Origin: Wocania arenilitoris
GTDB lineage: Bacteria; Bacteroidota; Bacteroidia; Flavobacteriales; Flavobacteriaceae
NCBI RefSeq assembly: GCF_021728535.1
Contig: NZ_JAKKDU010000003.1
Coordinates: 124,001-188,000, forward strand
Length of the DNA: 64,000 nucleotides
Direction of reading: 5' to 3'
This document shows, piece by piece, positions 1-64,000 of the stretch (position 1 is its first letter; each line of letters begins with the position of its first letter). The notes under the pieces are model-generated. The model was not told where the DNA came from, searched no databases, and saw nothing but the letters and a program-made list of their open reading frames with translations. The position numbers were made by a program, and so were the translations under genes.

Positions 1-645
1 TTAATAAAACACTACGAAGCTTATTACAAGCAAATGAAAGCTCAAGGCGATGTACAAGGGATAATTAATGCTATGACTCACTTAAATGTTTTATCTCCAT
101 TAAAGGCAAGACAAGATACTTTGGCTTATATTTATATGAGTGAGGGTAAGTATGTACAGGCATTAAATACTATTGGTATAGAAAAAAAAGTTGGAGATTC
201 TGATATTGCAGTTGAGGTTAAAGCACTGTCTTTAAAGTCTGTTAAAAGACCAGAGTTAGCTATTGGTCATTTTGAAGAGCTTTTTAAAAGAAACCCAAAT
301 GCACTTGTTGCTTATGAGTTAGCAGAATTAAATTTGCAAACCCAAAAATTTGATGAAGCCTTAAAGCATATTACTTATGGTGTTGCAAATGCAAAAGATG
401 ACATGACAAAGGCATTTTATGAAACACAGCAACCTTATCAAGTGTCTTTAAAAGCGGCTTTTATGTATTTAAAAGCTATAGTTGTTTTTAGTCAAGATAA
501 AAATGCTAATATTGATAAAGCAGTTGATATTTTAGATGAAACTTTAAAAACAGCTCCTAATTTTAATTTAATTCAAATTACTAAAAATGAGTTATTAAGA
601 CAAAAACAAGCGCAAACACAGGCAGCTACACAATCAAAAAATTAG
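1..645 (+). CDS. TPR-like protein, C-terminal part (start lies outside the window)
   Basis: The reading frame is open from base 1, so this is the C-terminal part of a longer protein; the first internal ATG is at 34 but codons upstream of it read on in frame. The visible ~214 residues are helical, with degenerate tetratricopeptide-like pairs (an ALNTIGI/ALSLKSVKRPELAIGHFEELF stretch, then a second ALVAYELAELNLQ stretch) and a Gln/Ala-rich tail. TPR arrays are protein-interaction scaffolds; no partner can be named from the sequence. It ends just before a strong bidirectional terminator and converges on the small lipoprotein gene downstream. Confidence is good for a TPR-like fold and low for any function. 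Confidence 0.7.
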   Translation, partial: LIKHYEAYYKQMKAQGDVQGIINAMTHLNVLSPLKARQDTLAYIYMSEGKYVQALNTIGIEKKVGDSDIAVEVKALSLKSVKRPELAIGHFEELFKRNPNALVAYELAELNLQTQKFDEALKHITYGVANAKDDMTKAFYETQQPYQVSLKAAFMYLKAIVVFSQDKNANIDKAVDILDETLKTAPNFNLIQITKNELLRQKQAQTQAATQSKN

Positions 646-660
646 ATAAAAAAGATTATA

Positions 661-703
661 AAAAAAAGCACCGATTCTAAATTTAGAATCGGTGCTTTTT
701 TTT
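661..703. terminator. Bidirectional intrinsic terminator
   Basis: A 21-bp perfect inverted repeat (arms 661-681 and 682-703, core AGCACCGATTCTAAA) has A-run and T-run ends on both sides. It sits between two convergent genes and can serve both. Confidence 0.9.
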
Positions 704-729
704 ATAAATTTTTAATAAATGAATTTTTT

Positions 730-1251
730 TTATTGAGGCTTTTGAATATTCTGATTGTCTTTCTCTAACTTTTTATTCATTTGAAAGTTTAAATTAGAGA
801 CTGCAACTAAAAACTCTTTTATAGTAGATAAAAGCTCCTCTTTTCTTGTGGTTGATAGATTAGATAAGCTTTCTAATTTAAAAATTTTAGTTTCTAAAAC
901 CAGTATTCTAGCCAAAGTAGCTGGAGTGTTTACGGGCTCAGGGATATTCTTTTTTAAATCTTTTAAAAGCGTTATAATAGCTTTATTGTTGTCTTTAAAA
1001 AACACTAAATCAGCCTTTTTCACCTTTTTTACAATATCTACAAGCTGATAATATTCTTGCCAGTTTTCAATTGCGCCTTCAGTTTTTTCATCTAAACCAA
1101 AATCAATAAAATCAAGCTTAGATATATCACTTTCGGTTAATTCTTGAGTATTATTTTTGGTATCTGCATCATTAGCAATATTTTCTTCAGTTTTTTTACA
1201 TGAATATATCACTATAAAAAGGCTAAGAATACTTAAAATTTTAATGTTCAT
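730..1251 (-). CDS. Small lipoprotein of unknown function
   Basis: A 173-residue protein begins with a type II signal peptide (hydrophobic stretch at residues 4-17 and lipobox IYSC, Cys at residue 18), so it should be lipidated and held on a membrane facing the periplasm or surface. The mature part is charged and helical, with Lys/Glu-rich segments and leucine-spaced heptads around residues 110-160 that suggest a short coiled coil. No recognised domain was seen. It is transcribed alone and shares the terminator at 661-703 with the TPR gene. Residues after the Cys (KKTEEN) are charged but do not clearly match a surface-export signal. Function unknown. Confidence 0.6.
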   Translation of the reverse strand: MNIKILSILSLFIVIYSCKKTEENIANDADTKNNTQELTESDISKLDFIDFGLDEKTEGAIENWQEYYQLVDIVKKVKKADLVFFKDNNKAIITLLKDLKKNIPEPVNTPATLARILVLETKIFKLESLSNLSTTRKEELLSTIKEFLVAVSNLNFQMNKKLEKDNQNIQKPQ

Positions 1252-1369
1252 TCTATAAATATGTTTGGAACGCTTTACAAAGATATAGGAATAGTTTGTT
1301 CTTTATGATTTTTTGATGAAATATTGAGACCATATTAACGAAAATGTACCCCTATAAAGTTTCTTAATA

Positions 1370-1403
1370 TTGTGAATTTATCAATAAAATCTTATTATTT
1401 TTG
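1370..1403 (+). promoter_or_regulatory. Candidate Bacteroidota sigma-A promoter for the SDR gene
   Basis: TTG at 1370-1372 and TATTTTTG at 1396-1403 match the Flavobacterium -33 (TTG) and -7 (TAnnTTTG) elements, with a 23-bp gap at the upper end of the usual range. The start codon follows 28 bp downstream. Confidence 0.4.
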
Positions 1404-1430
1404 AAAAATTCTTACAGACAGTGTTTTTAA

Positions 1431-2396
1431 ATGAACCCAAAAATATTAATTATTGGTGCTTGCGGACAAATTGGCACAGAACTTACAACTAAACTTAGAG
1501 AGATTTATGGCGTTAACAATGTTATTGCCAGCGATATTAATACTCGTAATTTAGAACTTGTAAACTCTGGTCCGTTTGAAATTATTGATGCAAAAAACTT
1601 TAATGCTATTAAAGATTGTTGCAAAAACCACAATATAGATACTATTTATTTGATGGCTGCACTACTTAGTGCTACTGGCGAAAAGTACCCAATGGAGGCA
1701 TGGGATTTAAATATGAATTCCCTTTTTCATGTGCTTAACTTAGCTAAAGGAGGGGCTATAAAAAAAATATTCTGGCCTAGTAGTATAGCTGTTTTTGGGC
1801 CTACTACGCCTCGAGAAAACACACCACAGCATACTACATGCGAGCCAACAACGGTTTATGGCATTACAAAACAAGTTGGCGAACGTTGGTGTGAATATTA
1901 CCATAACAAATACGGTGTTGATGTTAGGAGCATTCGTTATCCTGGTATTATTAGCCATAAAGCTATGCCCGGTGGCGGAACAACCGATTATGCTGTAGAA
2001 ATATATCATGATGCTGTAAAAACAAAAACATATAACTGCTTTTTGTCTGAAAACACCCAACTACCAATGATGTTTATGGAGGATGCCATAAAAGCAACTA
2101 TAGATATTATGACTGTAAAAAAAGATGCTGTTAAAATAAGGTCATCGTATAATGTAGCAGCAATTAGTTTTACACCAAAAGAAGTAGCAGCATCTATAAA
2201 GCAACACATTTCAGATTTTGAAATTAGCTATAAACCTGATTATAGACAAGCTATTGCAGATAGTTGGCCAAAAAGTATTAATGATGATTCGGCAAGAAAA
2301 GATTGGAATTGGAAACACAGTTTTTCTCTAGAAGCTATTACAAAAGAAATGCTTTTTCAACTAAATAAAAAGTATAATAATCCTGCTAAAAAATAG
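1431..2396 (+). CDS. NAD-dependent epimerase/dehydratase, probable L-threonine 3-dehydrogenase (SDR type)
   Basis: A 321-residue extended short-chain dehydrogenase. The Rossmann motif GACGQIG is at residues 9-15, the serine pair of WPSS at 117-118, and the catalytic pair Tyr143-x3-Lys147 (VYGITK). Length and motifs match the SDR-type L-threonine 3-dehydrogenases known from psychrophilic Flavobacterium, which oxidise L-threonine to 2-amino-3-ketobutyrate with NAD in the cytoplasm. The family also includes UDP-sugar epimerases, but the short length and the sequence around the active site (PGIISHKAMPGGGTTDYA) favour threonine dehydrogenase. It is single-cistron, with its own candidate promoter upstream. 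Family assignment is strong; the substrate is a family inference. Confidence 0.85.
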   Translation: MNPKILIIGACGQIGTELTTKLREIYGVNNVIASDINTRNLELVNSGPFEIIDAKNFNAIKDCCKNHNIDTIYLMAALLSATGEKYPMEAWDLNMNSLFHVLNLAKGGAIKKIFWPSSIAVFGPTTPRENTPQHTTCEPTTVYGITKQVGERWCEYYHNKYGVDVRSIRYPGIISHKAMPGGGTTDYAVEIYHDAVKTKTYNCFLSENTQLPMMFMEDAIKATIDIMTVKKDAVKIRSSYNVAAISFTPKEVAASIKQHISDFEISYKPDYRQAIADSWPKSINDDSARKDWNWKHSFSLEAITKEMLFQLNKKYNNPAKK

Positions 2397-2455
2397 AATT
2401 ATAGGCGTAAAAAGTCTTTATTTGTATATTTCAATAAGCCTAAATCTTAATTAAG

Positions 2456-3046
2456 ATGTTTGATGATTTTTTATTTAACGTAAAATATGGCATTAACCAC
2501 GTACTAGATATTAATGCTTACGACCACGTTTTATTTTTAATAGTACTTACCGTTCCGTATGTTTTTAAAGACTGGAAACGTGTTTTGCTACTAGTTTCTG
2601 TATTTACCTCAGGACATACACTTTCACTTGTTTTAGCAGCTTACAATGTGGTAAATGTAAACGCCCAAATTGTTGAGTTTTTAATACCTGTAACCATTTT
2701 AATTGTCGCGCTTTATAATGTGTTTACAGCTGGCAAAGGTGCGCAAAAGGAAAAAATAGGTGTGCTTTTTTTAACCACTTTATTTTTTGGTTTGATACAC
2801 GGTTTAGGCTTTGCACGCGAGTTTAAAATGCTGTTAAGCGACTCAGATAATAAACTCGTGTTATTGTTAGAGTTTGCTTTGGGGATAGAGTTTGCACAAG
2901 TTATAATTGTGTTTATTGTATTGTTTTTAAGCTACTTAGTGCAAATTATTTTTAGGTTTACCAAACGCGATTGGATTATGATAATATCTGCAATTGTAGT
3001 TGGTTTGGTAATTCCTATGCTACTAAATAGTGAGTTTTTATCTTAA
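2456..3046 (+). CDS. HupE/UreJ-family membrane protein
   Basis: A 196-residue integral membrane protein with about six hydrophobic segments and family-typical histidines in the membrane: HVLDINAYDHVLF near the N-terminus, SGHTLSL at about residues 58-64, and FGLIHGLGFA around residue 110. HupE/UreJ proteins are linked to nickel/cobalt import or metallocentre assembly in some bacteria, but many Flavobacteriaceae carry a copy with no urease or hydrogenase genes nearby, as here. The true substrate is therefore open. It is a single gene, followed by the structured RNA candidate. No Ni enzyme is encoded in this window. Confidence 0.8.
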   Translation: MFDDFLFNVKYGINHVLDINAYDHVLFLIVLTVPYVFKDWKRVLLLVSVFTSGHTLSLVLAAYNVVNVNAQIVEFLIPVTILIVALYNVFTAGKGAQKEKIGVLFLTTLFFGLIHGLGFAREFKMLLSDSDNKLVLLLEFALGIEFAQVIIVFIVLFLSYLVQIIFRFTKRDWIMIISAIVVGLVIPMLLNSEFLS

Positions 3047-3117
3047 AATTTTCGGAAAAGTTTAACGAACTTGCGTTGTAATTAAAATACGAACCGAGTA
3101 TATTCGTTATATTGTTT

Positions 3118-3240
3118 CGCGTTAAGGATTGCAGAGGAAATCCTTTTGCTTTTTTGCAAAAGATTGTAACAAAAAGCCTGACCTTTTGCGGTTCTGCAAG
3201 GTTTTTTTAACCTTGTAGGTATGAGTAAAAGGTAACGCCA
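3118..3240 (+). ncRNA. Candidate structured RNA, resembling the Flavo-1 motif of Bacteroidota
   Basis: Nested complementarity is seen. GCGTTA (3119-3124) pairs with TAACGC (3233-3238) as a closing stem. Inside are three hairpins: AAGGATT/AATCCTT (3124-3130, 3139-3145), CTTTTGC/GCAAAAG (3143-3149, 3156-3162; overlaps the first, so alternative), and CAAGGTT/AACCTTG (3197-3203, 3209-3215). The motif AAAAGCCTGACC lies between. From memory this layout recalls the Flavo-1 non-coding RNA motif of Flavobacteria; the family name was not checked against a covariance model. It lies 19 bp before the dCMP deaminase start and could be a free RNA or a leader. Confidence 0.5.
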
Positions 3241-3258
3241 TAATTATAAAATAAATTA

Positions 3259-3690
3259 ATGTCTCAAGACAAACAACTTAAATACGATAAAGCTTACTTA
3301 AGGATAGCTAAAGAGTGGGGAAAATTATCGTACTGCAAACGTCGACAAGTTGGCGCACTTATTGTAAAGGATAGAATGATAATATCTGATGGTTATAATG
3401 GCACACCATCTGGATTTGAAAATTTTTGTGAAGACGATCAAGGCTATACTAAATGGTATGTATTACACGCCGAGGCAAATGCCATTTTAAAGGTAGCATC
3501 GTCAACACAATCAGCAAAAGGAGCAACGTTGTATATTACCATGTCGCCTTGTAAAGAGTGTAGCAAATTAATACATCAAGCGGGCATAATAAAGGTGGTT
3601 TACAATCAAGCATACAAAGACGATTCTGGACTGCGTTTTTTAAAAAAAGCAGGCATAGAACTTAAATTAATAGAAACTATAGAGGAATAA
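3259..3690 (+). CDS. dCMP/CMP deaminase family protein
   Basis: A 143-residue zinc-dependent cytidine/deoxycytidylate deaminase. HAE at residues 70-72 supplies the zinc His and the catalytic Glu, and PCKEC at 97-101 supplies the two zinc cysteines. Length and the N-terminal RIAKEWGKLSYCKRRQVGA stretch match dCMP deaminases (ComEB-like), which make dUMP for thymidylate synthesis. It overlaps the next gene by one base (TAATG), so the two are translationally coupled. The pairing with a CtpA protease has no obvious metabolic logic. Family assignment is firm; the exact nucleotide substrate is inferred. Confidence 0.88.
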   Translation: MSQDKQLKYDKAYLRIAKEWGKLSYCKRRQVGALIVKDRMIISDGYNGTPSGFENFCEDDQGYTKWYVLHAEANAILKVASSTQSAKGATLYITMSPCKECSKLIHQAGIIKVVYNQAYKDDSGLRFLKKAGIELKLIETIEE

Positions 3691-5279
3691 TGTCTAATCA
3701 AAAAAAATATTTACCATTAATTCTAGGTGTTGCTATTGCAGCAGGTATTTTTATTGGCGGAAAATTAAATTTTTCTGACTCACCAGACCGCTTGTTCTCA
3801 ACCAATAGTAAAAAAGATAAACTAAACAGACTTATAGATTATATTGATTACGATTATGTAGATGATATTAATACCGATAGTATTGTTGATGTTACTGTTA
3901 ATGGTATTCTGGATAATTTAGATCCGCATTCGGTTTATATTCCTAAAGAAGATATGCAACGTGTTGCCGAAAATATGAAAGGCGATTTTGTTGGTATTGG
4001 TGTTAGTTTTTACACCTATAAAGATACTATTGCAGTTATTAGGCCAACCGAAAATGGACCAAGCGCCAAAGCTGGTATTAAAGGCGGTGATCGTATTATT
4101 ATGGCTAATGGCGATTCGCTTTTTGGTAAAAACTTAAAGGATGTCGAAATTATTAAAAAGCTTAAAGGACCAATTAACACCAAGGTAAAATTAAAGGTAT
4201 ACAGAAAAGGCGAACCTGAGTTATTAGATTTTACCGTTAAACGCGATATTATTCCTATTAAAAGTGTTGATGCCGCTTATATGCTTACCGAAAAATTGGG
4301 CTATATAAAAATAAATCGTTTTGCTGAATCTACTTACAAAGAGTTTAAAAAGGGATTAGATAAATTAATCCATTTGGGGGCAACCGAAATTGCATTAGAT
4401 TTACGGGATAACCCTGGTGGATTTTTAGGCATTGCAGAACAGATTGTTGATCAGTTTTTAGAAGATGATAAGCTTATTTTATTCACAAAAAACAAACGGG
4501 GCAGTATCGAAAAAAGTTATGCAACTAGTAAAGGTAAGTTTGAAGCAGGTAAAGTGTATGTGTTGATAGACGAAAACTCAGCTTCTGCCAGCGAAATTGT
4601 AGCAGGCGCCTTACAAGACAATGATAAAGGTACTATTATTGGTAGGCGTTCTTATGGTAAAGGTCTTGTGCAGCGTGAAATGGATTTAGGTGACGGCAGT
4701 GCAGTGCGCTTAACAGTATCTCGTTATTATACACCAACAGGACGCTCCATTCAACGACCATATAAAAAAGGACATAAAGATTATTATGATGAGTATTTTG
4801 ATAGGTTAGAAAGTGGTGAGCTTTTAGACCCTGAAAAAATTAAAGTCGCCGATTCGTTAAAATTTACCACCCCAAAAGGAAAAATTGTTTATGGCGGAGG
4901 CGGTATAATCCCAGATGTTTTTGTGCCTATTGATAATAGTATGCATAACGAAACACTTACATATTTACTACGCCGTGGTTTTATTGGTAATTTTGTGTTT
5001 GAAGAATTAGAAAAAGATCGACATGCTTATGATGATATTTCAAGACAAGATTTTATTGATAGTTTTGAAGTAGGTGAGGATTTAGTATTCGCTTTTCAAG
5101 ATTATTTAAATTTAAGAGCCGATTCTAAAGTTACTTTTGTGGCTTATCACGAAGAAGTAAAGCAATACATTAAAGCCACTTTAGCCGATCAACTTTTTGG
5201 TGCTGGCGCTTTTGAAGAAGTGTTCAATCAACGCGATATTATGATTGATGAGGTTATTAAGTTGAGTGATGGGAAGTAG
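3690..5279 (+). CDS. S41-family C-terminal processing protease (CtpA-like)
   Basis: A 529-residue exported serine protease. One N-terminal hydrophobic segment (residues 8-24) acts as signal or anchor. A PDZ domain spans roughly 85-185 (GIGVSF, then GPSAKAGIKGGD), and the S41 catalytic core holds SASASE with Ser299 and the general base Lys324 (SYGKG). The C-terminal 130 residues form the helical extension common in Bacteroidota members. CtpA proteases trim or degrade periplasmic and envelope proteins from their C-termini. The start overlaps the deaminase stop by one base. The catalytic dyad is intact and spaced 25 residues apart, as in E. coli Prc. Confidence 0.92.
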   Translation: MSNQKKYLPLILGVAIAAGIFIGGKLNFSDSPDRLFSTNSKKDKLNRLIDYIDYDYVDDINTDSIVDVTVNGILDNLDPHSVYIPKEDMQRVAENMKGDFVGIGVSFYTYKDTIAVIRPTENGPSAKAGIKGGDRIIMANGDSLFGKNLKDVEIIKKLKGPINTKVKLKVYRKGEPELLDFTVKRDIIPIKSVDAAYMLTEKLGYIKINRFAESTYKEFKKGLDKLIHLGATEIALDLRDNPGGFLGIAEQIVDQFLEDDKLILFTKNKRGSIEKSYATSKGKFEAGKVYVLIDENSASASEIVAGALQDNDKGTIIGRRSYGKGLVQREMDLGDGSAVRLTVSRYYTPTGRSIQRPYKKGHKDYYDEYFDRLESGELLDPEKIKVADSLKFTTPKGKIVYGGGGIIPDVFVPIDNSMHNETLTYLLRRGFIGNFVFEELEKDRHAYDDISRQDFIDSFEVGEDLVFAFQDYLNLRADSKVTFVAYHEEVKQYIKATLADQLFGAGAFEEVFNQRDIMIDEVIKLSDGK

Positions 5280-5285
5280 TTTTTG

Positions 5286-5888
5286 TTAAATCTTATCATG
5301 CACCTTCACATGTTTACCACCATTCCAAAGCGTTAAAATATCTGTTGCTACATGCGCGCCACTTCCTGAAGCTATAGCAAATTGGCTACGCCAACCAGCT
5401 AAAGTACCAGCTACATATAAGTTTTCTTCAATTAAATGATTGGTGTTTTTTAACCAAATGCGGTCTTTTTCAATGTTTGCTCTTGGGTGTGGTTCAATAA
5501 ACTGTTCTAAACCTTTTATCGTCATTAAGTTGGTGTAACCAACAGCAATAACAACTAGTTTAGCTTCGTAGTTATTTTTATTAGTTTCAACTATAAAACC
5601 GCCTGTAGATTTTGAAATACTGCAAACTTTTTCGTTTTCAATTTGATTAACATGCGGATATAAATCGTGTAGTTGTTTTTTTCCGCTTTCTAAAATAGAA
5701 GCACCTGTGGTTCCAGGGTTTAATCCTAAAACATTATTAAAAAGCGCACTCTGTAAATGTGATGTTTTTTGATGTGTTATAATAGCAACTTGTTTGTTTT
5801 TAGCAAAAGCTTTTTCTTTCGCAGAACCCAATACTAATGCGCATGATAAACCCGCTGCACCACCACCAATTATTAAAGCATCAAACAT
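5286..5888 (-). CDS. Small FAD-dependent oxidoreductase, thioredoxin-reductase-like
   Basis: A 200-residue flavoprotein. The FAD-binding GGGAAG is at residues 8-13, ATG-type motif VVIAVGYTN near residue 113, and the C-terminal FAD motif YVAGTLAGW near residue 163. It aligns in outline with the FAD domain of thioredoxin reductase but lacks the inserted NADPH domain and its CxxC, so it is about 100 residues shorter than TrxB. It cannot reduce thioredoxin by the normal route. It probably acts with a separate electron donor, or as a truncated paralogue that is fixed in this lineage. It overlaps the next gene by one base as a two-gene operon. Function unknown. Confidence 0.7.
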   Translation of the reverse strand: MFDALIIGGGAAGLSCALVLGSAKEKAFAKNKQVAIITHQKTSHLQSALFNNVLGLNPGTTGASILESGKKQLHDLYPHVNQIENEKVCSISKSTGGFIVETNKNNYEAKLVVIAVGYTNLMTIKGLEQFIEPHPRANIEKDRIWLKNTNHLIEENLYVAGTLAGWRSQFAIASGSGAHVATDILTLWNGGKHVKVHDKI

Positions 5889-6091
5889 TATCTCTTCTCT
5901 TTTACTTTTTGTTCAATACGTTTTGAGGTTCGTAAAATCCCCATCATTATAATAACGCAAAACGATGCTAAAATAGTAATTAAGGCAATGATGCTATCGC
6001 CCTTAAAAGGCGCATTAAAATCTACCTTAGTAAGGTTAAAAATAATTAATCCTAAGGCAATAATGCTAAGTATTATAGTTAGTATTTTCAT
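5888..6091 (-). CDS. Small two-TM membrane protein
   Basis: A 67-residue protein with two hydrophobic segments (residues 3-21 and 33-53) and a basic tail (TSKRIEQKVKEKR). The N-terminal segment could be mistaken for a signal peptide, but the second segment makes a helical hairpin more likely. It is the first gene of a two-gene minus-strand unit with the small flavoprotein, with a one-base overlap (shared A of ATG/TGA-type junction). No domain was recognised. Confidence 0.55.
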   Translation of the reverse strand: MKILTIILSIIALGLIIFNLTKVDFNAPFKGDSIIALITILASFCVIIMMGILRTSKRIEQKVKEKR

Positions 6092-6145
6092 CTATTTTTA
6101 CTTTTTTTGTAATTAGTATTTGATTGCCAAATGCCCATTATGGGC

Positions 6146-6733
6146 TTAAACTATATCAAACAAAGCTTTAATATTATGAGCAAATAATTTTACTGCTATG
6201 GCTAATAAAATAACACCAAAAACTTTACGCACTATATTAATGCCATTTTGACCAATAAGACGTTCTATTTTTGCCGATGTTTTAAGCACAATATAAATAA
6301 TAATAACATTTAATAAAACAGCAACAATAATATTTTCAGTTCTAAATTCAGCTCGTAAAGAAAGTAAAGTTGTTAAACTTCCAGGTCCAGCAATAAGTGG
6401 GAAAGCTAAAGGAAAAACAGCAGTCGTCATTGAGTCGTGTTCTTCTTGTTTGTAAAGTGTAATGCCCAAAATCATTTCTAATGCAATAAAAAATAAAATA
6501 AAAGCACCAGCTACTGCAAACGAATTAACATCTATGCCAATAAGGTTTAAAATACTTTTTCCTAAAAACAGAAATACAATTAAAATAATTCCTGCAATTA
6601 TTGAAGCTTTTTCGCTTTGTATATGTCCTGCTTTTTTACGTAAATCTATAACAATAGGAATGTTTCCAATAATATCGATTACTGCAAATAATACCATAAA
6701 AGCAGTAAAAATTTCTTTAAAATTAAGTTGCAT
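6146..6733 (-). CDS. MarC-family integral membrane protein
   Basis: A 195-residue polytopic protein with six hydrophobic segments and MarC-family landmarks: FAVIDIIGNIPIVIDL at residues 17-32, the FFIALEMILGI helix around 80-90, and FPLAFPLIAGPGSL at about 107-120. MarC proteins are widespread inner-membrane proteins once linked to multiple antibiotic resistance; their transport role is unproven. It is transcribed alone. Length matches the family. Function beyond membrane location cannot be stated. Confidence 0.88.
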   Translation of the reverse strand: MQLNFKEIFTAFMVLFAVIDIIGNIPIVIDLRKKAGHIQSEKASIIAGIILIVFLFLGKSILNLIGIDVNSFAVAGAFILFFIALEMILGITLYKQEEHDSMTTAVFPLAFPLIAGPGSLTTLLSLRAEFRTENIIVAVLLNVIIIYIVLKTSAKIERLIGQNGINIVRKVFGVILLAIAVKLFAHNIKALFDIV

Positions 6734-6783
6734 AACTTTAAGTTTAGTTTTTTCGGCAAAAGTAGATGATTATAACCGATTTA

Positions 6784-6802
6784 TAACCCTAATTTAGGGT
6801 TA
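6784..6802. promoter_or_regulatory. Palindrome in the MarC/DUF3109 divergent intergenic region
   Basis: TAACCCTAA and TTAGGGTTA are perfect 9-bp arms around one central base. It lies 50 bp upstream of the MarC start and about 130 bp upstream of the DUF3109 start. It could be an operator; no regulator is identified. Confidence 0.35.
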
Positions 6803-6934
6803 AACTTATATTAAATCACGCTGATGAATGATTGTAAGCACAAGAATAAAAATTTTTAAAGTACTTTCAAAATATATAAATCTCGATTATCGAGTAAAGT
6901 TTCTCTATTTTAGCATCAAATTTTTAACCTAAAA

Positions 6935-7498
6935 ATGTTTCAATTAGGAAAAACCATAGTTTCAGAAGATATTATAGAAAAAGACTTTGTGTGCAATTTA
7001 TCAGCATGCAAAGGTGCATGTTGTATTGATGGAGATGCTGGTGCACCACTTGATGAAGAAGAGGTTAAAATTTTAAAAGATATTTACCCTAAAGTAAAGC
7101 CTTTTTTACGTAAAGAAGGTATTGAAGCCATCGAAAAACAAGGCACACATATAACTACAGAATTTGGCGATTTTGAAACACCTTTGATTAATAATGCCGA
7201 TTGTGCGTATGTAATTTTTGACGAAAAAAGAACAGCACTTTGCGGTATTGAAGAGGCTTATAATCAAGGAGAAATTTCTTGGAAAAAACCAGTGTCTTGT
7301 CATTTATATCCAATTCGTGTAAAGGCATATTCTGAATTTTCGGCTGTAAATTATGATAAATGGGAGATTTGCGATGACGCTTGTTCGCTCGGTGCAGAAT
7401 TACAAGTTCCTGTTTACAAATTTGTAAAAGAAGCCTTAGTTAGAAAATTTGGCGAAGATTGGTATACAGAATTAGAAAAGGTTGCTAAAACTTTTTAA
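6935..7498 (+). CDS. DUF3109 family cysteine-rich protein
   Basis: A 187-residue cytoplasmic protein typical of Bacteroidota DUF3109. The cysteine cluster CNLSACKGACC is at residues 21-31. More cysteines follow at CAYVIF, LCGIEEAYN, SCHLYPIRV and EICDDAC. The pattern resembles YkgJ-type zinc/iron-sulfur cluster binding proteins (CxxxCxxCC with later Cys pairs). No catalytic activity has been assigned to the family that I know of. It is monocistronic, with no partner gene that explains it. Family identification is confident; function unknown. Confidence 0.85.
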   Translation: MFQLGKTIVSEDIIEKDFVCNLSACKGACCIDGDAGAPLDEEEVKILKDIYPKVKPFLRKEGIEAIEKQGTHITTEFGDFETPLINNADCAYVIFDEKRTALCGIEEAYNQGEISWKKPVSCHLYPIRVKAYSEFSAVNYDKWEICDDACSLGAELQVPVYKFVKEALVRKFGEDWYTELEKVAKTF

Positions 7499-7803
7499 CA
7501 GACTCAAAATTTCTATTTATAAACCATCTAATAAGCCTTTTAAACAAAGGGTTTTATAGGTCTTAAACGTGTTTGTTTTTCAATTTTAAATTCTAACCCC
7601 ATTAAATTTAAACTACTGATAATCAATATTTTAAATCTTTTTGTATGTTAAACATTGAATACGTAAGATTTTTTTTGGTTGTTAAAAACTTGTTGAAAAG
7701 GTTTCTTGAATTCTTTAAAAAGATAGCAATCATTTTACAATCTTTGTTATCCTGAAATTGCATCAAATTTTTAGTCCAATCTTTTATAAAAAAACACAAA
7801 ACT
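7499..7803. other. 305-bp intergenic leader before nrdB
   Basis: There is no gene. A small hairpin CCTTT/AAAGG (7536-7550) followed by GTTTTAT may be a weak terminator for the DUF3109 gene. The rest is AT-rich and probably holds the nrdB promoter and a long leader. No clear NrdR box was found by eye. Confidence 0.4.
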
Positions 7804-8784
7804 ATGTCGCAAGCTATAGAACCCATTTTACAAGAAAACAAAGATCGTTTTGTTATTTTTCCTATACAACATCATGATATTTGGGAATGGTATAAAAAGC
7901 AAGAGGCAAGTATTTGGACAGCAGAAGAAATAGATTTACACCAAGACATTAGCGATTGGAATACCAAATTAACTGACGATGAGCGTTATTTTATTAAGCA
8001 TGTGTTAGCCTTTTTTGCAGCTTCTGATGGAATTGTTAATGAAAATTTAGCTGAAAATTTTGTATCTGAAGTGCAATATACAGAAGCTAAATTCTTTTAC
8101 GGATTTCAAATTATGATGGAGAATATTCATTCAGAAGTATATTCATTATTAATTGACACTTATGTAAAAGATGATAAGGAAAAGGATGCCTTATTTAATG
8201 CTATTGAAGTTTTTCCAGCTATTAAAGAAAAAGCAGATTGGGCACTTAAATGGATAGATTCTCCAAGTTTCGCAGAGCGTTTAATTGCTTTTGCAGCGGT
8301 AGAAGGCATCTTTTTTTCAGGAAGTTTCTGTTCTATTTTTTGGCTTAAAAAACGTGGGCTTTTACCAGGATTAACATTTTCTAACGAGCTTATCTCAAGA
8401 GACGAAGGATTGCATTGCGATTTTGCTGTGCACTTACATCAAAATCATATTATAAATAAAGTGCCAAAGGAAAGAATTACTGAAATTTTAACAAACGCTT
8501 TAGATATTGAACGCATGTTTATTACCGAATCGCTTCCCGTAAGTTTAATTGGTATGAATGCAAAATTAATGACGCAATATCTTGAATTTGTAACCGATAG
8601 ATTATTAGGGGAGTTTGGCTGCGATAAAGTATACAATTCAACCAATCCTTTTGATTTTATGGATATGATTTCGCTACAAGGAAAAACAAACTTCTTTGAA
8701 AAACGTGTGTCTGAGTATCAAAAGGCAGGTGTTCTTAATAAAGAAGACGAAAAGAATAAATTTAGTTTTGATGAAGATTTCTAA
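7804..8784 (+). CDS. nrdB: Ribonucleoside-diphosphate reductase subunit beta (class I)
   Basis: A 326-residue ferritin-like radical-generating subunit. Metal ligands by alignment with E. coli R2 are Asp75 (AASDG), Glu106 and His109 (MENIHSE), a Glu in AVEGIFF, and the Glu/His pair of RDEGLH. The radical tyrosine is present at residue 113, so this is a normal Tyr-type enzyme and not the Phe-containing class Ic. The stretch around [15 protein letters not shown] is very like the eukaryotic R2. With NrdA it reduces ribonucleotides to deoxyribonucleotides in the cytoplasm. nrdB precedes nrdA, which follows after a 197-bp gap rich in small hairpins. Confidence 0.96.
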
Positions 8785-8981
8785 ATAGAAATTGAGCTAA
8801 AACTTTAATATAAATGTTTCGCAGTCTTTGAGACCTCAAAGAGAGCGATTTTCAACAAATAGTAAATATTTTAATTAACTGATCTTGAAACTGATTAACC
8901 ACTAGTTTCAATTTTAGAACATCCAGCTAACCATTTTCTGAATTTGGTGGTTCAGAAAAAACTTAAAAACGTGTAAAAATT
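8785..8981 (+). promoter_or_regulatory. nrdB-nrdA intergenic with three successive hairpins
   Basis: Three inverted repeats with 7-bp arms follow one another: TCTTTGA/TCAAAGA (8825-8842), TGAAACT/AGTTTCA (8886-8910) and TTCTGAA/TTCAGAA (8936-8957). None is followed by a T-run, so they are not classical terminators. They may affect mRNA processing or the nrdB:nrdA expression ratio. Confidence 0.4.
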
Positions 8982-11471
8982 ATGTATGTAGTAAAAAGAG
9001 ACGGCAGAAAAGAGCAAGTAATGTTTGATAAAATTACCGCTAGGGTAAGAAAACTATGTTATGGCTTAAACGAATTAGTAGACCCATTAAAAGTAGCCAT
9101 GAGAGTGATTGAAGGCTTGTACGATGGCGTTACTACCAGTGAGCTTGATAATCTTGCTGCAGAAGTTGCGGCTACTATGACAACTGCACATCCAGATTAC
9201 GCACGTTTAGCGGCTAGAATTTCGGTCTCTAACTTACACAAAAACACCAAGAAAACCTTTAGCGAGGTAATGACCGATCTTTACACCTATGTAAACCCAA
9301 GAACCAATAAAAAAGCACCATTATTGTCTGATGAGGTTTACCAAGTTATTATGGATAATAAGGATAGATTAGACTCTACAATTATTTATAATCGCGATTT
9401 TGGGTACGACTATTTTGGATTTAAAACCTTAGAGCGTTCTTATTTATTAAAACTTAACGGAGAAATTGCAGAACGCCCGCAGCATATGCTTATGCGTGTT
9501 TCAATAGGTATTCATCTTAACGATTTAGATGCAGCCATAGAGACTTATGAGCTGATGTCCAAAAAATATTTTACACACGCTACACCAACCTTATTTAATT
9601 CGGGCACACCAAAACCACAAATGTCATCTTGTTTTCTTTTAACTATGAAGGAAGATAGTATTGATGGGATTTATGATACGCTAAAACAAACCGCAAAAAT
9701 ATCGCAATCTGCAGGTGGTATTGGGTTAGCAATACACAATGTACGAGCAACAGGAAGCTATATTGCAGGAACTAACGGTACATCAAATGGTATTGTGCCA
9801 ATGCTTCAAGTATTTAACGATACAGCACGCTATGTAGATCAAGGCGGCGGAAAACGTAAAGGTAGTTTTGCTATTTATATTGAAACATGGCATGCTGATA
9901 TTTTTGATTTTCTTGAATTAAAGAAAAACCATGGTAAAGAAGAAATGCGTGCGCGTGATTTATTTTATGCGATGTGGACATCGGATTTATTTATGAAACG
10001 TGTACAAGAAGATGCTCAATGGACCTTAATGTGCCCTAATGAGTGCCCAGGATTAGACGAAGTACATAGTGAAGCATTTGAAGCTTTATACACGAAATAT
10101 GAAGCTGAAGGAAAAGGACGCAAAACCATTAAAGCGCGCGAGCTTTGGGAGAAAATTTTAGAATCTCAAATTGAAACAGGTACGCCATATATGTTGTACA
10201 AGGATGCAGCAAACCGCAAATCTAATCAACAAAATTTAGGTACTATCCGATCGTCAAACTTATGCACAGAGATTTTAGAATACACATCTCCAGACGAGGT
10301 TGCTGTTTGTAATTTAGCATCAATAGCCTTACCAATGTTTGTTAAAAATGGCACATTCGATCATAAAGAATTATTCCGTATTACAAAACGTGTAACTAAA
10401 AACTTAAATAGAGTTATTGATAGAAATTACTATCCTGTAAAAGAAGCAGAAAACTCAAATATGCGTCATCGTCCAATCGGGTTAGGTGTTCAAGGATTAG
10501 CAGATACGTTTATCCAATTACGTTTACCATTTACTAGTGATGAAGCAAAACAATTAAATCAAGATATTTTTGAAACCCTTTACTACGCCGCTGTAACAGC
10601 AAGTATGGAAGAAGCAAAAGCAGATGGTCCATATCAAACTTACGAAGGTTCTCCAATAAGCAAAGGCGAATTTCAGCATAATTTATGGGGATTAAAAGAC
10701 GAAGAATTAAGCGGTAATTGGGATTGGGCAAAATTACGCAAGCAAGTACTTAAAAACGGTGTGCGTAACTCGCTGTTAGTAGCGCCAATGCCAACAGCAT
10801 CAACGTCTCAAATTTTAGGCAACAATGAGTGTTTTGAGCCTTACACATCAAACATTTACACGCGCCGTGTATTATCAGGTGAGTTTATTGTTGTTAACAA
10901 ACATTTATTAGAAGATTTAGTAGAGTTAGGGCTTTGGGATGATAACCTAAAGCAGGCTATAATGAGAGCAAATGGATCTATTCAACATATAGATGTTATT
11001 CCTCAAGATATAAAAGACCTTTACAAAACTGTTTGGGAGCTTAGTATGAAAGATATTATTGATATGTCTCGCCAACGTGGGTATTTTATTGACCAATCAC
11101 AATCGCTTAACTTGTTCTTAGAAGGCGCTACAATGGCAAAATTAACATCAATGCATTTTTATGCATGGAAAAGTGGCTTAAAAACAGGCATGTATTACTT
11201 ACGTACTAAGAGTGCTGTTGATGCTATTAAATTTACTTTAGACACTAAGAAAAAAGAAGAGCCTGTTCCTGAAACTGTTGAGGCAAATAATGCTGTAGTA
11301 CAACAAGAAGAAGCTAAGAAAAAGAAGTTAGCAGCACAAAATGCCGCTAAATTTGCACAACAAAATAAACCAGAAGTAGAAGTTGAACCTATGAGTGCTG
11401 ATGAAATGAAAGCACTTATTGCTCAAGCCAAAGCTGCAGAAGGAGACGATTGTTTAATGTGCGGATCTTAA
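8982..11471 (+). CDS. nrdA: Ribonucleoside-diphosphate reductase subunit alpha (class I)
   Basis: The 829-residue catalytic subunit. An ATP-cone is at residues 1-90 ([16 protein letters not shown]), the activity-control site for dATP/ATP. The first redox cysteine is Cys217 (MSSCFL), and the active-site motif NLCTEI carries the thiyl-radical Cys. The partner cysteine lies in VAVCNLAS, the substrate loop is PTASTSQI, and the C-terminal redox pair is CLMC four residues from the end. A Lys/Glu/Ala-rich linker (about 755-805) separates the barrel from that swinging tail. It works with NrdB. It ends before a good intrinsic terminator, so the operon is nrdB-nrdA only. Confidence 0.96.
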
Positions 11472-11508
11472 TTTTAAATTAATATCGATATTATTTAATT
11501 AATATTAT

Positions 11509-11537
11509 AAAACCATCTCTCAATTGAGGTGGTTTTT
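11509..11537 (+). terminator. Intrinsic terminator after nrdA
   Basis: AAACCATCTC pairs with GAGGTGGTTT (one G-U pair), followed by T6 at 11532-11537. It lies 38 bp after the nrdA stop codon. Confidence 0.85.
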
Positions 11538-11573
11538 TGCTTAAAACATTAATATTATTTTATGTTAATTTAG

Positions 11574-11776
11574 CTATATTTTTTAAATCTTGTAAATGTT
11601 GCTGCAGTGGCAGTTATGCTTGCCGTTTTGGTTGTTATGACAATGGATGCTATTATAGATTGGAGAACCATACTAATAGCTTTATTTTGTTGTTACCTTA
11701 CTTTTGGAAAAAAATAGCAACAATGTGGATTATTCTTGTCGGAGCTATATTAGGGTGTTTACTACTACTTATTTAA
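11574..11776 (+). pseudogene. Decayed C-terminus of a chromate transporter (CHR/ChrA family)
   Basis: Codons from 11595 read NVAAVAVMLAVLVVMTMD and then DWRTILIALFCCYLTFG. An A7 run at 11708-11714 then breaks the frame. The next frame continues KKIATMWIILVGAILG to the stop at 11774-11776. Together these match the last two helices of CHR-family chromate transporters (VN-AA-A-M, DWRTI-IAL, I-GA-LGYLL pattern). The frame is closed by TAG at 11571, and no N-terminal part exists upstream, where the nrdA terminator lies. What remains is therefore a 5'-deleted, frameshifted remnant. Its end overlaps the convergent gene by 12 bp. The automatic ORF 11537-11776 mixes the wrong frame with the true tail. 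Confidence 0.7.
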
Positions 11777-12487
11777 TATATCTGTCCCTAAATAACCATC
11801 ATCTTTATTGTAATACCAAGCTCTGGTTTTAGGCATTTTAATACCGTTAATAATTTCTTCGTCGGTAAGTAAAATGTATTCTCCGCTATCTTTTTTAATA
11901 GAACCATTGTGGTCAGTTTTATAAAATTGATAGACTTCCATGGCATAAGTTTTTGGGTTAAAATAAAAATACCAAACATCCTTACCAACGGATGCTTCAT
12001 AGGTGGCTTTTAATACTAAATAAGGTTTCCCTTTAAATGTTTTTTGTTCAACTTTTTCATGAATTATAGTGCCTTTGTCTTTAAGTTTCATAGGCAAACC
12101 ATATAAATAGGTATAGTAATTTTTGTAAAGATTGGCACGTTCGCAACTTAAATTATGTGTTTTTAAAACCGCGTTTGATAAATTTGTTTTTCCGTTTAAA
12201 CTTATTAAGCATTTATCTTTATTCAAATTATATTCAGAGATTATAGAATCTCTTTTTGTTTTTAAATAAAACTGCTCTTTGGGTAAATTAATAATGATTT
12301 TTGAAGTTCTATTAGAGTTTTTAGGAGATTCCATAGTAACATAAAGCGTATCGTTAAATGTTTTCCATTTATTTTGTGAGTCATGATATTTAATAGCTTT
12401 ATCAAGCACATCTAATCCGCTAATTTGCTGGCTAAACGATAAAAAATTAAAAAGAAAGAGAACAGAAGCAGTAATTAAAATTCGCAT
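11765..12487 (-). CDS. Exported protein of unknown function (DUF6503-like)
   Basis: The frame opens at 12511, but the second ATG at 12487 gives a proper signal peptide (MRILITASVLFLFNFLSFSQ), so I start there, giving 240 residues. The mature part is a beta-rich domain with periodic Trp/Tyr and a VWYFYFNPKTYAMEVYQFY stretch. It resembles the secreted DUF6503-type proteins of Flavobacteriaceae, which share a lipoprotein-carrier-like curved-sheet look; the family name is from memory. It is transcribed alone, and its 3' end overlaps the chromate-transporter remnant. Its role is unknown; a periplasmic location is likely. Confidence 0.6.
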   Translation of the reverse strand: MRILITASVLFLFNFLSFSQQISGLDVLDKAIKYHDSQNKWKTFNDTLYVTMESPKNSNRTSKIIINLPKEQFYLKTKRDSIISEYNLNKDKCLISLNGKTNLSNAVLKTHNLSCERANLYKNYYTYLYGLPMKLKDKGTIIHEKVEQKTFKGKPYLVLKATYEASVGKDVWYFYFNPKTYAMEVYQFYKTDHNGSIKKDSGEYILLTDEEIINGIKMPKTRAWYYNKDDGYLGTDILNK

Positions 12488-12737
12488 AATATATGGTTCG
12501 TTTTTTTCCAAAATAAGAAATAAATAGAAGAAACTACTAAACTCCTTTTTTTGGATTTAAATTCTGAATCAATTAACTTAACAAAATTTTAAAAAATGTA
12601 TAGTCGACAAACTAAATTATAAAGCATCCATAACTAATATTTTATACTTAAGTATGAGATTAAATGGATGTTCGTGTGACAGTTTTAAAACAATAATTAT
12701 AAGCACATGAAATACGAATTTTATATTACTTTTTGGT

Positions 12738-14501
12738 ATGATTAGAAAAACAATATTTTTTGCATTTTTAATCGTATTAGGTATTCTCCTTTTTGTTAAT
12801 CCAAATTTTAAAGCAATTTCGGCTGGAGTTGCTATTTTACTTTTTGGAATGATAATGCTAGAAGAAGGTTTTAAAGTTTTTACCAAAGGACCACTTCAAA
12901 ACATATTAAAAAAAGCGACTAATAAACTTTATAAAAGTATTACTGCCGGAGCTTTTGTTACAGCTTTAATTCAGTCTAGCTCATTAGTATCTGTAATTAC
13001 TATTTCATTTATTAGTGCAGAGTTAATCACTTTAGCAGGAGGTATTGGGTTAATTTTTGGGTCTAATATTGGTACTACTGCTACAGCGTGGTTAGTGGCT
13101 GGTTTTGGACTAAAAATTAAGATTTCAGCATTGGCGATGCCTATGTTGGTTTTCGGAATTGTTTTTTCATTTCAAAAAAAACCAGCGCTAAAAGGCATTG
13201 GTAATGTTTTAGCAGGTTTAGGTTTTTTCTTTTTAGGCATTCATTACATGAAAGAAGGTTTTGATGTTTTTAAAGAGTATATCGATTTATCGCAATTTGC
13301 AGTTTCAGGTTTTTTAGGGGTGTTTATATATACAGGTTTAGGTATAATTATCACCACTATTTTACAATCTAGTAGTGCTACTTTAGCGTTAATTTTAACA
13401 GCACTTGCTGCAGGACAAATAGAATACGAAAACGCTCTAGCATTAGCCATAGGAGCTAATGTAGGCACAACAATTACTGCTGTTTTAGGTTCTTTAGGTT
13501 CTAATGCTGCAGGAAGAAGGTTGGCAGGAGCACATCTTATTTTTAATGTTATAACGGGTTTAATTGCTATAGTTTTTATTTATCCATTGGCTAGATTGGT
13601 AAATAATTTATCCGAATTTATGCAAATAGTAAACACCAATTACGTATTAAAGTTAGCATTATTTCATACTATTTTTAATGTTATAGGTGTTGTAATTATG
13701 ATTCCTTTTATTAAAAAACTAGAACATTTATTATTAAGAATAGTTAAAGCAAGACCAGATTCGGATAAAGATGTAGATGAACCAAAATACTTAAATCCAG
13801 CGGCATTAAAATTCTCTGGGACTGCAATTTCTACTTTAGTTAAAGAATCGAAATATCTTTATAAAAACAGCATTTTTGAAATTGTCTCGCATGCTTTAAA
13901 TATTCATAGGGAAGACATAAAATCTGATGAAAAGGTAAAGGAAATCATAAAGAAATCTGATACGGATTTTAAAACAGATATTGAAGATTTATACTACACT
14001 AAGGTTAAAAATATTTATGGTGAGATAATTAGATATGCCACAACTGCAGAAAGTGATTTAAAACTAAATAAAAAACAAGTTAAAGCAATTTCGGATATAA
14101 AAATAGCTAATATAAAAATGGTTGAAATTGTAAAAGAGGCTAAAGAATTAAACAAAAATATTGCCCAGGCTTTAACTACAGATAACAAGTATATGCGTGA
14201 TGAATATAATAATTTTAGAAAAAAATTAACAAAAGTATTGAGAGTTATATATTTATTTAGAACAGAAGAGAATTATAAAGATTATGAGTTAAAACTTAAA
14301 GAGTTAAAAAAAGACGCCAAAGCAAATAAAAGGCACAGTAATAAATCTATTGATAAATTAATAAGAAAGAATTTAATAACTGCAGAAATGGCGTCATCAT
14401 TATTTAATGATTATACCAACGTAAATGATATGATTAAAAAGTTAATAGAGGTAGCAGAGCTACTCTACACAAAACACGATTCATTATTAGATAACTCATA
14501 A
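12738..14501 (+). CDS. Na/Pi cotransporter family protein with PhoU-like C-terminus
   Basis: A 587-residue membrane protein. It has two inverted repeats of the NptA/SLC34 fold, each with the signature QSSS (residues 79-82 and 210-213). GSNIGTT and GANVGTT follow the repeats, and about nine membrane segments end near residue 340. The last ~230 residues are soluble, helical and PhoU-like (KKQVKAISDIKIAN region). Such proteins import phosphate with sodium, or in some bacteria handle related anions. It stands alone and has no 11-bp repeat motif upstream, unlike the other phosphate genes here. The gene starts a region with two further phosphate-type transport proteins. Confidence 0.88.
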   Translation: MIRKTIFFAFLIVLGILLFVNPNFKAISAGVAILLFGMIMLEEGFKVFTKGPLQNILKKATNKLYKSITAGAFVTALIQSSSLVSVITISFISAELITLAGGIGLIFGSNIGTTATAWLVAGFGLKIKISALAMPMLVFGIVFSFQKKPALKGIGNVLAGLGFFFLGIHYMKEGFDVFKEYIDLSQFAVSGFLGVFIYTGLGIIITTILQSSSATLALILTALAAGQIEYENALALAIGANVGTTITAVLGSLGSNAAGRRLAGAHLIFNVITGLIAIVFIYPLARLVNNLSEFMQIVNTNYVLKLALFHTIFNVIGVVIMIPFIKKLEHLLLRIVKARPDSDKDVDEPKYLNPAALKFSGTAISTLVKESKYLYKNSIFEIVSHALNIHREDIKSDEKVKEIIKKSDTDFKTDIEDLYYTKVKNIYGEIIRYATTAESDLKLNKKQVKAISDIKIANIKMVEIVKEAKELNKNIAQALTTDNKYMRDEYNNFRKKLTKVLRVIYLFRTEENYKDYELKLKELKKDAKANKRHSNKSIDKLIRKNLITAEMASSLFNDYTNVNDMIKKLIEVAELLYTKHDSLLDNS

Positions 14502-14608
14502 GATTAATTTTTATAGAAATACTCAGAAAGAGTAAGCTTTTATTATTTAGATTTGCATTCGAAAAAAATACGTAGTAAAAATAAAATCAATGTATTTATA
14601 AAGAACTA

Positions 14609-17089
14609 ATGATGCCATCGAAAATTAAGAGTTTTACTTTCCTTATTTTATTTAGTTTTAATACTTATCTAAGTATTGCCCAGATACAAGGAAGATTAGT
14701 TGAAGAACAAAATCAACCTTTAGAATATGCAACAGCAGCCTTATATAAACTTGAAAATAGCGAATTAGTTACTGGAGTAATTTCAAACGAAAAAGGTGTT
14801 TTTGAAATTGAGAATATAAAAAGAGGCACCTATTACATAGAGGCTTCTTTTTTAGGATACGAAAAAAAACGAATAAATAATATTGTTGTAAAATCTAAGG
14901 GTCAAAAAATTGATTTGGGGACAATTCAGCTGGTGTTGGGCACACAACTAAATGAAGTGGTTTTACACGCAGAACGTAATACTGTTATAAACAAAATTGA
15001 TAGGCAAGTATTCGAAGCTTCAAAATTTAAAAGTGCCCATGGCGGATCAGGAATTGATGTGATAAAAAATTTGCCATCAGTAAGTGTGGATAGCCAAGGT
15101 GAAATTAGCGTACGAGGGAGTACTGGGTTTGTAGTATTACTAAACGGTAAGCCTATACAAGGAGATGCAAGCAATTTAATAGCGCAATTACCAGCTAATG
15201 CCATTCAAAAAGTTGAGGTAATTACTGCACCATCAGCTAAATATGACCCAGAAGGAAAAGCAGGAATTATAAATATTTTAACTAACAAAGGCGCTGCAAA
15301 TGGAGCCTTTGGTCTGGTAAATATCAAAGGAGGATTACCTTCTTTTGAAACTTACGGTAATGATGTATCTCACAAACGCCATGGTATTGATGCTACTTAT
15401 AATCTTAGAACTGATAAATGGAATATTTCTTTAGGTGCAAATTATCAAAGAAATGATTTAGGCGGAAGACGAGAAGGAGATGTATTTACAATTCTAAATA
15501 ATACTAAAACACAATTCCCATCAGTTGGGGAGCGTAGTTTTGATGAAACTAATTATAGCGGACGTTTTACTGTCGATTTTATACCAAATACATCAGATAA
15601 CTTTTCTTTTGGTTTTTTTGCAGGAAAACGCAGTAAAGCACGATTGGCGGATATTGTGTATTTTGACAATCATTCGGTAACTCCAGCAGATAGCAATAAT
15701 AGAAATTATACATTTCAGTATTTTAATCATAATTTAAGAGAACGTAGAGGTGATTTTGTATTAGGAAGTTTAGACTGGACACATAGTTTTACTGATGCCT
15801 CAGAATTATCAGCATCTTTTCTATACGAATACACTTTATTAGGCGGACCAACAGTAAATCAAAATTTAGGAGAACCAGACCGATCTATTTTATATCAAGA
15901 TGAATTTAACACCAATGATAATCCTCTACACGGTGCGCGTTTTCAGTTAGATTACAAATTTAAACCTTTCGATTTTGGAATTTTAGAAACGGGTTATCAA
16001 TACAGAGATTTATCACATACTGGTGATTTTGTATATGAAAGACGTACAGATTTTAATAACGAATTTGAGTTGGTTCCAGAATTTTCAAGTGAAGTAGATT
16101 TAGAGCGAACTATTCACTCAGGATACCTACAGCTTTCAGGTAAAAAGGGAAAATGGGAATATGCTGCAGGCTCTAGATTGGAAATTATGGACAGGTCTTT
16201 CAGATTAAAAGATAAAACAAACACAGTTGACGAGACGTTAATTTATGATTTTGTAAAACTATATCCTTCAGCATCTATTCAATATGAAATTAATGAAAAA
16301 ACTAAAATTAAGGCGGCTTACAGTAAGCGTGTAGAACGCAATTCTACATTTAAAATGAATCCGTTTGCCGAACGCGAGCATTCTGAAACTTTAGAGCAAG
16401 GTGATAAAAATTTAAGACCAGAATTTATTGATTTGGTGGAGTTAGGAATTACAAAAGATTTAAAAGGGGGTAATTCGGTTTTTGCAACAGGCTATTTTAG
16501 ACATGTAGATAATGTGGTAAACCGTGTTAATACGATTTATAATGATACTATTTTAAATAGAATATATTCTAATGTTGGAAACGCAAAAGCCATTGGTTTA
16601 GAGGTAGGTACAGAATTAAAGCTTGCAAAAAACTGGAGTAATTTTGTTGGCGCAAATATTTATAATTACAGTATTGATGGAAGTTTTGATAACCGAGTAA
16701 TCGATAATGATGCTACAATATATTCTATTAACTTGAACTCAACATGGCGTTTTTGGGATAATGCTTCGTTACAATTTACTTTTAATTATTTATCAGATAG
16801 AAATACAGCACAAGGTGAAGATTCTCGATTTTACGCACCAAACCTGACGTTTCAAAAATCATTTATGAATGATAGGTTAACAGCAACGCTGCAATGGCAG
16901 AATATAGATTTAGGGCTTTTAAACACCAACGAGCAACAGATTACAACGTTTAGACGTAACGAGTTTTTTACTACTACCAATTATATTTATGAAGTAGATA
17001 TGATAATACTTAATCTATCTTACACTTTTAAAAAAGGGAGTAATAAATCAAAGTTTATTGATAGTGAATTTGGTAAGAAAGAATTCTAA
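14609..17089 (+). CDS. TonB-dependent receptor with carboxypeptidase-regulatory-like N-terminus
   Basis: An 826-residue outer-membrane protein. The signal peptide ends around residue 25 (SIAQ). A carboxypeptidase D regulatory-like beta-sandwich spans ~26-110 (GRLVEEQNQPLEYATAAL). The plug domain is at ~125-225 (VIKNLPSVSVDSQGEISVRG), and a 14-strand-type barrel (outer membrane beta-barrel family 3) ends in EFGKKEF with a terminal Phe. Two ATGs are adjacent; either start is possible. The ligand is not predictable from the sequence. It lies between a Na/Pi transporter and a PiT transporter, but no shared regulatory site was seen, so a link with phosphate is only positional. Confidence 0.88.
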   Translation: MMPSKIKSFTFLILFSFNTYLSIAQIQGRLVEEQNQPLEYATAALYKLENSELVTGVISNEKGVFEIENIKRGTYYIEASFLGYEKKRINNIVVKSKGQKIDLGTIQLVLGTQLNEVVLHAERNTVINKIDRQVFEASKFKSAHGGSGIDVIKNLPSVSVDSQGEISVRGSTGFVVLLNGKPIQGDASNLIAQLPANAIQKVEVITAPSAKYDPEGKAGIINILTNKGAANGAFGLVNIKGGLPSFETYGNDVSHKRHGIDATYNLRTDKWNISLGANYQRNDLGGRREGDVFTILNNTKTQFPSVGERSFDETNYSGRFTVDFIPNTSDNFSFGFFAGKRSKARLADIVYFDNHSVTPADSNNRNYTFQYFNHNLRERRGDFVLGSLDWTHSFTDASELSASFLYEYTLLGGPTVNQNLGEPDRSILYQDEFNTNDNPLHGARFQLDYKFKPFDFGILETGYQYRDLSHTGDFVYERRTDFNNEFELVPEFSSEVDLERTIHSGYLQLSGKKGKWEYAAGSRLEIMDRSFRLKDKTNTVDETLIYDFVKLYPSASIQYEINEKTKIKAAYSKRVERNSTFKMNPFAEREHSETLEQGDKNLRPEFIDLVELGITKDLKGGNSVFATGYFRHVDNVVNRVNTIYNDTILNRIYSNVGNAKAIGLEVGTELKLAKNWSNFVGANIYNYSIDGSFDNRVIDNDATIYSINLNSTWRFWDNASLQFTFNYLSDRNTAQGEDSRFYAPNLTFQKSFMNDRLTATLQWQNIDLGLLNTNEQQITTFRRNEFFTTTNYIYEVDMIILNLSYTFKKGSNKSKFIDSEFGKKEF

Positions 17090-17108
17090 ATTAAGATGTA
17101 GCTAAATA

Positions 17109-17147
17109 AAAAGGCACGGAAGAAAAATTTTTCTTCCGTGCCTTTTT
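17109..17147. terminator. Bidirectional terminator between TonB receptor and PiT genes
   Basis: AAAAAGGCACGGAAGAAAAA pairs with its complement directly downstream, with T-runs at both ends. It serves convergent genes ending at 17089 and 17165. Confidence 0.9.
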
Positions 17148-17164
17148 AGAATATAGATTAAATT

Positions 17165-19474
17165 TTACTCTTCTTTAACCGCACTATTTCCAGGCTCAAT
17201 ACCCTCATCCGCAACATTTATAGTTGCAGGTTCAACAGATGCATCATGTGAGTTATAATACTCTTCTAAAAGATTCATAGTTGCAGTTAATAAATCTTTG
17301 GTTTCAGTTAACAAACCAAAATATAAACTTGTATTTTTTGGGCTAGATTCTTCAGTACGTGTTCTTGCAACTTGCTTTACAATTTTATCGGTTACCAAAG
17401 CAAAGACTTCCTTTTTACGATTAATAATTTCACCAATTTGATCGAAAGAGTGCGAGTTGAAAGCTTCTTTAGTTTCTGTAAATAAAGTTTCTAAGGCGTT
17501 ATCTATTTCCTTGAGCTCCTTAATCTGACTAAATTTCAACTTCTTATGATTATTATTAATATGTTTATGGCTTACTTTAGAAATGTATTCTAAAGATTGC
17601 ACGATATCTTCTAAGTAGCCTAAAATGTTAATGTAAAAACTGCTTGCTCTTAAACTGGTTTCATCTAAATTTTTAATAAAATAAAAAATATTATCACGTA
17701 AATTATCTACTTCATCAGATAGTTTTGCTACCTGTTTTTTATTCTTTTTAAGTAATGTTAAGTCTTGCTTACTTAAACCTGTTATAGCATTAGAGTAAAT
17801 TCTGCTTCCTCGTTTTACTACGTTAGCAATATTGTCTGCACTTTCGATTATAACACCCTGTACAGAGCTGCTTCCAGTGTCTTTTAAGCTATCCTCATCT
17901 AAAGATTTTATAGAACTATTCTTATGTGATTTGTAGTTTCTATATAATAAGAAAGCAGTAATTAATAATAAGATTGGAGTCATTACTTGAGGATTCCAGT
18001 TTATTAAAAACACTACTGTACCGGCAGCAACAAAAGCTCCAATAGCAGTACCAAACCAGCCACCTATTACATTTAATACACCAGCTACTCTATAAACAGC
18101 ACTTTCTCTTCCCCAAGCACGATCTGCTAAAGAGGTTCCCATGGCTACCATAAATGTTACATAGGTTGTAGATAATGGTAATTTCATTGACGTTGCTATA
18201 GCAATTAATACACCCGCTACCATAAGATTTACAGAGGCTCTAATCATATCAAAAGCAGGCGCATCAATACTTTGATCTTTTGTTAAATGTATGCTTGGTT
18301 TTTTAAAACTATTATTAATACTATTTTGTAAAGAATTTGGTATAATAATACTAAAATAACGAGATAAATCTGATGAGCCTTTCACCAAGGCTCTAGATAA
18401 TAAATTAGGTTCAAATTTTTCGTGAGTTTCACTTTGTCTAGATAAGCTTATTTCTGTTTCAGCAACAGTTTTTGCTTTTTTAGAAAACCACAAAGTAAGT
18501 ACCATAATAGTACCCGCAATAAACAATAATAATGGCTCTGCAGGCACTTTTTTGTCTAATACTGCCATAGACATTGCAGTATCCATTCCACCAGATACCC
18601 AAGCTTCGTAGGAGTGGTAAGCAGCCATTGGTACTCCAATAAAATTAACTAAATCGTTACCAGAAAAGGCTAAGGCTAAACCAAAAGTTCCTATAGCTAT
18701 AACTACTAATAGCACTGTTTTTCTGGTTAGTTTCTCAAAAATAAATGAAAACAAGGTCCAGAAAGCAAAACTGCCCAGAATAATAAACACCTCGTTACCT
18801 TCTAGTAATCCCTTTAGTTCTTTATAGTAAGGCGTGCCTTTAAGACCTTTTAAGAAAATAAAATATGTGATTGCGGTTAGTGCTACACCACCAAAAATAA
18901 TTCCGAAATTTTTTATTTTTTTCTCATAATTAAATGTAAAAATAACACGAGACACCCATTGTACAACAGCACCAACTGTAAAGGCGATTAAGACCGATAG
19001 TAAAATGCCAAAAATAATTTCTGAAGCTTTTTTAGTATTTATATAACTGCTTAAATCTGCAAATGTTTGCGTGTCTGAAGCGCCTATTTTAATTAAGGAC
19101 ATTACAACTGCTGCTCCAAGTAAATTAAACACAATAGAAACCGTTGTAGATGTTGGTAAACCTAAAGTATTAAAAAAATCTAGAAGTAAAATATCTGTTA
19201 TCATTACTGCCATGAAAATGAGCATAATCTCCCCAAATTCAAATTGCGCAGGAACAAATATTCCTTTACGAGCTACTTCCATCATGCCACTAGAAAAAAC
19301 CGCTCCAATAAAAATACCCAAGCTAGCAACTATCATAATTGTTCTTAAAGAAAGTACTTTAGAACCAATGGCAGAATTTAAGAAGTTAATAGCATCGTTG
19401 CTTACGCCAACAATAATATCAGCAACAGCTAATACTGTAATGGCAATTAACATAAATAAATACATATTTTCCAT
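17165..19474 (-). CDS. Inorganic phosphate transporter, PiT family, with PhoU-like tail
   Basis: A 769-residue membrane protein. The PiT signature repeats are GVSNDAINFLNSAIGSK near residues 23-39 and LPLSTTYVTFMVAMGTSLAD near 425-445; GLPTSTTVSIVFNLLGAA also fits the family. About 12 membrane segments extend to ~525, followed by a ~200-residue helical PhoU/DUF47-like cytoplasmic tail. PiT proteins move metal-phosphate with protons or sodium across the inner membrane. The gene lies 67 bp downstream of the OprP-like porin gene on the same strand and has its own TGTTA repeat site in that gap. This supports a combined outer- and inner-membrane phosphate path. Confidence 0.9.
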   Translation of the reverse strand: MENMYLFMLIAITVLAVADIIVGVSNDAINFLNSAIGSKVLSLRTIMIVASLGIFIGAVFSSGMMEVARKGIFVPAQFEFGEIMLIFMAVMITDILLLDFFNTLGLPTSTTVSIVFNLLGAAVVMSLIKIGASDTQTFADLSSYINTKKASEIIFGILLSVLIAFTVGAVVQWVSRVIFTFNYEKKIKNFGIIFGGVALTAITYFIFLKGLKGTPYYKELKGLLEGNEVFIILGSFAFWTLFSFIFEKLTRKTVLLVVIAIGTFGLALAFSGNDLVNFIGVPMAAYHSYEAWVSGGMDTAMSMAVLDKKVPAEPLLLFIAGTIMVLTLWFSKKAKTVAETEISLSRQSETHEKFEPNLLSRALVKGSSDLSRYFSIIIPNSLQNSINNSFKKPSIHLTKDQSIDAPAFDMIRASVNLMVAGVLIAIATSMKLPLSTTYVTFMVAMGTSLADRAWGRESAVYRVAGVLNVIGGWFGTAIGAFVAAGTVVFLINWNPQVMTPILLLITAFLLYRNYKSHKNSSIKSLDEDSLKDTGSSSVQGVIIESADNIANVVKRGSRIYSNAITGLSKQDLTLLKKNKKQVAKLSDEVDNLRDNIFYFIKNLDETSLRASSFYINILGYLEDIVQSLEYISKVSHKHINNNHKKLKFSQIKELKEIDNALETLFTETKEAFNSHSFDQIGEIINRKKEVFALVTDKIVKQVARTRTEESSPKNTSLYFGLLTETKDLLTATMNLLEEYYNSHDASVEPATINVADEGIEPGNSAVKEE

Positions 19475-19493
19475 AATATCTTAATTTGTTTTG

Positions 19494-19536
19494 CAAATAT
19501 CTAGACTTTTTGGTCTATAATGTTACGTTAATGTTA
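19494..19536 (-). promoter_or_regulatory. Candidate Pho-type box and -7 element of the PiT gene
   Basis: TAACA occurs twice on the minus strand (plus-strand TGTTA at 19521-19525 and 19532-19536), 11 bp apart. A box ending in ATATTTG (plus CAAATATC, 19494-19501) lies 19 bp nearer the gene. The 11-bp direct repeat matches PhoB-type sites. Confidence 0.5.
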
Positions 19537-19541
19537 TTTTT

Positions 19542-20747
19542 TTAAAAGTGAAAATCGAATCCTAATCTAAATGTAATATTATCTTCATTTCCATCAACAG
19601 ATGTATAGCTTATATCACTTTGTACTTTTAATTTATGTCCATGGACAAACTTATTTAAACCTAAAGTGTATTGCTTTACAGGAAGTGCATTAGTTATAGT
19701 TTCATAATCTATATTTGTATATCTTCCAGCTACCTCAAAATTACTTTCAAATAAATAACCTGCTTGTAAGTTTAATGCATTACCTGTTAAAACCACATCT
19801 CCAGTTGGTGTTATACCATCTAATTCTGTAGCAATTTCATTGTCAGCAGTACGTTTTGCATATTCGCCCATAAACGAGAATCCATTATGTTTATACATAG
19901 CATCAACAAATATAGTAGTTTGATCGGTTTCGTAAATAGAACCATCTGTTCTAATCATATAATCACCAGCAAAACCTCTTTCTCTAACCGCATTTTCGTT
20001 AAAGTTATATGTAAATGTTAGTGATAACTTTGGCTTTTCTTCTCTTTTTAAATCAGAAGCACTATAATCGCCTTTAGATTCAAAGGCTCCAAAAGGTAAT
20101 AATTCTAAACGACCTGTGTATTGTAAACCACCTTCATTACCTTCAGTTACATTCCTTCCTTCTCCTTGTGAAAGGGCTACTTTCTCACGTATTAAAAAAT
20201 TATCGCCTAAATAAAATTTATGGCGTAATTGAATACCAATATCACGGTCTAAAGTAAAACGACTGTTAAGTAAAGAACGATCTATAAGTTGTAGATTACC
20301 AGATGATATAACACGTTCTACGTTACCAGGCAATTTAGTTTGTCCTGCCCAAAGCTCCCAGTTTTTTGCAAAGTGCCACATTAAAACGGCATCAAGGATG
20401 TAACGTGGGGTATTTCGATTAAATTGATTTCCACCAGATAAATCCCTATTGGAAAGTCCTAATTCTATCTTATATTTTAATTTTGGACTGTAAGCAAAAC
20501 CATCAAATTTTAAACGAGCACGACGAATAATAAAATTGTGTTCTGGACTACCATATTGATCGCCGTCATGATCCCACGATGATATATATCGCATTTGAAA
20601 ACGAGGTGCAAATTTTATACTAAAAGAACTGTCTTTTGCAGTAAAATTAATTAATCCTTTACCAAATTTGGTGTCGCTAATTTCTTGTGAATAAAGTGGT
20701 GATAATGCTAAAAAAGCAATAACTGCCAGTGTGAATTTAAGTTTCAT
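19542..20747 (-). CDS. Phosphate-selective porin, OprO/OprP family
   Basis: A 401-residue outer-membrane protein. The signal peptide ends at about residue 20 (LSPLYSQ). The barrel has alternating strands, and family motifs are RRARLKFDGFAYSPKLKYKI near 72-91 and WELWAGQTKLPGNVERV near 130-146. The C-terminus is RLGFDFHF with a terminal Phe, as needed for barrel assembly. Family members form anion-selective channels, and OprP itself is phosphate-starvation induced in Pseudomonas; other Bacteroidota members are less studied. A TGTTA repeat site precedes it, and the PiT gene follows, so the pair probably acts in phosphate entry. Confidence 0.85.
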   Translation of the reverse strand: MKLKFTLAVIAFLALSPLYSQEISDTKFGKGLINFTAKDSSFSIKFAPRFQMRYISSWDHDGDQYGSPEHNFIIRRARLKFDGFAYSPKLKYKIELGLSNRDLSGGNQFNRNTPRYILDAVLMWHFAKNWELWAGQTKLPGNVERVISSGNLQLIDRSLLNSRFTLDRDIGIQLRHKFYLGDNFLIREKVALSQGEGRNVTEGNEGGLQYTGRLELLPFGAFESKGDYSASDLKREEKPKLSLTFTYNFNENAVRERGFAGDYMIRTDGSIYETDQTTIFVDAMYKHNGFSFMGEYAKRTADNEIATELDGITPTGDVVLTGNALNLQAGYLFESNFEVAGRYTNIDYETITNALPVKQYTLGLNKFVHGHKLKVQSDISYTSVDGNEDNITFRLGFDFHF

Positions 20748-20773
20748 TATAGTTTTATTAGTTTTTGTCGCTG

Positions 20774-20806
20774 CAAATAACTAAAACCAATGTTAACTTA
20801 ATGTTT
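20774..20806 (-). promoter_or_regulatory. Candidate Pho-type box and -7 element of the OprP-like porin gene
   Basis: Plus-strand TGTTA (20791-20795) and TGTTT (20802-20806) are 11 bp apart. The box TTATTTG (plus CAAATAAC, 20774-20781) lies 9 bp closer to the gene, about one repeat unit nearer than at the PiT promoter. The site is 44 bp upstream of the start codon. Confidence 0.5.
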
Positions 20807-20822
20807 CCTAATAATTAATTTT

Positions 20823-20927
20823 AAAACAAAAGAGACTGCCTTGGATAAGGCAGCCTCATTAGAAATCATAATAATGTAGTCGACAAAAACTAATTGATTA
20901 TAATGAAATACTAATTGTTTGTCTTAA
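20823..20927 (-). ncRNA. Candidate small RNA ending in an intrinsic terminator
   Basis: On the minus strand an 11-bp stem (20857-20847 with 20842-20832, one G-U pair, loop ATCC) is followed by CTTTTGTTTT. No protein gene upstream on that strand needs it. About 100 nt upstream is a promoter-like stretch: TTACATT and TTAACTT 11 bp apart (20967-20950) and TATTTACC at 20940-20933. The spacing is the same as at the porin promoter. No good small ORF was seen. The start point is estimated from the box. Confidence 0.4.
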
Positions 20928-20932
20928 GACAT

Positions 20933-20967
20933 GGTAAATATCAAGGTTTAAGTTAATGCGAATGTAA
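20933..20967 (-). promoter_or_regulatory. Pho-like repeat and -7-like box upstream of the small RNA candidate
   Basis: Plus-strand AAGTTAA (20950-20956) and AATGTAA (20961-20967) are 11 bp apart; GGTAAATA (20933-20940) is the reverse of TATTTACC. The arrangement copies the porin site, although the repeats are less perfect. Confidence 0.35.
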
Positions 20968-21061
20968 CTCTAATATTAATTTATTATTAAGCTTTCCAAT
21001 GTTAAATCTTTAGCGGCAATGTTTTTATAAAAACCTAATAATCAATTTATTACAATTACAA

Positions 21062-21116
21062 TGTTAATTTAGTGTTAAGTCAAGGTTGTTTTAATGTTAT
21101 GCGATTTGTATCTTTG
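21062..21116 (+). promoter_or_regulatory. Four-unit 11-bp Pho-like array and -7 element
   Basis: TGTTA starts at 21062, 21073 and 21095, with a degenerate GGTTG at 21084, so four units follow at exact 11-bp steps. TATCTTTG at 21109-21116 matches the Bacteroidota -7 consensus TAnnTTTG, 9 bp after the last unit. This is the geometry of E. coli Pho boxes, where the array replaces the upstream promoter element. Confidence 0.6.
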
Positions 21117-21143
21117 AATTATAATGTTTAAAACCCCATAATT

Positions 21144-21467
21144 ATGAAGAAATTAATTTTATTACTTTTCACCTTTTTAATTACTGTGGTATCTTTTGCT
21201 CAAGACAAGCAAAAGAGAGATTTAAAGCTCAATAAAGAAACCAACTTAATTGATGTGGTTTATTATCATGATGATGGTACTGTTAGCCAAACAGGATCGT
21301 TTACTGCTGATGGTAAATTACATGGTAAGTGGTTAAGCTTTAACACAGCAGGTGAAAAAATCGTTTCTGCAAATTATGATAATGGTAAAAAAGTCGGCAA
21401 ATGGATTCATTGGATTGAAGGCAAAAAAAAGGTAGTTAACTATGACAATAATGTTGCTTCCTTATGA
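21144..21467 (+). CDS. Secreted YwqK/MORN-like protein
   Basis: A 107-residue exported protein with a signal peptide (residues 1-19, VVSFAQ). The mature part holds two to three copies of the MORN-variant repeat: DDGTVSQTGSFTADGKLHGK, then AGEKIVSANYDNGKKVGK, then a last WIHWIEGKKK. Such repeats occur in YwqK-like antitoxins and in many secreted Bacteroidota proteins of unknown role. No toxin gene lies beside it, so an antitoxin role is unlikely. Its promoter carries the best 11-bp repeat array in the window, so it is probably induced with the phosphate genes. It ends at a clear terminator. Confidence 0.7.
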   Translation: MKKLILLLFTFLITVVSFAQDKQKRDLKLNKETNLIDVVYYHDDGTVSQTGSFTADGKLHGKWLSFNTAGEKIVSANYDNGKKVGKWIHWIEGKKKVVNYDNNVASL

Positions 21468-21487
21468 CTTGATTCTAATTTTGAAAT

Positions 21488-21523
21488 AAAAAAATCGTCT
21501 AAAATTATTTAGGCGATTTTTTT
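21488..21523. terminator. Bidirectional terminator between YwqK-like gene and TonB receptor
   Basis: A7-TCGTCTAAA pairs with TTTAGGCGA-T7 (one G-U pair), with a four-base loop. It serves the convergent genes ending at 21467 and 21546. Confidence 0.9.
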
Positions 21524-21545
21524 GTTTTATGTATTTTAGTAAAGA

Positions 21546-24374
21546 TTAAAACTTGTAAGCATAGCCTATGGAAAACTCTGTTCCAGGTTCTCTTAAAGAA
21601 AACACTTTGTCTTCAGCTCTAAAAGATTGATAAACGCTTTCTCTTTCAGCTCCTAAAATATTAGAAATTTTTATATCTATTGAAGATTTTTTGTCTTCTC
21701 CAAAAGATTTATTTAGTGTAAAGTTTAAACTTTCAAAAGGTATAGTAAATACATCAGGTACACCTCCTAAACCAACAACTTCTAGTGTTTTACCTTGCAT
21801 ATTAAAAAACAAGCCTGTTTGTAATCCCATTTCTTCATTAGAATAATTTAGGCTAGTATTTATTAAGAAAGGCGATTGCCCTTGCAGGTTTCTTTTCCTA
21901 TCAATAGTTTCACCAGTTCTAGCGTTAGCTTGTCTTGAGTTAAACTCTTCATCAGACATGGTTAACTCAGATTCTGTAACAGAGGCATTTAAAGAGAATT
22001 TTAAGTTTGTTAAGCTTTCAGCAATAAATCCTAAATTTTTTCTAAACTCTACTTCAGCGCCATAAACCTTTGCACTACCCAAATTTCCAATTGTTAACTG
22101 AGTTGGAGCAGAAGCAAAGAATGATTTTTCGAGAGGATCTGTAAAGTCTTTATAAAACCCACTAATGGCAAACATTTGTCCAGCATCGCCAAAATTCTCA
22201 AACCTTAAATCGAGGTTGTTTATATAAGTTGGTTTTAAATCAATATTACCAATAAATAATCGATCTGTTATGGGATCAAATATTTGCGATAAAGAAGCCT
22301 CTTTAAAAGAAGGTCTTGCAGTAGTTCTATAATAAGAGGTGCGAATATTGGATTTTTCGGTAACCGCATAAATAAAGTTTGCTGAAGGAAATAAATCATA
22401 TTCATCTAGTACTTTAAATCTATTATATAATATAACACCATCTTGCCCTGTGTAATACGATGTAAAAGCCTCAGCCCTTAGTCCTAAAATAGACTTTAAG
22501 TTTTCAGTAATATTAAATTCGTTAGAAATATAGGTTGAAGAAATATGCTGTTCTCCTTCATAGGCATCGTTAGGATTAAAGATGTCTCCAGAAATAAGGT
22601 AGGTGCCTTTAGTATTATCTCTATTCCAAATGTTTTCTGGTAATAGTAAATTATTAGGGTTGCCATTAGCAACTGGTGTACCATTATTATCAAAAGTCCA
22701 GTCATCAACACTAAAATCTCTAAACTTATAAGTGTGACCACCTCCAAATTTTACTTTAGCAGGTTTTCCAAATAATTCATATTTTTTACTAAAATCTAGC
22801 TTACCAGCCCAATTTTCTTCTTGTAAAAAACGCCAAATACGAATAGGGAATGTAGCAGCAGATGCACTAATAAAATATTCGCCTGTTTGCGATTGCTGTA
22901 ATGGCGTTACTCTATGATCTAAATCGTGTACTTTTGAAATTGTAGGAGATAATTTCCAGTCTAAACTCCAATCGTTATCTGTTCCAAATGAATGTTCTCC
23001 ATTTAAAAGGACATTGGTTACTGAGCGCTCTGTGTAAGTAATAGCATCTTTTGTTAATGGCTCGAAGCCAGATCCAGATCCAGGCCCACCTTGTGCTACA
23101 AGCTGGTTAAAGAAACCACCTGCGGATTCGCCATTTTGAATATGCAATACATTAACTTTATATTTTGAATTTTGGGTTTTAAATGTAAGACCAACAAGAC
23201 CATTTACAAGGACATTGTTTATACCTTCGCTACCAGTTGAAATTCTATCAGTAACTAATTGATTGTTTGATCTATCATTAGCATCAATAGAGAATGCACC
23301 GTCTAGACGATTTTCGTAAAACGTAGTACTGTTCTTATACGAAAACGATGCTAAATACCCTAACTTATTATTTTCTCCAACTTCAAACTGATCGCCTAAT
23401 GTAAAACCAAAATCAAAATTTGGATTACTAGTGGTCTCTTTAGCTCTTAACTCACTATCAAAACGTCCAGTAAGTGTAGTTAATAAGCCTCGGTTATCAA
23501 AAGTCCCAGGAATGTTTTGGTACCTATGTATAGGTCTGTTTCTTGAGTTATCATCATATCCCCAAAAATCAGTACTGCTAGCTGTTCCATTTAAGTAGTT
23601 GTCTTTACCATGCATACTCGGGTTAAAACCTGCGCCAAGTGCTATAGAAGCTTCAAATTTTGTTGGAAAATCCTTTGTAACTATATCAACAACACCTCCC
23701 GTAAAGTCTGCAGGATATTCGGCAGCAGCAGATTTAATTACTATTATATTATCTAAGATGTTTGTTGGAAAAATATCCATTTGAATAGTATTTCTGTCTG
23801 GATCTAAACCAGGAATATCTACACCGTTTAAAGTAGATTTGGTATACCGGTCTCCAAGTCCTCTAACATATACATATTTACCACCTTCAACCGAAACTCC
23901 AGGCACACTTTTTACAGCGCTAGCTAAGTTACCTGCTCCGCTAGATTTTATACTTTGTGCTGATAAACCATCTAAAAGGGTGACAGATTTTTTTTGCATG
24001 TTTAAAACAGCATTTTCTGTATTTCTCTTAGCACTTGTAGTGATAATTATTTCGTCTAAGGCGTTAGATTTTAAAATAACATCTAAATTTATGACTTGCC
24101 CAGATTTAATAATAACATCACTTATTTCTTTGGATTGATAACCTACAAAAGAAAAAATAAGAGTATAGGTGCCTTGATCTAGATTTAACTGATATTTTCC
24201 CTCAAAATCTGAAGTAGCGCCCGTTGTAGTTCCTTTCACTAAAATATTGGCAAATGCCATAGGCTCATTGTTATATTCGCCATCAAGTATATTTCCAGCT
24301 ACGGTCCCTGTTTGTGCATTAACATTAATGCATGTGATAAAAAATAGTGTAAGAACTATATAAATATTTTTCAT
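21546..24374 (-). CDS. TonB-dependent receptor, downstream partner of a beta-helix lipoprotein
   Basis: The frame opens at 24428, but ATG at 24374 gives a clean signal peptide (MKNIYIVLTLFFITCINVNAQ), so I take 942 residues. In order: a carboxypeptidase-regulatory-like domain (~22-105, GTVAGNILDGEYNNEPMAFA), a plug with VKSVPGVSVEGGKYVYVRGL and DRYTKSTLNGVDIP (~140-260), and a large barrel ending SIGYAYKF. The lipoprotein gene lies 74 bp upstream on the same strand with a hairpin in the gap. In Bacteroidota such lipoprotein/receptor pairs capture and import one ligand. The promoter of the pair carries the 11-bp repeat motif, so a phosphorus-containing ligand is a fair guess but unproven. Confidence 0.88.
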   Translation of the reverse strand: MKNIYIVLTLFFITCINVNAQTGTVAGNILDGEYNNEPMAFANILVKGTTTGATSDFEGKYQLNLDQGTYTLIFSFVGYQSKEISDVIIKSGQVINLDVILKSNALDEIIITTSAKRNTENAVLNMQKKSVTLLDGLSAQSIKSSGAGNLASAVKSVPGVSVEGGKYVYVRGLGDRYTKSTLNGVDIPGLDPDRNTIQMDIFPTNILDNIIVIKSAAAEYPADFTGGVVDIVTKDFPTKFEASIALGAGFNPSMHGKDNYLNGTASSTDFWGYDDNSRNRPIHRYQNIPGTFDNRGLLTTLTGRFDSELRAKETTSNPNFDFGFTLGDQFEVGENNKLGYLASFSYKNSTTFYENRLDGAFSIDANDRSNNQLVTDRISTGSEGINNVLVNGLVGLTFKTQNSKYKVNVLHIQNGESAGGFFNQLVAQGGPGSGSGFEPLTKDAITYTERSVTNVLLNGEHSFGTDNDWSLDWKLSPTISKVHDLDHRVTPLQQSQTGEYFISASAATFPIRIWRFLQEENWAGKLDFSKKYELFGKPAKVKFGGGHTYKFRDFSVDDWTFDNNGTPVANGNPNNLLLPENIWNRDNTKGTYLISGDIFNPNDAYEGEQHISSTYISNEFNITENLKSILGLRAEAFTSYYTGQDGVILYNRFKVLDEYDLFPSANFIYAVTEKSNIRTSYYRTTARPSFKEASLSQIFDPITDRLFIGNIDLKPTYINNLDLRFENFGDAGQMFAISGFYKDFTDPLEKSFFASAPTQLTIGNLGSAKVYGAEVEFRKNLGFIAESLTNLKFSLNASVTESELTMSDEEFNSRQANARTGETIDRKRNLQGQSPFLINTSLNYSNEEMGLQTGLFFNMQGKTLEVVGLGGVPDVFTIPFESLNFTLNKSFGEDKKSSIDIKISNILGAERESVYQSFRAEDKVFSLREPGTEFSIGYAYKF

Positions 24375-24390
24375 GGATGTAATTTGTAAA

Positions 24391-24423
24391 CTACTGCTTG
24401 CCCTTAACCAAGACAAGCAGTAG
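24391..24423 (-). promoter_or_regulatory. Intercistronic hairpin between lipoprotein and TonB receptor
   Basis: CTACTGCTTG and CAAGCAGTAG form a perfect 10-bp stem around a 13-base loop, ending 16 bp before the receptor start. No T-run follows in the direction of transcription. It may stabilise the upstream lipoprotein message or lower receptor expression. Confidence 0.5.
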
Positions 24424-24448
24424 TACATTTTTTATAAAATTTACTGTT

Positions 24449-25765
24449 TTAGAAACCTAAACCACCAGCCATATTTGCATAAGTCCAGCTAAGATTTGAT
24501 GTTGTTGCTCCAACGGTTTGAGAACCTTCTGTAACTTGAGAGGTCCAATTTGAAGCTCTTTCAGTAAATGTTGGATCTAAAATAATTTTATCTTCAGGAA
24601 TATCGTTTGTTTCATCTGCATCATCGCAGTTTTGTGCGCATCCTACTTTCTCTAAGAAAATGCTATTATCAAATCCAACAATTTCCCATTTTTCAAAAGT
24701 TATTAATCCGTCTAAAAAGTTTTGAGAAACGCCATTGTTATCTAATTCTACATCAGCGCTATCTTTAAAGCCTTTTGCATAAACATTTTTTACAATACCA
24801 GTAGCTTTACTTCTAAAATCGGCATACTCTCCGTTTGAGGTGTTTAAGTTACCTATTAAAGTTACATTTTGTAAAGTAAAAGCTCCAGTTGCAGTTCCTT
24901 CTCGTCCATCAATTTCTAAAGCATGATCGGATGCATCACCTAATACAACAACGGCATTATCAATAGTTCCTGAATACGCTTGGTCTATATCTAAACCATC
25001 ATCGCCTTGAGCCCAAACCATTAAGTTGGTTGCATTAACAGTGCCTCCAAAAAACTCTATTCCATCATCTACATTGGCAACAACTTCTATGTTATCAATA
25101 ATGGTTTTGTTTCCTACGCCACCTAAAGTAAGACCATTAATTTCGTTCCCTTCACCAATTAAGGCACCGCCATGGCGAATAGATACATATCTAAGAATAC
25201 CAGAATCATCTTCAGGATCAGTGCCTCCGTAAAGACCAAATGCATCATCAGCAGGAATACCTTCTATTTGCACCTCGGTTAAATCACCTTTAAAAGAACA
25301 AGGTGCGTTCCCTAAAATGATTAAACCACCCCAAAGGCCTCTGTTTTCTTCATTAAGATTAGTGCCCGCAGTTTGTCCAGCATCAATATTGTCATTAGAA
25401 GATGTAAAAATAATTGGATTAGCAGCAGTTCCTTCAGCATTGATTTTTGCACCTCTAGCTATAATTAAAGCTGAAGCTAATGATCCAGTTCCTGGTTTAC
25501 CTTTTATTATTGTACCTGCTTGAATGGTTAGTGTTACACCATCTTCAATAACAACTTTTTGGTTTAATTCGTATATGTTATCGTTTGTCCAAGTTGTATC
25601 TTCTGAAATAGCTCCTGTAACAGCCACTGTAGGTGTACCACTATTACCTCCTTCATTTTGAATAATTGTAATTTCCTCAATTATTATAGGTGTGTCATCA
25701 TCTTTAAGGCATCCAGTAAAAACCAAAGTCGATACCATTAAAAGAGTAAATAATAATTTTTTCAT
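24449..25765 (-). CDS. Surface lipoprotein with right-handed beta-helix fold
   Basis: 438 residues. The type II signal peptide ends at VFTGC (Cys19). It is followed by LKDDD, which resembles the acidic lipoprotein export signal that places Bacteroidota lipoproteins on the cell surface. The body has the regular GVTLTIQAGTIIKG, NPIIFTSSND and NATNLMVWAQGDDGLDIDQ turns of a parallel beta-helix, and a late Cys pair (GCAQNCDDADETND) close to an acidic, possibly calcium-binding loop. Its partner receptor follows. The protein probably binds the ligand outside the cell. The upstream region carries Pho-like repeats at 25837, 25870 and 25881. Confidence 0.82.
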   Translation of the reverse strand: MKKLLFTLLMVSTLVFTGCLKDDDTPIIIEEITIIQNEGGNSGTPTVAVTGAISEDTTWTNDNIYELNQKVVIEDGVTLTIQAGTIIKGKPGTGSLASALIIARGAKINAEGTAANPIIFTSSNDNIDAGQTAGTNLNEENRGLWGGLIILGNAPCSFKGDLTEVQIEGIPADDAFGLYGGTDPEDDSGILRYVSIRHGGALIGEGNEINGLTLGGVGNKTIIDNIEVVANVDDGIEFFGGTVNATNLMVWAQGDDGLDIDQAYSGTIDNAVVVLGDASDHALEIDGREGTATGAFTLQNVTLIGNLNTSNGEYADFRSKATGIVKNVYAKGFKDSADVELDNNGVSQNFLDGLITFEKWEIVGFDNSIFLEKVGCAQNCDDADETNDIPEDKIILDPTFTERASNWTSQVTEGSQTVGATTSNLSWTYANMAGGLGF

Positions 25766-25808
25766 AAGTTTTAATTTTTTAAGTATTTTTTCGTTTTGTT
25801 TGATGCCG

Positions 25809-25885
25809 CAAAGAAACTACCATGTTGTAAACCATGTGTTACCTAAAGATTAAAGAACCATGATAAAAGTGTTAGCTTAATGTTA
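25809..25885 (-). promoter_or_regulatory. Candidate Pho-type promoter of the lipoprotein/TonB receptor pair
   Basis: Plus-strand TGTTA at 25837, 25870 and 25881 (steps of 33 and 11 bp) and the box CAAAGAAA at 25809-25816 (minus TTTCTTTG). The gap from first repeat to box is 20 bp. The layout is identical to that at 26421-26497. Confidence 0.55.
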
Positions 25886-25913
25886 CTTTAAAGAGGTTGA
25901 TTTTAAGATTGTT

Positions 25914-25929
25914 TTACATTAAGTTAACA
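25914..25929 (-). promoter_or_regulatory. Extra inverted copy of the 11-bp repeat
   Basis: Minus-strand TGTTA (25929-25925) and TGTAA (25918-25914) are 11 bp apart. It lies about 150 bp upstream of the lipoprotein gene, in the opposite orientation to the nearer sites. Confidence 0.35.
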
Positions 25930-25954
25930 TTGAATTGCGATGGGTTGAATACAT

Positions 25955-26001
25955 AAAAAAAGCAGCTTTCATTGTATCATTGTAATGAAAACTGCTTTTT
26001 T
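25955..26001. terminator. Terminator after the small carboxypeptidase-regulatory-like gene
   Basis: AAAAAAAGCAG (25955 onward) pairs with CTGCTTTTTT at the other end, extended inside by TTTCATT/AATGAAA. T-runs are present on both strands; it lies 19 bp beyond the stop of the minus-strand gene. Confidence 0.85.
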
Positions 26002-26019
26002 AAAGTCTATTAAAACAGA

Positions 26020-26400
26020 TTATTTATTAATAGCCGTATCTTTTTTATCTGTACTCGCCAGCGTTAGCATCAAATCGTCTATAGATATAGAGTCTGCTTT
26101 TAAATGCAATTTGATATTTATGGATTTTCCGTTAATTACTTTTATTGTAGATTCTTTAGTTTCATACCCCACAAAACTACTAACTAAGGTATATTTACCA
26201 GCTTTTAAGTTGTCAAATTTAAATAGCCCTTTTTCATCAGATAAAGCTTCAGAACCCGTTTCTTTAATAACAACTTTAGCATAAATTAGTGGCTCGTTGT
26301 TAGATTCTAAATCTAATAAGTACCCTTGAACAGAACCCGTTTGTTGTGCAAAAGAAAATGCGGTTACAAAAAAGATGGCTATAAGTAAAATTTTTCTCAT
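26020..26400 (-). CDS. Stand-alone carboxypeptidase-regulatory-like secreted protein
   Basis: A 126-residue exported protein (signal peptide 1-19, FSFAQ). It consists of one carboxypeptidase D regulatory-like beta-sandwich (GSVQGYLLDLESNNEPLIYA to VINGKSINIKLHLKAD) and a short tail. This domain normally forms the N-terminus of TonB-dependent receptors, but here no plug or barrel follows and a terminator ends the gene. It is not an obvious pseudogene: the frame ends cleanly and has its own regulated-looking promoter. The similarity to the receptor N-terminus at 24.3 kb suggests a derived, free-standing module. Function unknown. Confidence 0.7.
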   Translation of the reverse strand: MRKILLIAIFFVTAFSFAQQTGSVQGYLLDLESNNEPLIYAKVVIKETGSEALSDEKGLFKFDNLKAGKYTLVSSFVGYETKESTIKVINGKSINIKLHLKADSISIDDLMLTLASTDKKDTAINK

Positions 26401-26420
26401 TATTAAAATCTATAATGTTG

Positions 26421-26497
26421 CAAAGAAAAATATTTATTGTAATTGTAATGTTATGTAAACATTAAACAAGAGTCATTAAAATGTTACGGTAATGTTA
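26421..26497 (-). promoter_or_regulatory. Candidate Pho-type promoter of the small carboxypeptidase-regulatory-like gene
   Basis: Plus-strand TGTTA at 26449, 26482 and 26493 (steps of 33 and 11 bp); the box CAAAGAAA is at 26421-26428 (minus TTTCTTTG). It also lies 61 bp upstream of dgt on the other strand, so an effect on dgt cannot be excluded. Confidence 0.55.
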
Positions 26498-26557
26498 TCA
26501 AATATTACATTTATTTTTATTGAATTTACTTATCTTGCTTGCGTATAAAAAACTAAA

Positions 26558-27898
26558 ATGAACTGGGAACAACTACTATCTTTAAAACGCTTTGGCGATA
26601 CTAATAAACGAATTAGAAAAGAACAAGACGAAACACGTTTAGGGTTTGAAGTAGATTACGATCGTATTATATTCTCTTCAGAATTTAGAAGTCTTCAAGA
26701 TAAAACACAAGTTATTCCTTTGTCGGACACTGATTTTGTACACACACGTTTAACACATAGTTTAGAGGTTAGTGTTGTTGGGCGCTCGTTAGGGCGACGC
26801 GTGGGGCAAAAGCTGTTAGAAAAGCACCCACATTTACAAAGCGTTTATGGCTATCAAGCAAACGATTTTGGTGCTATTGTTGCAGCAGCTGCTTTGGCTC
26901 ATGATATTGGAAATCCGCCTTTTGGTCACTCAGGTGAAAAGGCTATTGGCGAGTTTTTTAAAACAGGAGAAGGAAAAAAATATAAAAACCAATTAACCGA
27001 TAAAGAATACCAAGATTTATGTGATTTTGAAGGTAATGCCAACGGCTTTAAAATTTTAACCGAAAGTAGAGCAGGAAGAGTTGGTGGTTTACGCCTAAGC
27101 TATGCCACCCTAGGGGCGTTTACAAAATATCCTAAAGAATCGTTGCCTAAAAAACCAACAAATCATATAGCTGATAAAAAATATGGGTTTTTTCAAAGTG
27201 AAAAAGAAGCGTTTGTAGATGTCGCAAATGAGCTAGGGTTAATAAAAAGAAGCAAAACTCATGTAAGCTTTTCGCGACATCCGTTAGCGTTTTTAGTTGA
27301 AGCTGCCGACGATATTTGCTACACCATTATCGATTTTGAAGATGGTATAAATTTAGGTTTAATTCAAGAAGAATATGCGCTAGAATACCTATCAAAAATT
27401 ATTCGAGATAATATAAAACCAGAGAATTATTATGCGCTTTCAACCAAAGAAGATAGAGTAGGTTATTTGCGTGCGCTGGCCATTGGTTCGCTAATTAACG
27501 ACGTCGTAGACATTTTTATGAAAAATGAAGAAGCCATTTTAAATGGCACCTTTGATAGTGCGTTGCTAGATAAAAGTAAATTTGAAGCTCAAATAAATGA
27601 TGTTATTAAAATTAGTATAGAAAATATTTACCAATCTACTGAAGTTATTGATAAAGAAATAGCAGGCTATGGCGTAATTAACACACTTTTAAATACTTAC
27701 ACAACCGCCATAAATAACACCTACAAAAATACGGCTTCAAACTACGATAAGCTTATTTTAAAAGGCTTACCAAAAACTATAAAAATTAATAAATCAAGTT
27801 TGTATCAGCGTTTAATGAGTGTGTGTTACCACGTATCATTGCTTTCAGATAGTAAAGCTATTCTAGAATATAAAAAGATAAAAGGGGTAAGTATTTAA
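26558..27898 (+). CDS. dgt: dGTP triphosphohydrolase
   Basis: A 446-residue HD-domain enzyme that splits dGTP (and in type-2 members other dNTPs) into deoxynucleoside and triphosphate. The metal site is His67 (RLTHS) and His115-Asp116 (AHDIGNPPFGHSGE), with a distal Asp in LVEAADDICY near residue 250. The N-terminus SLKRFGDTNKRIRKEQDETR and SEFRSLQDKTQV is typical of the family. It is cytoplasmic and single-gene. It is transcribed away from the Pho-like cluster. Length matches the family. Confidence 0.92.
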   Translation: MNWEQLLSLKRFGDTNKRIRKEQDETRLGFEVDYDRIIFSSEFRSLQDKTQVIPLSDTDFVHTRLTHSLEVSVVGRSLGRRVGQKLLEKHPHLQSVYGYQANDFGAIVAAAALAHDIGNPPFGHSGEKAIGEFFKTGEGKKYKNQLTDKEYQDLCDFEGNANGFKILTESRAGRVGGLRLSYATLGAFTKYPKESLPKKPTNHIADKKYGFFQSEKEAFVDVANELGLIKRSKTHVSFSRHPLAFLVEAADDICYTIIDFEDGINLGLIQEEYALEYLSKIIRDNIKPENYYALSTKEDRVGYLRALAIGSLINDVVDIFMKNEEAILNGTFDSALLDKSKFEAQINDVIKISIENIYQSTEVIDKEIAGYGVINTLLNTYTTAINNTYKNTASNYDKLILKGLPKTIKINKSSLYQRLMSVCYHVSLLSDSKAILEYKKIKGVSI

Positions 27899-27899
27899 A

Positions 27900-27956
27900 A
27901 TTCAATCCCAATTACAACAATGTAAACACAAATAAAGGTAATTAGGATTGAATTTT
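27900..27956. terminator. Long inverted repeat between dgt and a hypothetical gene
   Basis: ATTCAATCCCAATTAC and GTAATTAGGATTGAAT pair over 16 bp with one mismatch and a 24-base loop, followed by TTTT. It separates convergent genes and is likely a terminator. Confidence 0.6.
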
Positions 27957-27978
27957 AGAATCTGTAAATAAAAGAGTA

Positions 27979-28278
27979 TTAGTCTTCCATTTCAATTTGA
28001 ATAACACTACGCATTTTTAGTTTTTTACCATTTAAGCGTGCCTGAGAAAAAAATTCTTTAGCTATATGTTGTTCATTAATTAATTCATTAATTCTTTTAT
28101 TATCATAAATACATTCCTCTTTATCGTTGCCTTCAGTTATAGATAGACGACTTATTTTATGAAAATTAATTTTCACTTTTAATACTGAATTAATAATATC
28201 TGAGGCTTCAGATGCAGTAAAAACCCCATTTATTAAATCTATTTTTTGTGTTGTTTTTGGTTTTACTAATGTTTCCAT
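27979..28278 (-). CDS. Hypothetical protein, flavobacterial
   Basis: A 99-residue soluble protein with no signal peptide and no recognised domain. It contains a predicted helix-rich middle (FTASEASDIINSVLKVKINFHKI) and an ISRLSITEGNDKEECIYDNKRINELI segment with alternating charge. It ends with RSVIQIEMED. Codon use looks like that of its neighbours. The gene lies alone between dgt and the bicarbonate transporter. I do not recognise a function. Confidence 0.55.
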   Translation of the reverse strand: METLVKPKTTQKIDLINGVFTASEASDIINSVLKVKINFHKISRLSITEGNDKEECIYDNKRINELINEQHIAKEFFSQARLNGKKLKMRSVIQIEMED

Positions 28279-28369
28279 AATATTAAAATTGTTTTATTGT
28301 GTTTGTTTGCAAAATCGCAAAATTGCTTAAATTAGTTTTTATTTATAGTTAATATATTATTCATTAAGT

Positions 28370-29338
28370 TTATGTTATATTTATTATGCATAAATACAAT
28401 GGCATGCCTAGGGTAATGTTAAAAGGAAATGTAATTGCTAAAGCCATTGGGATGTATAAACTCGGACTTGCTTTTGGCGCCGCAATTTTCATTGCAGCCG
28501 GAACAGCTATATAAGAAGCACTCGCTGCCAGAATAGCAAAAAGTAATCTGTTGCCTGTGCTTTCGGTTAAAATACTACTAATAACAGCTGTTAAACTACC
28601 ATTAATTATAGGGATTACAATAGCAAAAATTAAGGCAAACCATCCTTTTTTAACGAAATCGGATAATTTTCTTCCGCTAGTTATTCCCATATCTAATAAA
28701 AACACAGCAAGAAATCCTTTAAAAATATCTGTTGTAAATGGTTTAATGCCTTCAGCTTGTGCTTCGCTAGCCATAAAGCCAATTATTAAACTGCCAATTA
28801 TTATAAGTACGCTTCCGTTAGTTAATGCATGATGAATAACTTTTTTCATAGGAACATTGTCTTCCCTTTTTTTGCTCTTCTTAAAATATGTCATAAGTAG
28901 CAATCCAACCATAATAGAGGGGGCCTCCATAAGCGCCATAACGGCAACCATATGACCGCTAAACGGTATTTGCTCTAATTCTAAAAACGAAATAGTAGTT
29001 ACAAATGTTACCGCACTTACTGAGCCATAAGCTGCTGCAATAGCACCGGCGTTTTCTACATTAAATTTCTGTCTAAGAATAAAATAAGTGTATAAGGGCA
29101 CTACTATGGCCAGACCAAACCCGAATAATAAGGACCAAAATATCTCTAAGGATAAATCGCTATGAGCAAGCTCTTGCCCGCCTTTAAAGCCAATTGCTAA
29201 TAGTAGATAAAGAGAAATAAATTTTGAAGAATTCTCAGGGATACAAAGATCGCTTTTTAACTGAACTGCAATTATTCCTAAAAAGAAAAAAAGTAAAGCA
29301 GGATTGGTTAAATTATCAATTAATAAATGTAAATCCAT
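28370..29338 (-). CDS. SbtA-family sodium-dependent bicarbonate transporter
   Basis: A 322-residue membrane protein with about ten hydrophobic segments and the SbtA (DUF897) pattern: NPALLFFFLGIIAVQLKSDL near the N-terminus, GFKGGQEL at about residue 52, and AAYGSVSAVTFVTTISFLE near 103-121. The C-terminal repeat carries AILAASASYIAVPAAMKIAAPKASPSLYIPMAL. SbtA imports bicarbonate with sodium, and in heterotrophic flavobacteria may feed anaplerotic carboxylation. A small membrane protein precedes it on the same strand and a LysR regulator faces it. There is no sign of an SbtB-type PII partner in the window. Confidence 0.88.
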   Translation of the reverse strand: MDLHLLIDNLTNPALLFFFLGIIAVQLKSDLCIPENSSKFISLYLLLAIGFKGGQELAHSDLSLEIFWSLLFGFGLAIVVPLYTYFILRQKFNVENAGAIAAAYGSVSAVTFVTTISFLELEQIPFSGHMVAVMALMEAPSIMVGLLLMTYFKKSKKREDNVPMKKVIHHALTNGSVLIIIGSLIIGFMASEAQAEGIKPFTTDIFKGFLAVFLLDMGITSGRKLSDFVKKGWFALIFAIVIPIINGSLTAVISSILTESTGNRLLFAILAASASYIAVPAAMKIAAPKASPSLYIPMALAITFPFNITLGMPLYLCIINIT

Positions 29339-29368
29339 TTAATTTAACTGTTGGTTTTGAAGTTAAAA

Positions 29369-29608
29369 TTATCTATTCGATAAAATGTGAATTAAAAACA
29401 CTATCGATAAAATTCCTCCAACTGTTAATAATTCAGAAAGCATTAAATTGTTCCTGCTAATTGATAAGTAGATTAACCCTAAAAATGCACCAAAAAACGC
29501 AACTGTTTTTAATATAAGAATAAACTCCTTTTTAGTTGATTGATTAAATGAGAACGACTTAACTTTAGATGTTCTACCCTCCTTTTTTTTAATTACAAAA
29601 TCATTCAT
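29369..29608 (-). CDS. Small two-TM membrane protein upstream of SbtA-like gene
   Basis: A 79-residue protein: a basic cytoplasmic N-terminus (VIKKKEGRTSKVKS), then two hydrophobic segments (about residues 31-50 and 57-76). It is co-directional with the bicarbonate transporter gene 30 bp downstream, so it is probably first in a two-gene operon controlled by the divergent LysR regulator. It is not a PII protein, so it is not SbtB. Function unknown; a role as a transporter partner is possible from position only. Confidence 0.6.
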   Translation of the reverse strand: MNDFVIKKKEGRTSKVKSFSFNQSTKKEFILILKTVAFFGAFLGLIYLSISRNNLMLSELLTVGGILSIVFLIHILSNR

Positions 29609-29699
29609 TTTTTTGTGGTTTTAATTATTTGTGCAAATATCATATGTATTATTCATAAATTTTTATTTATTTTTATTATATAATTTATAAAATATATTT
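29609..29699. promoter_or_regulatory. Divergent regulatory region of LysR gene and bicarbonate-transporter operon
   Basis: 91 bp of almost pure A/T. Repeated ATAAATTTTTATTTAT and TTTATAAAATATATTTAT segments form several imperfect palindromes with T-N11-A character, as expected for LysR binding. Confidence 0.45.
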
Positions 29700-30626
29700 A
29701 TGAAATACACATTACACCAACTAGAAATATTCTATAAGGTTAGTGAGCTTCAGAGTGTTACGAAAGCATCAGAAGCACTATTTTTAACCCAACCGGCAGT
29801 GTCAATACAACTAAAAAATTTTCAAGATCAGTTTCAAGTACCTTTATTTGAAGTTGTAGGAAGAAAAATTTACATCACTGAATTTGGTAAAGAAATCGCA
29901 CAAGCTGCTGAAAAAATATTAAATGAAGTTAATGCCATAAATTACAAAGACTTAACTTTTCAGGGCGAATTAGCTGGGAAACTTAAAATTGCTATTGTAT
30001 CTACTGCAAAATATGTTATGCCTTATTTTTTAACCGATTTTATTAACCAACATAAAGGTGTAGAACTTTCTATGGATGTTACTAATAAGGCTGAAGTTGT
30101 GCGTTCTTTAGAGAATAATGAGGTCGATTTTGCAATGGTATCCACTATACCGAAGCATTTAAAAATAAACCGCATTCAACTGATGGACAACAAGCTTTAC
30201 CTTGTTGGTGGGAAACAGCATAAATTAACGGGAAAGGGCCTTACTAAAAAAGAATTTGAAAAACTCCCCTTGATATTTAGAGAACAAGGTTCTGCTACAC
30301 GAAATAAAATGGAATATTTTATAGCATCGAATAAAATTTCAATTTATAAGAAAATGGAATTAAAATCTAATGAAGCCTTAAAACAAGCAATTTTAGCAGA
30401 TTTAGGCTACTCTATAATGCCCTTAATTGGAATTAAAAACGAACTTAAAAATGGTGATTTGCAAATTATTCCTGTTAAGAATTTACCAATGACGACTAAT
30501 TGGAATTTAATCTGGTTGAAATCAAAAAACCTATCATCAATAGCTAAAAGTTTTATTGATGCTATTAATACAAATAAAGATGAGATTATGAAGACTCGTT
30601 TTAATTGGTTTGATGAGTACCTTTAA
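29700..30626 (+). CDS. LysR-family transcriptional regulator
   Basis: A 308-residue regulator. The N-terminal winged helix-turn-helix is at residues 1-60 (HQLEIFYKVSELQSVTKASE, then LTQPAVSIQLKNFQ, a standard LysR recognition helix). The effector-binding periplasmic-protein-like domain is at about 90-295 (LKIAIVSTAKYVMPYFLTDF). Overall sequence resembles CbbR/CcmR-type regulators of carbon fixation and bicarbonate uptake genes. It is divergent from the small membrane protein and the SbtA-like transporter, which are the likely targets. The effector is unknown. Confidence 0.88.
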   Translation: MKYTLHQLEIFYKVSELQSVTKASEALFLTQPAVSIQLKNFQDQFQVPLFEVVGRKIYITEFGKEIAQAAEKILNEVNAINYKDLTFQGELAGKLKIAIVSTAKYVMPYFLTDFINQHKGVELSMDVTNKAEVVRSLENNEVDFAMVSTIPKHLKINRIQLMDNKLYLVGGKQHKLTGKGLTKKEFEKLPLIFREQGSATRNKMEYFIASNKISIYKKMELKSNEALKQAILADLGYSIMPLIGIKNELKNGDLQIIPVKNLPMTTNWNLIWLKSKNLSSIAKSFIDAINTNKDEIMKTRFNWFDEYL

Positions 30627-30703
30627 AAGGTAAAATTATCCAATATACCATTTTTAAAACAGAGATTTTTTTTGTAAGAGAATCCAAACATTAACTTATT
30701 TTA

Positions 30704-32482
30704 TTACAATACCTCAAAGTAATTTTTTAAACCAATGGCACCTAAACCAACCGTTTGTTGCAGTTCATTTACAGTCCCGTGTTCTATAAAAGTATCGGGG
30801 ATTCCTAAAGTTTTAATGGTGTTTTTATATTGATGAAAAGCTACAAACTCTAATATAGCAGAGCCAAAACCACCTTTAATGGTGTTGTCTTCAACAGTTA
30901 CAATACTATCATGTTTTTTTAATATGGTATGCAATAAAGTTTCGTCTAAAGGTTTAACAAATCGCATGTCGTAATGAGCAATATCTTCTTTATTATTACA
31001 TAAATCAATAGCTTCAGCCACATTTTGTGCTATGGTGCCAATACTTAAAATAGCTAATTTATTTCCAGATTTGAGTTGTTCGCCTTTACCTATTTTTATT
31101 TTTTTGAAGGGCTGTTTCCAATCTATTGTTACACCCTTTCCTCGCGGATAACGAATGGCAATGGGTTTTGCTAAACCAAATTGCGCGGTGTACATTATAT
31201 CACGCAATTCAATTTCGTTTCTTGGCGCAAAAATTATGAGGTTTGGTATGCATCTTAAATAACTTAAATCGAAAACGCCGTGGTGCGTTGCACCATCTTC
31301 ACCAACTAAACCTGCCCGATCTAAACAAAAAATTACAGGCAATTTTTGTAATGCCACATCGTGTATTATTTGGTCATAAGCGCGTTGTAAAAACGTGGAG
31401 TAAATATTACAAAACGGGATTAATCCTTGAGTCGCCATACCAGCGGCAAGTGTTACTGCGTGTTGTTCTGCAATACCAACATCGAAAGCGCGTTTTGGAA
31501 TTTCATCCATCATGTATTTTAGTGAACTTCCAGTTGGCATTGCTGGTGTTATACCAACAATATTTTTGTTTTCTTTTGCAAGTTCTACAATAGTATGTCC
31601 AAAAACATCTTGATATTTTGGTGCTTTAATAGTTTCTGCTTTTACAATAATATTACCAGTTTTAGCATCAAATTTACCAGGAGCATGATATTTAACTTGA
31701 TTTTCTTCGGCTTGTTTTAAGCCTTTGCCTTTGGTGGTAATAACATGCAAAAACTTTGGTCCTTTTACGGTTTTTAATCGTTTTAATTCTAAAATTAGAG
31801 TATCTATATCATGTCCATCAATTGGCCCTGAATAATTAAAGTTTAAAGCTTCAAAAATATTATCTTGCCTTTGGGTCCCTTTTTTTACATTAGTTAAATA
31901 TTGTTTTAAAGCACCAACACTAGGATCAATACCAATAGTATTATCGTTTAAAACAACTAACAAATTAACATCAGTAACACCAGCATGGTTTAAGCCTTCA
32001 AAAGCCATTCCGCTAGCAATACTGGCATCTCCTATAACAGCAATATGGTGTTTGTCTTCTCCTTTTAGTTGAGATCCGATTGCCATTCCTAAAGCTGCCG
32101 AAATAGACGTTGAGGCATGCCCAACACCAAACGTATCATAAATACTCTCGTCGCGTTTTGGGAAACCACTAATACCGCCAAATTGGCGATTAGAATCAAA
32201 TATATCTTTTCTGCCTGTAAGTATTTTGTGTCCGTATGCTTGATGCCCAACATCCCAAATAAGCTGGTCTTTGGGTGTATTAAATATATAATGCAGGGCA
32301 ATAGTAAGTTCTACAACACCTAAGCTTGCTCCTAAATGCCCTTCTTTAGTGGCAACAATATCGATGATAAAATTACGTAACTCTTTGGCGAGTTTAGGGA
32401 GCTCATTTTGTTTTAAAAGACGGAGTTCTTTTGGAGATTTTATATGTTCTAAAAAGTTGTTTTTCACAGGGCAAAAGTACAA
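30704..32482 (-). CDS. dxs: 1-Deoxy-D-xylulose-5-phosphate synthase
   Basis: A 592-residue thiamine-diphosphate enzyme, the first step of the MEP route to isoprenoids. Landmarks are GHLGASLG at 48-55, GHASTS at 121-126, the TPP-binding GDASIASG at 151-158, and the transketolase pyrimidine domain with DVGIAEQHAVTLAAG, DRAGLVGEDG and YPRGKG. The start is uncertain: ATG at 32482 gives MYFCPVKNN, while GTG at 32467 gives VKNNFLEHIKSP, closer to the usual N-terminus. It is monocistronic. It supplies isoprenoid precursors used by the prenyl synthase gene at 46.8 kb. Confidence 0.93.
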   Translation of the reverse strand: MYFCPVKNNFLEHIKSPKELRLLKQNELPKLAKELRNFIIDIVATKEGHLGASLGVVELTIALHYIFNTPKDQLIWDVGHQAYGHKILTGRKDIFDSNRQFGGISGFPKRDESIYDTFGVGHASTSISAALGMAIGSQLKGEDKHHIAVIGDASIASGMAFEGLNHAGVTDVNLLVVLNDNTIGIDPSVGALKQYLTNVKKGTQRQDNIFEALNFNYSGPIDGHDIDTLILELKRLKTVKGPKFLHVITTKGKGLKQAEENQVKYHAPGKFDAKTGNIIVKAETIKAPKYQDVFGHTIVELAKENKNIVGITPAMPTGSSLKYMMDEIPKRAFDVGIAEQHAVTLAAGMATQGLIPFCNIYSTFLQRAYDQIIHDVALQKLPVIFCLDRAGLVGEDGATHHGVFDLSYLRCIPNLIIFAPRNEIELRDIMYTAQFGLAKPIAIRYPRGKGVTIDWKQPFKKIKIGKGEQLKSGNKLAILSIGTIAQNVAEAIDLCNNKEDIAHYDMRFVKPLDETLLHTILKKHDSIVTVEDNTIKGGFGSAILEFVAFHQYKNTIKTLGIPDTFIEHGTVNELQQTVGLGAIGLKNYFEVL

Positions 32483-32761
32483 GATTTAATTAATCTTCAT
32501 CATTTAAAATGAAGTAGTAATTTATACGAACTATGAGGTTTTATTTTCTCATGTTATCGAATTCTTTTTTAATTAAGCTATTTGTTGTTATATTTATTAT
32601 TAAGTTGGTTGTATTTAACATATATTGATTATTTCTAGCTGCTTTCAATTCTTCCCTTAATACTAGTTTTAGCTTTTATTTAAGGAGAACTTATTAGTGC
32701 AAATGAAAAAGATTATTAAAAAATAAATGTAATTACAATTTCGATAAAAATTTTTACAATT

Positions 32762-33211
32762 ATGCAAAGCCCTTTTGACGATACATATTTTATGAAACGT
32801 GCACTGCAAGAAGCTGAAGCTGCTTTTGAAAAAGGTGAAATTCCTATTGGTGCTGTTATTGTTATTGATAACAGAATTATAGCAAGAGGTCATAATTTAA
32901 CTGAAACTTTAACAGATGTTACAGCGCATGCTGAAATGCAAGCTATAACGGCTGCAGCTAATTTTTTAGGAGGTAAATATCTTCAAAATTGCACATTGTA
33001 TGTAACGTTAGAGCCTTGCCAAATGTGTGCTGGCGCTTTGTATTGGAGTCAGATTTCTAATATTGTTTATGGTGCTAGAGATACCGAACGTGGATGTATT
33101 AATTTAGAAACAAAACTTCACCCTAAAACAAATATTAAAGGTGGTGTTTTAGCAGATGAAGCTTCAGATTTATTGAAACGCTTTTTTATTGAAAAACGAA
33201 ATTTGAATTAA
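32762..33211 (+). CDS. tadA: tRNA-specific adenosine deaminase
   Basis: A 149-residue zinc deaminase. HAE is at residues 56-58 (TAHAEMQA) and PCQMC at 85-89 supplies the zinc cysteines. The N-terminal stretch EIPIGAVIVIDNRIIARGHNLTE and the C-terminal LLKRFFIEKR are typical of TadA, which converts A34 to inosine in tRNA-Arg. It is related in fold to the dCMP deaminase at 3.3 kb but is clearly a different branch. The gene ends 4 bp inside the convergent small membrane-protein gene. Confidence 0.9.
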   Translation: MQSPFDDTYFMKRALQEAEAAFEKGEIPIGAVIVIDNRIIARGHNLTETLTDVTAHAEMQAITAAANFLGGKYLQNCTLYVTLEPCQMCAGALYWSQISNIVYGARDTERGCINLETKLHPKTNIKGGVLADEASDLLKRFFIEKRNLN

Positions 33212-33453
33212 TACTTTTTATCGTGTTGATTTTCGCGCATTTTATCCAAATTTTCTTTGGTAAGCATATAGTCTTGTATTTTTTTGTCTTTCCAACGGTA
33301 ATAAGAAAATAACGGAAACACAATTAAAAACAAACCCATTACACCAAAGCCAATAAGTTTTTGAGAGTATGCAGATTCTATAGTGTAACCAGCTACTATG
33401 CTTCCAATAGCTGCTAAAAATAAGATTAGAATAAGATGTTTCATATGGAACAT
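33208..33453 (-). CDS. Small membrane protein
   Basis: An 81-residue protein with two hydrophobic segments (residues 6-24 and 32-50). A positively charged cytoplasmic tail follows (YRWKDKKIQDYMLTKENLDKMREN). Its end overlaps tadA by 4 bp, in convergent orientation. No domain was recognised. It lies 37 bp downstream of the ClC channel gene on the same strand, so it could share that transcript. Confidence 0.55.
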   Translation of the reverse strand: MFHMKHLILILFLAAIGSIVAGYTIESAYSQKLIGFGVMGLFLIVFPLFSYYRWKDKKIQDYMLTKENLDKMRENQHDKKY

Positions 33454-33490
33454 ATTAATTTTAAAACGATAAAAAAATAACTCTTATGGC

Positions 33491-35278
33491 TTATTTAGTA
33501 AAATTGATTAATTGCTGCCTGTAGGCTGTCAATAGTTTTGATTTTGAGATGTAACCATAATATTTACCACCTTTAATTACGGGTAAATTCCAAGCGCCAC
33601 TGGTTTTAAATTTGGTCATAATATCGTTCATTGAATCAACGTTATAGTCAATTATACCTGCATCGGCATGCATCAAACTAGAAGCATCTACTTTATCATA
33701 TAAATCAGTATCAAACATCATGTGCCTCATGTCATCTAATCGAATAACACCTAAAAACTCGCCATTATTATTAACTACTGGGAAATGATTGCGTGAAGAT
33801 TTTGCAACAGCTTTTTTTAGTATATTTCCTAATTTCATATCGGGTTTTAAAATAATAAAATTGGTTTCTATTACTTTATCAATATCTAAAACCATGAGAA
33901 CATTTTGGTCTTTATCATGTGTCATTAGTTCTCCACGCTCAGCAAGTTTTAGTGTGTAAATAGAGTGGGATACATAATATTTTGTAATGGCAAACGATGT
34001 AGCCGATACAATCATTAAAGGAACAAATAACTCGTAGCCACCAGTAATTTCGGCAATAAGGAAAATAGCAGTTAATGGTGCATGTAAAACTCCTGCCATT
34101 AATCCCGTCATACCTATAAGGGTAAAATTAGATTCTGAGACATGAAAATCAAGTCCTATATTATTAATAATTTTAGCAAAAGCATTGCCTAAAGCGCTTC
34201 CCATAACCAGTGTAGGAATAAACACCCCGCCAACTCCTCCAGCTCCAAATGTAGTTGTCATAGCTATAGCTTTAAATGCGCTAATACCTATTAATAATGC
34301 AATAACAATCCAGATGTTAGATAAATCTAAATTAAATGGTGTTGTACCTATAGCCGCTATATGATCACCTCTTAAAAGATTGTTCATTATGCCATATCCT
34401 TCACCATAAAGCGGTGGGATAAAATAAAGCATGGTGCCAATAGCTAACGCACCAATTAATAATCTTAAAGCGCGACTTTTAAATTGATTAAAAAAGTTTG
34501 TTATGGCAAAAAATACTTTTGAAAAATATACTGATACCAGAGCTGTTACCAATCCTAAAACAGCATAAAACCCTATGTCGTTAATTTCAAAAGCATCCGT
34601 TAATTCAAACCGTAATAAAACATCAGTACCTAAAAACATATAGGATGTTATTACTGCTGAAACTGATGCTAGTAATAAGGGTACTAACGATACAAAAGCG
34701 ATATCTAAACTAAAAATCTCAATGGCAAAAATGATTGCTGCAATTGGTGCTTTAAACATAGATGCCATAGCACCAGCTGCAGCACAACCAATTAATAGCA
34801 TTCGGGTTTTAGTATTCATATGAAATAATCGCGCAGCATTTGAGCCCAATGCAGAACCAACACTTACTGCAGGTCCTTGTAAACCAACCGACCCACCAAA
34901 ACCAACGGTTAAAGGTGCTGTAATTAAAGCAGCAAAAATATTGTACCTAGGAATGATTCCGTTTAATTTTGAAATGGCATATAAGGTTGAAGATATACCA
35001 TGACCTATATGCTTTTTTAACCAAGATTGTTTGATGATATAAACAAGTAATAAGCCAATAATTGGAAAAATAAAGTATAAAGAGTTTTGGTAGTTTTTAA
35101 AAAAATCTAATTCAAAAAGAAGTCTGATATAATGCACAAGGTTTTTTAAAGTAACAGTTCCTATTCCTGCTAAAAACCCAACCAAAATACTTAAAATGTA
35201 CACAAATTGACGTTCGGAAATATGTTTGTATTTCCAGATTAAAAACTTGCGTAACAGACTTTTGGTACTAACAGACAT
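33491..35278 (-). CDS. ClC-family chloride channel with CBS domains
   Basis: A 595-residue membrane protein. The ClC core is at residues ~20-440 and two cytoplasmic CBS domains at ~455-590 (VIETNFIILKPDMKLGNILK). Selectivity loops GFGGSVGLQGP (126-136) and GGVGGVFIPTLVMGSALG are present. The position of the gating glutamate (E148 in ClC-ec1) is Gln134, encoded by CAA. The internal proton glutamate (E203) position is Ile (FAIEIF). Both suggest passive anion conduction and not proton-coupled exchange. The family is certain; transport mode is inferred. Confidence 0.9.
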   Translation of the reverse strand: MSVSTKSLLRKFLIWKYKHISERQFVYILSILVGFLAGIGTVTLKNLVHYIRLLFELDFFKNYQNSLYFIFPIIGLLLVYIIKQSWLKKHIGHGISSTLYAISKLNGIIPRYNIFAALITAPLTVGFGGSVGLQGPAVSVGSALGSNAARLFHMNTKTRMLLIGCAAAGAMASMFKAPIAAIIFAIEIFSLDIAFVSLVPLLLASVSAVITSYMFLGTDVLLRFELTDAFEINDIGFYAVLGLVTALVSVYFSKVFFAITNFFNQFKSRALRLLIGALAIGTMLYFIPPLYGEGYGIMNNLLRGDHIAAIGTTPFNLDLSNIWIVIALLIGISAFKAIAMTTTFGAGGVGGVFIPTLVMGSALGNAFAKIINNIGLDFHVSESNFTLIGMTGLMAGVLHAPLTAIFLIAEITGGYELFVPLMIVSATSFAITKYYVSHSIYTLKLAERGELMTHDKDQNVLMVLDIDKVIETNFIILKPDMKLGNILKKAVAKSSRNHFPVVNNNGEFLGVIRLDDMRHMMFDTDLYDKVDASSLMHADAGIIDYNVDSMNDIMTKFKTSGAWNLPVIKGGKYYGYISKSKLLTAYRQQLINFTK

Positions 35279-35292
35279 TTTATAAAGCTACT

Positions 35293-35318
35293 AAAAAATC
35301 CTGCAATTTGCAGGATTT
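35293..35318 (-). terminator. Intrinsic terminator of aspS
   Basis: On the minus strand AAATCCTGCA pairs with TGCAGGATTT (loop of 3), followed by T6. It lies 35 bp after the aspS stop and before the ClC start. Confidence 0.85.
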
Positions 35319-35352
35319 AAAATTATATTATTAATCATATCACTTAATGACA

Positions 35353-37110
35353 CTATGCGTCTTTTAAATTAAGCTTCAAACTTAATTCTTCAAGTTGTTC
35401 ATCATCAATTGGTGCCGGGGCATCAATCATGACATCGCGACCTGAATTGTTTTTTGGGAAAGCAATAAAATCTCTAATGGTTTCTTGTCCGCCCAAAATG
35501 GCAACTAGTCTATCTAAACCAAAAGCTAATCCACCGTGTGGTGGTGCTCCATATTCAAAAGCATCCATTAAAAATCCGAATTGTGCTTTAGCTTCTTCTT
35601 CAGTAAACCCTAAATGTTTTAGCATGATGGCTTGGGTTTTTTTATCATGAATACGAATTGATCCGCCACCAATTTCATTACCATTTAAAACTAAATCGTA
35701 AGCATTGGCTTTTACTTCGCCAGGTTTAGAATCTAACAATTCTATTTGTCCTGGTTTTGGAGAAGTAAATGGGTGATGCATGGCGTGATAATGTCCGGTT
35801 TCCTCATCAAGTTCTAATAACGGGAAATCGATAACCCAAAGTGGTGCAAATACTTTTGGGTCTCTTAACCCTAATCGTTCTGCTAACTCCATGCGTAGGG
35901 CGCTTAGTTGCGCTCTTACTTTATTGGTTTCGCCAGAAAGCACACAAATTAAATCGCCAGCTTTAGCTCTGGTTATTTTTGCCCATTTTGCTAAGTCGTC
36001 TGGATTATAAAATTTATCGACAGATGATTTATAAGTGCCGTCATCATTACAACGGCAATATACCATTCCTAAAGCACCAATTTGTGGTCGCTTAACCCAG
36101 TCTATTAATTTATCAATGTCTTTTCTGCTATAGCTGTTACCGCCTGGAACAGCTATACCTACAACCAATTCAGCAGAGTTAAAAACCCCAAAATCTTTGT
36201 GTTGAGTTACTTGGTTTAACTCACCAAATTGCATCCCAAATCGAATATCTGGTTTGTCGTTTCCGTACAAACGCATCGCATCATCGTAAAGTAGTCGCGG
36301 GAATTTATCAACTTCAACACCATTAACTTCTTTAAGCAAATGGCGCGTTAAACCTTCAAAAGCATTTAAAATATCTTCTTGCTCAATAAACGCCATTTCA
36401 CAATCTATTTGAGTGAATTCTGGTTGCCTATCGGCACGTAAATCTTCATCTCTAAAGCATTTTACAATTTGAAAATATTTGTCCATCCCGCCAACCATAA
36501 GCAATTGCTTAAAGGTTTGTGGGGATTGCGGTAAGGCATAAAACTGACCTTCATTCATTCTAGAAGGTACCACAAAATCTCGAGCGCCTTCTGGTGTTGA
36601 TTTAATTAAATAAGGCGTTTCAACCTCAATAAAGCCTTCGTTAGATAAATAATTACGAACCTCCTGGGTTACTTTGGCTCTAAAAATCAAACTGTTTTTT
36701 ACAGGGTTACGACGAATATCTAAATACCTGTATTTCATCCGTAAATCTTCACCACCATCGGTTTTATCTTCAATAGTAAATGGGGGTAATTTTGCTTTGT
36801 TCAGAACCCGTAATTCTGTTACTAAAATTTCAATATCACCAGTTGGTATATTGGGGTTTTTTGAAGCGCGCTCAATCACACTTCCTTTTACCTGAATAAC
36901 AAACTCACGACCTAGTTTTTGAGCTTGCTCTAGCATATTTTTTGATGTACGTTCTTCATCAAAAACTAATTGGGTAATACCGTATCGGTCGCGCAAATCT
37001 ATCCAAACAATAAAACCTTTGTCGCGCGATTTTTGCACCCAACCAGCAAGGGTTACTTCTGTGTTTATATTAGAGGCGTTTAATTCGCCACAAGTATGAG
37101 TTCTGTACAT
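35353..37110 (-). CDS. aspS: Aspartyl-tRNA synthetase
   Basis: A 585-residue class II synthetase. The N-terminal OB-fold anticodon-binding domain covers ~1-110 ([25 protein letters not shown]). The catalytic domain follows with motif 2 around [20 protein letters not shown], a bacterial-type GAD insert at ~290-400, and motif 3 near the C-terminus ([16 protein letters not shown]). It charges tRNA-Asp; in some bacteria lacking AsnRS the enzyme is non-discriminating, which cannot be judged here. It is single-gene with a good terminator downstream. Confidence 0.96.
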
Positions 37111-37268
37111 GCTAATAAATTGAAGTGCAAATTTAAAGAAATAACCATGTACATCACCTATTTTATCCGTCTTTTTTAAGGTTTGAAAAGTTCTTTATTG
37201 GAGACTTTTAGTTGTTGGTCGAAAAATATTTTTATATAAAATGAATTACCTAATTTTACTCTATAATC

Positions 37269-37283
37269 GAGATTTAAAATCTC
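37269..37283. promoter_or_regulatory. 15-bp palindrome upstream of the secreted hydrolase gene
   Basis: GAGATTT-A-AAATCTC, a perfect palindrome around one base, 66 bp before the start codon. It follows TCTATAATC. It is a possible operator; the regulator is unknown. Confidence 0.3.
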
Positions 37284-37348
37284 TTTCTCTTATGAATGCC
37301 AAATGAGCTTGCTCTGAGGTAGCTTACTTAATATATAAACCATTTGTA

Positions 37349-39928
37349 ATGCATTTAGCTAAAATTAAAATTAGAATCATTTTGCTGTTTTTAATGATTG
37401 GATCATTGACCGCAATAGCACAGCAACGTACAGGAAATATTGTTGAATACTTTGGAAAAGAAAAAGTAAACGATATTAAAGAAGGAAAGCTTTTGCATGT
37501 TTTTAAAACAGGATTAGCTTTAAAAATTCAGAATTTTAGGTTTAACTCTTCGGCATTTCCAAAAGACCAAGTTTTTAGAAGGTTTTTAATGCAGGCTAAT
37601 TATGAGCCTGAAAATGATGATGTGTTTGATATAGATTTTTTGGGTAACGAATTAAAATGGAAAACTATTAAAACAGATACAACTAATAGTTTTAATGATA
37701 GAAATTTACGGTCTAGTTACGTGTATTTAAGTTACAATTCTAAAAGTGAACAAACAGTACTTTTTGAGGCTTCGGGTCATTCTTTAGTTTTAATTAATGG
37801 ATTGCCACATGAAGGTGATCATTACGATTTTGGCTGGAATTTAATTCCGTTAAAACTAAAAAAAGGACTGAATAAATTTGTTTTAAAAGTGGGGCGCTTT
37901 CCAAGAATAAGAGCCCGATTAATTGAGCCACAAGCAAATATTCAATTTACTACTAGGGATGTAACCTTACCAGATATTTTGGTTGAAGAAGATAATACCT
38001 ATTTAGGAGCTATACGAGTAATTAATACTTCTGAGGATTGGGTTGAAAACTTCACAATTTCATCAGAAATAAGTGGAAAAACATCAATTCACAATATCCC
38101 AAATATTCCACCTTTAAGTGTGCAAAAAGTACCGTTTAAAATAGCCTCTATTTTAGATGAAAACCAAATTGGAAAGGCAGATTTAAAATTAAGTTTAAAT
38201 AGTAATAATGGCGCAATTATTAATTCTAAAACCATTCCAATTCAAATAAAATCGAAACATAAACATCACAAGCGAACACTTAAAAGTAATATTGATGGCA
38301 GTATTCAATATTACAGTGTGGCGCCATCAAGTAATAAAAACTTAGAAGATAGTGCCTTGTTTTTGTCAGTTCACGGTGCTTCGGTTGAAGCTGTAAATCA
38401 GGCCAATGCTTATAAGAAAAAAGATTGGGGTAATTTAATAGCACCAACTAATCGTCGCCCATTTGGATTTGCATGGGAAGATTGGGGAAGACTTGATGCG
38501 CTTGAAGTTTTGGCAGATGCTAAAAGTATTTACAAACCAAATAGCAAAAAAATATATTTAACAGGGCATTCTATGGGTGGTCATGGCACTTGGTATTTAG
38601 GGGCAACATACCCTGATAAATTTGCAGCCATTGCACCTTGTGCGGGTTATCCCGATTTGCTATTGTATAGAGATGGCTTTACAAAAAGGATGTTAAACAT
38701 GTCTGAAGATCAACTAAAGCGCTTTGGGATTACACCAAAAATATTAGAGCGAATGACTGAAAAACGGGAGCCAACTGCCATAGAAAACATTATTCATAGA
38801 GCGGGAACTCCTAGCAGAACTTTACAGCTTATTCGTAATTATTTGCATCATGGTGTTTATGTTTTACATGGCGAAATAGATAATGTAGTACCAACTTACA
38901 TTGCCCGTGATATGCGGGAACGTTTAGGGAAATTCCACCCAGATTTTACGTATTACGAATATCCAGAAGGGACGCATTGGTACGGCAACCATAGCGTAGA
39001 TTGGGATCCTATTTTTAATTTTTTCAAGCAGCGTACGATTAAAGATGATGACGATATAAAAACCTTTGAATTTTTTACGGGTTCACCAGGAGTTTCTGCG
39101 AGCTCTCATTTTATAACTATTCACCAGCAAGAAAAACCTTTTTTTACGAGTTCTTTTAAGTTTTCAAAAGAAGATGGATATCAATTAACAACAGATAATG
39201 TGGCTTTAATTGAAGTTGATTTTTCCGCTTTGAAAGATGCAAATACAAGTATTAAAATTGATGATACATCATTAAATATTCAAAATGATAAAAAAGTATT
39301 CTTTAAGAAAGTTAATGATATCTGGCAAGTTACGTCATCACCTAGTTTAAAAGAAAAAGGACCACATAGAAGCGGTGGTTTTAAAGATGCTTTTAATAAC
39401 AATGTTGTTTTTGTTTATGCTACTAATGGCACTCCAACAGAAAATGTATGGTATTACAACAGAGCACGTTTTGATGCTGAAACATTTTGGTATAGAGCCA
39501 ATGGATATATTGATATTGTTAAAGATGTTGATTTTTCGTTAAAAAAGTATGCCGATAGGAATGTTGTTATTTATGGTAATGCAGATAATAATAAAGCTTG
39601 GAACATGCTTTTAAAAGACTGCCCGATACAAGTTAAGGATTATGGTGTGAATTTTAATGGGAAAACATTGTTTGGAAACCAATGGGGCATGTACTTTGTT
39701 GTGCCAAGGAAAGATAGCGATAAGGCTAGTGTTGGCGTAGTTACAGCGACAGGAAGCAAAGGCATGAAAGCTGCATATATGAATCATTATTTGGTAAATG
39801 GAACTACATTTCCTGATGTTTTACTTTTTGATGATGAGGTATTACAAAATGGTATGCCAGCAGTTAAATGCGCTGGTTTTTTTGGAAACAATTGGTCAGT
39901 TGATACTGGAGATTTTGTATGGCGGTAA
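37349..39928 (+). CDS. Secreted prolyl-oligopeptidase-like alpha/beta hydrolase
   Basis: An 859-residue exported protein. The signal peptide ends near residue 25 (LTAIAQQ). A beta-rich N-terminal region covers ~25-300, and the alpha/beta hydrolase domain ~320-570 carries the nucleophile elbow GHSMGGHG (Ser408). Candidate partners are an Asp in HGEIDNVVP and the His in PEGTHWYG. A C-terminal ~280-residue beta domain follows. The layout matches Bacteroidota S9-like secreted hydrolases, where substrates range from peptides to polysaccharide esters. It is transcribed alone and ends at a terminator. The family is sure, the substrate not known. Confidence 0.8.
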   Translation: MHLAKIKIRIILLFLMIGSLTAIAQQRTGNIVEYFGKEKVNDIKEGKLLHVFKTGLALKIQNFRFNSSAFPKDQVFRRFLMQANYEPENDDVFDIDFLGNELKWKTIKTDTTNSFNDRNLRSSYVYLSYNSKSEQTVLFEASGHSLVLINGLPHEGDHYDFGWNLIPLKLKKGLNKFVLKVGRFPRIRARLIEPQANIQFTTRDVTLPDILVEEDNTYLGAIRVINTSEDWVENFTISSEISGKTSIHNIPNIPPLSVQKVPFKIASILDENQIGKADLKLSLNSNNGAIINSKTIPIQIKSKHKHHKRTLKSNIDGSIQYYSVAPSSNKNLEDSALFLSVHGASVEAVNQANAYKKKDWGNLIAPTNRRPFGFAWEDWGRLDALEVLADAKSIYKPNSKKIYLTGHSMGGHGTWYLGATYPDKFAAIAPCAGYPDLLLYRDGFTKRMLNMSEDQLKRFGITPKILERMTEKREPTAIENIIHRAGTPSRTLQLIRNYLHHGVYVLHGEIDNVVPTYIARDMRERLGKFHPDFTYYEYPEGTHWYGNHSVDWDPIFNFFKQRTIKDDDDIKTFEFFTGSPGVSASSHFITIHQQEKPFFTSSFKFSKEDGYQLTTDNVALIEVDFSALKDANTSIKIDDTSLNIQNDKKVFFKKVNDIWQVTSSPSLKEKGPHRSGGFKDAFNNNVVFVYATNGTPTENVWYYNRARFDAETFWYRANGYIDIVKDVDFSLKKYADRNVVIYGNADNNKAWNMLLKDCPIQVKDYGVNFNGKTLFGNQWGMYFVVPRKDSDKASVGVVTATGSKGMKAAYMNHYLVNGTTFPDVLLFDDEVLQNGMPAVKCAGFFGNNWSVDTGDFVWR

Positions 39929-39941
39929 TCTAAAAAATAAG

Positions 39942-39977
39942 AAGCTCCAAGTCTTCAATTAAGAAAACTTGGAGCTT
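39942..39977. terminator. Terminator between hydrolase and RND operon
   Basis: AAGCTCCAAG (39942-39951) pairs with CTTGGAGCTT (39968-39977) around a 16-base loop. It separates convergent genes; the T-run is weak. Confidence 0.7.
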
Positions 39978-40001
39978 TGCTATTAATCAAATTACAGTTA
40001 A

Positions 40002-43000
40002 TTATTCTTCTAAGGGTTTATCCATATTAAATACTTCTTGAGGTACTAGCTCTTCTTTGTAATGAGCTACTCTATCTTTATAAAGCCACATTTTAAATTT
40101 AGTAACTAAAAAGAATAAAATAGGTACCACAATTAATGTAAGGAAGGTGGCAATAAATAAGCCGTAAATAACAGTCCACGCTAAAGGACCCCAGAAAATT
40201 ACATTATCTCCACCGACGTAAATATTTGGGTTGAATTCACTAAACAAAGTGAAGAAATTAATATTTAAACCTGTTGCTAATGGAATCAATCCTAAAATGG
40301 TAGTAATTGCCGTTAATAAAACAGGGCGTAAACGAGCCTTTCCGCCTTTTATAATAGCTTCTAATAAATCAGAAGTTTCTAAATAATGCTCGTCATCTAA
40401 ATCGTGTTCTACTTTTTTCCTATCAACTAATAACTGTGTATAATCTAGTAAAACCACACCATTATTTACTACAATGCCAGCAAGTGAAATTATACCCATC
40501 ATAGTCATCATAATAACAAAAGCACTTCCGGTAGCTACAATACCTCCAAACACACCTATTAAACTCAAGAAAATAGCCAGCATAATAATTCCAGGTTTTG
40601 AAACCGAGTTAAATTGAAATATTAAAATGAAGAAGATTAAACCCAAACCTGTAAAAAAGGCTCCCATTAAAAAGGCCATTTGTTTTTCTTGTTCTTCAAT
40701 TTGTCCAGTAAAGTCAATTTTTATATCATCAGGAACTTTGTTTTCAATAAAATCTGCAGCTTCTTTTTCAATTTCAGAAACTACAGCTGCGGCATCAGTA
40801 AAGCCTGGAGCTAGTGCAGAATATACAGTTACTACACGCTCGGTTTGTATATGTTTTATGGCACTAAAACCAGAATTGTTACTTTGTTTAGCAACAGAAG
40901 ATACAGGTATTTCTTTTATCTGTCCAGAAGCCATGTCTCTAAACGTCATTTTCTGATTAAAAATAGCACTGGTATTGTACCTGTTTTCTTCATTAAAGCG
41001 AACATAGATATCATAATCTTCACCATCTTCTTTATAAATACCAGCTTTAGCACCAAAAATAGCATTACGCAATTGTTGTCCTACTTGTCCAGAAGTAACA
41101 CCTAATTCACCTGCCTTTTTTCGGTCAACTAAAACTTGCATTGAAGGTTTCGATTTGTTGACGTCAATTTTTAATTCATCAATACCTTGAATGTTTTTCG
41201 AATTAATAAAGTTTCTAAGAGCTTCTGCATTAGCTATAAGTTCAGTATAGTCTTCACCCTCTAATTCAATATTTATGGGATAACCGGCAGGAGGGCCAAC
41301 AGCATCTTTTTCCACAGAAATAGCTACACCAGGATAAATATCTTTTAAAGCTTCTTGTACTTTTTTAAGAAGAATGTTACTGTCTGCACCGTCTCTATAT
41401 TTATACTCTCGCATAGTGGCAGTAATTTTACTTCGATGTGGCATTTCTGCAGCAGAACCTCCATCCGTTTGAGGGTTTCCAGCACCTTCTCCAACTTGTG
41501 ATACAGCGCTTTCTGTCAAGAAATTAAAATCACCATTCATGTAGGCTTCGTCATTTATAATTTTATAAACACGTTGCTCAATATCTTCAGTAATGGCATT
41601 AGTTTTTTTAATATCTGTACCTTCAGGGTATTCTATATAAACAATAATTTGATTTGGCGTATTATCTGGAAAGAATTCTACTTTAGTACGTTGACTTCCT
41701 ACTGAAGCACCAAAGCCCATAAATGCAACAATAAGTAAAACGAAAGTGCCTATAGTAATAAAAATAGGTTTTCTTCCACTTAAAGCAGCACGAAGTGTTT
41801 TCTCATAAAATCGTTCCCATTTAGGTAATATTTTGTTTTGAAACCCATTTGCCCAACCTCTTAAGAATAACCTGTAAATCCAAAGTAAACCAACAGTAAC
41901 AATCATTAAAGAGCCCAAACCTCTGTAGGCACCTCCAAAAATGGTAATAAGTAAACCAATACTACCTACTATAATTGAAATTTTAATAATTTGTTTTAGT
42001 GGCATGTCTTTGTCTTCTGTAGTCATGAATTGAGATACTAAAACAGAGTTAAAAAATATAGCTACAAATAATGAAGACCCTAAAACAACAGATAGTGTTA
42101 TTGGGAAATAAATCATGAATTGCCCCATTACACCAGGCCATAAACCCAAAGGGACGAAAGCAGCTACTGTGGTTAGTGTTGATATTATAATAGGAAATGC
42201 AATTTCTCCAATACCTTTTTTGGCTGCTTGAATTCGGGTCATGCCTTCTTCACTCATCAGGCGATATACGTTTTCAACTACCACAATACCGTTATCAACT
42301 AACATTCCGAGTCCCATAATGAGTCCAAAAAGAATCATGGTATTCATGGTATAGCCAAATAAGTTTAAAATCATTAAAGACATAAACATAGACATAGGTA
42401 TTGCAAACCCAACAAATAAGGCGTTTTTGAAACCTAAAAAGAACATTAAAACGGTTACTACCAGGATAATACCGAATATAATGTTGTTTACTAAATCATC
42501 AACTTGTCCAATGGTTTTTGATGACTGGTCGTTAGCTATATTAACAACTAAATCTTGTGGAAATACATTTGCAATAGCATCTTTTACTATAACATCAATT
42601 TGTTCTGCAGCAGCAACCATGTTTTTACCTGCTCGTTTTTTAACATCAAGCATAACCACAGGACTCCCAAATTCGCGTGCATAGGTAGTTTTGTCTTCAT
42701 CTTTAAACGATACTTTAGCAACATCTCTTAAATAAATCGCGTTTCCATTTTCTGATTTTACTACAAAGCTTTCAAGCTCATTGGGGTTTTCAATTTCGCC
42801 TAAAATTCTAATAGTTCTTCGTTGTCCGCTGGCAATTAAATTACCTGCAGACATGGTCATATTTTCTCTGCTTATAGTATTTATTATGTCATCAAAACTT
42901 ACTTGGGCTGCCATCATTTTATATATATCAACAGCAACTTCTACTTCTTTTTCTTGAGCACCACGAATGTCTACCTGCTTTATTTCTTGCAAGCTTTCTA

Positions 43001-43544
43001 TTTCGTCTTCTAAATATTCGCCATATTCTTTTAATTTATCTACTGGATAGTTTCCAGAGATGTTAATATTTAGAATAGGAATTTCTTCAGACATGCTTAA
43101 GTCGAAAATATTAGGCTCTACTTTAGCACCATTAAATGTTGGCCAATCTTCGCCTGAAGTTTCCGAATCTACCTCGTCCTTTACTTTTTGTTTTGCAGCA
43201 TCAACACTAATATCTTCATCAAATTCTACTATAATAATAGAGTAATCTTCTTGTGATGTTGAGGTAATTTCAACCACGTTACTAACCGTTTTTAGTTTGT
43301 CTTCAATAGGGTCTGTAATTAGTTTCTCGATATCCTCTGCTGTGTTGCCAGGATAAACAGAGCTTATATAGATTTTGGTTTCTTTTATTTCTGGAAAATT
43401 TTCGCGAGGCATACTAAAATAAGCGCCGGCACCTAAGAAAAGAATAAGCATTATTAGCACGTACATAGTGGTTTTATTATTAATAGCCCACGATGATAAC
43501 CCGAACTCTTTATCTACTTTTTTCTTTTTATTATTTTTTGTCAT
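40002..43544 (-). CDS. RND efflux transporter permease (AcrB/HAE1 type)
   Basis: A 1180-residue inner-membrane pump. Twelve membrane segments are split 1+5 and 1+5 by two large periplasmic loops. The start is WAINNKTTMYVLIMLILF and the N-terminal loop begins FPEIKETKIYISSVYPG. The proton-relay helix carries FGLIMGLGMLVDNGIVVVENV, and the second half has GIISLAGIVVNNGVVLLDY. It is longer than AcrB (~1050), with an insertion near residues 510-570 between membrane segments. It is the last gene of a tetR-tolC-mfp-rnd operon, 20 bp after the adaptor gene. Substrates cannot be predicted. Confidence 0.92.
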   Translation of the reverse strand: MTKNNKKKKVDKEFGLSSWAINNKTTMYVLIMLILFLGAGAYFSMPRENFPEIKETKIYISSVYPGNTAEDIEKLITDPIEDKLKTVSNVVEITSTSQEDYSIIIVEFDEDISVDAAKQKVKDEVDSETSGEDWPTFNGAKVEPNIFDLSMSEEIPILNINISGNYPVDKLKEYGEYLEDEIESLQEIKQVDIRGAQEKEVEVAVDIYKMMAAQVSFDDIINTISRENMTMSAGNLIASGQRRTIRILGEIENPNELESFVVKSENGNAIYLRDVAKVSFKDEDKTTYAREFGSPVVMLDVKKRAGKNMVAAAEQIDVIVKDAIANVFPQDLVVNIANDQSSKTIGQVDDLVNNIIFGIILVVTVLMFFLGFKNALFVGFAIPMSMFMSLMILNLFGYTMNTMILFGLIMGLGMLVDNGIVVVENVYRLMSEEGMTRIQAAKKGIGEIAFPIIISTLTTVAAFVPLGLWPGVMGQFMIYFPITLSVVLGSSLFVAIFFNSVLVSQFMTTEDKDMPLKQIIKISIIVGSIGLLITIFGGAYRGLGSLMIVTVGLLWIYRLFLRGWANGFQNKILPKWERFYEKTLRAALSGRKPIFITIGTFVLLIVAFMGFGASVGSQRTKVEFFPDNTPNQIIVYIEYPEGTDIKKTNAITEDIEQRVYKIINDEAYMNGDFNFLTESAVSQVGEGAGNPQTDGGSAAEMPHRSKITATMREYKYRDGADSNILLKKVQEALKDIYPGVAISVEKDAVGPPAGYPINIELEGEDYTELIANAEALRNFINSKNIQGIDELKIDVNKSKPSMQVLVDRKKAGELGVTSGQVGQQLRNAIFGAKAGIYKEDGEDYDIYVRFNEENRYNTSAIFNQKMTFRDMASGQIKEIPVSSVAKQSNNSGFSAIKHIQTERVVTVYSALAPGFTDAAAVVSEIEKEAADFIENKVPDDIKIDFTGQIEEQEKQMAFLMGAFFTGLGLIFFILIFQFNSVSKPGIIMLAIFLSLIGVFGGIVATGSAFVIMMTMMGIISLAGIVVNNGVVLLDYTQLLVDRKKVEHDLDDEHYLETSDLLEAIIKGGKARLRPVLLTAITTILGLIPLATGLNINFFTLFSEFNPNIYVGGDNVIFWGPLAWTVIYGLFIATFLTLIVVPILFFLVTKFKMWLYKDRVAHYKEELVPQEVFNMDKPLEE

Positions 43545-43564
43545 TTCTTTAAATCTTTAAGCGA

Positions 43565-44743
43565 TTATTTTGAAGCCTCAAATTCAATAATTTTTACTTC
43601 TTGCCCGTCTTTAACACTTCTAGCTCCTTCGTTTACAATTTCAGTCCCATCTTTTATACCAGAAAGCACTTCTATATTATCACCTTGAGTTTTGCCAGTT
43701 TCAATAATTACACGATTTACAACTCCTTTGTTTTCAGATTTGTCTGAAATAGTATAAACGTACTGTTCGCCTTTTGCATTTTCAGAAATAATACTTTGTG
43801 GAATTAAAATAGCTTTATCGTTGGTATAATCGTTAATCTTAAGTTTAGCAGTTAAGTTTGGTTTAATAGATTTGTCTTTATTGTCTAAACCAACTTGTAT
43901 TTTAAATGTTCTGTTTGCAGGATTGATAAAATTTCCAGCTTGACGAACTTTGGCATCTACTTGTATATTTAAAACTGTAAAGTTTACCAATACATCTTTA
44001 CCAGCAACTACATCAGAAATGTAACGTTCGGGAACATCTGTTTCGATATACATATTTTGGAGATTTACAATTCTAAATAAAGGTGTTGAACCAGGAGCTA
44101 CAACAGATCCTTGTTCTGTTATTACATCATCAATAGTGCCTGTGAAAGGAGCACGAACTACTGTTTTTAAAACTTGATTTTGTAATTGGTTTACTGCTTG
44201 TTCTTGAGCTTCGTAGGTCGCTTTAGATTGTAAATATTGAATTTCGCTTCCAATATTTTGATTCCATAAGCGTTCTTGTCTCTCAAAAGTTGTTTTAGCT
44301 AAAGCTGTTTGAATTTTTAATTGTGCTAGTTGCTGGTTTAAGCCGCCATCATCAATTCTGGCTAATACTTGCCCTTTGCTTACACGCTGTCCTTCTTTTA
44401 CATAAACAGTAGATAAAACACCTGAAAACTCTGGATAAATAAGAATATTCTCTTTTGTACTAACATTTCCTTGTAATTCTAAAAAATGCATAAAAACAGC
44501 TTCTTTAGCCTCTATAGTAGTTATTAAAGGAATTTTTTCTTGAGGGTCTAGTTCTTTAATTTTTGCCTCAAGCCTTTTAAGTTGCGAAGTAATAGTTTGT
44601 TGTTCGCTGTCTAATTGAGTTTTATACTGTCTAATTTGTTCTAAATTATCAGTTGCTATAATATCTTCAATAGAAGCTTTTTTATCGCCTCCACATGAAG
44701 TTAATACAATTGTTACGATTAATAAGGAATATATTTTTTGCAT
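43565..44743 (-). CDS. RND efflux periplasmic adaptor (membrane fusion protein), lipoprotein
   Basis: 392 residues. The type II signal peptide ends at VLTSC (Cys17). A coiled-coil hairpin (~38-65 and ~130-180) frames the biotinyl-lipoyl-like half motifs (GQVLARIDDG and VVRAPFTGTI). Beta-barrel and membrane-proximal domains follow to ~385. It bridges the RND pump and TolC-type outer-membrane channel. Gene order and spacing (14 bp after the channel gene, 20 bp before the pump gene) show one operon. The lipid anchor is typical of AcrA-type adaptors. Confidence 0.92.
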   Translation of the reverse strand: MQKIYSLLIVTIVLTSCGGDKKASIEDIIATDNLEQIRQYKTQLDSEQQTITSQLKRLEAKIKELDPQEKIPLITTIEAKEAVFMHFLELQGNVSTKENILIYPEFSGVLSTVYVKEGQRVSKGQVLARIDDGGLNQQLAQLKIQTALAKTTFERQERLWNQNIGSEIQYLQSKATYEAQEQAVNQLQNQVLKTVVRAPFTGTIDDVITEQGSVVAPGSTPLFRIVNLQNMYIETDVPERYISDVVAGKDVLVNFTVLNIQVDAKVRQAGNFINPANRTFKIQVGLDNKDKSIKPNLTAKLKINDYTNDKAILIPQSIISENAKGEQYVYTISDKSENKGVVNRVIIETGKTQGDNIEVLSGIKDGTEIVNEGARSVKDGQEVKIIEFEASK

Positions 44744-44757
44744 TTTATGATTGATAT

Positions 44758-46080
44758 TTATTGGTTGATTTTAATGTTTAATAAGTTTTCTAATTCAGCT
44801 TTTTTATTGATAACATCAATTATAGCTTGTAAATATTCTTGTTGACTGGAGTATAATTGTGTTTGAGCTTGTCTTAAATCAAAACTGCTGGCAATACCTT
44901 CTTTATATTTAATGGTGTTTTTCTTTTCTATTTTTTGGGCAAGTGCTAAGTTTTGCTGTTTATTAGCATAAGTATCTATTGCCAATTGATATTCGTTTTT
45001 AGCATTCTTAAATTCAATTGCCAATTGGTTTTCGGTGTCTATTAAATTGTTTTTTGCTTTATCCCATTCAATCATAGCTCTTTGTCTTTTGGCTTTCCCA
45101 CCAAAAGAAGTGAAAATGGGTAAAGTTATAGTAAGGCCAGTAGCGGTTGAGAAAAACCAAGGTTGTTCGGGTTTTGAAAATGTGGAAAAAGATTCAGAAA
45201 TACCAAGGTAGCTTGAACTAACAAAAGCATTTATTTTTGGAAGTTGTTCCGACTTCTCTAATTTATATTCTAATCGTTTACTTTCGGCATCATTAGCTGC
45301 TATTTTATAATCAATATTGTTACTTATTTGATGGGTGTCGTTAATTAAATTCAAAGAAATATTTTTAACAATAAGCGATTCTAAAGAGTCGGTTAGCTCA
45401 ATAGTTTTATTTTGGTCTATACCTAATAAAATCTTTAAATAACCTTTTGAAATATCAGAAAGTGTTTCTAGACTTCTTAGATTGTTTTGTAAACTAGAAA
45501 GTGTTAATTGTAATTGTTCAACGTCTTCTTCTTCAGTCAATCCGTTTTCGAATATCTTTTTGGTTTCCTCCAAGTTATCAGTTAATACCTTAATATTATT
45601 TTTGGTAATTTCTATACTTTCTTTAGTTAATAAAGCGTTATTATAGGCACTAACCACATTGGTTTCAATAGCGTTCACTGTTTTGTCTTTGGCGTTATCA
45701 GAAATTTCCAAAAACACTTTATTTGATTGTAGACCAACAATGTAGCCGCCATCAAAAAGTAATTGATTTAACCTAACACTGGGAGTTAGTTGATGTTTTG
45801 GAAAAAAGAATGAAAAAGGATCACCAGGAGCTGGTTCAAAAGGTCTTACGACATTAAAAGTATAATCGACATTAGCACTAATTTGAGGCAACCCTCTTGC
45901 AGTTGTCTCCCAAACTTGTTGTTTAGCAGCAAGAATATTTAAATCGGCGTTCTTTATATTTCTGTTATTTTCTAAAGCATAGTCTATGGCTTCTTGTAAG
46001 GAAAAACTACTCGTATCGTTTTGCGAAAAAATTGCAATTGAACTAAATAAACTAAAAACTAAAATTAGTTTGTTCTTCAT
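44758..46080 (-). CDS. TolC-family outer-membrane efflux protein
   Basis: A 440-residue outer-membrane protein. The signal peptide ends near residue 20 (IFSQN). Two long TolC-like repeats follow, each with long coiled-coil helices (SLQEAIDYALENNRNIKNAD; NAKNEYQLAIDTYANKQQN) and short barrel strands. A family-typical GLTITLPIF strand lies near 310. It is the exit duct of the tripartite pump. It is one base downstream of the tetR gene, so the two are probably translated in a coupled manner. Confidence 0.9.
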   Translation of the reverse strand: MKNKLILVFSLFSSIAIFSQNDTSSFSLQEAIDYALENNRNIKNADLNILAAKQQVWETTARGLPQISANVDYTFNVVRPFEPAPGDPFSFFFPKHQLTPSVRLNQLLFDGGYIVGLQSNKVFLEISDNAKDKTVNAIETNVVSAYNNALLTKESIEITKNNIKVLTDNLEETKKIFENGLTEEEDVEQLQLTLSSLQNNLRSLETLSDISKGYLKILLGIDQNKTIELTDSLESLIVKNISLNLINDTHQISNNIDYKIAANDAESKRLEYKLEKSEQLPKINAFVSSSYLGISESFSTFSKPEQPWFFSTATGLTITLPIFTSFGGKAKRQRAMIEWDKAKNNLIDTENQLAIEFKNAKNEYQLAIDTYANKQQNLALAQKIEKKNTIKYKEGIASSFDLRQAQTQLYSSQQEYLQAIIDVINKKAELENLLNIKINQ

Positions 46081-46081
46081 T

Positions 46082-46687
46082 TTATGATTGATTTGATGTT
46101 ATAAATTGATTTAATATCTCAAGCCCTTTTACTGTACAAATACCTCTTAAATGATATTCTAAAAAGTTGCTCATAAGCATATTTATTGAGAATTTTTTAA
46201 GTGGGAACAGGTCTTTATCTTTTATTGCAAGCATTGAGTTAAAATAAATTCTTGAAATAAATTCTACGCTAATAGAATCTCGATATAAACCTAGTTTTAT
46301 GCCTCTATTTAAATTATTAGTAACACAGGTTTGCATTACTTCAAACTGTTTATTTTTTAATGTGTTAAATATATTGGGGTAATATTTTTGAAGCTGATAT
46401 TGAGGAGAAGATTTTTCATCTTTTAAATGCTCCATTATAAATTGCTTTATGCTGTAAATTTCTTCAATAGGGTTTTTTTCTAATGCGCAAATGTGGTCTA
46501 TACCACAAGAAATAGACTCAAATAAATTAAGTGTAGTAGCTTCTACAAGCTTAGTTTTGTTATCAAAATGCTGATAAATAGTTTTTTTAGAAACGCCCAA
46601 AGCATTAGCAATATCGTCCATAGTTACGCTTTTAAAACCGTAGTTTAAAAACAAATCTGTTGCCCCTAATAATATTTTATCTCTCAT
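46082..46687 (-). CDS. TetR/AcrR-family regulator of the efflux operon
   Basis: A 201-residue regulator. The N-terminal helix-turn-helix (MRDKILLGATDLFLNYGFKS, then MDDIANALGVSKKTIYQHF at 22-40) is followed by a ligand-binding helical domain with a Cys-containing segment (SISCGIDHICALEKN). It is first in the operon, with a 28-bp palindrome just upstream, so it probably represses its own operon until a ligand binds. Its stop is one base before the tolC start. Confidence 0.9.
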   Translation of the reverse strand: MRDKILLGATDLFLNYGFKSVTMDDIANALGVSKKTIYQHFDNKTKLVEATTLNLFESISCGIDHICALEKNPIEEIYSIKQFIMEHLKDEKSSPQYQLQKYYPNIFNTLKNKQFEVMQTCVTNNLNRGIKLGLYRDSISVEFISRIYFNSMLAIKDKDLFPLKKFSINMLMSNFLEYHLRGICTVKGLEILNQFITSNQS

Positions 46688-46710
46688 AATTGGCAGTAAA
46701 ACTACAATAG

Positions 46711-46738
46711 GAAACTTTAAAAACCTAAAAAGTTTCCA
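46711..46738 (-). promoter_or_regulatory. Candidate TetR operator
   Basis: GGAAACTTT (46711-46719) and AAAGTTTCC (46730-46738) are perfect 9-bp arms around a 10-bp spacer, 24 bp upstream of the tetR start. Position and symmetry fit an autoregulatory TetR site. It is also 74 bp before the divergent prenyl synthase gene. Confidence 0.6.
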
Positions 46739-46811
46739 AAGTTTTAATGTTTTTTAACATATCCTTTAAATTCAAGTTTTTAATTATGATGAATTAAACT
46801 ATTTTTGTTTA

Positions 46812-47786
46812 ATGCTTTCAATAAAAGAATACCAAGAAAAATTTGTTGCGTTTTTAAACAATTATTCAACTGTAAAAGAACCTCAAACCTTATACAATCC
46901 GATTAGCTATATTTTAAATTTAGGCGGAAAAAGGTTACGACCAGTTTTAACCTTAATGACTACCGATATTTTTAATGCAGATTATAAAAACGCATTAAAC
47001 GCAGCATTAAGTATAGAAGTTTTTCATAATTTTTCGTTAGTACACGATGATATTATGGATGGTGCACCATTGCGTCGTGGACAAAAAACTGTGCACGAAA
47101 AGTGGGATGTAAACACCGGTATTCTCTCTGGCGATGCTATGTTAATTATGGCGTATCAGTTATTTGAAAATTATGATGCCAACACCTTTCAATCTTTAGC
47201 AAAACTCTTTAGTAAAACGGCTTTAGAGGTATGCGAAGGTCAACAATATGATGTGGATTTTGAAACTAGAGACAATGTAACTATAGTTGAGTATTTAAAA
47301 ATGATTGAATATAAAACAGCCGTTTTAGTTGGAGCTGCAATGAGAATGGGAGCTATTGTTGCAAACGCTTCCAAGGAAGACCAGAACAACATTTATGAGT
47401 TTGGTAAAAATTTAGGAATCGCTTTTCAATTGCAAGACGATTATTTAGATGCTTTTGGAAACCCTGAAACTTTTGGCAAACAAGTTGGGGGTGATATTAT
47501 TGAAAATAAAAAAACCTACTTGTATATAAAGGCTTTGGAGTTTTCTGCTGAAGAGGATAAACAAAAATTGCAGCATTTATTTAGTATAAATACTAACGAG
47601 TCTAAGGATAAAATAGAAACTGTAAAACAGATTTTTATATCATCAGGTTCGGCTAATGCCACCAAAGAAGCTATTCATAATTATACGGCTAAAGCGTTTT
47701 CTGTTTTAGAGCTTTTAAATATTTCTGAGGACAAAAAGAACTTGTTGAATGATTTTGGAAATAGCCTTATGAATAGAAATGTATAA
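46812..47786 (+). CDS. Polyprenyl (isoprenyl) diphosphate synthase
   Basis: A 324-residue trans-prenyltransferase. The first aspartate-rich motif DDIMD is at 79-83 and the second DDYLD at 209-213; GGKRLRPVL (38-46) binds IPP. The residue five places before DDIMD is Phe74; an aromatic there shortens the product in known enzymes, so a C15-C20 product is more likely than long-chain. That is a rule-based inference. It would use precursors made through dxs. A one-base overlap links it to the next gene. Confidence 0.9.
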   Translation: MLSIKEYQEKFVAFLNNYSTVKEPQTLYNPISYILNLGGKRLRPVLTLMTTDIFNADYKNALNAALSIEVFHNFSLVHDDIMDGAPLRRGQKTVHEKWDVNTGILSGDAMLIMAYQLFENYDANTFQSLAKLFSKTALEVCEGQQYDVDFETRDNVTIVEYLKMIEYKTAVLVGAAMRMGAIVANASKEDQNNIYEFGKNLGIAFQLQDDYLDAFGNPETFGKQVGGDIIENKKTYLYIKALEFSAEEDKQKLQHLFSINTNESKDKIETVKQIFISSGSANATKEAIHNYTAKAFSVLELLNISEDKKNLLNDFGNSLMNRNV

Positions 47787-48133
47787 TGAATTTACCATCT
47801 ACTTTTGAGGATTTAATTGATGAAGCAAACCAGTTAAACTTATATAAAAAATTAATTCTTCAGCTCAATAAAGACTTTTTATTAGCTAATATTGATTTAG
47901 ATTTTCATGAAGACATTTTACCAACAAGTTTAAAATTTTTGTTGCATGAAACGGTATATAAGCTTATTCAAGAAAAATTCACAAACTATTTAAATTTACT
48001 TTATATAATTGATGTTCCTGAAAAGCAGGTTAAAGCTTTAGACGGGAATGATACTTTAAAATTATCTGAAGAGGTGTCCTTATTAATTTTAAAGCGCGAA
48101 TGGCAAAAAGTTTGGTTTAAAAACAACTACTAA
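47786..48133 (+). CDS. Conserved-looking hypothetical protein coupled to prenyl synthase
   Basis: A 115-residue soluble, helical protein. It has no signal peptide or known motif. Notable segments are LKFLLHETVYKLIQEKFTNY and a C-terminal LILKREWQKVWFKNNY. Its ATG overlaps the prenyl synthase stop by one base (TAATG), so it is translated with it. Constant pairing would suggest a role with isoprenoid synthesis, but this could not be checked. Function unknown. Confidence 0.55.
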   Translation: MNLPSTFEDLIDEANQLNLYKKLILQLNKDFLLANIDLDFHEDILPTSLKFLLHETVYKLIQEKFTNYLNLLYIIDVPEKQVKALDGNDTLKLSEEVSLLILKREWQKVWFKNNY

Positions 48134-48138
48134 TCTTA

Positions 48139-48182
48139 AATAAGGATAGATTTATCCTTATTAAAATATTATTATAACTTTG
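48139..48182 (+). promoter_or_regulatory. Candidate Rrf2 operator and promoter
   Basis: AATAAGGATA (48139-48148) and TATCCTTATT (48153-48162) are perfect 10-bp arms around GATT. TAACTTTG at 48175-48182 matches the -7 element. The palindrome is at about the -30 position, where binding would block polymerase. Confidence 0.6.
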
Positions 48183-48200
48183 TACTAAAATACAATCGGT

Positions 48201-48635
48201 ATGTTTTCAAAAGCTTGCGAATACGGAATAAAAGCATCAATTTTTATTGCAATAAATTCTTATGAAGGTAGGCGTGTAAGCCCAAAAGAGATTGCAGAAA
48301 AAATTGATTCTCCTCAAGCTTTTACTGCTAAAATTTTGCAAGCCTTAGTTAGACATGATATTGTAAATTCTATAAAAGGTGCTTACGGTGGTTTTGAGAT
48401 TGATAGAAATAAAATTGGAGGTATTAAACTAAGTCATATAGTAACTGCTATAGATGGTGATTCAATTTATAATGGATGCGGTTTAGGATTACGCAAATGT
48501 GACGAATTACATCCATGTCCTGTACACGATAAATTTAAAGCTATTCGGGAAGGATTAAAACAAATGTTAGAAAATACTAGTCTAGAAGAATTAGCACTTA
48601 ACATTAAATCTGGCGCATCCTTTTTAAAGGTTTAA
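48201..48635 (+). CDS. Rrf2-family regulator with cysteine triad (NsrR/IscR-like)
   Basis: A 144-residue winged-helix regulator. The N-terminal helix-turn-helix reads EYGIKASIFIAI, PKEIAEKID and AFTAKILQALV. The wing is KGAYGGFEI at 59-67. Three cysteines (93, 100, 106) in NGCGLGLRKCDELHPC fit iron-sulfur cluster binding with the C-x6-C-x5-C spacing close to NsrR/IscR. NsrR-type members sense nitric oxide. It converges on, and overlaps by 4 bp, the nosY gene, and so may regulate nitrogen-oxide genes, including itself through the palindrome upstream. Whether it controls nos is unproven. Confidence 0.82.
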   Translation: MFSKACEYGIKASIFIAINSYEGRRVSPKEIAEKIDSPQAFTAKILQALVRHDIVNSIKGAYGGFEIDRNKIGGIKLSHIVTAIDGDSIYNGCGLGLRKCDELHPCPVHDKFKAIREGLKQMLENTSLEELALNIKSGASFLKV

Positions 48636-49414
48636 AAATCTTTCTTTCTAGACTTAAATACAATTCTTAAAACCGGTAAAACGACCCAAATGGTTAACAT
48701 TGCAAAGGAAACTATTAAGCCAAAATTAGTGCCAAAAAACTGCTTAAAAATAGCACCTGTATAACCTAATAAAGCTGATATATCTAGCTTTAAAAGAATA
48801 AGTGTTCTTGATAAATCGATTGGATTAAGCATCGTGCCAACTAACGATAATTTATCTAATGGATAATCTTCAAACATAACCAAGGTCATTAAAAATATCC
48901 CATCATAAATTATAGCAAGAAAGAGCCACAACAATATGGCGTAGCCAAAACCTTTTATTTTATTTTCATTTGATAAGGCAATATTAAAAGCTAGTGCCGT
49001 AAATATTAATGTAAGGAACACACCTGTAACAAGTAATAGTGAAAAATCCCATATCGCACTACTTTCAAACAATCCATAAAATATAAAAGGAATACCTAAG
49101 CCTAATATTAAACTCATTGAAAGTGATAATGCAACACCCAAATATTGACCTAAAAATATGGATGATCGTTTTAAGGGTTGTGCCAATAATAATTCAGTAA
49201 ATTCTTTTGAATTATAGTAATACATGACACCAAAAATAGTACCTATTAATGGTACTAAAACTATAATAACATTCATTAAAGTGATGACTGCTTTTGATAA
49301 GTCGTTATTTAAAAACAACAGCACAATTCCCAGCAATAAATAAAATGCAAAGTATACATAACTCCAGCGACTGCGGATTAAATCAAAAAAACTATATTTT
49401 AATATTTTAAGCAT
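48632..49414 (-). CDS. nosY: NosY-type ABC permease
   Basis: A 260-residue inner-membrane protein with about six membrane segments (RSRWSYVYFAFYLLLGIVLLF at the N-terminus). It has the ABC-2 type pattern of NosY and is the partner of the NosF ATPase, which it overlaps by 8 bp. The NosFY complex with NosD is needed to assemble the copper-sulfide centre of NosZ, probably by delivering a sulfur species. It is the last gene of the nos operon. The end overlaps the convergent Rrf2 gene by 4 bp. Confidence 0.88.
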   Translation of the reverse strand: MLKILKYSFFDLIRSRWSYVYFAFYLLLGIVLLFLNNDLSKAVITLMNVIIVLVPLIGTIFGVMYYYNSKEFTELLLAQPLKRSSIFLGQYLGVALSLSMSLILGLGIPFIFYGLFESSAIWDFSLLLVTGVFLTLIFTALAFNIALSNENKIKGFGYAILLWLFLAIIYDGIFLMTLVMFEDYPLDKLSLVGTMLNPIDLSRTLILLKLDISALLGYTGAIFKQFFGTNFGLIVSFAMLTIWVVLPVLRIVFKSRKKDF

Positions 49415-50114
49415 GATTTTCAGTTAAAATGGATGCAATGGCATGTTCGAAATCTGGTTGACTTGTCTTGGTTTTTAAATCTTGAATAGAACCCTTAAAG
49501 TATATTTGTCCTTCTAAAATAAATACTATTTCATCAGAAACCTCTTCAACAAAACTCATAATATGTGAGGTAATTAAAATGGTTTTGCCATTTGCTTTTT
49601 CTTTTTGAATTAAGTCTTTTAGCCGTATTAAAGATATAGGGTCTAAACCAGTTGTTGGTTCATCAAGAATTATTAACGGACAATCAAACATAAACGTTAG
49701 TACAATGTTTACCTTTTGTTTAGTTCCTCCCGAAAGATTACCTAATTTTTTATTTAAAAATGGTTTAAGTTTGAAAAGCTCTATCAACCTCTCATCATCA
49801 GAAGTGTTGCCTCTTAAATCTTTAATCATTTTTATAAGTTCTCTTACTTTTAAATTACTTGGAAAATTGGCTATTTGTGGTAAGTAATCAATTTTATGTC
49901 TGTAATCAGAACTTTTCTTTATATTCTCACCTAACACAGATATTTCACCTTTATTAGGAATAACCATGCCTAAAATTGATTTTATCAACGTAGTTTTACC
50001 TGAACCATTTGGTCCCAGAACTGCGAAAATACCACCTTCATTGATGTTTAAATCTACCCCTTTTAGCACTTGGTTTTTGCCGAATTTTTTATGTAAGTTC
50101 TGTATGCTTACCAT
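49407..50114 (-). CDS. nosF: NosF-type ABC transporter ATPase
   Basis: A 235-residue ATPase with Walker A GPNGSGKTT (34-42), Q-loop PQIANFP, signature LSGGTKQK near 137-144, Walker B LIILDEPTTG, and switch His in ITSHIMS. It powers NosY, as part of NosDFY in NosZ maturation. It overlaps nosD by 7 bp and nosY by 8 bp, so translation is tightly coupled. The assignment rests on position and sequence together. Confidence 0.9.
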   Translation of the reverse strand: MVSIQNLHKKFGKNQVLKGVDLNINEGGIFAVLGPNGSGKTTLIKSILGMVIPNKGEISVLGENIKKSSDYRHKIDYLPQIANFPSNLKVRELIKMIKDLRGNTSDDERLIELFKLKPFLNKKLGNLSGGTKQKVNIVLTFMFDCPLIILDEPTTGLDPISLIRLKDLIQKEKANGKTILITSHIMSFVEEVSDEIVFILEGQIYFKGSIQDLKTKTSQPDFEHAIASILTENHA

Positions 50115-51343
50115 GTGTTATTTTTTATTAAAGGATTATTGTCCAACAAATTATCTGGTGTAAATACTGGTGATACTTTTTCAGAAAAATCGATAATATC
50201 TATAAACAAACTCCTGAGTAAAATAATGGTTTCTGGTGTTCTATTTACAATATAGGAAAACAATTTTACTGGTCTGTAAGGCACATCGCCTACGCCATCT
50301 TTATCAAGGTCGTAACCAGTATAATTGCTCCAATAATTTCTATCAAAAACATTATCATTTACTTTGCTATTATAGGAAATATCAAAAGAATTATACAAAA
50401 AATTGTTTTCAACAAAACTGTTGGCATAACAGGCACCACGCACTTTAATTGCCCAACCGTTATTTAAAAAATCATTGTTTTTGTAAACAATTCGATTAGA
50501 GCCCTCTATATTTATACCAATTGTGTTTTCTTCAAAAGTGTTTCCAATAATTTCGGCATCATTTATTTCTTTTAAAAGCATGCCATAAGAAGCAGTACCC
50601 CAATTTTCTTTAAAAGTATTATTGAGCATTTTTATTTTTTTGGAAAACATTACTGCTACTCCTGCTCCGTTATTTTCAAATGTATTGTCTTGATACACAT
50701 CGTCGTTTGAGAACATAAAATGAAGTCCGTATCTCAAATTTTCTGCACTAACGTTGTTTTTAATTAAGCAGTCATCCGAAAATTCTAAATAAATACCATC
50801 TCGAACGTGCTCAACATAGTTGTGCTCAATTTCAATATGATTACTATACCAAAGCTGGATGCCATTTCCAGAGTTGTACTCGTTAACTGCATCTCCTATA
50901 ATTTTGTTGTGATAAACTTTTCCGTGGTTAGATTTTTCAATGTAAATGCCAAAAAACAGCTTTTCTAAAACAACATTTTGAATGATAAAGTTTTTGCTTT
51001 TACGTACACGAATTGCTGCAAAGTCTTCGGTATAACTTGTTCCTACATTAATAATAAACAGACCATCTATAGTTACGTTATCAGATATTATCGTAAAAAT
51101 TTCGCCTTTAAGTTCACCATCAATAACTGGATAATTTTTACCAATAATTACAAGTGGTTTGTTTACTGAGATTTCATATTCTTTGTAAGTGCCCTTTTTT
51201 ACAATTATAGTGTCAAAATCTTTGGCTTGAGAAATGGCAGTTTTAAGCGATGAAATATTGCACGAATTACAAACCTCAATGGTTTTTGCCATGGTTGTAC
51301 TGGCCATAAGAATGGTTGAAAAAAAAACGATTAAATTTTTCAT
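50108..51343 (-). CDS. nosD: NosD copper-maturation protein
   Basis: A 411-residue periplasmic protein. The signal peptide ends at about residue 19 (STTMAKT). A right-handed beta-helix of parallel repeats follows, with the family's GNGIQLWYSNHIEIEHN, DGIYLEFSD and SYGMLLKEINDAEIIGNTFEENTIGI turns. NosD works with NosF and NosY to assemble the CuZ cluster of NosZ. Start spacing is 4 bp after nosL. Length matches the family (~400-440). Confidence 0.92.
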   Translation of the reverse strand: MKNLIVFFSTILMASTTMAKTIEVCNSCNISSLKTAISQAKDFDTIIVKKGTYKEYEISVNKPLVIIGKNYPVIDGELKGEIFTIISDNVTIDGLFIINVGTSYTEDFAAIRVRKSKNFIIQNVVLEKLFFGIYIEKSNHGKVYHNKIIGDAVNEYNSGNGIQLWYSNHIEIEHNYVEHVRDGIYLEFSDDCLIKNNVSAENLRYGLHFMFSNDDVYQDNTFENNGAGVAVMFSKKIKMLNNTFKENWGTASYGMLLKEINDAEIIGNTFEENTIGINIEGSNRIVYKNNDFLNNGWAIKVRGACYANSFVENNFLYNSFDISYNSKVNDNVFDRNYWSNYTGYDLDKDGVGDVPYRPVKLFSYIVNRTPETIILLRSLFIDIIDFSEKVSPVFTPDNLLDNNPLIKNNTW

Positions 51344-51347
51344 GAAA

Positions 51348-51836
51348 CTAGTCTTTAAAATGGTCTAGTAACTCTGTCCAAGAATAAAGATCGCCTCCTT
51401 TTTCAGATTGAAATTTTTTAGCATCGTTTACATTTTTAAAGGCAGATAAATAAGCTCCCATTGGGCTTGGTATATTTTCACTTATTAAAAAAGTTGCTTT
51501 TGTTGCATCGATTAACGCTTCTGGTTCGGTATAATTATTTGATAAGTATAGCTTAATTTCATTTATTTCAAATTCTTTCATGAAATTAATCATACATTCT
51601 GAGGCGTCAAATTTATAGACCTTGCCTTTTTTAGTAACTACCTCTGCTGCATGAACTTTATCAACAATAGTCATTTTACAAAAATGGCAACCGTCATTAC
51701 CATAATCAATAGCTTGAGGTGATACATTGCAACTAATAAATATTAGCAACAATGCCATAAGGGTATAGTGTTTTAGCGTTTTACTCACGTCACTTTTATT
51801 GATTAGGTGTTCGTGAAAACGTTTAGCGTTTTTCAT
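51348..51836 (-). CDS. nosL: NosL copper chaperone lipoprotein
   Basis: 162 residues from the first ATG. A lipobox FISC (Cys36) lies unusually far in, so the true start may be Met27 (51758), which gives a normal type II signal peptide. The copper-binding motif CHFCKM is at 50-55. A second Cys in ASECMINFM and a late PSPMGAYLSAF segment are typical. NosL delivers Cu(I) to NosZ on the periplasmic side. It is between the membrane protein and nosD in the operon. Confidence 0.9.
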   Translation of the reverse strand: MKNAKRFHEHLINKSDVSKTLKHYTLMALLLIFISCNVSPQAIDYGNDGCHFCKMTIVDKVHAAEVVTKKGKVYKFDASECMINFMKEFEINEIKLYLSNNYTEPEALIDATKATFLISENIPSPMGAYLSAFKNVNDAKKFQSEKGGDLYSWTELLDHFKD

Positions 51837-51872
51837 TTTTTAGTGTTTTATTTTGTCTTTTCTAATTGTTTA

Positions 51873-52463
51873 TCAAGTTTTATTTTGGTTTTTCTTTCCA
51901 ACTAAATAAGCAAAAAGGCTTGCAGCAATACCTAGCCCTAAAAATAAAGCACCAAGTTGCGGATAAGAATGTGCTCTAAAATTTAAAATATCCTTACTGC
52001 CAAATAGTGGTGGCTGAAAACCCATAACGGTTCCATCAGGATTTGTAAATTTCATGATAGCTTTTGGGTCAAGGTCATGCCCATAATCATGTTCCCAAAG
52101 ATAAAAATCGTATAAACCAGCACAACTCAAAACTATCATTAAAATAAACCAAGACAAAAACCATTTATAATTTCCAAAATACGCGATAACTAAGCCAATT
52201 ATAGTTGTAATAATAATTCCTGCTGGAAATATTTTAAACTCAGGTATAGCTTCAGGAATATACTTCATCCCTACATAATGATTCATGAGGTTGATGTTTT
52301 TAATATCGTGAGGATGTACATCAGAAAAGTCATTAATGTGAATATACATTCCCAATGGAGTAGGGTATTGCGGAGCTTCAAGAGTGATTTTCCATAAAGG
52401 AAATACAAATAATCCTAATGGTAAAAGCGCAGCAATAAGCATAATAATGTTTGACTTCTTCAT
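51873..52463 (-). CDS. Polytopic membrane protein of the clade II nos cluster (NosB-like)
   Basis: A 196-residue protein with about four hydrophobic segments (~7-24, 80-97, 101-120, 170-187). A large extracytoplasmic loop is rich in His and acidic residues (HINDFSDVHPHDIKN, and DFYLWEHDYGHDLDPKAI). Clade II nos operons usually carry a membrane protein next to nosZ, called NosB in Wolinella. Its position and topology fit, but similarity was not computed. The His/Asp loop could bind copper. It lies 117 bp after nosZ with a hairpin in between. Confidence 0.65.
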   Translation of the reverse strand: MKKSNIIMLIAALLPLGLFVFPLWKITLEAPQYPTPLGMYIHINDFSDVHPHDIKNINLMNHYVGMKYIPEAIPEFKIFPAGIIITTIIGLVIAYFGNYKWFLSWFILMIVLSCAGLYDFYLWEHDYGHDLDPKAIMKFTNPDGTVMGFQPPLFGSKDILNFRAHSYPQLGALFLGLGIAASLFAYLVGKKNQNKT

Positions 52464-52505
52464 CGTTTAAGATTTAGTGATTTTAACTATTAGTGTTTTA
52501 TAAAG

Positions 52506-52538
52506 AAAGGCGAGAGCGAAAAGACAACTCTCGCCTTT
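52506..52538 (-). promoter_or_regulatory. Hairpin between nosZ and accessory genes
   Basis: AAAGGCGAGAG and CTCTCGCCTTT form a perfect 11-bp stem with an 11-base loop, 43 bp after the nosZ stop. In the direction of transcription it is followed by CTTTAT, a weak T-run. It may be a partial terminator or mRNA stabiliser giving more NosZ than accessory proteins. Confidence 0.6.
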
Positions 52539-52580
52539 GATAGGAAAATAAACACTAAAACAAAATTTCCCTAACTTATT

Positions 52581-54551
52581 TTATTCTATATCTTCACCTA
52601 ATGACCATTTTAATGGTGTGTTTGCATTTGCAGGAGATACTCTTACATAACCCTGCATTTCTTGATGTAATGCTGAACAAAAATCTGTGCAATAGAAAGG
52701 CCAAACACCAACTTGTTTAGGTTCCCAAAGGAAAGACTCTGTTTGTCCAGGCATAATTAATAATTCGGATGTGTTAGCCCCAATCATACTTATACCATGA
52801 GGTACATCATAATCCTGCTCTAAATTTGTAACATGGAAGTATACTTTGTCACCAACTTTTACACCTTCAATATTATCTGGTGCAAAGTGACTTCGTATTG
52901 TTGTCATGTAAATATGAACCGTTTTTCCATCACGAACTACTTTAGTATCTGCTTCACTTTTAGCAACATATGGATGTTGATTTTCTTCTAACTTGAATAT
53001 TTTTTTAGAGTTAGGTTTAATTAAATCCGCAGGACATCCAGCAGCGTAATGTGGCTCTCCCACTGTTGGGAAATCTAGCAGAAGCTCCATTTTGTCACCA
53101 GATATATCATATAGTTGAGCAGATTGAGTTACCTCTGGACCTGTAGGTAAGTAACGGTCTTTAGTAATTTTATTCATTCCAACAACGTATTTTCCAAATG
53201 GTTTTTGAGAGTTTCCTCCTGGAATCATTAGGTGTCCAATAGAGTAATAACTAGGCTGTCTATCTAGAACTTCCCATGTACCAAGCTTCCATTTTACTAT
53301 TTCAGAAGAAATAAAGAATGATGTATATGCGTTTCCTTCGTTGTCAAATTCTGTGTGTAAAGGGCCTAATCCCGGTTGTTCAACAGCACCTGCTAAAACA
53401 TCTTCAAAGTTTAAGATTGGGATGCCATACGCATCTCCAGCGAACTTTTTGTTTTCAATAGCGTCTAACATTTTAGTAAAAGAGTGCACAGTAACATTTG
53501 CTGAAAGTTTACCACTACCCACAATGTATTCACCGGTTGGATCTACATCACAACCATGTGGCGATTTTGGAGTTGGTAAAAAGTATAATGCTCCGGGAAC
53601 TTCTGAAGGATCAACCATTAATACCTCTTTCTTCATAGTAGAGGTTGCCATATGCGTATGCTCATCATAAACATTATGAGCATAATTAGCAGGCATTTTT
53701 TTACCACCACCATTATTTACGTATTCTTCAATTTTCTTCCAATTTACGGCAGCAATAAAATCTTTGTCATTTTGAGATGCATTTACCTCCATTAGCGTGC
53801 TAGCTTCTTCTGTGTTATAAGTTGTAAAGAAGAACCAACCATGAGATTTCCCTCTACCTGGATGCGCTTTATCAAAGTCAAAACCTGGCATAAGTACTTG
53901 GAATTTTATATCCATTCCTCCATCCGCTGGATTAACTTTTATAAAAGATAAAGTGCCTTTAAAATTTCCTTTATAATCTTTAATTGGCATATCTCTTTGA
54001 GGCACAGGAATAGCAAAACGAGTTCCTGCAACTACGTACTCTGTGTTATCGGTTACGTAAGAGGAACTATGGTTTCCGGCTGTATTTGGAATTTCAATAA
54101 TCTCAGTAGTTTCAAATGTTGTTAAATCTACTTTTGCTATTCTAGGCGTATTATTCCCATTAATGAATACATAACGACCATCAAGTTGTCCGTTTGTTTG
54201 AGAAATATCTGGGTGATGTGCATCATCCCAAGGCACAAAACCATGAGACGTGTTAAGCATAGGTTTTGTTTCTTCATTATATCCGTATGCTTTTTCTGCA
54301 TCTTGAGAGAATACGGGAATCACTTTAAATAAACGACCTGAAGGAAGTCCATATACTGCTAATTGACCACTAAATCCACCAGAGATAAAGGCGTAAAATT
54401 CGTCATGTTCACCAGGAGCTACATATACTTTTTCGGCAACATTACTTGCCAGAGCACCAGATTTACCATCCGATTTTCCTGAATTGTTACAACTTGTAAA
54501 TGCTACTAGAACACTTAGTATTGCAATAGTTGATTTTAATATATTTTTCAT
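52581..54551 (-). CDS. nosZ: Nitrous oxide reductase, clade II (Sec type), predicted lipoprotein
   Basis: 656 residues. The signal peptide MKNILKSTIAILSVLVAFTSC has no twin-arginine motif and ends in a lipobox-like FTSC (Cys21). The mature protein is therefore probably Sec-exported and lipidated. The N-terminal seven-bladed propeller binds CuZ (histidines in DDAHHPD, EHTHMA, SPHGCDVD and related turns). The C-terminal cupredoxin carries CuA: Cys621, Cys625, His629, Met632 in CTDFCSALHQEM. It reduces N2O to N2 in the periplasm, the last step of denitrification. No nir, nor or nosR genes are in the window. Confidence 0.95.
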   Translation of the reverse strand: MKNILKSTIAILSVLVAFTSCNNSGKSDGKSGALASNVAEKVYVAPGEHDEFYAFISGGFSGQLAVYGLPSGRLFKVIPVFSQDAEKAYGYNEETKPMLNTSHGFVPWDDAHHPDISQTNGQLDGRYVFINGNNTPRIAKVDLTTFETTEIIEIPNTAGNHSSSYVTDNTEYVVAGTRFAIPVPQRDMPIKDYKGNFKGTLSFIKVNPADGGMDIKFQVLMPGFDFDKAHPGRGKSHGWFFFTTYNTEEASTLMEVNASQNDKDFIAAVNWKKIEEYVNNGGGKKMPANYAHNVYDEHTHMATSTMKKEVLMVDPSEVPGALYFLPTPKSPHGCDVDPTGEYIVGSGKLSANVTVHSFTKMLDAIENKKFAGDAYGIPILNFEDVLAGAVEQPGLGPLHTEFDNEGNAYTSFFISSEIVKWKLGTWEVLDRQPSYYSIGHLMIPGGNSQKPFGKYVVGMNKITKDRYLPTGPEVTQSAQLYDISGDKMELLLDFPTVGEPHYAAGCPADLIKPNSKKIFKLEENQHPYVAKSEADTKVVRDGKTVHIYMTTIRSHFAPDNIEGVKVGDKVYFHVTNLEQDYDVPHGISMIGANTSELLIMPGQTESFLWEPKQVGVWPFYCTDFCSALHQEMQGYVRVSPANANTPLKWSLGEDIE

Positions 54552-54577
54552 TGTTTTAATTAGTTTTAATTAGTGTT

Positions 54578-55153
54578 TTATTCTTTGCTTGGAGGTAATA
54601 ATACCTTGTCTATAACATGTACAATACCATTGCCTGCTTTAACAGAAGCTATAATATTGGCACCACCAATTACTGGTTTACCGTCAATTACTTCCACTTT
54701 TACATATTGATTATTGGCTTGCCCTAACTTTTTAAGTTTTGTTAAAATATTTTCGTTTAAGTTACCTGGTGTTACATGATACTTTAAAATATCAGCTAAG
54801 GTGGCTTTGTTTTCAGGTTTAACTAAATTTTCAACTGTTCCTTCTGGTAGTGCAGCAAATGCATCATCAGTTGGTGCAAAAACTGTAAGTGGTCCAACAT
54901 TAACTAAAGCATTTTCCACTTGTGCAGCTTGTACGGCAGCAACCAATGTTTTATGATCTGGAGACCCAAGAGCTATTTGTAAGCAGTTTGGAGTTCCTTC
55001 ATCATCTTTCATAAATGCTTGACCAGTTCTTTCTTCAGTATTTTCAGCTGGAGTAGCTGTAGAGTTCGTTGAGGCTTCTTTGTTTTCGTTTTTACACGCG
55101 ACCATTATAATAAGGCACAAAGCGGTAAAAAGCATTTGTTTAAATGATTTCAT
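54578..55153 (-). CDS. Fasciclin-domain lipoprotein in the nos operon
   Basis: 191 residues. The type II signal peptide ends at IMVAC (Cys20), followed by a Thr/Ala/Asn-rich linker and one fasciclin (FAS1) domain at ~60-190. Its H1 motif is VGPLTVFAPTDDAFAALPEG, the YH motif LKYHVTPG, and the H2 motif NGIVHVIDKVLLPP. FAS1 domains mediate adhesion or ligand binding. It sits 26 bp before nosZ and 6 bp after the cytochrome gene, so it belongs to the operon. Its role in N2O reduction is not known to me. Confidence 0.88.
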   Translation of the reverse strand: MKSFKQMLFTALCLIIMVACKNENKEASTNSTATPAENTEERTGQAFMKDDEGTPNCLQIALGSPDHKTLVAAVQAAQVENALVNVGPLTVFAPTDDAFAALPEGTVENLVKPENKATLADILKYHVTPGNLNENILTKLKKLGQANNQYVKVEVIDGKPVIGGANIIASVKAGNGIVHVIDKVLLPPSKE

Positions 55154-55159
55154 ATTTAT

Positions 55160-55663
55160 TTATTTTAATGTTCTGAAATATTCTAATACAGCTCTAGCTT
55201 CCTCTTCAGTTAAATTCTGGTTTGCCATTGGCGAGCCATTAAACTCAATAAGTAGCGCTTTTGCTAATGGATCATTTTTCACCATTCCTTCTGGATCTAA
55301 AATCATATTCATAACCCATTCTGGAGTTCTACGTTCTAAAATATCTTTAGGGGCAGGACCAATAAATTTCTTGTCTGCTCTATGGCACGCTGTACACATT
55401 TTTTTAAACACATCAGCACCTTGAGCTACCATTTTCTCATCTATTTCTGAACTTAATTTGAGAGATTTTATTGGGCCAACACCTTTATTAGATAAGTCTA
55501 TTTGTTTTGATGCTGGAACTTTTTCAGCTTTTTCTGTTGTTTTTTTCTCAGTTGGAGCCTTTTTTTGGTATGAGAATCCTTCTTTCTTTTTTTCTTCTTT
55601 ACCTCCACAACTTATAAGTAGTGTTGCAAATAAAATTGTGATTAGTTTTAGTGTTGTTTTCAT
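55160..55663 (-). CDS. c-type cytochrome lipoprotein heading the nos operon
   Basis: 167 residues. The lipobox is LLISC (Cys19), followed by a Lys/Glu-rich linker to residue ~70. One class I cytochrome c domain has heme motif CTACH at 90-94 and a likely distal Met in SPMANQN near 150. It is tethered outside the inner membrane and is well placed to deliver electrons to NosZ. It is first in the operon, 6 bp before the fasciclin gene, directly downstream of the candidate FNR-type promoter. Confidence 0.88.
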   Translation of the reverse strand: MKTTLKLITILFATLLISCGGKEEKKKEGFSYQKKAPTEKKTTEKAEKVPASKQIDLSNKGVGPIKSLKLSSEIDEKMVAQGADVFKKMCTACHRADKKFIGPAPKDILERRTPEWVMNMILDPEGMVKNDPLAKALLIEFNGSPMANQNLTEEEARAVLEYFRTLK

Positions 55664-55683
55664 ATTATAAGTGATTTAGAAAG

Positions 55684-55731
55684 CAAAACTACAATCAAAC
55701 AGAGAGTTAAAATATGATATTTATCATATTT
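55684..55731 (-). promoter_or_regulatory. nos operon promoter with FNR/CRP-like palindrome
   Basis: AAATATGATA/TATCATATTT (55710-55731, 2-bp centre) contains ATGAT-N4-ATCAT, one base per half-site away from the FNR box TTGAT-N4-ATCAA. A perfect -7 box TAGTTTTG (plus CAAAACTA, 55684-55691) follows 18 bp away. The palindrome centre is at about -40 from the expected start, the class II activator position. Confidence 0.55.
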
Positions 55732-55946
55732 AGGACAAAAATGTCTTTTTTAAACAGACACTTGTAAGAGTTTGTATTAAAAATCAATATAACTTTTACT
55801 AAAACAAGGTCGTAAATCAAAGGAGTAGTATTTTTAAAAAATCAGGAATAATAAAAATTTTAAAAAGAAACATTAACTCAATGTTTAAAGCGTTAATAAT
55901 TACCTATAATTATAATAAAAGCAACCTCTTATTTTAGTAAAAGTTG

Positions 55947-55954
55947 TATTTTTG
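55947..55954 (+). promoter_or_regulatory. -7 element of sucA
   Basis: TATTTTTG matches TAnnTTTG, 40 bp before the sucA start codon. No TTG was seen at the expected -33 distance. Confidence 0.4.
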
Positions 55955-55994
55955 AAAAATATTTTGACAAACCTATACGGTATTAAAAATAATA

Positions 55995-58739
55995 ATGGAT
56001 AAATTTTCATTTTTAAACGCAGCACACACAGCATATTTTGCTGATTTATACGACCAATATTTACAAAACCCAGATGCAGTAGAACCAAGTTGGAGAGCCT
56101 TTTTTCAAGGTTACGATTTTGGTTCAGAAAATTATGGGTTAGATGGTGAGATCATTGAAGGAGTTTCTACTCAAATCCCAGAACATGTTCAGAAAGAGTT
56201 TCAAGTTGTAAGGCTCATAGATGGCTATAGAATGCGTGGGCATTTGTTTACAAAAACCAACCCAGTTAGAGAACGTAGAACCTATTCGCCAACCTTAGAG
56301 TTAAAGAATTTTGAATTGTCTGAAAGTGATTTAGACACCGTTTTTAATGCTGGCGAAATTTTAGGAATTGGCGCAATAACTTTACGCGAAATTATTGCAC
56401 ATTTAGAAAGTATTTATTGCAGTTCTATTGGTGTAGAATACATGTATTTACGAAATCCAGAAGTTATTAAATGGTGGCAAAATAAGCTTAACGAAAATGA
56501 TAATCAGCCTAATTTTTCTGAAGAAAAAAAGAAGTACATCCTTTCTAAACTTAATCAAGCTGTAACTTTCGAGAATTTTTTACAAACAAAATATGTAGGA
56601 CAAAAACGCTTTTCGTTAGAAGGAGGTGAATCCTTAATTCCAGCAATTAGTAACGCACTTTTTTACGCGGTAGAAAAGTATGGAATAAAGGAATGTGTTT
56701 TAGGAATGGCTCATCGTGGGCGTTTAAGCACTCTGGTTAATATTTTTAGAAAACCTTTACGAGAACTCTTTAGCGAGTTTGATGGAAAAGACTTTGAAGA
56801 CGAAAATATTGATGGTGATGTAAAATATCATTTAGGATTAACACTTGATAAGACTTACCAAAACGGTAAGAATATCAAAATGAATTTAGTCCCAAATCCA
56901 TCACATTTAGAAACTGTTGCATCTGTTGCCGAAGGAATAACTAGAGCAAAAATAGATACAGATTATGAAGGTGATGATTCTAAAATAATCCCTATAATCG
57001 TTCATGGAGATGCCGCAATTGCAGGACAAGGCATTGTTTACGAAGTAGCACAAATGAGCCAACTAAATGGCTATAGAACTGGAGGAACTGTTCACATTGT
57101 TGTAAACAACCAAATTGGATTTACAACTAATTATTTAGATGCTCGATCTAGCACTTATTGTACCGATGTTGCAAAAGTTACACTATCTCCTGTTTTACAT
57201 GTAAATGCTGATGATGCAGAAGCTGTTGTACATGCTGTAGAAATGGCTTTAGAGTACAGAATGCGTTATAAAAAAGATGTTTATATCGATTTGCTTGGGT
57301 ACAGAAAGTATGGACATAACGAAGGTGACGAGCCACGTTTTACGCAGCCAAAACTTTATAAAAACATATCAAAACATAAAAATCCTTTTAAAATCTATTC
57401 TGATAAGCTTATAGAAGAAAAAACTATTGATAAATCATATTTAGATAAGATTATATCCAACTTTAAAGACACTTTAGAAAGTGAGTATTCTAAATCTAAA
57501 GAAGCCGATTCGTCTAAGGTTAGAGAATTTATGCAAGAACGTTGGAAAGGGTTTAATCGTCAAGGTATTGATGGAATGCTTAAAACTGCCGATACCAATT
57601 ATCCAATTGAAAAATTAAAACACATTTCTAAAATTGTTTCAACAGTTCCAGAAGGTGCTAAATTTTTACGCAAAGCAGAGCGTATTTTAGATGGTAGAGC
57701 AAAAATGGTTTTTGAAACCGATACGTTAGATTGGGGTATGGCAGAAACTTTAGCCTACGGAAGTTTAATGGAAGAAGGTTTTAACGTGCGTATTTCTGGG
57801 CAAGATGTAGAACGCGGAACATTTAGTCATCGCCACGCTATTTTAAGAGACGAAATTTCTGAAGAACGCATAAACTTACTAAATACTAATCCAGAAAATA
57901 AGGGTAAAATGGATATTTATAATTCCCTTTTATCAGAATATGGCGTGTTAGGTTTCGATTACGGATATGCCATGGCTAATCCTAATACATTAACTATTTG
58001 GGAAGCACAATTTGGAGATTTTAGTAATGGTGCTCAAATTATTTTCGATCAGTATTTATCAGCATCCGAAGATAAATGGAAAGCACAAAATGGTATTGTT
58101 GTACTATTGCCACATGGATACGAAGGTCAAGGTTCTGAGCATTCATCGGCAAGAATAGAGCGTTATCTTCAATTATGTGGAGAAGATAATATGGTAGTTG
58201 CAAATTGTACAACACCAGCAAATTTTTTCCATTTATTACGCCGTCAAATGAAACGCGATTTCAGAAAACCTTTAATTGTATTTACACCTAAAAGTTTATT
58301 GCGTCATCCAAAAGCGGTTTCATCTTTAAAAGATTTAGCAACTAGTAATTTTGACGAAGTTATTGATGATTCGGTAAATCCAAAAAACATAAAAAAATTA
58401 GTTTTCTGTACAGGAAAATTCTATTACGATTTATTAGCTGAAAGAGAAAAACTGAATAATGAAGATGTTGCTTTGGTTAGAATAGAACAGTTATTTCCGT
58501 TACATTTAGATAAAATTCAGGAAGTAATAAACCGTTATCCAAACGTTGAAAATTATGTTTGGGCGCAAGAAGAACCAAAAAACATGGGTGCTTGGAGCCA
58601 TGTTATGCAACGTATGGATTTGGTTAAACTCGATGTTTGCTCAAGGCCGTATAGTTCTGTTCCAGCACCAGGGTCTAGCACAAGAGATAAGAGAAGACAA
58701 CAACGCGTTATAGACGCAGTTTTCAATAATAAAAAATAA
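55995..58739 (+). CDS. sucA: 2-Oxoglutarate dehydrogenase E1 component
   Basis: A 914-residue thiamine-diphosphate enzyme of the TCA cycle. The E1 N-terminus is SFLNAAHTAYFADLYDQYLQ, with RGRLSTLVN at ~230, the TPP-binding GDAAIAGQG at ~335-343, VVNNQIGFTT, and GYRKYGHNEGDEP. The transketolase-like C-terminal half has GQDVERGTFSHRHA and HGYEGQGSEHSSAR. It forms the 2-oxoglutarate dehydrogenase complex with SucB and a lipoamide dehydrogenase that is not in this window. sucB follows after 43 bp, so the two form an operon. Confidence 0.96.
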   Translation: MDKFSFLNAAHTAYFADLYDQYLQNPDAVEPSWRAFFQGYDFGSENYGLDGEIIEGVSTQIPEHVQKEFQVVRLIDGYRMRGHLFTKTNPVRERRTYSPTLELKNFELSESDLDTVFNAGEILGIGAITLREIIAHLESIYCSSIGVEYMYLRNPEVIKWWQNKLNENDNQPNFSEEKKKYILSKLNQAVTFENFLQTKYVGQKRFSLEGGESLIPAISNALFYAVEKYGIKECVLGMAHRGRLSTLVNIFRKPLRELFSEFDGKDFEDENIDGDVKYHLGLTLDKTYQNGKNIKMNLVPNPSHLETVASVAEGITRAKIDTDYEGDDSKIIPIIVHGDAAIAGQGIVYEVAQMSQLNGYRTGGTVHIVVNNQIGFTTNYLDARSSTYCTDVAKVTLSPVLHVNADDAEAVVHAVEMALEYRMRYKKDVYIDLLGYRKYGHNEGDEPRFTQPKLYKNISKHKNPFKIYSDKLIEEKTIDKSYLDKIISNFKDTLESEYSKSKEADSSKVREFMQERWKGFNRQGIDGMLKTADTNYPIEKLKHISKIVSTVPEGAKFLRKAERILDGRAKMVFETDTLDWGMAETLAYGSLMEEGFNVRISGQDVERGTFSHRHAILRDEISEERINLLNTNPENKGKMDIYNSLLSEYGVLGFDYGYAMANPNTLTIWEAQFGDFSNGAQIIFDQYLSASEDKWKAQNGIVVLLPHGYEGQGSEHSSARIERYLQLCGEDNMVVANCTTPANFFHLLRRQMKRDFRKPLIVFTPKSLLRHPKAVSSLKDLATSNFDEVIDDSVNPKNIKKLVFCTGKFYYDLLAEREKLNNEDVALVRIEQLFPLHLDKIQEVINRYPNVENYVWAQEEPKNMGAWSHVMQRMDLVKLDVCSRPYSSVPAPGSSTRDKRRQQRVIDAVFNNKK

Positions 58740-58782
58740 AAAACGATAGTTAAAAGTCATACCAAAATTAAAATTATAGAAC

Positions 58783-59994
58783 ATGATTTTAGAAATGAAA
58801 GTGCCTTCACCAGGTGAATCTATAACCGAAGTAGAAATAGCAACATGGTTAGTTGAAGATGGAGATTATGTAGAAAAAGATCAAGCTATTGCTGAGGTAG
58901 ACAGTGATAAAGCAACCCTTGAACTGCCAGCTGAAGCGAGTGGAACTATTACCTTGAAAGCTGAAGAAGGTGATGCCGTTGCAGTTGGAGCAGTAGTATG
59001 TTTAATTGACACTGGTGCAGAAAAACCAGAAGGTGGAGCTGATGTTAAAGAAGAAAAAAAGGAAGGCACACCTAAAGATGAAGCACCAAAAACAAAAGCG
59101 ATTGAAGAAAAAACATATGCTACAGGAACCGCAAGTCCAGCTGCTAAAAAGATTTTAGCTGAAAAAGGTATTGATGCCGCTTCAATTTCTGGAACAGGAA
59201 AAGACGGTCGTGTTACTAAAGAAGATGCTATAAAAGCTATTCCTAGCATGGGTACACCAACTGGTGGAAGCCGAGGAGTTTCACGCAGTAAAATGTCTAT
59301 GTTACGTCGTAAAGTTGCAGAACGTTTGGTTGAAGCCAAAAATACAACCGCAATGTTAACCACATTTAACGAGGTTGATATGTCGCCAATTTTTGCCTTG
59401 CGTAGTGAGTACAAAGAAACCTTTAAAATAAAGCACGGTGTTGGTTTAGGGTTTATGAGCTTCTTTACATTAGCAGTAGTTAGAGCCTTAAAAATGTATC
59501 CAGCAGTAAACTCAATGATTGACGGAAAAGAAATGATTTCATATGATTTTTGCGACATTAGTATTGCTGTTTCAGGACCAAAAGGATTAATGGTTCCTGT
59601 TATGCGAAATGTAGAAAATTTAAGCTTTAGAGGTGTAGAATCTGAAGTAAAACGATTAGCTATTCGTGCACGTGATGGACAAATTACTGTTGATGAAATG
59701 ACAGGAGGAACCTTCACTATTTCAAACGGCGGCGTGTTTGGTAGTATGCTATCTACTCCAATTATTAATCCACCACAGAGTGGAATTTTAGGAATGCATA
59801 ATATTGTTGAACGACCAGTTGCTATTGATGGTAAGGTTGTAATTAGACCAATTATGTATGTAGCACTATCCTACGATCATAGAATTATAGACGGTAAAGA
59901 ATCTGTTGGGTTTTTAGTTGCTGTAAAAGAAGCTTTAGAAAATCCAATTGAATTATTAATGGATAGTGATGTTAAAAAAGCATTAGAGCTTTAA
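58783..59994 (+). CDS. sucB: 2-Oxoglutarate dehydrogenase E2 component (dihydrolipoyl succinyltransferase)
   Basis: A 403-residue E2. The lipoyl domain is at 1-77 with lipoyl-lysine Lys43 (DSDKATLEL). A Lys/Glu-rich flexible linker is at ~80-115, the E1/E3-binding peripheral domain at ~116-155 ([19 protein letters not shown]), and the catalytic acyltransferase domain at ~170-403 with the active-site SYDHRIIDG near 367-375. It is directly downstream of sucA. A strong antisense ORF over the same region is a shadow. Confidence 0.96.
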
Positions 59995-60017
59995 TAACAA
60001 ATTTTGCAAATAAAAAG

Positions 60018-60049
60018 AGGTCGTCTAAAAAATAATTTTTAGACGACCT
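60018..60049. terminator. Terminator between sucB and the decayed regulator
   Basis: AGGTCGTCTAAAAA pairs with TTTTTAGACGACCT around ATAA. The T-run (CTTTTTA) is best on the minus strand, where it follows the decayed response regulator; it can also act after sucB. Confidence 0.8.
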
Positions 60050-60065
60050 ACTAAAAAGTCTTTAT

Positions 60066-60430
60066 TTAAACCTGTTCAGATAGAAAGTGAAGAGGGTTTT
60101 TATCCAATTCTAGTTTTGTAACAATATTACTTCTGTGCTTTTCTACAGTTCTTATAAAAATATTTAACTATTCGACAATTTTCTCTCTAAAATAAGACTT
60201 GCCGTTTACAACGCGTTTTATACAGATTTCAATTTCTTCAATAACAAACGCTTTTAAAATATATGCGTTTACAGGAACTTCAATAGCTTTGTCTTAAACT
60301 TTTTCTTTGTCTAAAGCTATTAAATTATAGCTAAAAGAACATTAATGCTTTGAGCAAAGAATTTAAATTTCTTTATTAAAATTATCATCATAGCTATGGC
60401 TAAAATTTTCGCCTAAAACTTTGATCTTTT
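60066..60430 (-). pseudogene. Decayed LuxR/NarL-type response regulator
   Basis: One minus-strand frame reads from about 60430 to a stop at 60066 with four internal stops. Recognisable pieces are the receiver end (DKAIEVPVNAYILKAF, then VIEEIEICIKRVVNGKSYF) and the LuxR recognition helix IRTVEKHRSNIVTKLELD. Between them a stop and a missing ~30-40 residues remove the first helices of the HTH (REKIVE-stop-LNIF). No phospho-acceptor region is intact. It ends next to a good minus-strand terminator, as an old gene would. The stretch 59995-60465 otherwise has no gene. Confidence 0.75.
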
Positions 60431-60465
60431 TCTTTAAACCCTTTTATATCAATTTAGCTATATTA

Positions 60466-60906
60466 TTATAATTTTAGGTATAAATATTTTTTTTTGTAAT
60501 CAATTATGGCTTTTGCTTTTTTTAAAATGTCTGCGCCAATAATGCCATCAACAGGTTTTGCGTTATGGTTAATAAGTGCGGTATTAACATGTGTAAGATT
60601 AAATAAAATCAAAACAATTTTATTATGTTTCCATTTTCCTATTTTTACTTTGTTTTTTTTAGCCATTTTGGTATCCATCTCTATGGCGCCAGCACCAGCA
60701 GCTTTAATTGAAGAGTCTTCGACTAATAAATTAAAATTTTCAACAGCTTCAAAACCTAAACAAGAGCTTGATGCTCCAGTATCTAAAATAAAAAGTCCTT
60801 TTACACCGTTTATTGTAGCTTTAACTTCAAAATGATTGGTTTTAGTAAGTTTCAATTTTACTTTTGTGTATCCTTTTTGTAGTAGAAATTGTTGATGAGT
60901 TTGCAT
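60466..60906 (-). CDS. Retropepsin-like aspartic protease domain protein
   Basis: A 146-residue protein with a single retropepsin-like fold. The catalytic motif is DTGAS with Asp42 (LFILDTGASSS), and the partner motif is IDGIIGADIL near 120-129. Proteins of this size dimerise to form the active site, as in retropepsins, or act as TIGR02281-like clan AA proteases. No signal peptide is clear, so it is probably cytoplasmic. It is a single gene. The substrate is unknown. Confidence 0.8.
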   Translation of the reverse strand: MQTHQQFLLQKGYTKVKLKLTKTNHFEVKATINGVKGLFILDTGASSSCLGFEAVENFNLLVEDSSIKAAGAGAIEMDTKMAKKNKVKIGKWKHNKIVLILFNLTHVNTALINHNAKPVDGIIGADILKKAKAIIDYKKKYLYLKL

Positions 60907-60991
60907 CTAATTTAGTTTTAAACAAAGATAATCCTATAAAACAATTATTTTTACAAAATCGTGTTAATGATTCCATTTAAAAAATCAAAAA

Positions 60992-61759
60992 TTGATAATT
61001 ACAGATACACATACCCATTTATATAGCGAAGCCTTTAATGATGATAGAAACGAGATGATTAACCGTGCCATAAAACAAGGTATTACACGGTTTTTTATTC
61101 CAGCCATCGATTCAACCTCTACACAATTAATGTTTCAACTAGAAAAAGACTATCCTAATAATGTATTTTTAATGTCAGGGTTACATCCTACGTATGTAAA
61201 AAACAATTATAAAGACGAACTAAAACATGTTGAAGAGCTGCTCGCAAAGCGAAGATTTTATGCTATTGGAGAAATAGGCATTGATTTGTATTGGGATAAA
61301 ACAACTTTAGAAATTCAGAGAAAAGCTTTTAAGCATCAAATTCAATTAGCAAAAAAATACCGGTTACCAATTGTTATTCATTGTCGTGATGCTTTTGATG
61401 AGATATTTGAAGTTTTAGAAAGCGAAAAGAGTGACGATTTATTTGGAATATTTCATTGTTTTACAGGCACTTTAAAACAAGCACATCAAGCTATTTCTTA
61501 TAATATGAAACTAGGCATTGGTGGTGTTGCAACCTTTAAAAATGGAAAGATTGACCAGTTTTTAAATCAAATAGATTTAAGTCATATAGTATTAGAAACC
61601 GATTCGCCATATTTAGCACCAGTACCTTATAGAGGTAAGCGAAACGAAAGTATATATATACTAAAGGTATTAGAAAAACTATCCTATATATATAATAGGA
61701 CTGAAGAAGATATTGCAGAAATTACGACAGAAAACTCAAAAGCTGTTTTTAAAATATAA
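60992..61759 (+). CDS. TatD-family metal-dependent hydrolase
   Basis: 255 residues. The metal site is THTH (His7, His9), with Glu in GEIGIDLYWD, VIHCRDA, GIFHCFTG and a final ETDSPYLAP. TatD enzymes act as 3'-5' DNA/RNA exonucleases. The start is TTG at 60992; no in-frame ATG exists upstream that would keep the conserved IITDTHTH as the N-terminus. It is 3 bp before the asparaginase gene and probably cotranscribed with it. Confidence 0.9.
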   Translation: MIITDTHTHLYSEAFNDDRNEMINRAIKQGITRFFIPAIDSTSTQLMFQLEKDYPNNVFLMSGLHPTYVKNNYKDELKHVEELLAKRRFYAIGEIGIDLYWDKTTLEIQRKAFKHQIQLAKKYRLPIVIHCRDAFDEIFEVLESEKSDDLFGIFHCFTGTLKQAHQAISYNMKLGIGGVATFKNGKIDQFLNQIDLSHIVLETDSPYLAPVPYRGKRNESIYILKVLEKLSYIYNRTEEDIAEITTENSKAVFKI

Positions 61760-61762
61760 ATT

Positions 61763-62794
61763 ATGGCAAATACTAAACCAAACATATTGCTTATTTATAC
61801 TGGTGGAACTATAGGTATGATTAAAGATTTTAAAACAGGAGCACTTCGAGCTTTCGATTTTAAGAACCTTTTAAAACGCATTCCAGAATTAAACTTATTA
61901 GATTGTAATATTGATACGGTATCGTTAAAAAAACCAATAGATTCTAGTAATATGAATCCAGAATATTGGGTGAAAATCGCTGAAATTATTGAAAAAAATT
62001 ACGGTAATAATGATGGGTTTGTTGTGCTACACGGAAGTGATACTATGAGTTACACAGCGTCGGCATTAAGTTTTATGTTAGAAAACTTAGCAAAACCAGT
62101 GGTGTTTACAGGTTCTCAATTACCCATTGGAGATTTACGAACCGATGCCAAAGAAAACTTAATCACAGCTGTTCAAGTAGCATCGTTGCAACATCGAAAA
62201 AAACCAGTTATTAAAGAAGTGTGTTTATATTTTGAGTACAAATTGTATCGAGCTAACCGAACCACAAAAATTAATGCAGAACATTTTGAGGCTTTTGCTT
62301 CTTTAAACTATCCAGAATTAGCTGAGTCTGGAGTGCATTTAAAAGTAAACAAGGAGTATTTATTTAAACCAAATTTAAAGAAAAAATTAGTTGTACATAA
62401 AAAGTTAGATAAAAACATAGCACTTATAAAGTTGTTTCCAGGAATAACAGAACAAGTTTTACAAAGTATTTTTAATACACCAAATTTAAATGGTGTTATT
62501 ATAGAAACATATGGGACAGGTAATTGTGCAACAGAACAATGGTTTATTAATGCCCTAAAAAAAGCAATTAACAAAGGGATACATATTATAAATGTAACAC
62601 AATGCTCTGGAGGAAGTGTAATTATGGGGCATTATGAAACTAGTAACCAGCTAAAAAAAATCGGAGTTATATCAGGGAAAGATATCACAACAGAGGCCGC
62701 TTTATCTAAATTAATGTACTTAATAGGACAAAATATTCCTGACAAAACCTTTAAAACTAGTTACGAAATAGCATTAAGAGGCGAAATGTCTTAA
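61763..62794 (+). CDS. ansA: Type I L-asparaginase (cytoplasmic)
   Basis: A 343-residue asparaginase. The first catalytic Thr is in TGGTIGM at 13-19 and the second motif HGSDT at 90-94. The family fold also shows TGSQLPIGDLRTDAKENL. It hydrolyses asparagine to aspartate and ammonia. No signal peptide is present, so it is the cytoplasmic type I and not the periplasmic type II. It follows tatD by 3 bp. Confidence 0.92.
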   Translation: MANTKPNILLIYTGGTIGMIKDFKTGALRAFDFKNLLKRIPELNLLDCNIDTVSLKKPIDSSNMNPEYWVKIAEIIEKNYGNNDGFVVLHGSDTMSYTASALSFMLENLAKPVVFTGSQLPIGDLRTDAKENLITAVQVASLQHRKKPVIKEVCLYFEYKLYRANRTTKINAEHFEAFASLNYPELAESGVHLKVNKEYLFKPNLKKKLVVHKKLDKNIALIKLFPGITEQVLQSIFNTPNLNGVIIETYGTGNCATEQWFINALKKAINKGIHIINVTQCSGGSVIMGHYETSNQLKKIGVISGKDITTEAALSKLMYLIGQNIPDKTFKTSYEIALRGEMS

Positions 62795-62871
62795 AATTAG
62801 TCGATAAAATTTCAGTGTTTAATTTTTTTTTTGTTATTTGAGCCCTCGTAATTAAATGTATTGTAAAATAC

Positions 62872-62959
62872 AGAGAGGTGGCCGAGTGGCTTAAGGCGCA
62901 CGCTTGGAAAGCGTGTATGCGTTTATAGCGTATCGAGGGTTCGAATCCCTTCCTCTCTG
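62872..62959 (+). tRNA. tRNA-Ser (GGA)
   Basis: An 88-nt tRNA. The acceptor stem AGAGAGG/CCTCTCT is followed by discriminator G. The D arm has GGCCGAGTGGC, and the anticodon stem CACGC/GCGTG holds the loop TTGGAAA, with anticodon GGA at 62906-62908. A long variable arm (about 62915-62932) and the T loop GGTTCGAATCC are present. CCA is not encoded. The long variable arm and the anticodon agree for serine. Confidence 0.95.
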
Positions 62960-63033
62960 CTGTTATTTTTATTTTTTAATTGCTTTTTTTTTATATCTTT
63001 AACACTTTAACTAATAAAATTAAGATCGAGAAC

Positions 63034-63807
63034 ATGAAAAGATTATTTTCTATCCTAGCCATTACAGGAATTATGGCATTCGGAACTGTTAATGCAACTA
63101 CAAATGCAAACGCAACTACAGCAGTAACAACGGTTGCAACAATGACTCAAGACGAAAGCGCAGCACCTGCTGAAGAACTTGGATTTCATCAAGAACTAAA
63201 AAAGAGGTTCGTTGAAGGTGGTCCAGGATTTATGGGTATTGTATTATTATGTTTAATTTTAGGTTTAGCGATTGCTATCGAGAGAATTATCTTTTTAAAC
63301 CTTTCTACAACTAACACAAAAAAATTAACTCAAAATGTTGAAGACGCACTAGCTTCTGGCGGTGTTGAAGCGGCTAAAGAAGTTTGTAGAAATACAAAAG
63401 GGCCTATCGCTTCTATATTCTATCAAGGATTAGATAGAACAGATGAAGGTATTGAAGCTGCCGAAAAAGCTGTTGTAGCTTATGGTGGTGTACAAATGGG
63501 ACAGTTAGAGAAAAACGTGTCTTGGATTTCTTTATTTATTGCACTAGCACCAATGCTTGGTTTCATGGGTACTGTAATTGGTATGATTCAGGCCTTTGAT
63601 AAAATTGAAGCAGCTGGTGATATGAACCCATCATTAGTAGCAGGTGGTATTAAAGTAGCACTTTTAACAACTGTATTTGGTTTAATTGTTGCCATTATAC
63701 TTCAAATTTTTTACAATTATATTATTGCAAAAATTGATAGCATTGTTAACGATATGGAAGACGCTTCTATTACGTTAATGGATATGCTAGTTAAAAATAA
63801 AAAGTAA
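63034..63807 (+). CDS. ExbB/TolQ/MotA-family proton channel
   Basis: The frame opens at 62980, but ATG at 63034 begins MKRLFSILAITGIMAFGTVNA, a normal signal peptide, so I use it (257 residues). The mature part has an Ala/Thr-rich leader, then three membrane segments: GFMGIVLLCLILGLAIAIERI, WISLFIALAPMLGFMGTVIGMI and VALLTTVFGLIVAIILQIFY. The LGFMGTVIGM motif is typical of ExbB. It powers TonB by proton flow and so could drive the TonB receptors upstream. The next gene lies 116 bp downstream. Confidence 0.88.
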   Translation: MKRLFSILAITGIMAFGTVNATTNANATTAVTTVATMTQDESAAPAEELGFHQELKKRFVEGGPGFMGIVLLCLILGLAIAIERIIFLNLSTTNTKKLTQNVEDALASGGVEAAKEVCRNTKGPIASIFYQGLDRTDEGIEAAEKAVVAYGGVQMGQLEKNVSWISLFIALAPMLGFMGTVIGMIQAFDKIEAAGDMNPSLVAGGIKVALLTTVFGLIVAIILQIFYNYIIAKIDSIVNDMEDASITLMDMLVKNKK

Positions 63808-63923
63808 TAATTTAAAATTGTAAGTATTATGAAATGAGCCACAACACTTTAAGTTTTTATTAATCTTAAAATTATTGTTGGCGAATTACATCTGACTTAT
63901 TTAACATAATAAAAATTAAACAG

Positions 63924-64000
63924 ATGAAAAAAATATTAACCATATTGTTAGCAATAGTAGGCATATTGTCTATTGTATTTCTAGCAATGATAATCTCAAC
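63924..64000 (+). CDS. Small membrane protein, N-terminal part (cut by window end)
   Basis: ATG at 63924 opens MKKILTILLAIVGILSIVFL, a hydrophobic N-terminus, and the frame runs to the end of the window. In flavobacterial exb operons a small membrane protein often follows exbB before exbD, and this fits. It is too short for a family call. The 116 bp between it and exbB hold no other gene. Confidence 0.5.
   Translation, partial: MKKILTILLAIVGILSIVFLAMIIS

Follow-up and report, generated by a model that had tools for sequence, protein, structure and literature searches.

The 11-bp direct repeats at the phosphate genes of Wocania arenilitoris are very probably Pho boxes that are bound by phosphorylated PhoB and activate phosphate uptake genes when phosphate is scarce. 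They lie in a 7-kb region of the window, by which we mean the whole stretch of DNA analyzed (64 kb, 32% GC, from a flavobacterial genome of 3.49 Mb). The sites themselves, their phasing, their conservation, and their gene specificity were all shown by computation. An earlier note on this DNA had proposed a flavobacterial Pho box at phosphate genes, and the proposal is supported by a site upstream of phoB, conservation at phoB and PiT, specificity of the motif, and counterparts in Flavobacterium, from which we infer binding by PhoB.

On the + strand of the window TGTTA occurs 136 times, with exact pairs at 11-bp spacing at four places (19521/19532, 21062/21073, 25870/25881, and 26482/26493), all of which fall between 19521 and 26497; TAACA pairs at exactly 11 bp are absent from this strand of the window. 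In the sense of the gene, the word at four of the five genes reads TAACATT-N4-TAACATT, that is, 11-nt direct-repeat units in which some seven bases are conserved. When the 7-kb region was shuffled by dinucleotides, exact 11-bp pairs averaged 0.048 with a maximum of two, none of 500 shuffles reaching four, and 380 kb of other genome stretches held three such pairs, all in stretches with previously spotted sites. The claim that TGTTA repeats at 11 bp at gene starts is thus borne out, although the individual copies listed with it fared unevenly: those at 21095, 25837, and 26449 are indeed in register, but 20791/20802 is a TGTTA/TGTTT pair with one mismatch and the unit at 21084 is degenerate (TTGTT). 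Two sites had been absent from that list, one on the opposite strand at 25914-25931 and one upstream of phoB, outside the window. The features of the cluster are as follows, with scores from a matrix described below.

17165..19474, minus strand: PiT-family phosphate transporter (PHO4) with a PhoU-like tail (PF01384, E=3.8e-29)
19493..19499, minus strand: -7-like element TATTTGC of the PiT promoter, conserved as GATATTTGC in relatives
19519..19536, minus strand: predicted PiT Pho box, TAACATTAACG TAACATT, 23.1 bits, starting 28 bp before the TTTG of the -7 element
19542..20747, minus strand: OprP-like porin (Porin_O_P; PF07396, E=3.9e-12)
20789..20806, minus strand: predicted Pho box of the porin gene, AAACATTAAGT TAACATT, 21.4 bits, 18 bp before the TTTG of the -7 element
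21060..21099, minus strand: array of four 11-bp units between the porin gene and ywqK, 22.3 and 15.1 bits, conserved in relatives
21109..21116, plus strand: putative ywqK -7 element TATCTTTG, its TTTG 18 bp past the last TGTTA, conserved in the genus
21144..21467, plus strand: small secreted YwqK/MORN-like protein, with a weak family match only
21546..24428, minus strand: TonB-dependent receptor, 20 bp behind the lipoprotein gene (PF00593/PF07715/PF13715)
24449..25765, minus strand: lipoprotein, kin of phosphate-starvation lipoproteins beside phoBR, whose relatives adjoin phoB or PiT in many genera
25808..25816, minus strand: -7-like element TTTCTTTGC of the lipoprotein promoter, recognized by sequence
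25868..25885, minus strand: predicted distal Pho box of the lipoprotein-TonB receptor unit, TAACATTAAGC TAACACT, 22.3 bits
25914..25931, plus strand: oppositely oriented Pho-box-like site TTACATTAAGTTAACATT, 19.1 bits, conserved in two congeners (L237, L238)
26020..26400, minus strand: small secreted CarboxypepD_reg-like protein (PF13715, E=1e-20)
26420..26428, minus strand: -7-like element TTTCTTTGC of the CarboxypepD_reg promoter, recognized likewise
26436..26453, minus strand: predicted proximal Pho box of the CarboxypepD_reg promoter, TAACATTACAA TTACAAT, 14.6 bits, 18 bp before TTTG
26480..26497, minus strand: predicted distal Pho box of the CarboxypepD_reg gene, TAACATTACCG TAACATT, 22.3 bits, 62 bp before TTTG

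The gene module PiT-porin-ywqK-TonB receptor-lipoprotein is conserved in relatives, with the porin box identical across four of them (L237-L240). The site at 25914-25931 lies between the lipoprotein promoter and the CarboxypepD_reg gene and has no obvious forward gene. The divergent neighbor in the cluster is dgt (dGTP triphosphohydrolase); the CarboxypepD_reg boxes (within 26436-26560) are also upstream of it, an arrangement conserved in four congeners, and dgt might also be controlled by PhoB. For a Na/Pi cotransporter gene near the cluster (12738-14501), an upstream box of at least 11 bits was absent among the top matches.

At promoters with a recognizable TTTG(C)-type -7 element, the distance from the start of the repeat to the TTTG is 18 bp (porin, CarboxypepD_reg), 28-29 bp (PiT), or 62 bp (lipoprotein, distal box of CarboxypepD_reg), and these distances approximate 7+11n bp. 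The repeats stand in fixed phase beside the -7 (-10) element at the predicted promoters of the PiT, porin, lipoprotein, and CarboxypepD_reg genes, an arrangement that, as judged from the sequence, fits an activator occupying the place of the -33 element. The lipoprotein promoter carries further in-register units, TAACA at 25837 and an adjoining TTACA, giving a phase of 62/29/18 that matches the Flavobacterium phoB-TonB receptor promoter. An expected -7 element is missing at some sites, including the 21.1-kb array when read toward the porin. The orientation of this array, flagged earlier as an exception, is largely explained: it points forward with respect to the divergent porin-PiT unit and is inverted with respect to ywqK, and the inversion is conserved; toward ywqK, four congeners have a TATNTTTG element 18 bp beyond the last repeat. 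Some boxes are still inverted relative to their nearest gene. It is possible, if rather doubtful, that PhoB acts from tandem TAACATT arrays helically phased (~7+11n bp) to the -7 element, with one box serving both divergent promoters (porin/ywqK and phoB/neighbor) and its orientation not fixing the direction of activation. The conserved inverted boxes at ywqK and phoB, together with those near dgt in four congeners, might also suggest that PhoB binds mainly to repress, at least at inverted sites (ywqK, the dgt side, and phoB). This is very unlikely, as at the main genes the box takes the -35 position in fixed phase to the -7 element, which is the geometry of activation, and the counterparts in F. 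johnsoniae are induced, not repressed.

The specificity of the motif was assessed by whole-genome pattern searches and on 20 sampled stretches, some with previously spotted sites. A matrix built from five window sites was used to scan 464 kb of the genome with 376 gene upstreams, where scores of at least 18 bits were confined to the cluster and the region just upstream of phoB, the next best score being 15.4; matrix scores in the cluster are circular, as these are its own training sites, but the score of the phoB site is not. Allowing at most one mismatch to TAACATTANNNTAACATT, nine places were found genome-wide, of which six are in the cluster, one is ~85 bp upstream of phoB, and two are elsewhere. 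Once two mismatches are allowed, matches in the genome are no more numerous than those of the reversed control, which leaves the strict motif alone as informative; a looser pattern, TTAACATNNNNTTAACAT with three mismatches, was discarded for enrichment since its frequency equals that of the reversed control. These genes, not AT-rich DNA, are what the strict motif marks, and it is commoner at phosphate uptake genes than elsewhere. The scan against AT-rich background that the earlier note had put forward as able to overturn the reading instead upheld it, with matrix scores of at least 18 bits confined to the phosphate cluster and phoB in the 464-kb sample. Further exact 11-bp intergenic pairs occur at G000:C7:85988, C33:112422, and C2:105593, where they adjoin an outer-membrane receptor gene, ribosomal protein S6 and a LytTR regulator, and an unclassified membrane protein; these three were kept out of the regulon, their neighbors having no evident phosphate role.

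The site upstream of phoB (G000:C36:150776) places a box at the phoB/phoR operon, consistent with autoregulation, although its orientation is forward for the divergent gene. Behind phoB lie a PhoR-like kinase and then a glycosyltransferase (PF04101). The gene divergent from phoB encodes a T9SS-tail protein here and a lipoprotein or TonB receptor in other genera. Within G000:C36:150691-150900 (L041, L063), the box sits between phoB and the gene of this 113-aa T9SS-tail protein, downstream of which is a LuxE-like acyl-protein synthetase; in the phoBR cluster of Flavobacterium, relatives of the T9SS-tail protein are neighbors of the lipoprotein and TonB receptor. No pst genes were found in this genome, where the sole match for a PstS candidate was a weak one to a LysR protein and was rejected.

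Only two OmpR/PhoB-type regulators are encoded in the genome, PhoB and an RprY-like protein (C35:119778). The repeats could in principle be operators of the latter, a general stress regulator whose targets would then include the phosphate genes, given that direct-repeat binding is common among OmpR-family proteins and that the rprXY promoter has one weak pair (10.7 bits). A flavobacterial protein of the same family, the PhoP of Riemerella anatipestifer, gave 583 peaks by DAP-seq, with TTTAACA as the top conserved bases of a motif likened to E. coli ArcA; it binds upstream of its own operon, and no phosphate transporter is among the direct targets listed (PMC9603813). Its mutant raised pstS, and it may be an orthologue of either PhoB or the RprY-like protein, an ambiguity for which it was rejected as proof of PhoB binding. 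A general regulator would be expected to have many strong sites elsewhere, but in the genome scans the strong sites are restricted to phoB and the phosphate transport genes, and they are conserved there, making control by the RprY-like protein unlikely and favoring PhoB.

Conservation was examined in relatives using sites of at least 11 bits, with expectations taken from shuffles. Sites were found upstream of phoB in 18 of 25 genomes against 1.0 expected, a count in which L074 was scored on the wrong strand (on the correct strand it scores 19.1), and upstream of PiT in 14 of 19 against 0.8 expected, one of these being a training site; dxs, a control gene from the same window, had sites in 1 of 18 (0.26 expected). 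These sites span about a dozen genera per gene, the congeners among them not being independent. At PiT most genomes have the site at about -59 to -69 on the strand of the gene, despite diverged flanking DNA. The spacing is also evident without the matrix: of the 14 TAACA pairs on the gene strand upstream of PiT, 11 have 11-bp spacing, and the strand opposite phoB has 22 TAAC pairs spaced 11 bp apart, nine at 22, and nine at 33, other spacings having a mean of 1.4, with no pairs at 11-bp spacing in the dxs upstreams. Across Flavobacteriaceae the motif is conserved ahead of both phoB and PiT and keeps a fixed position, strand, and 11-bp spacing. Chance repetition in AT-rich DNA, for which one might cite the loose pattern being no commoner at two to three mismatches than its reversed control, is opposed by the shuffles and the genome sample and is refuted by the comparative site counts and the matrix-free spacing in relatives, leaving it a negligible probability.

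The same genomes bear on the membership of the PhoB regulon. The lipoprotein family adjoins phoB in some genera and PiT in others; at one locus (L243:4457-6907, G013), the lipoprotein gene beside phoB is a single 817-aa frame with two copies of the domain. Four of the genomes without this PiT have PstS, and strong boxes occur at pstS in two of these four, one of them in the intergenic region common with phoB. Alkaline phosphatases of the PF00245 family were rejected as members, none of 15 upstreams having a box, which leaves the regulon transport-centered. PhoX was dropped as a test since its match was missing in six of seven genomes of the Flavobacterium relatives.

In Bacillus subtilis, the PhoP box consists of TT(A/C/T)A(C/T)A repeats ~11 bp apart and closely resembles the present motif in word (TTAACA) and period, in the setting of Gram-positive promoters. 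More generally, Pho boxes are defined by 11-nt units of 7+4 bases (PMC4415409). The repeats described here are built, like the boxes of E. coli (CTGTCAT) and Streptomyces (GTTCACC), of at least two 11-nt direct-repeat units in which seven bases are conserved and four vary, and likewise stand near a -10/-7 element at phosphate uptake genes and phoB, but differ in that the word is TAACATT, the -7 element is of the Bacteroidota TTTG type, and PiT, a porin, and a TonB receptor replace pst and phoA (PMC4415409). Closer to home, Fjoh_0545/0546 of Flavobacterium johnsoniae, the counterparts of the TonB-receptor and lipoprotein genes that adjoin phoBR in its relatives, rise by log2 8-10 upon phosphate depletion, with phoB moderately induced and the OprP of the phoBR cluster not (PMC8115612). 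This cluster likewise contains OprP, a TonB receptor, a related lipoprotein, and a glycosyltransferase, and Flavobacterium relatives have the same repeats there; it differs in lying at phoBR, whereas that of Wocania arenilitoris lies at PiT (PMC8115612). The study reports expression, and a description of an operator was not found in it. As F. johnsoniae was absent among the 80 loci listed, Flavobacterium sp. Root186 and F. anhuiense stood in for it. Both have TAACA units in 11-bp register at the TonB receptor gene that diverges from phoB, the last of them a short way before TTTCTTTGC, and the lipoprotein gene farther along in Root186 carries a 14.3-bit site. With the window matrix the phoB-TonB receptor array has a poor score of 7.5 bits, the word after TAACA being different, so evidence from this array rests on its spacing.

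Taken as Pho boxes, the operators would consist of 11-bp direct-repeat units, each TAACATT plus four variable bases, which phosphorylated PhoB would bind head-to-tail when phosphate is scarce. PhoB would thereby sit beside the -7 element in constant helical phase, 18 bp away or farther by full turns, where it may substitute for the -33 element and recruit RNA polymerase. Its role as the binder, its phosphorylation, activation, and low-phosphate induction in this organism are what we infer. Predicted targets are the PiT transporter, the OprP-like porin, the lipoprotein/TonB-receptor unit, and two small secreted proteins, and the phoB-intergenic box would activate the divergent gene and probably phoB itself too. 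With pst absent and no box at the PF00245 alkaline phosphatases, this is not the textbook regulon; on the best reading it is a Pst-less one built on PiT, a porin, and a TonB receptor.

The switch is of a known kind, and its spelling in flavobacteria is apparently new; the open-access papers found do not describe an operator at flavobacterial phosphate genes, an earlier account elsewhere being possible. Flavobacteria recycle much phosphorus in the sea and in soil, and their starvation genes are known through expression studies. A defined box at a fixed distance from the -7 element would make the phosphate regulon readable from genome sequence, would tie TonB receptors, lipoproteins, and small secreted proteins that have no assigned role to phosphate, and would offer a simple set of promoters for studying the action of an activator at promoters of the unusual Bacteroidota type.
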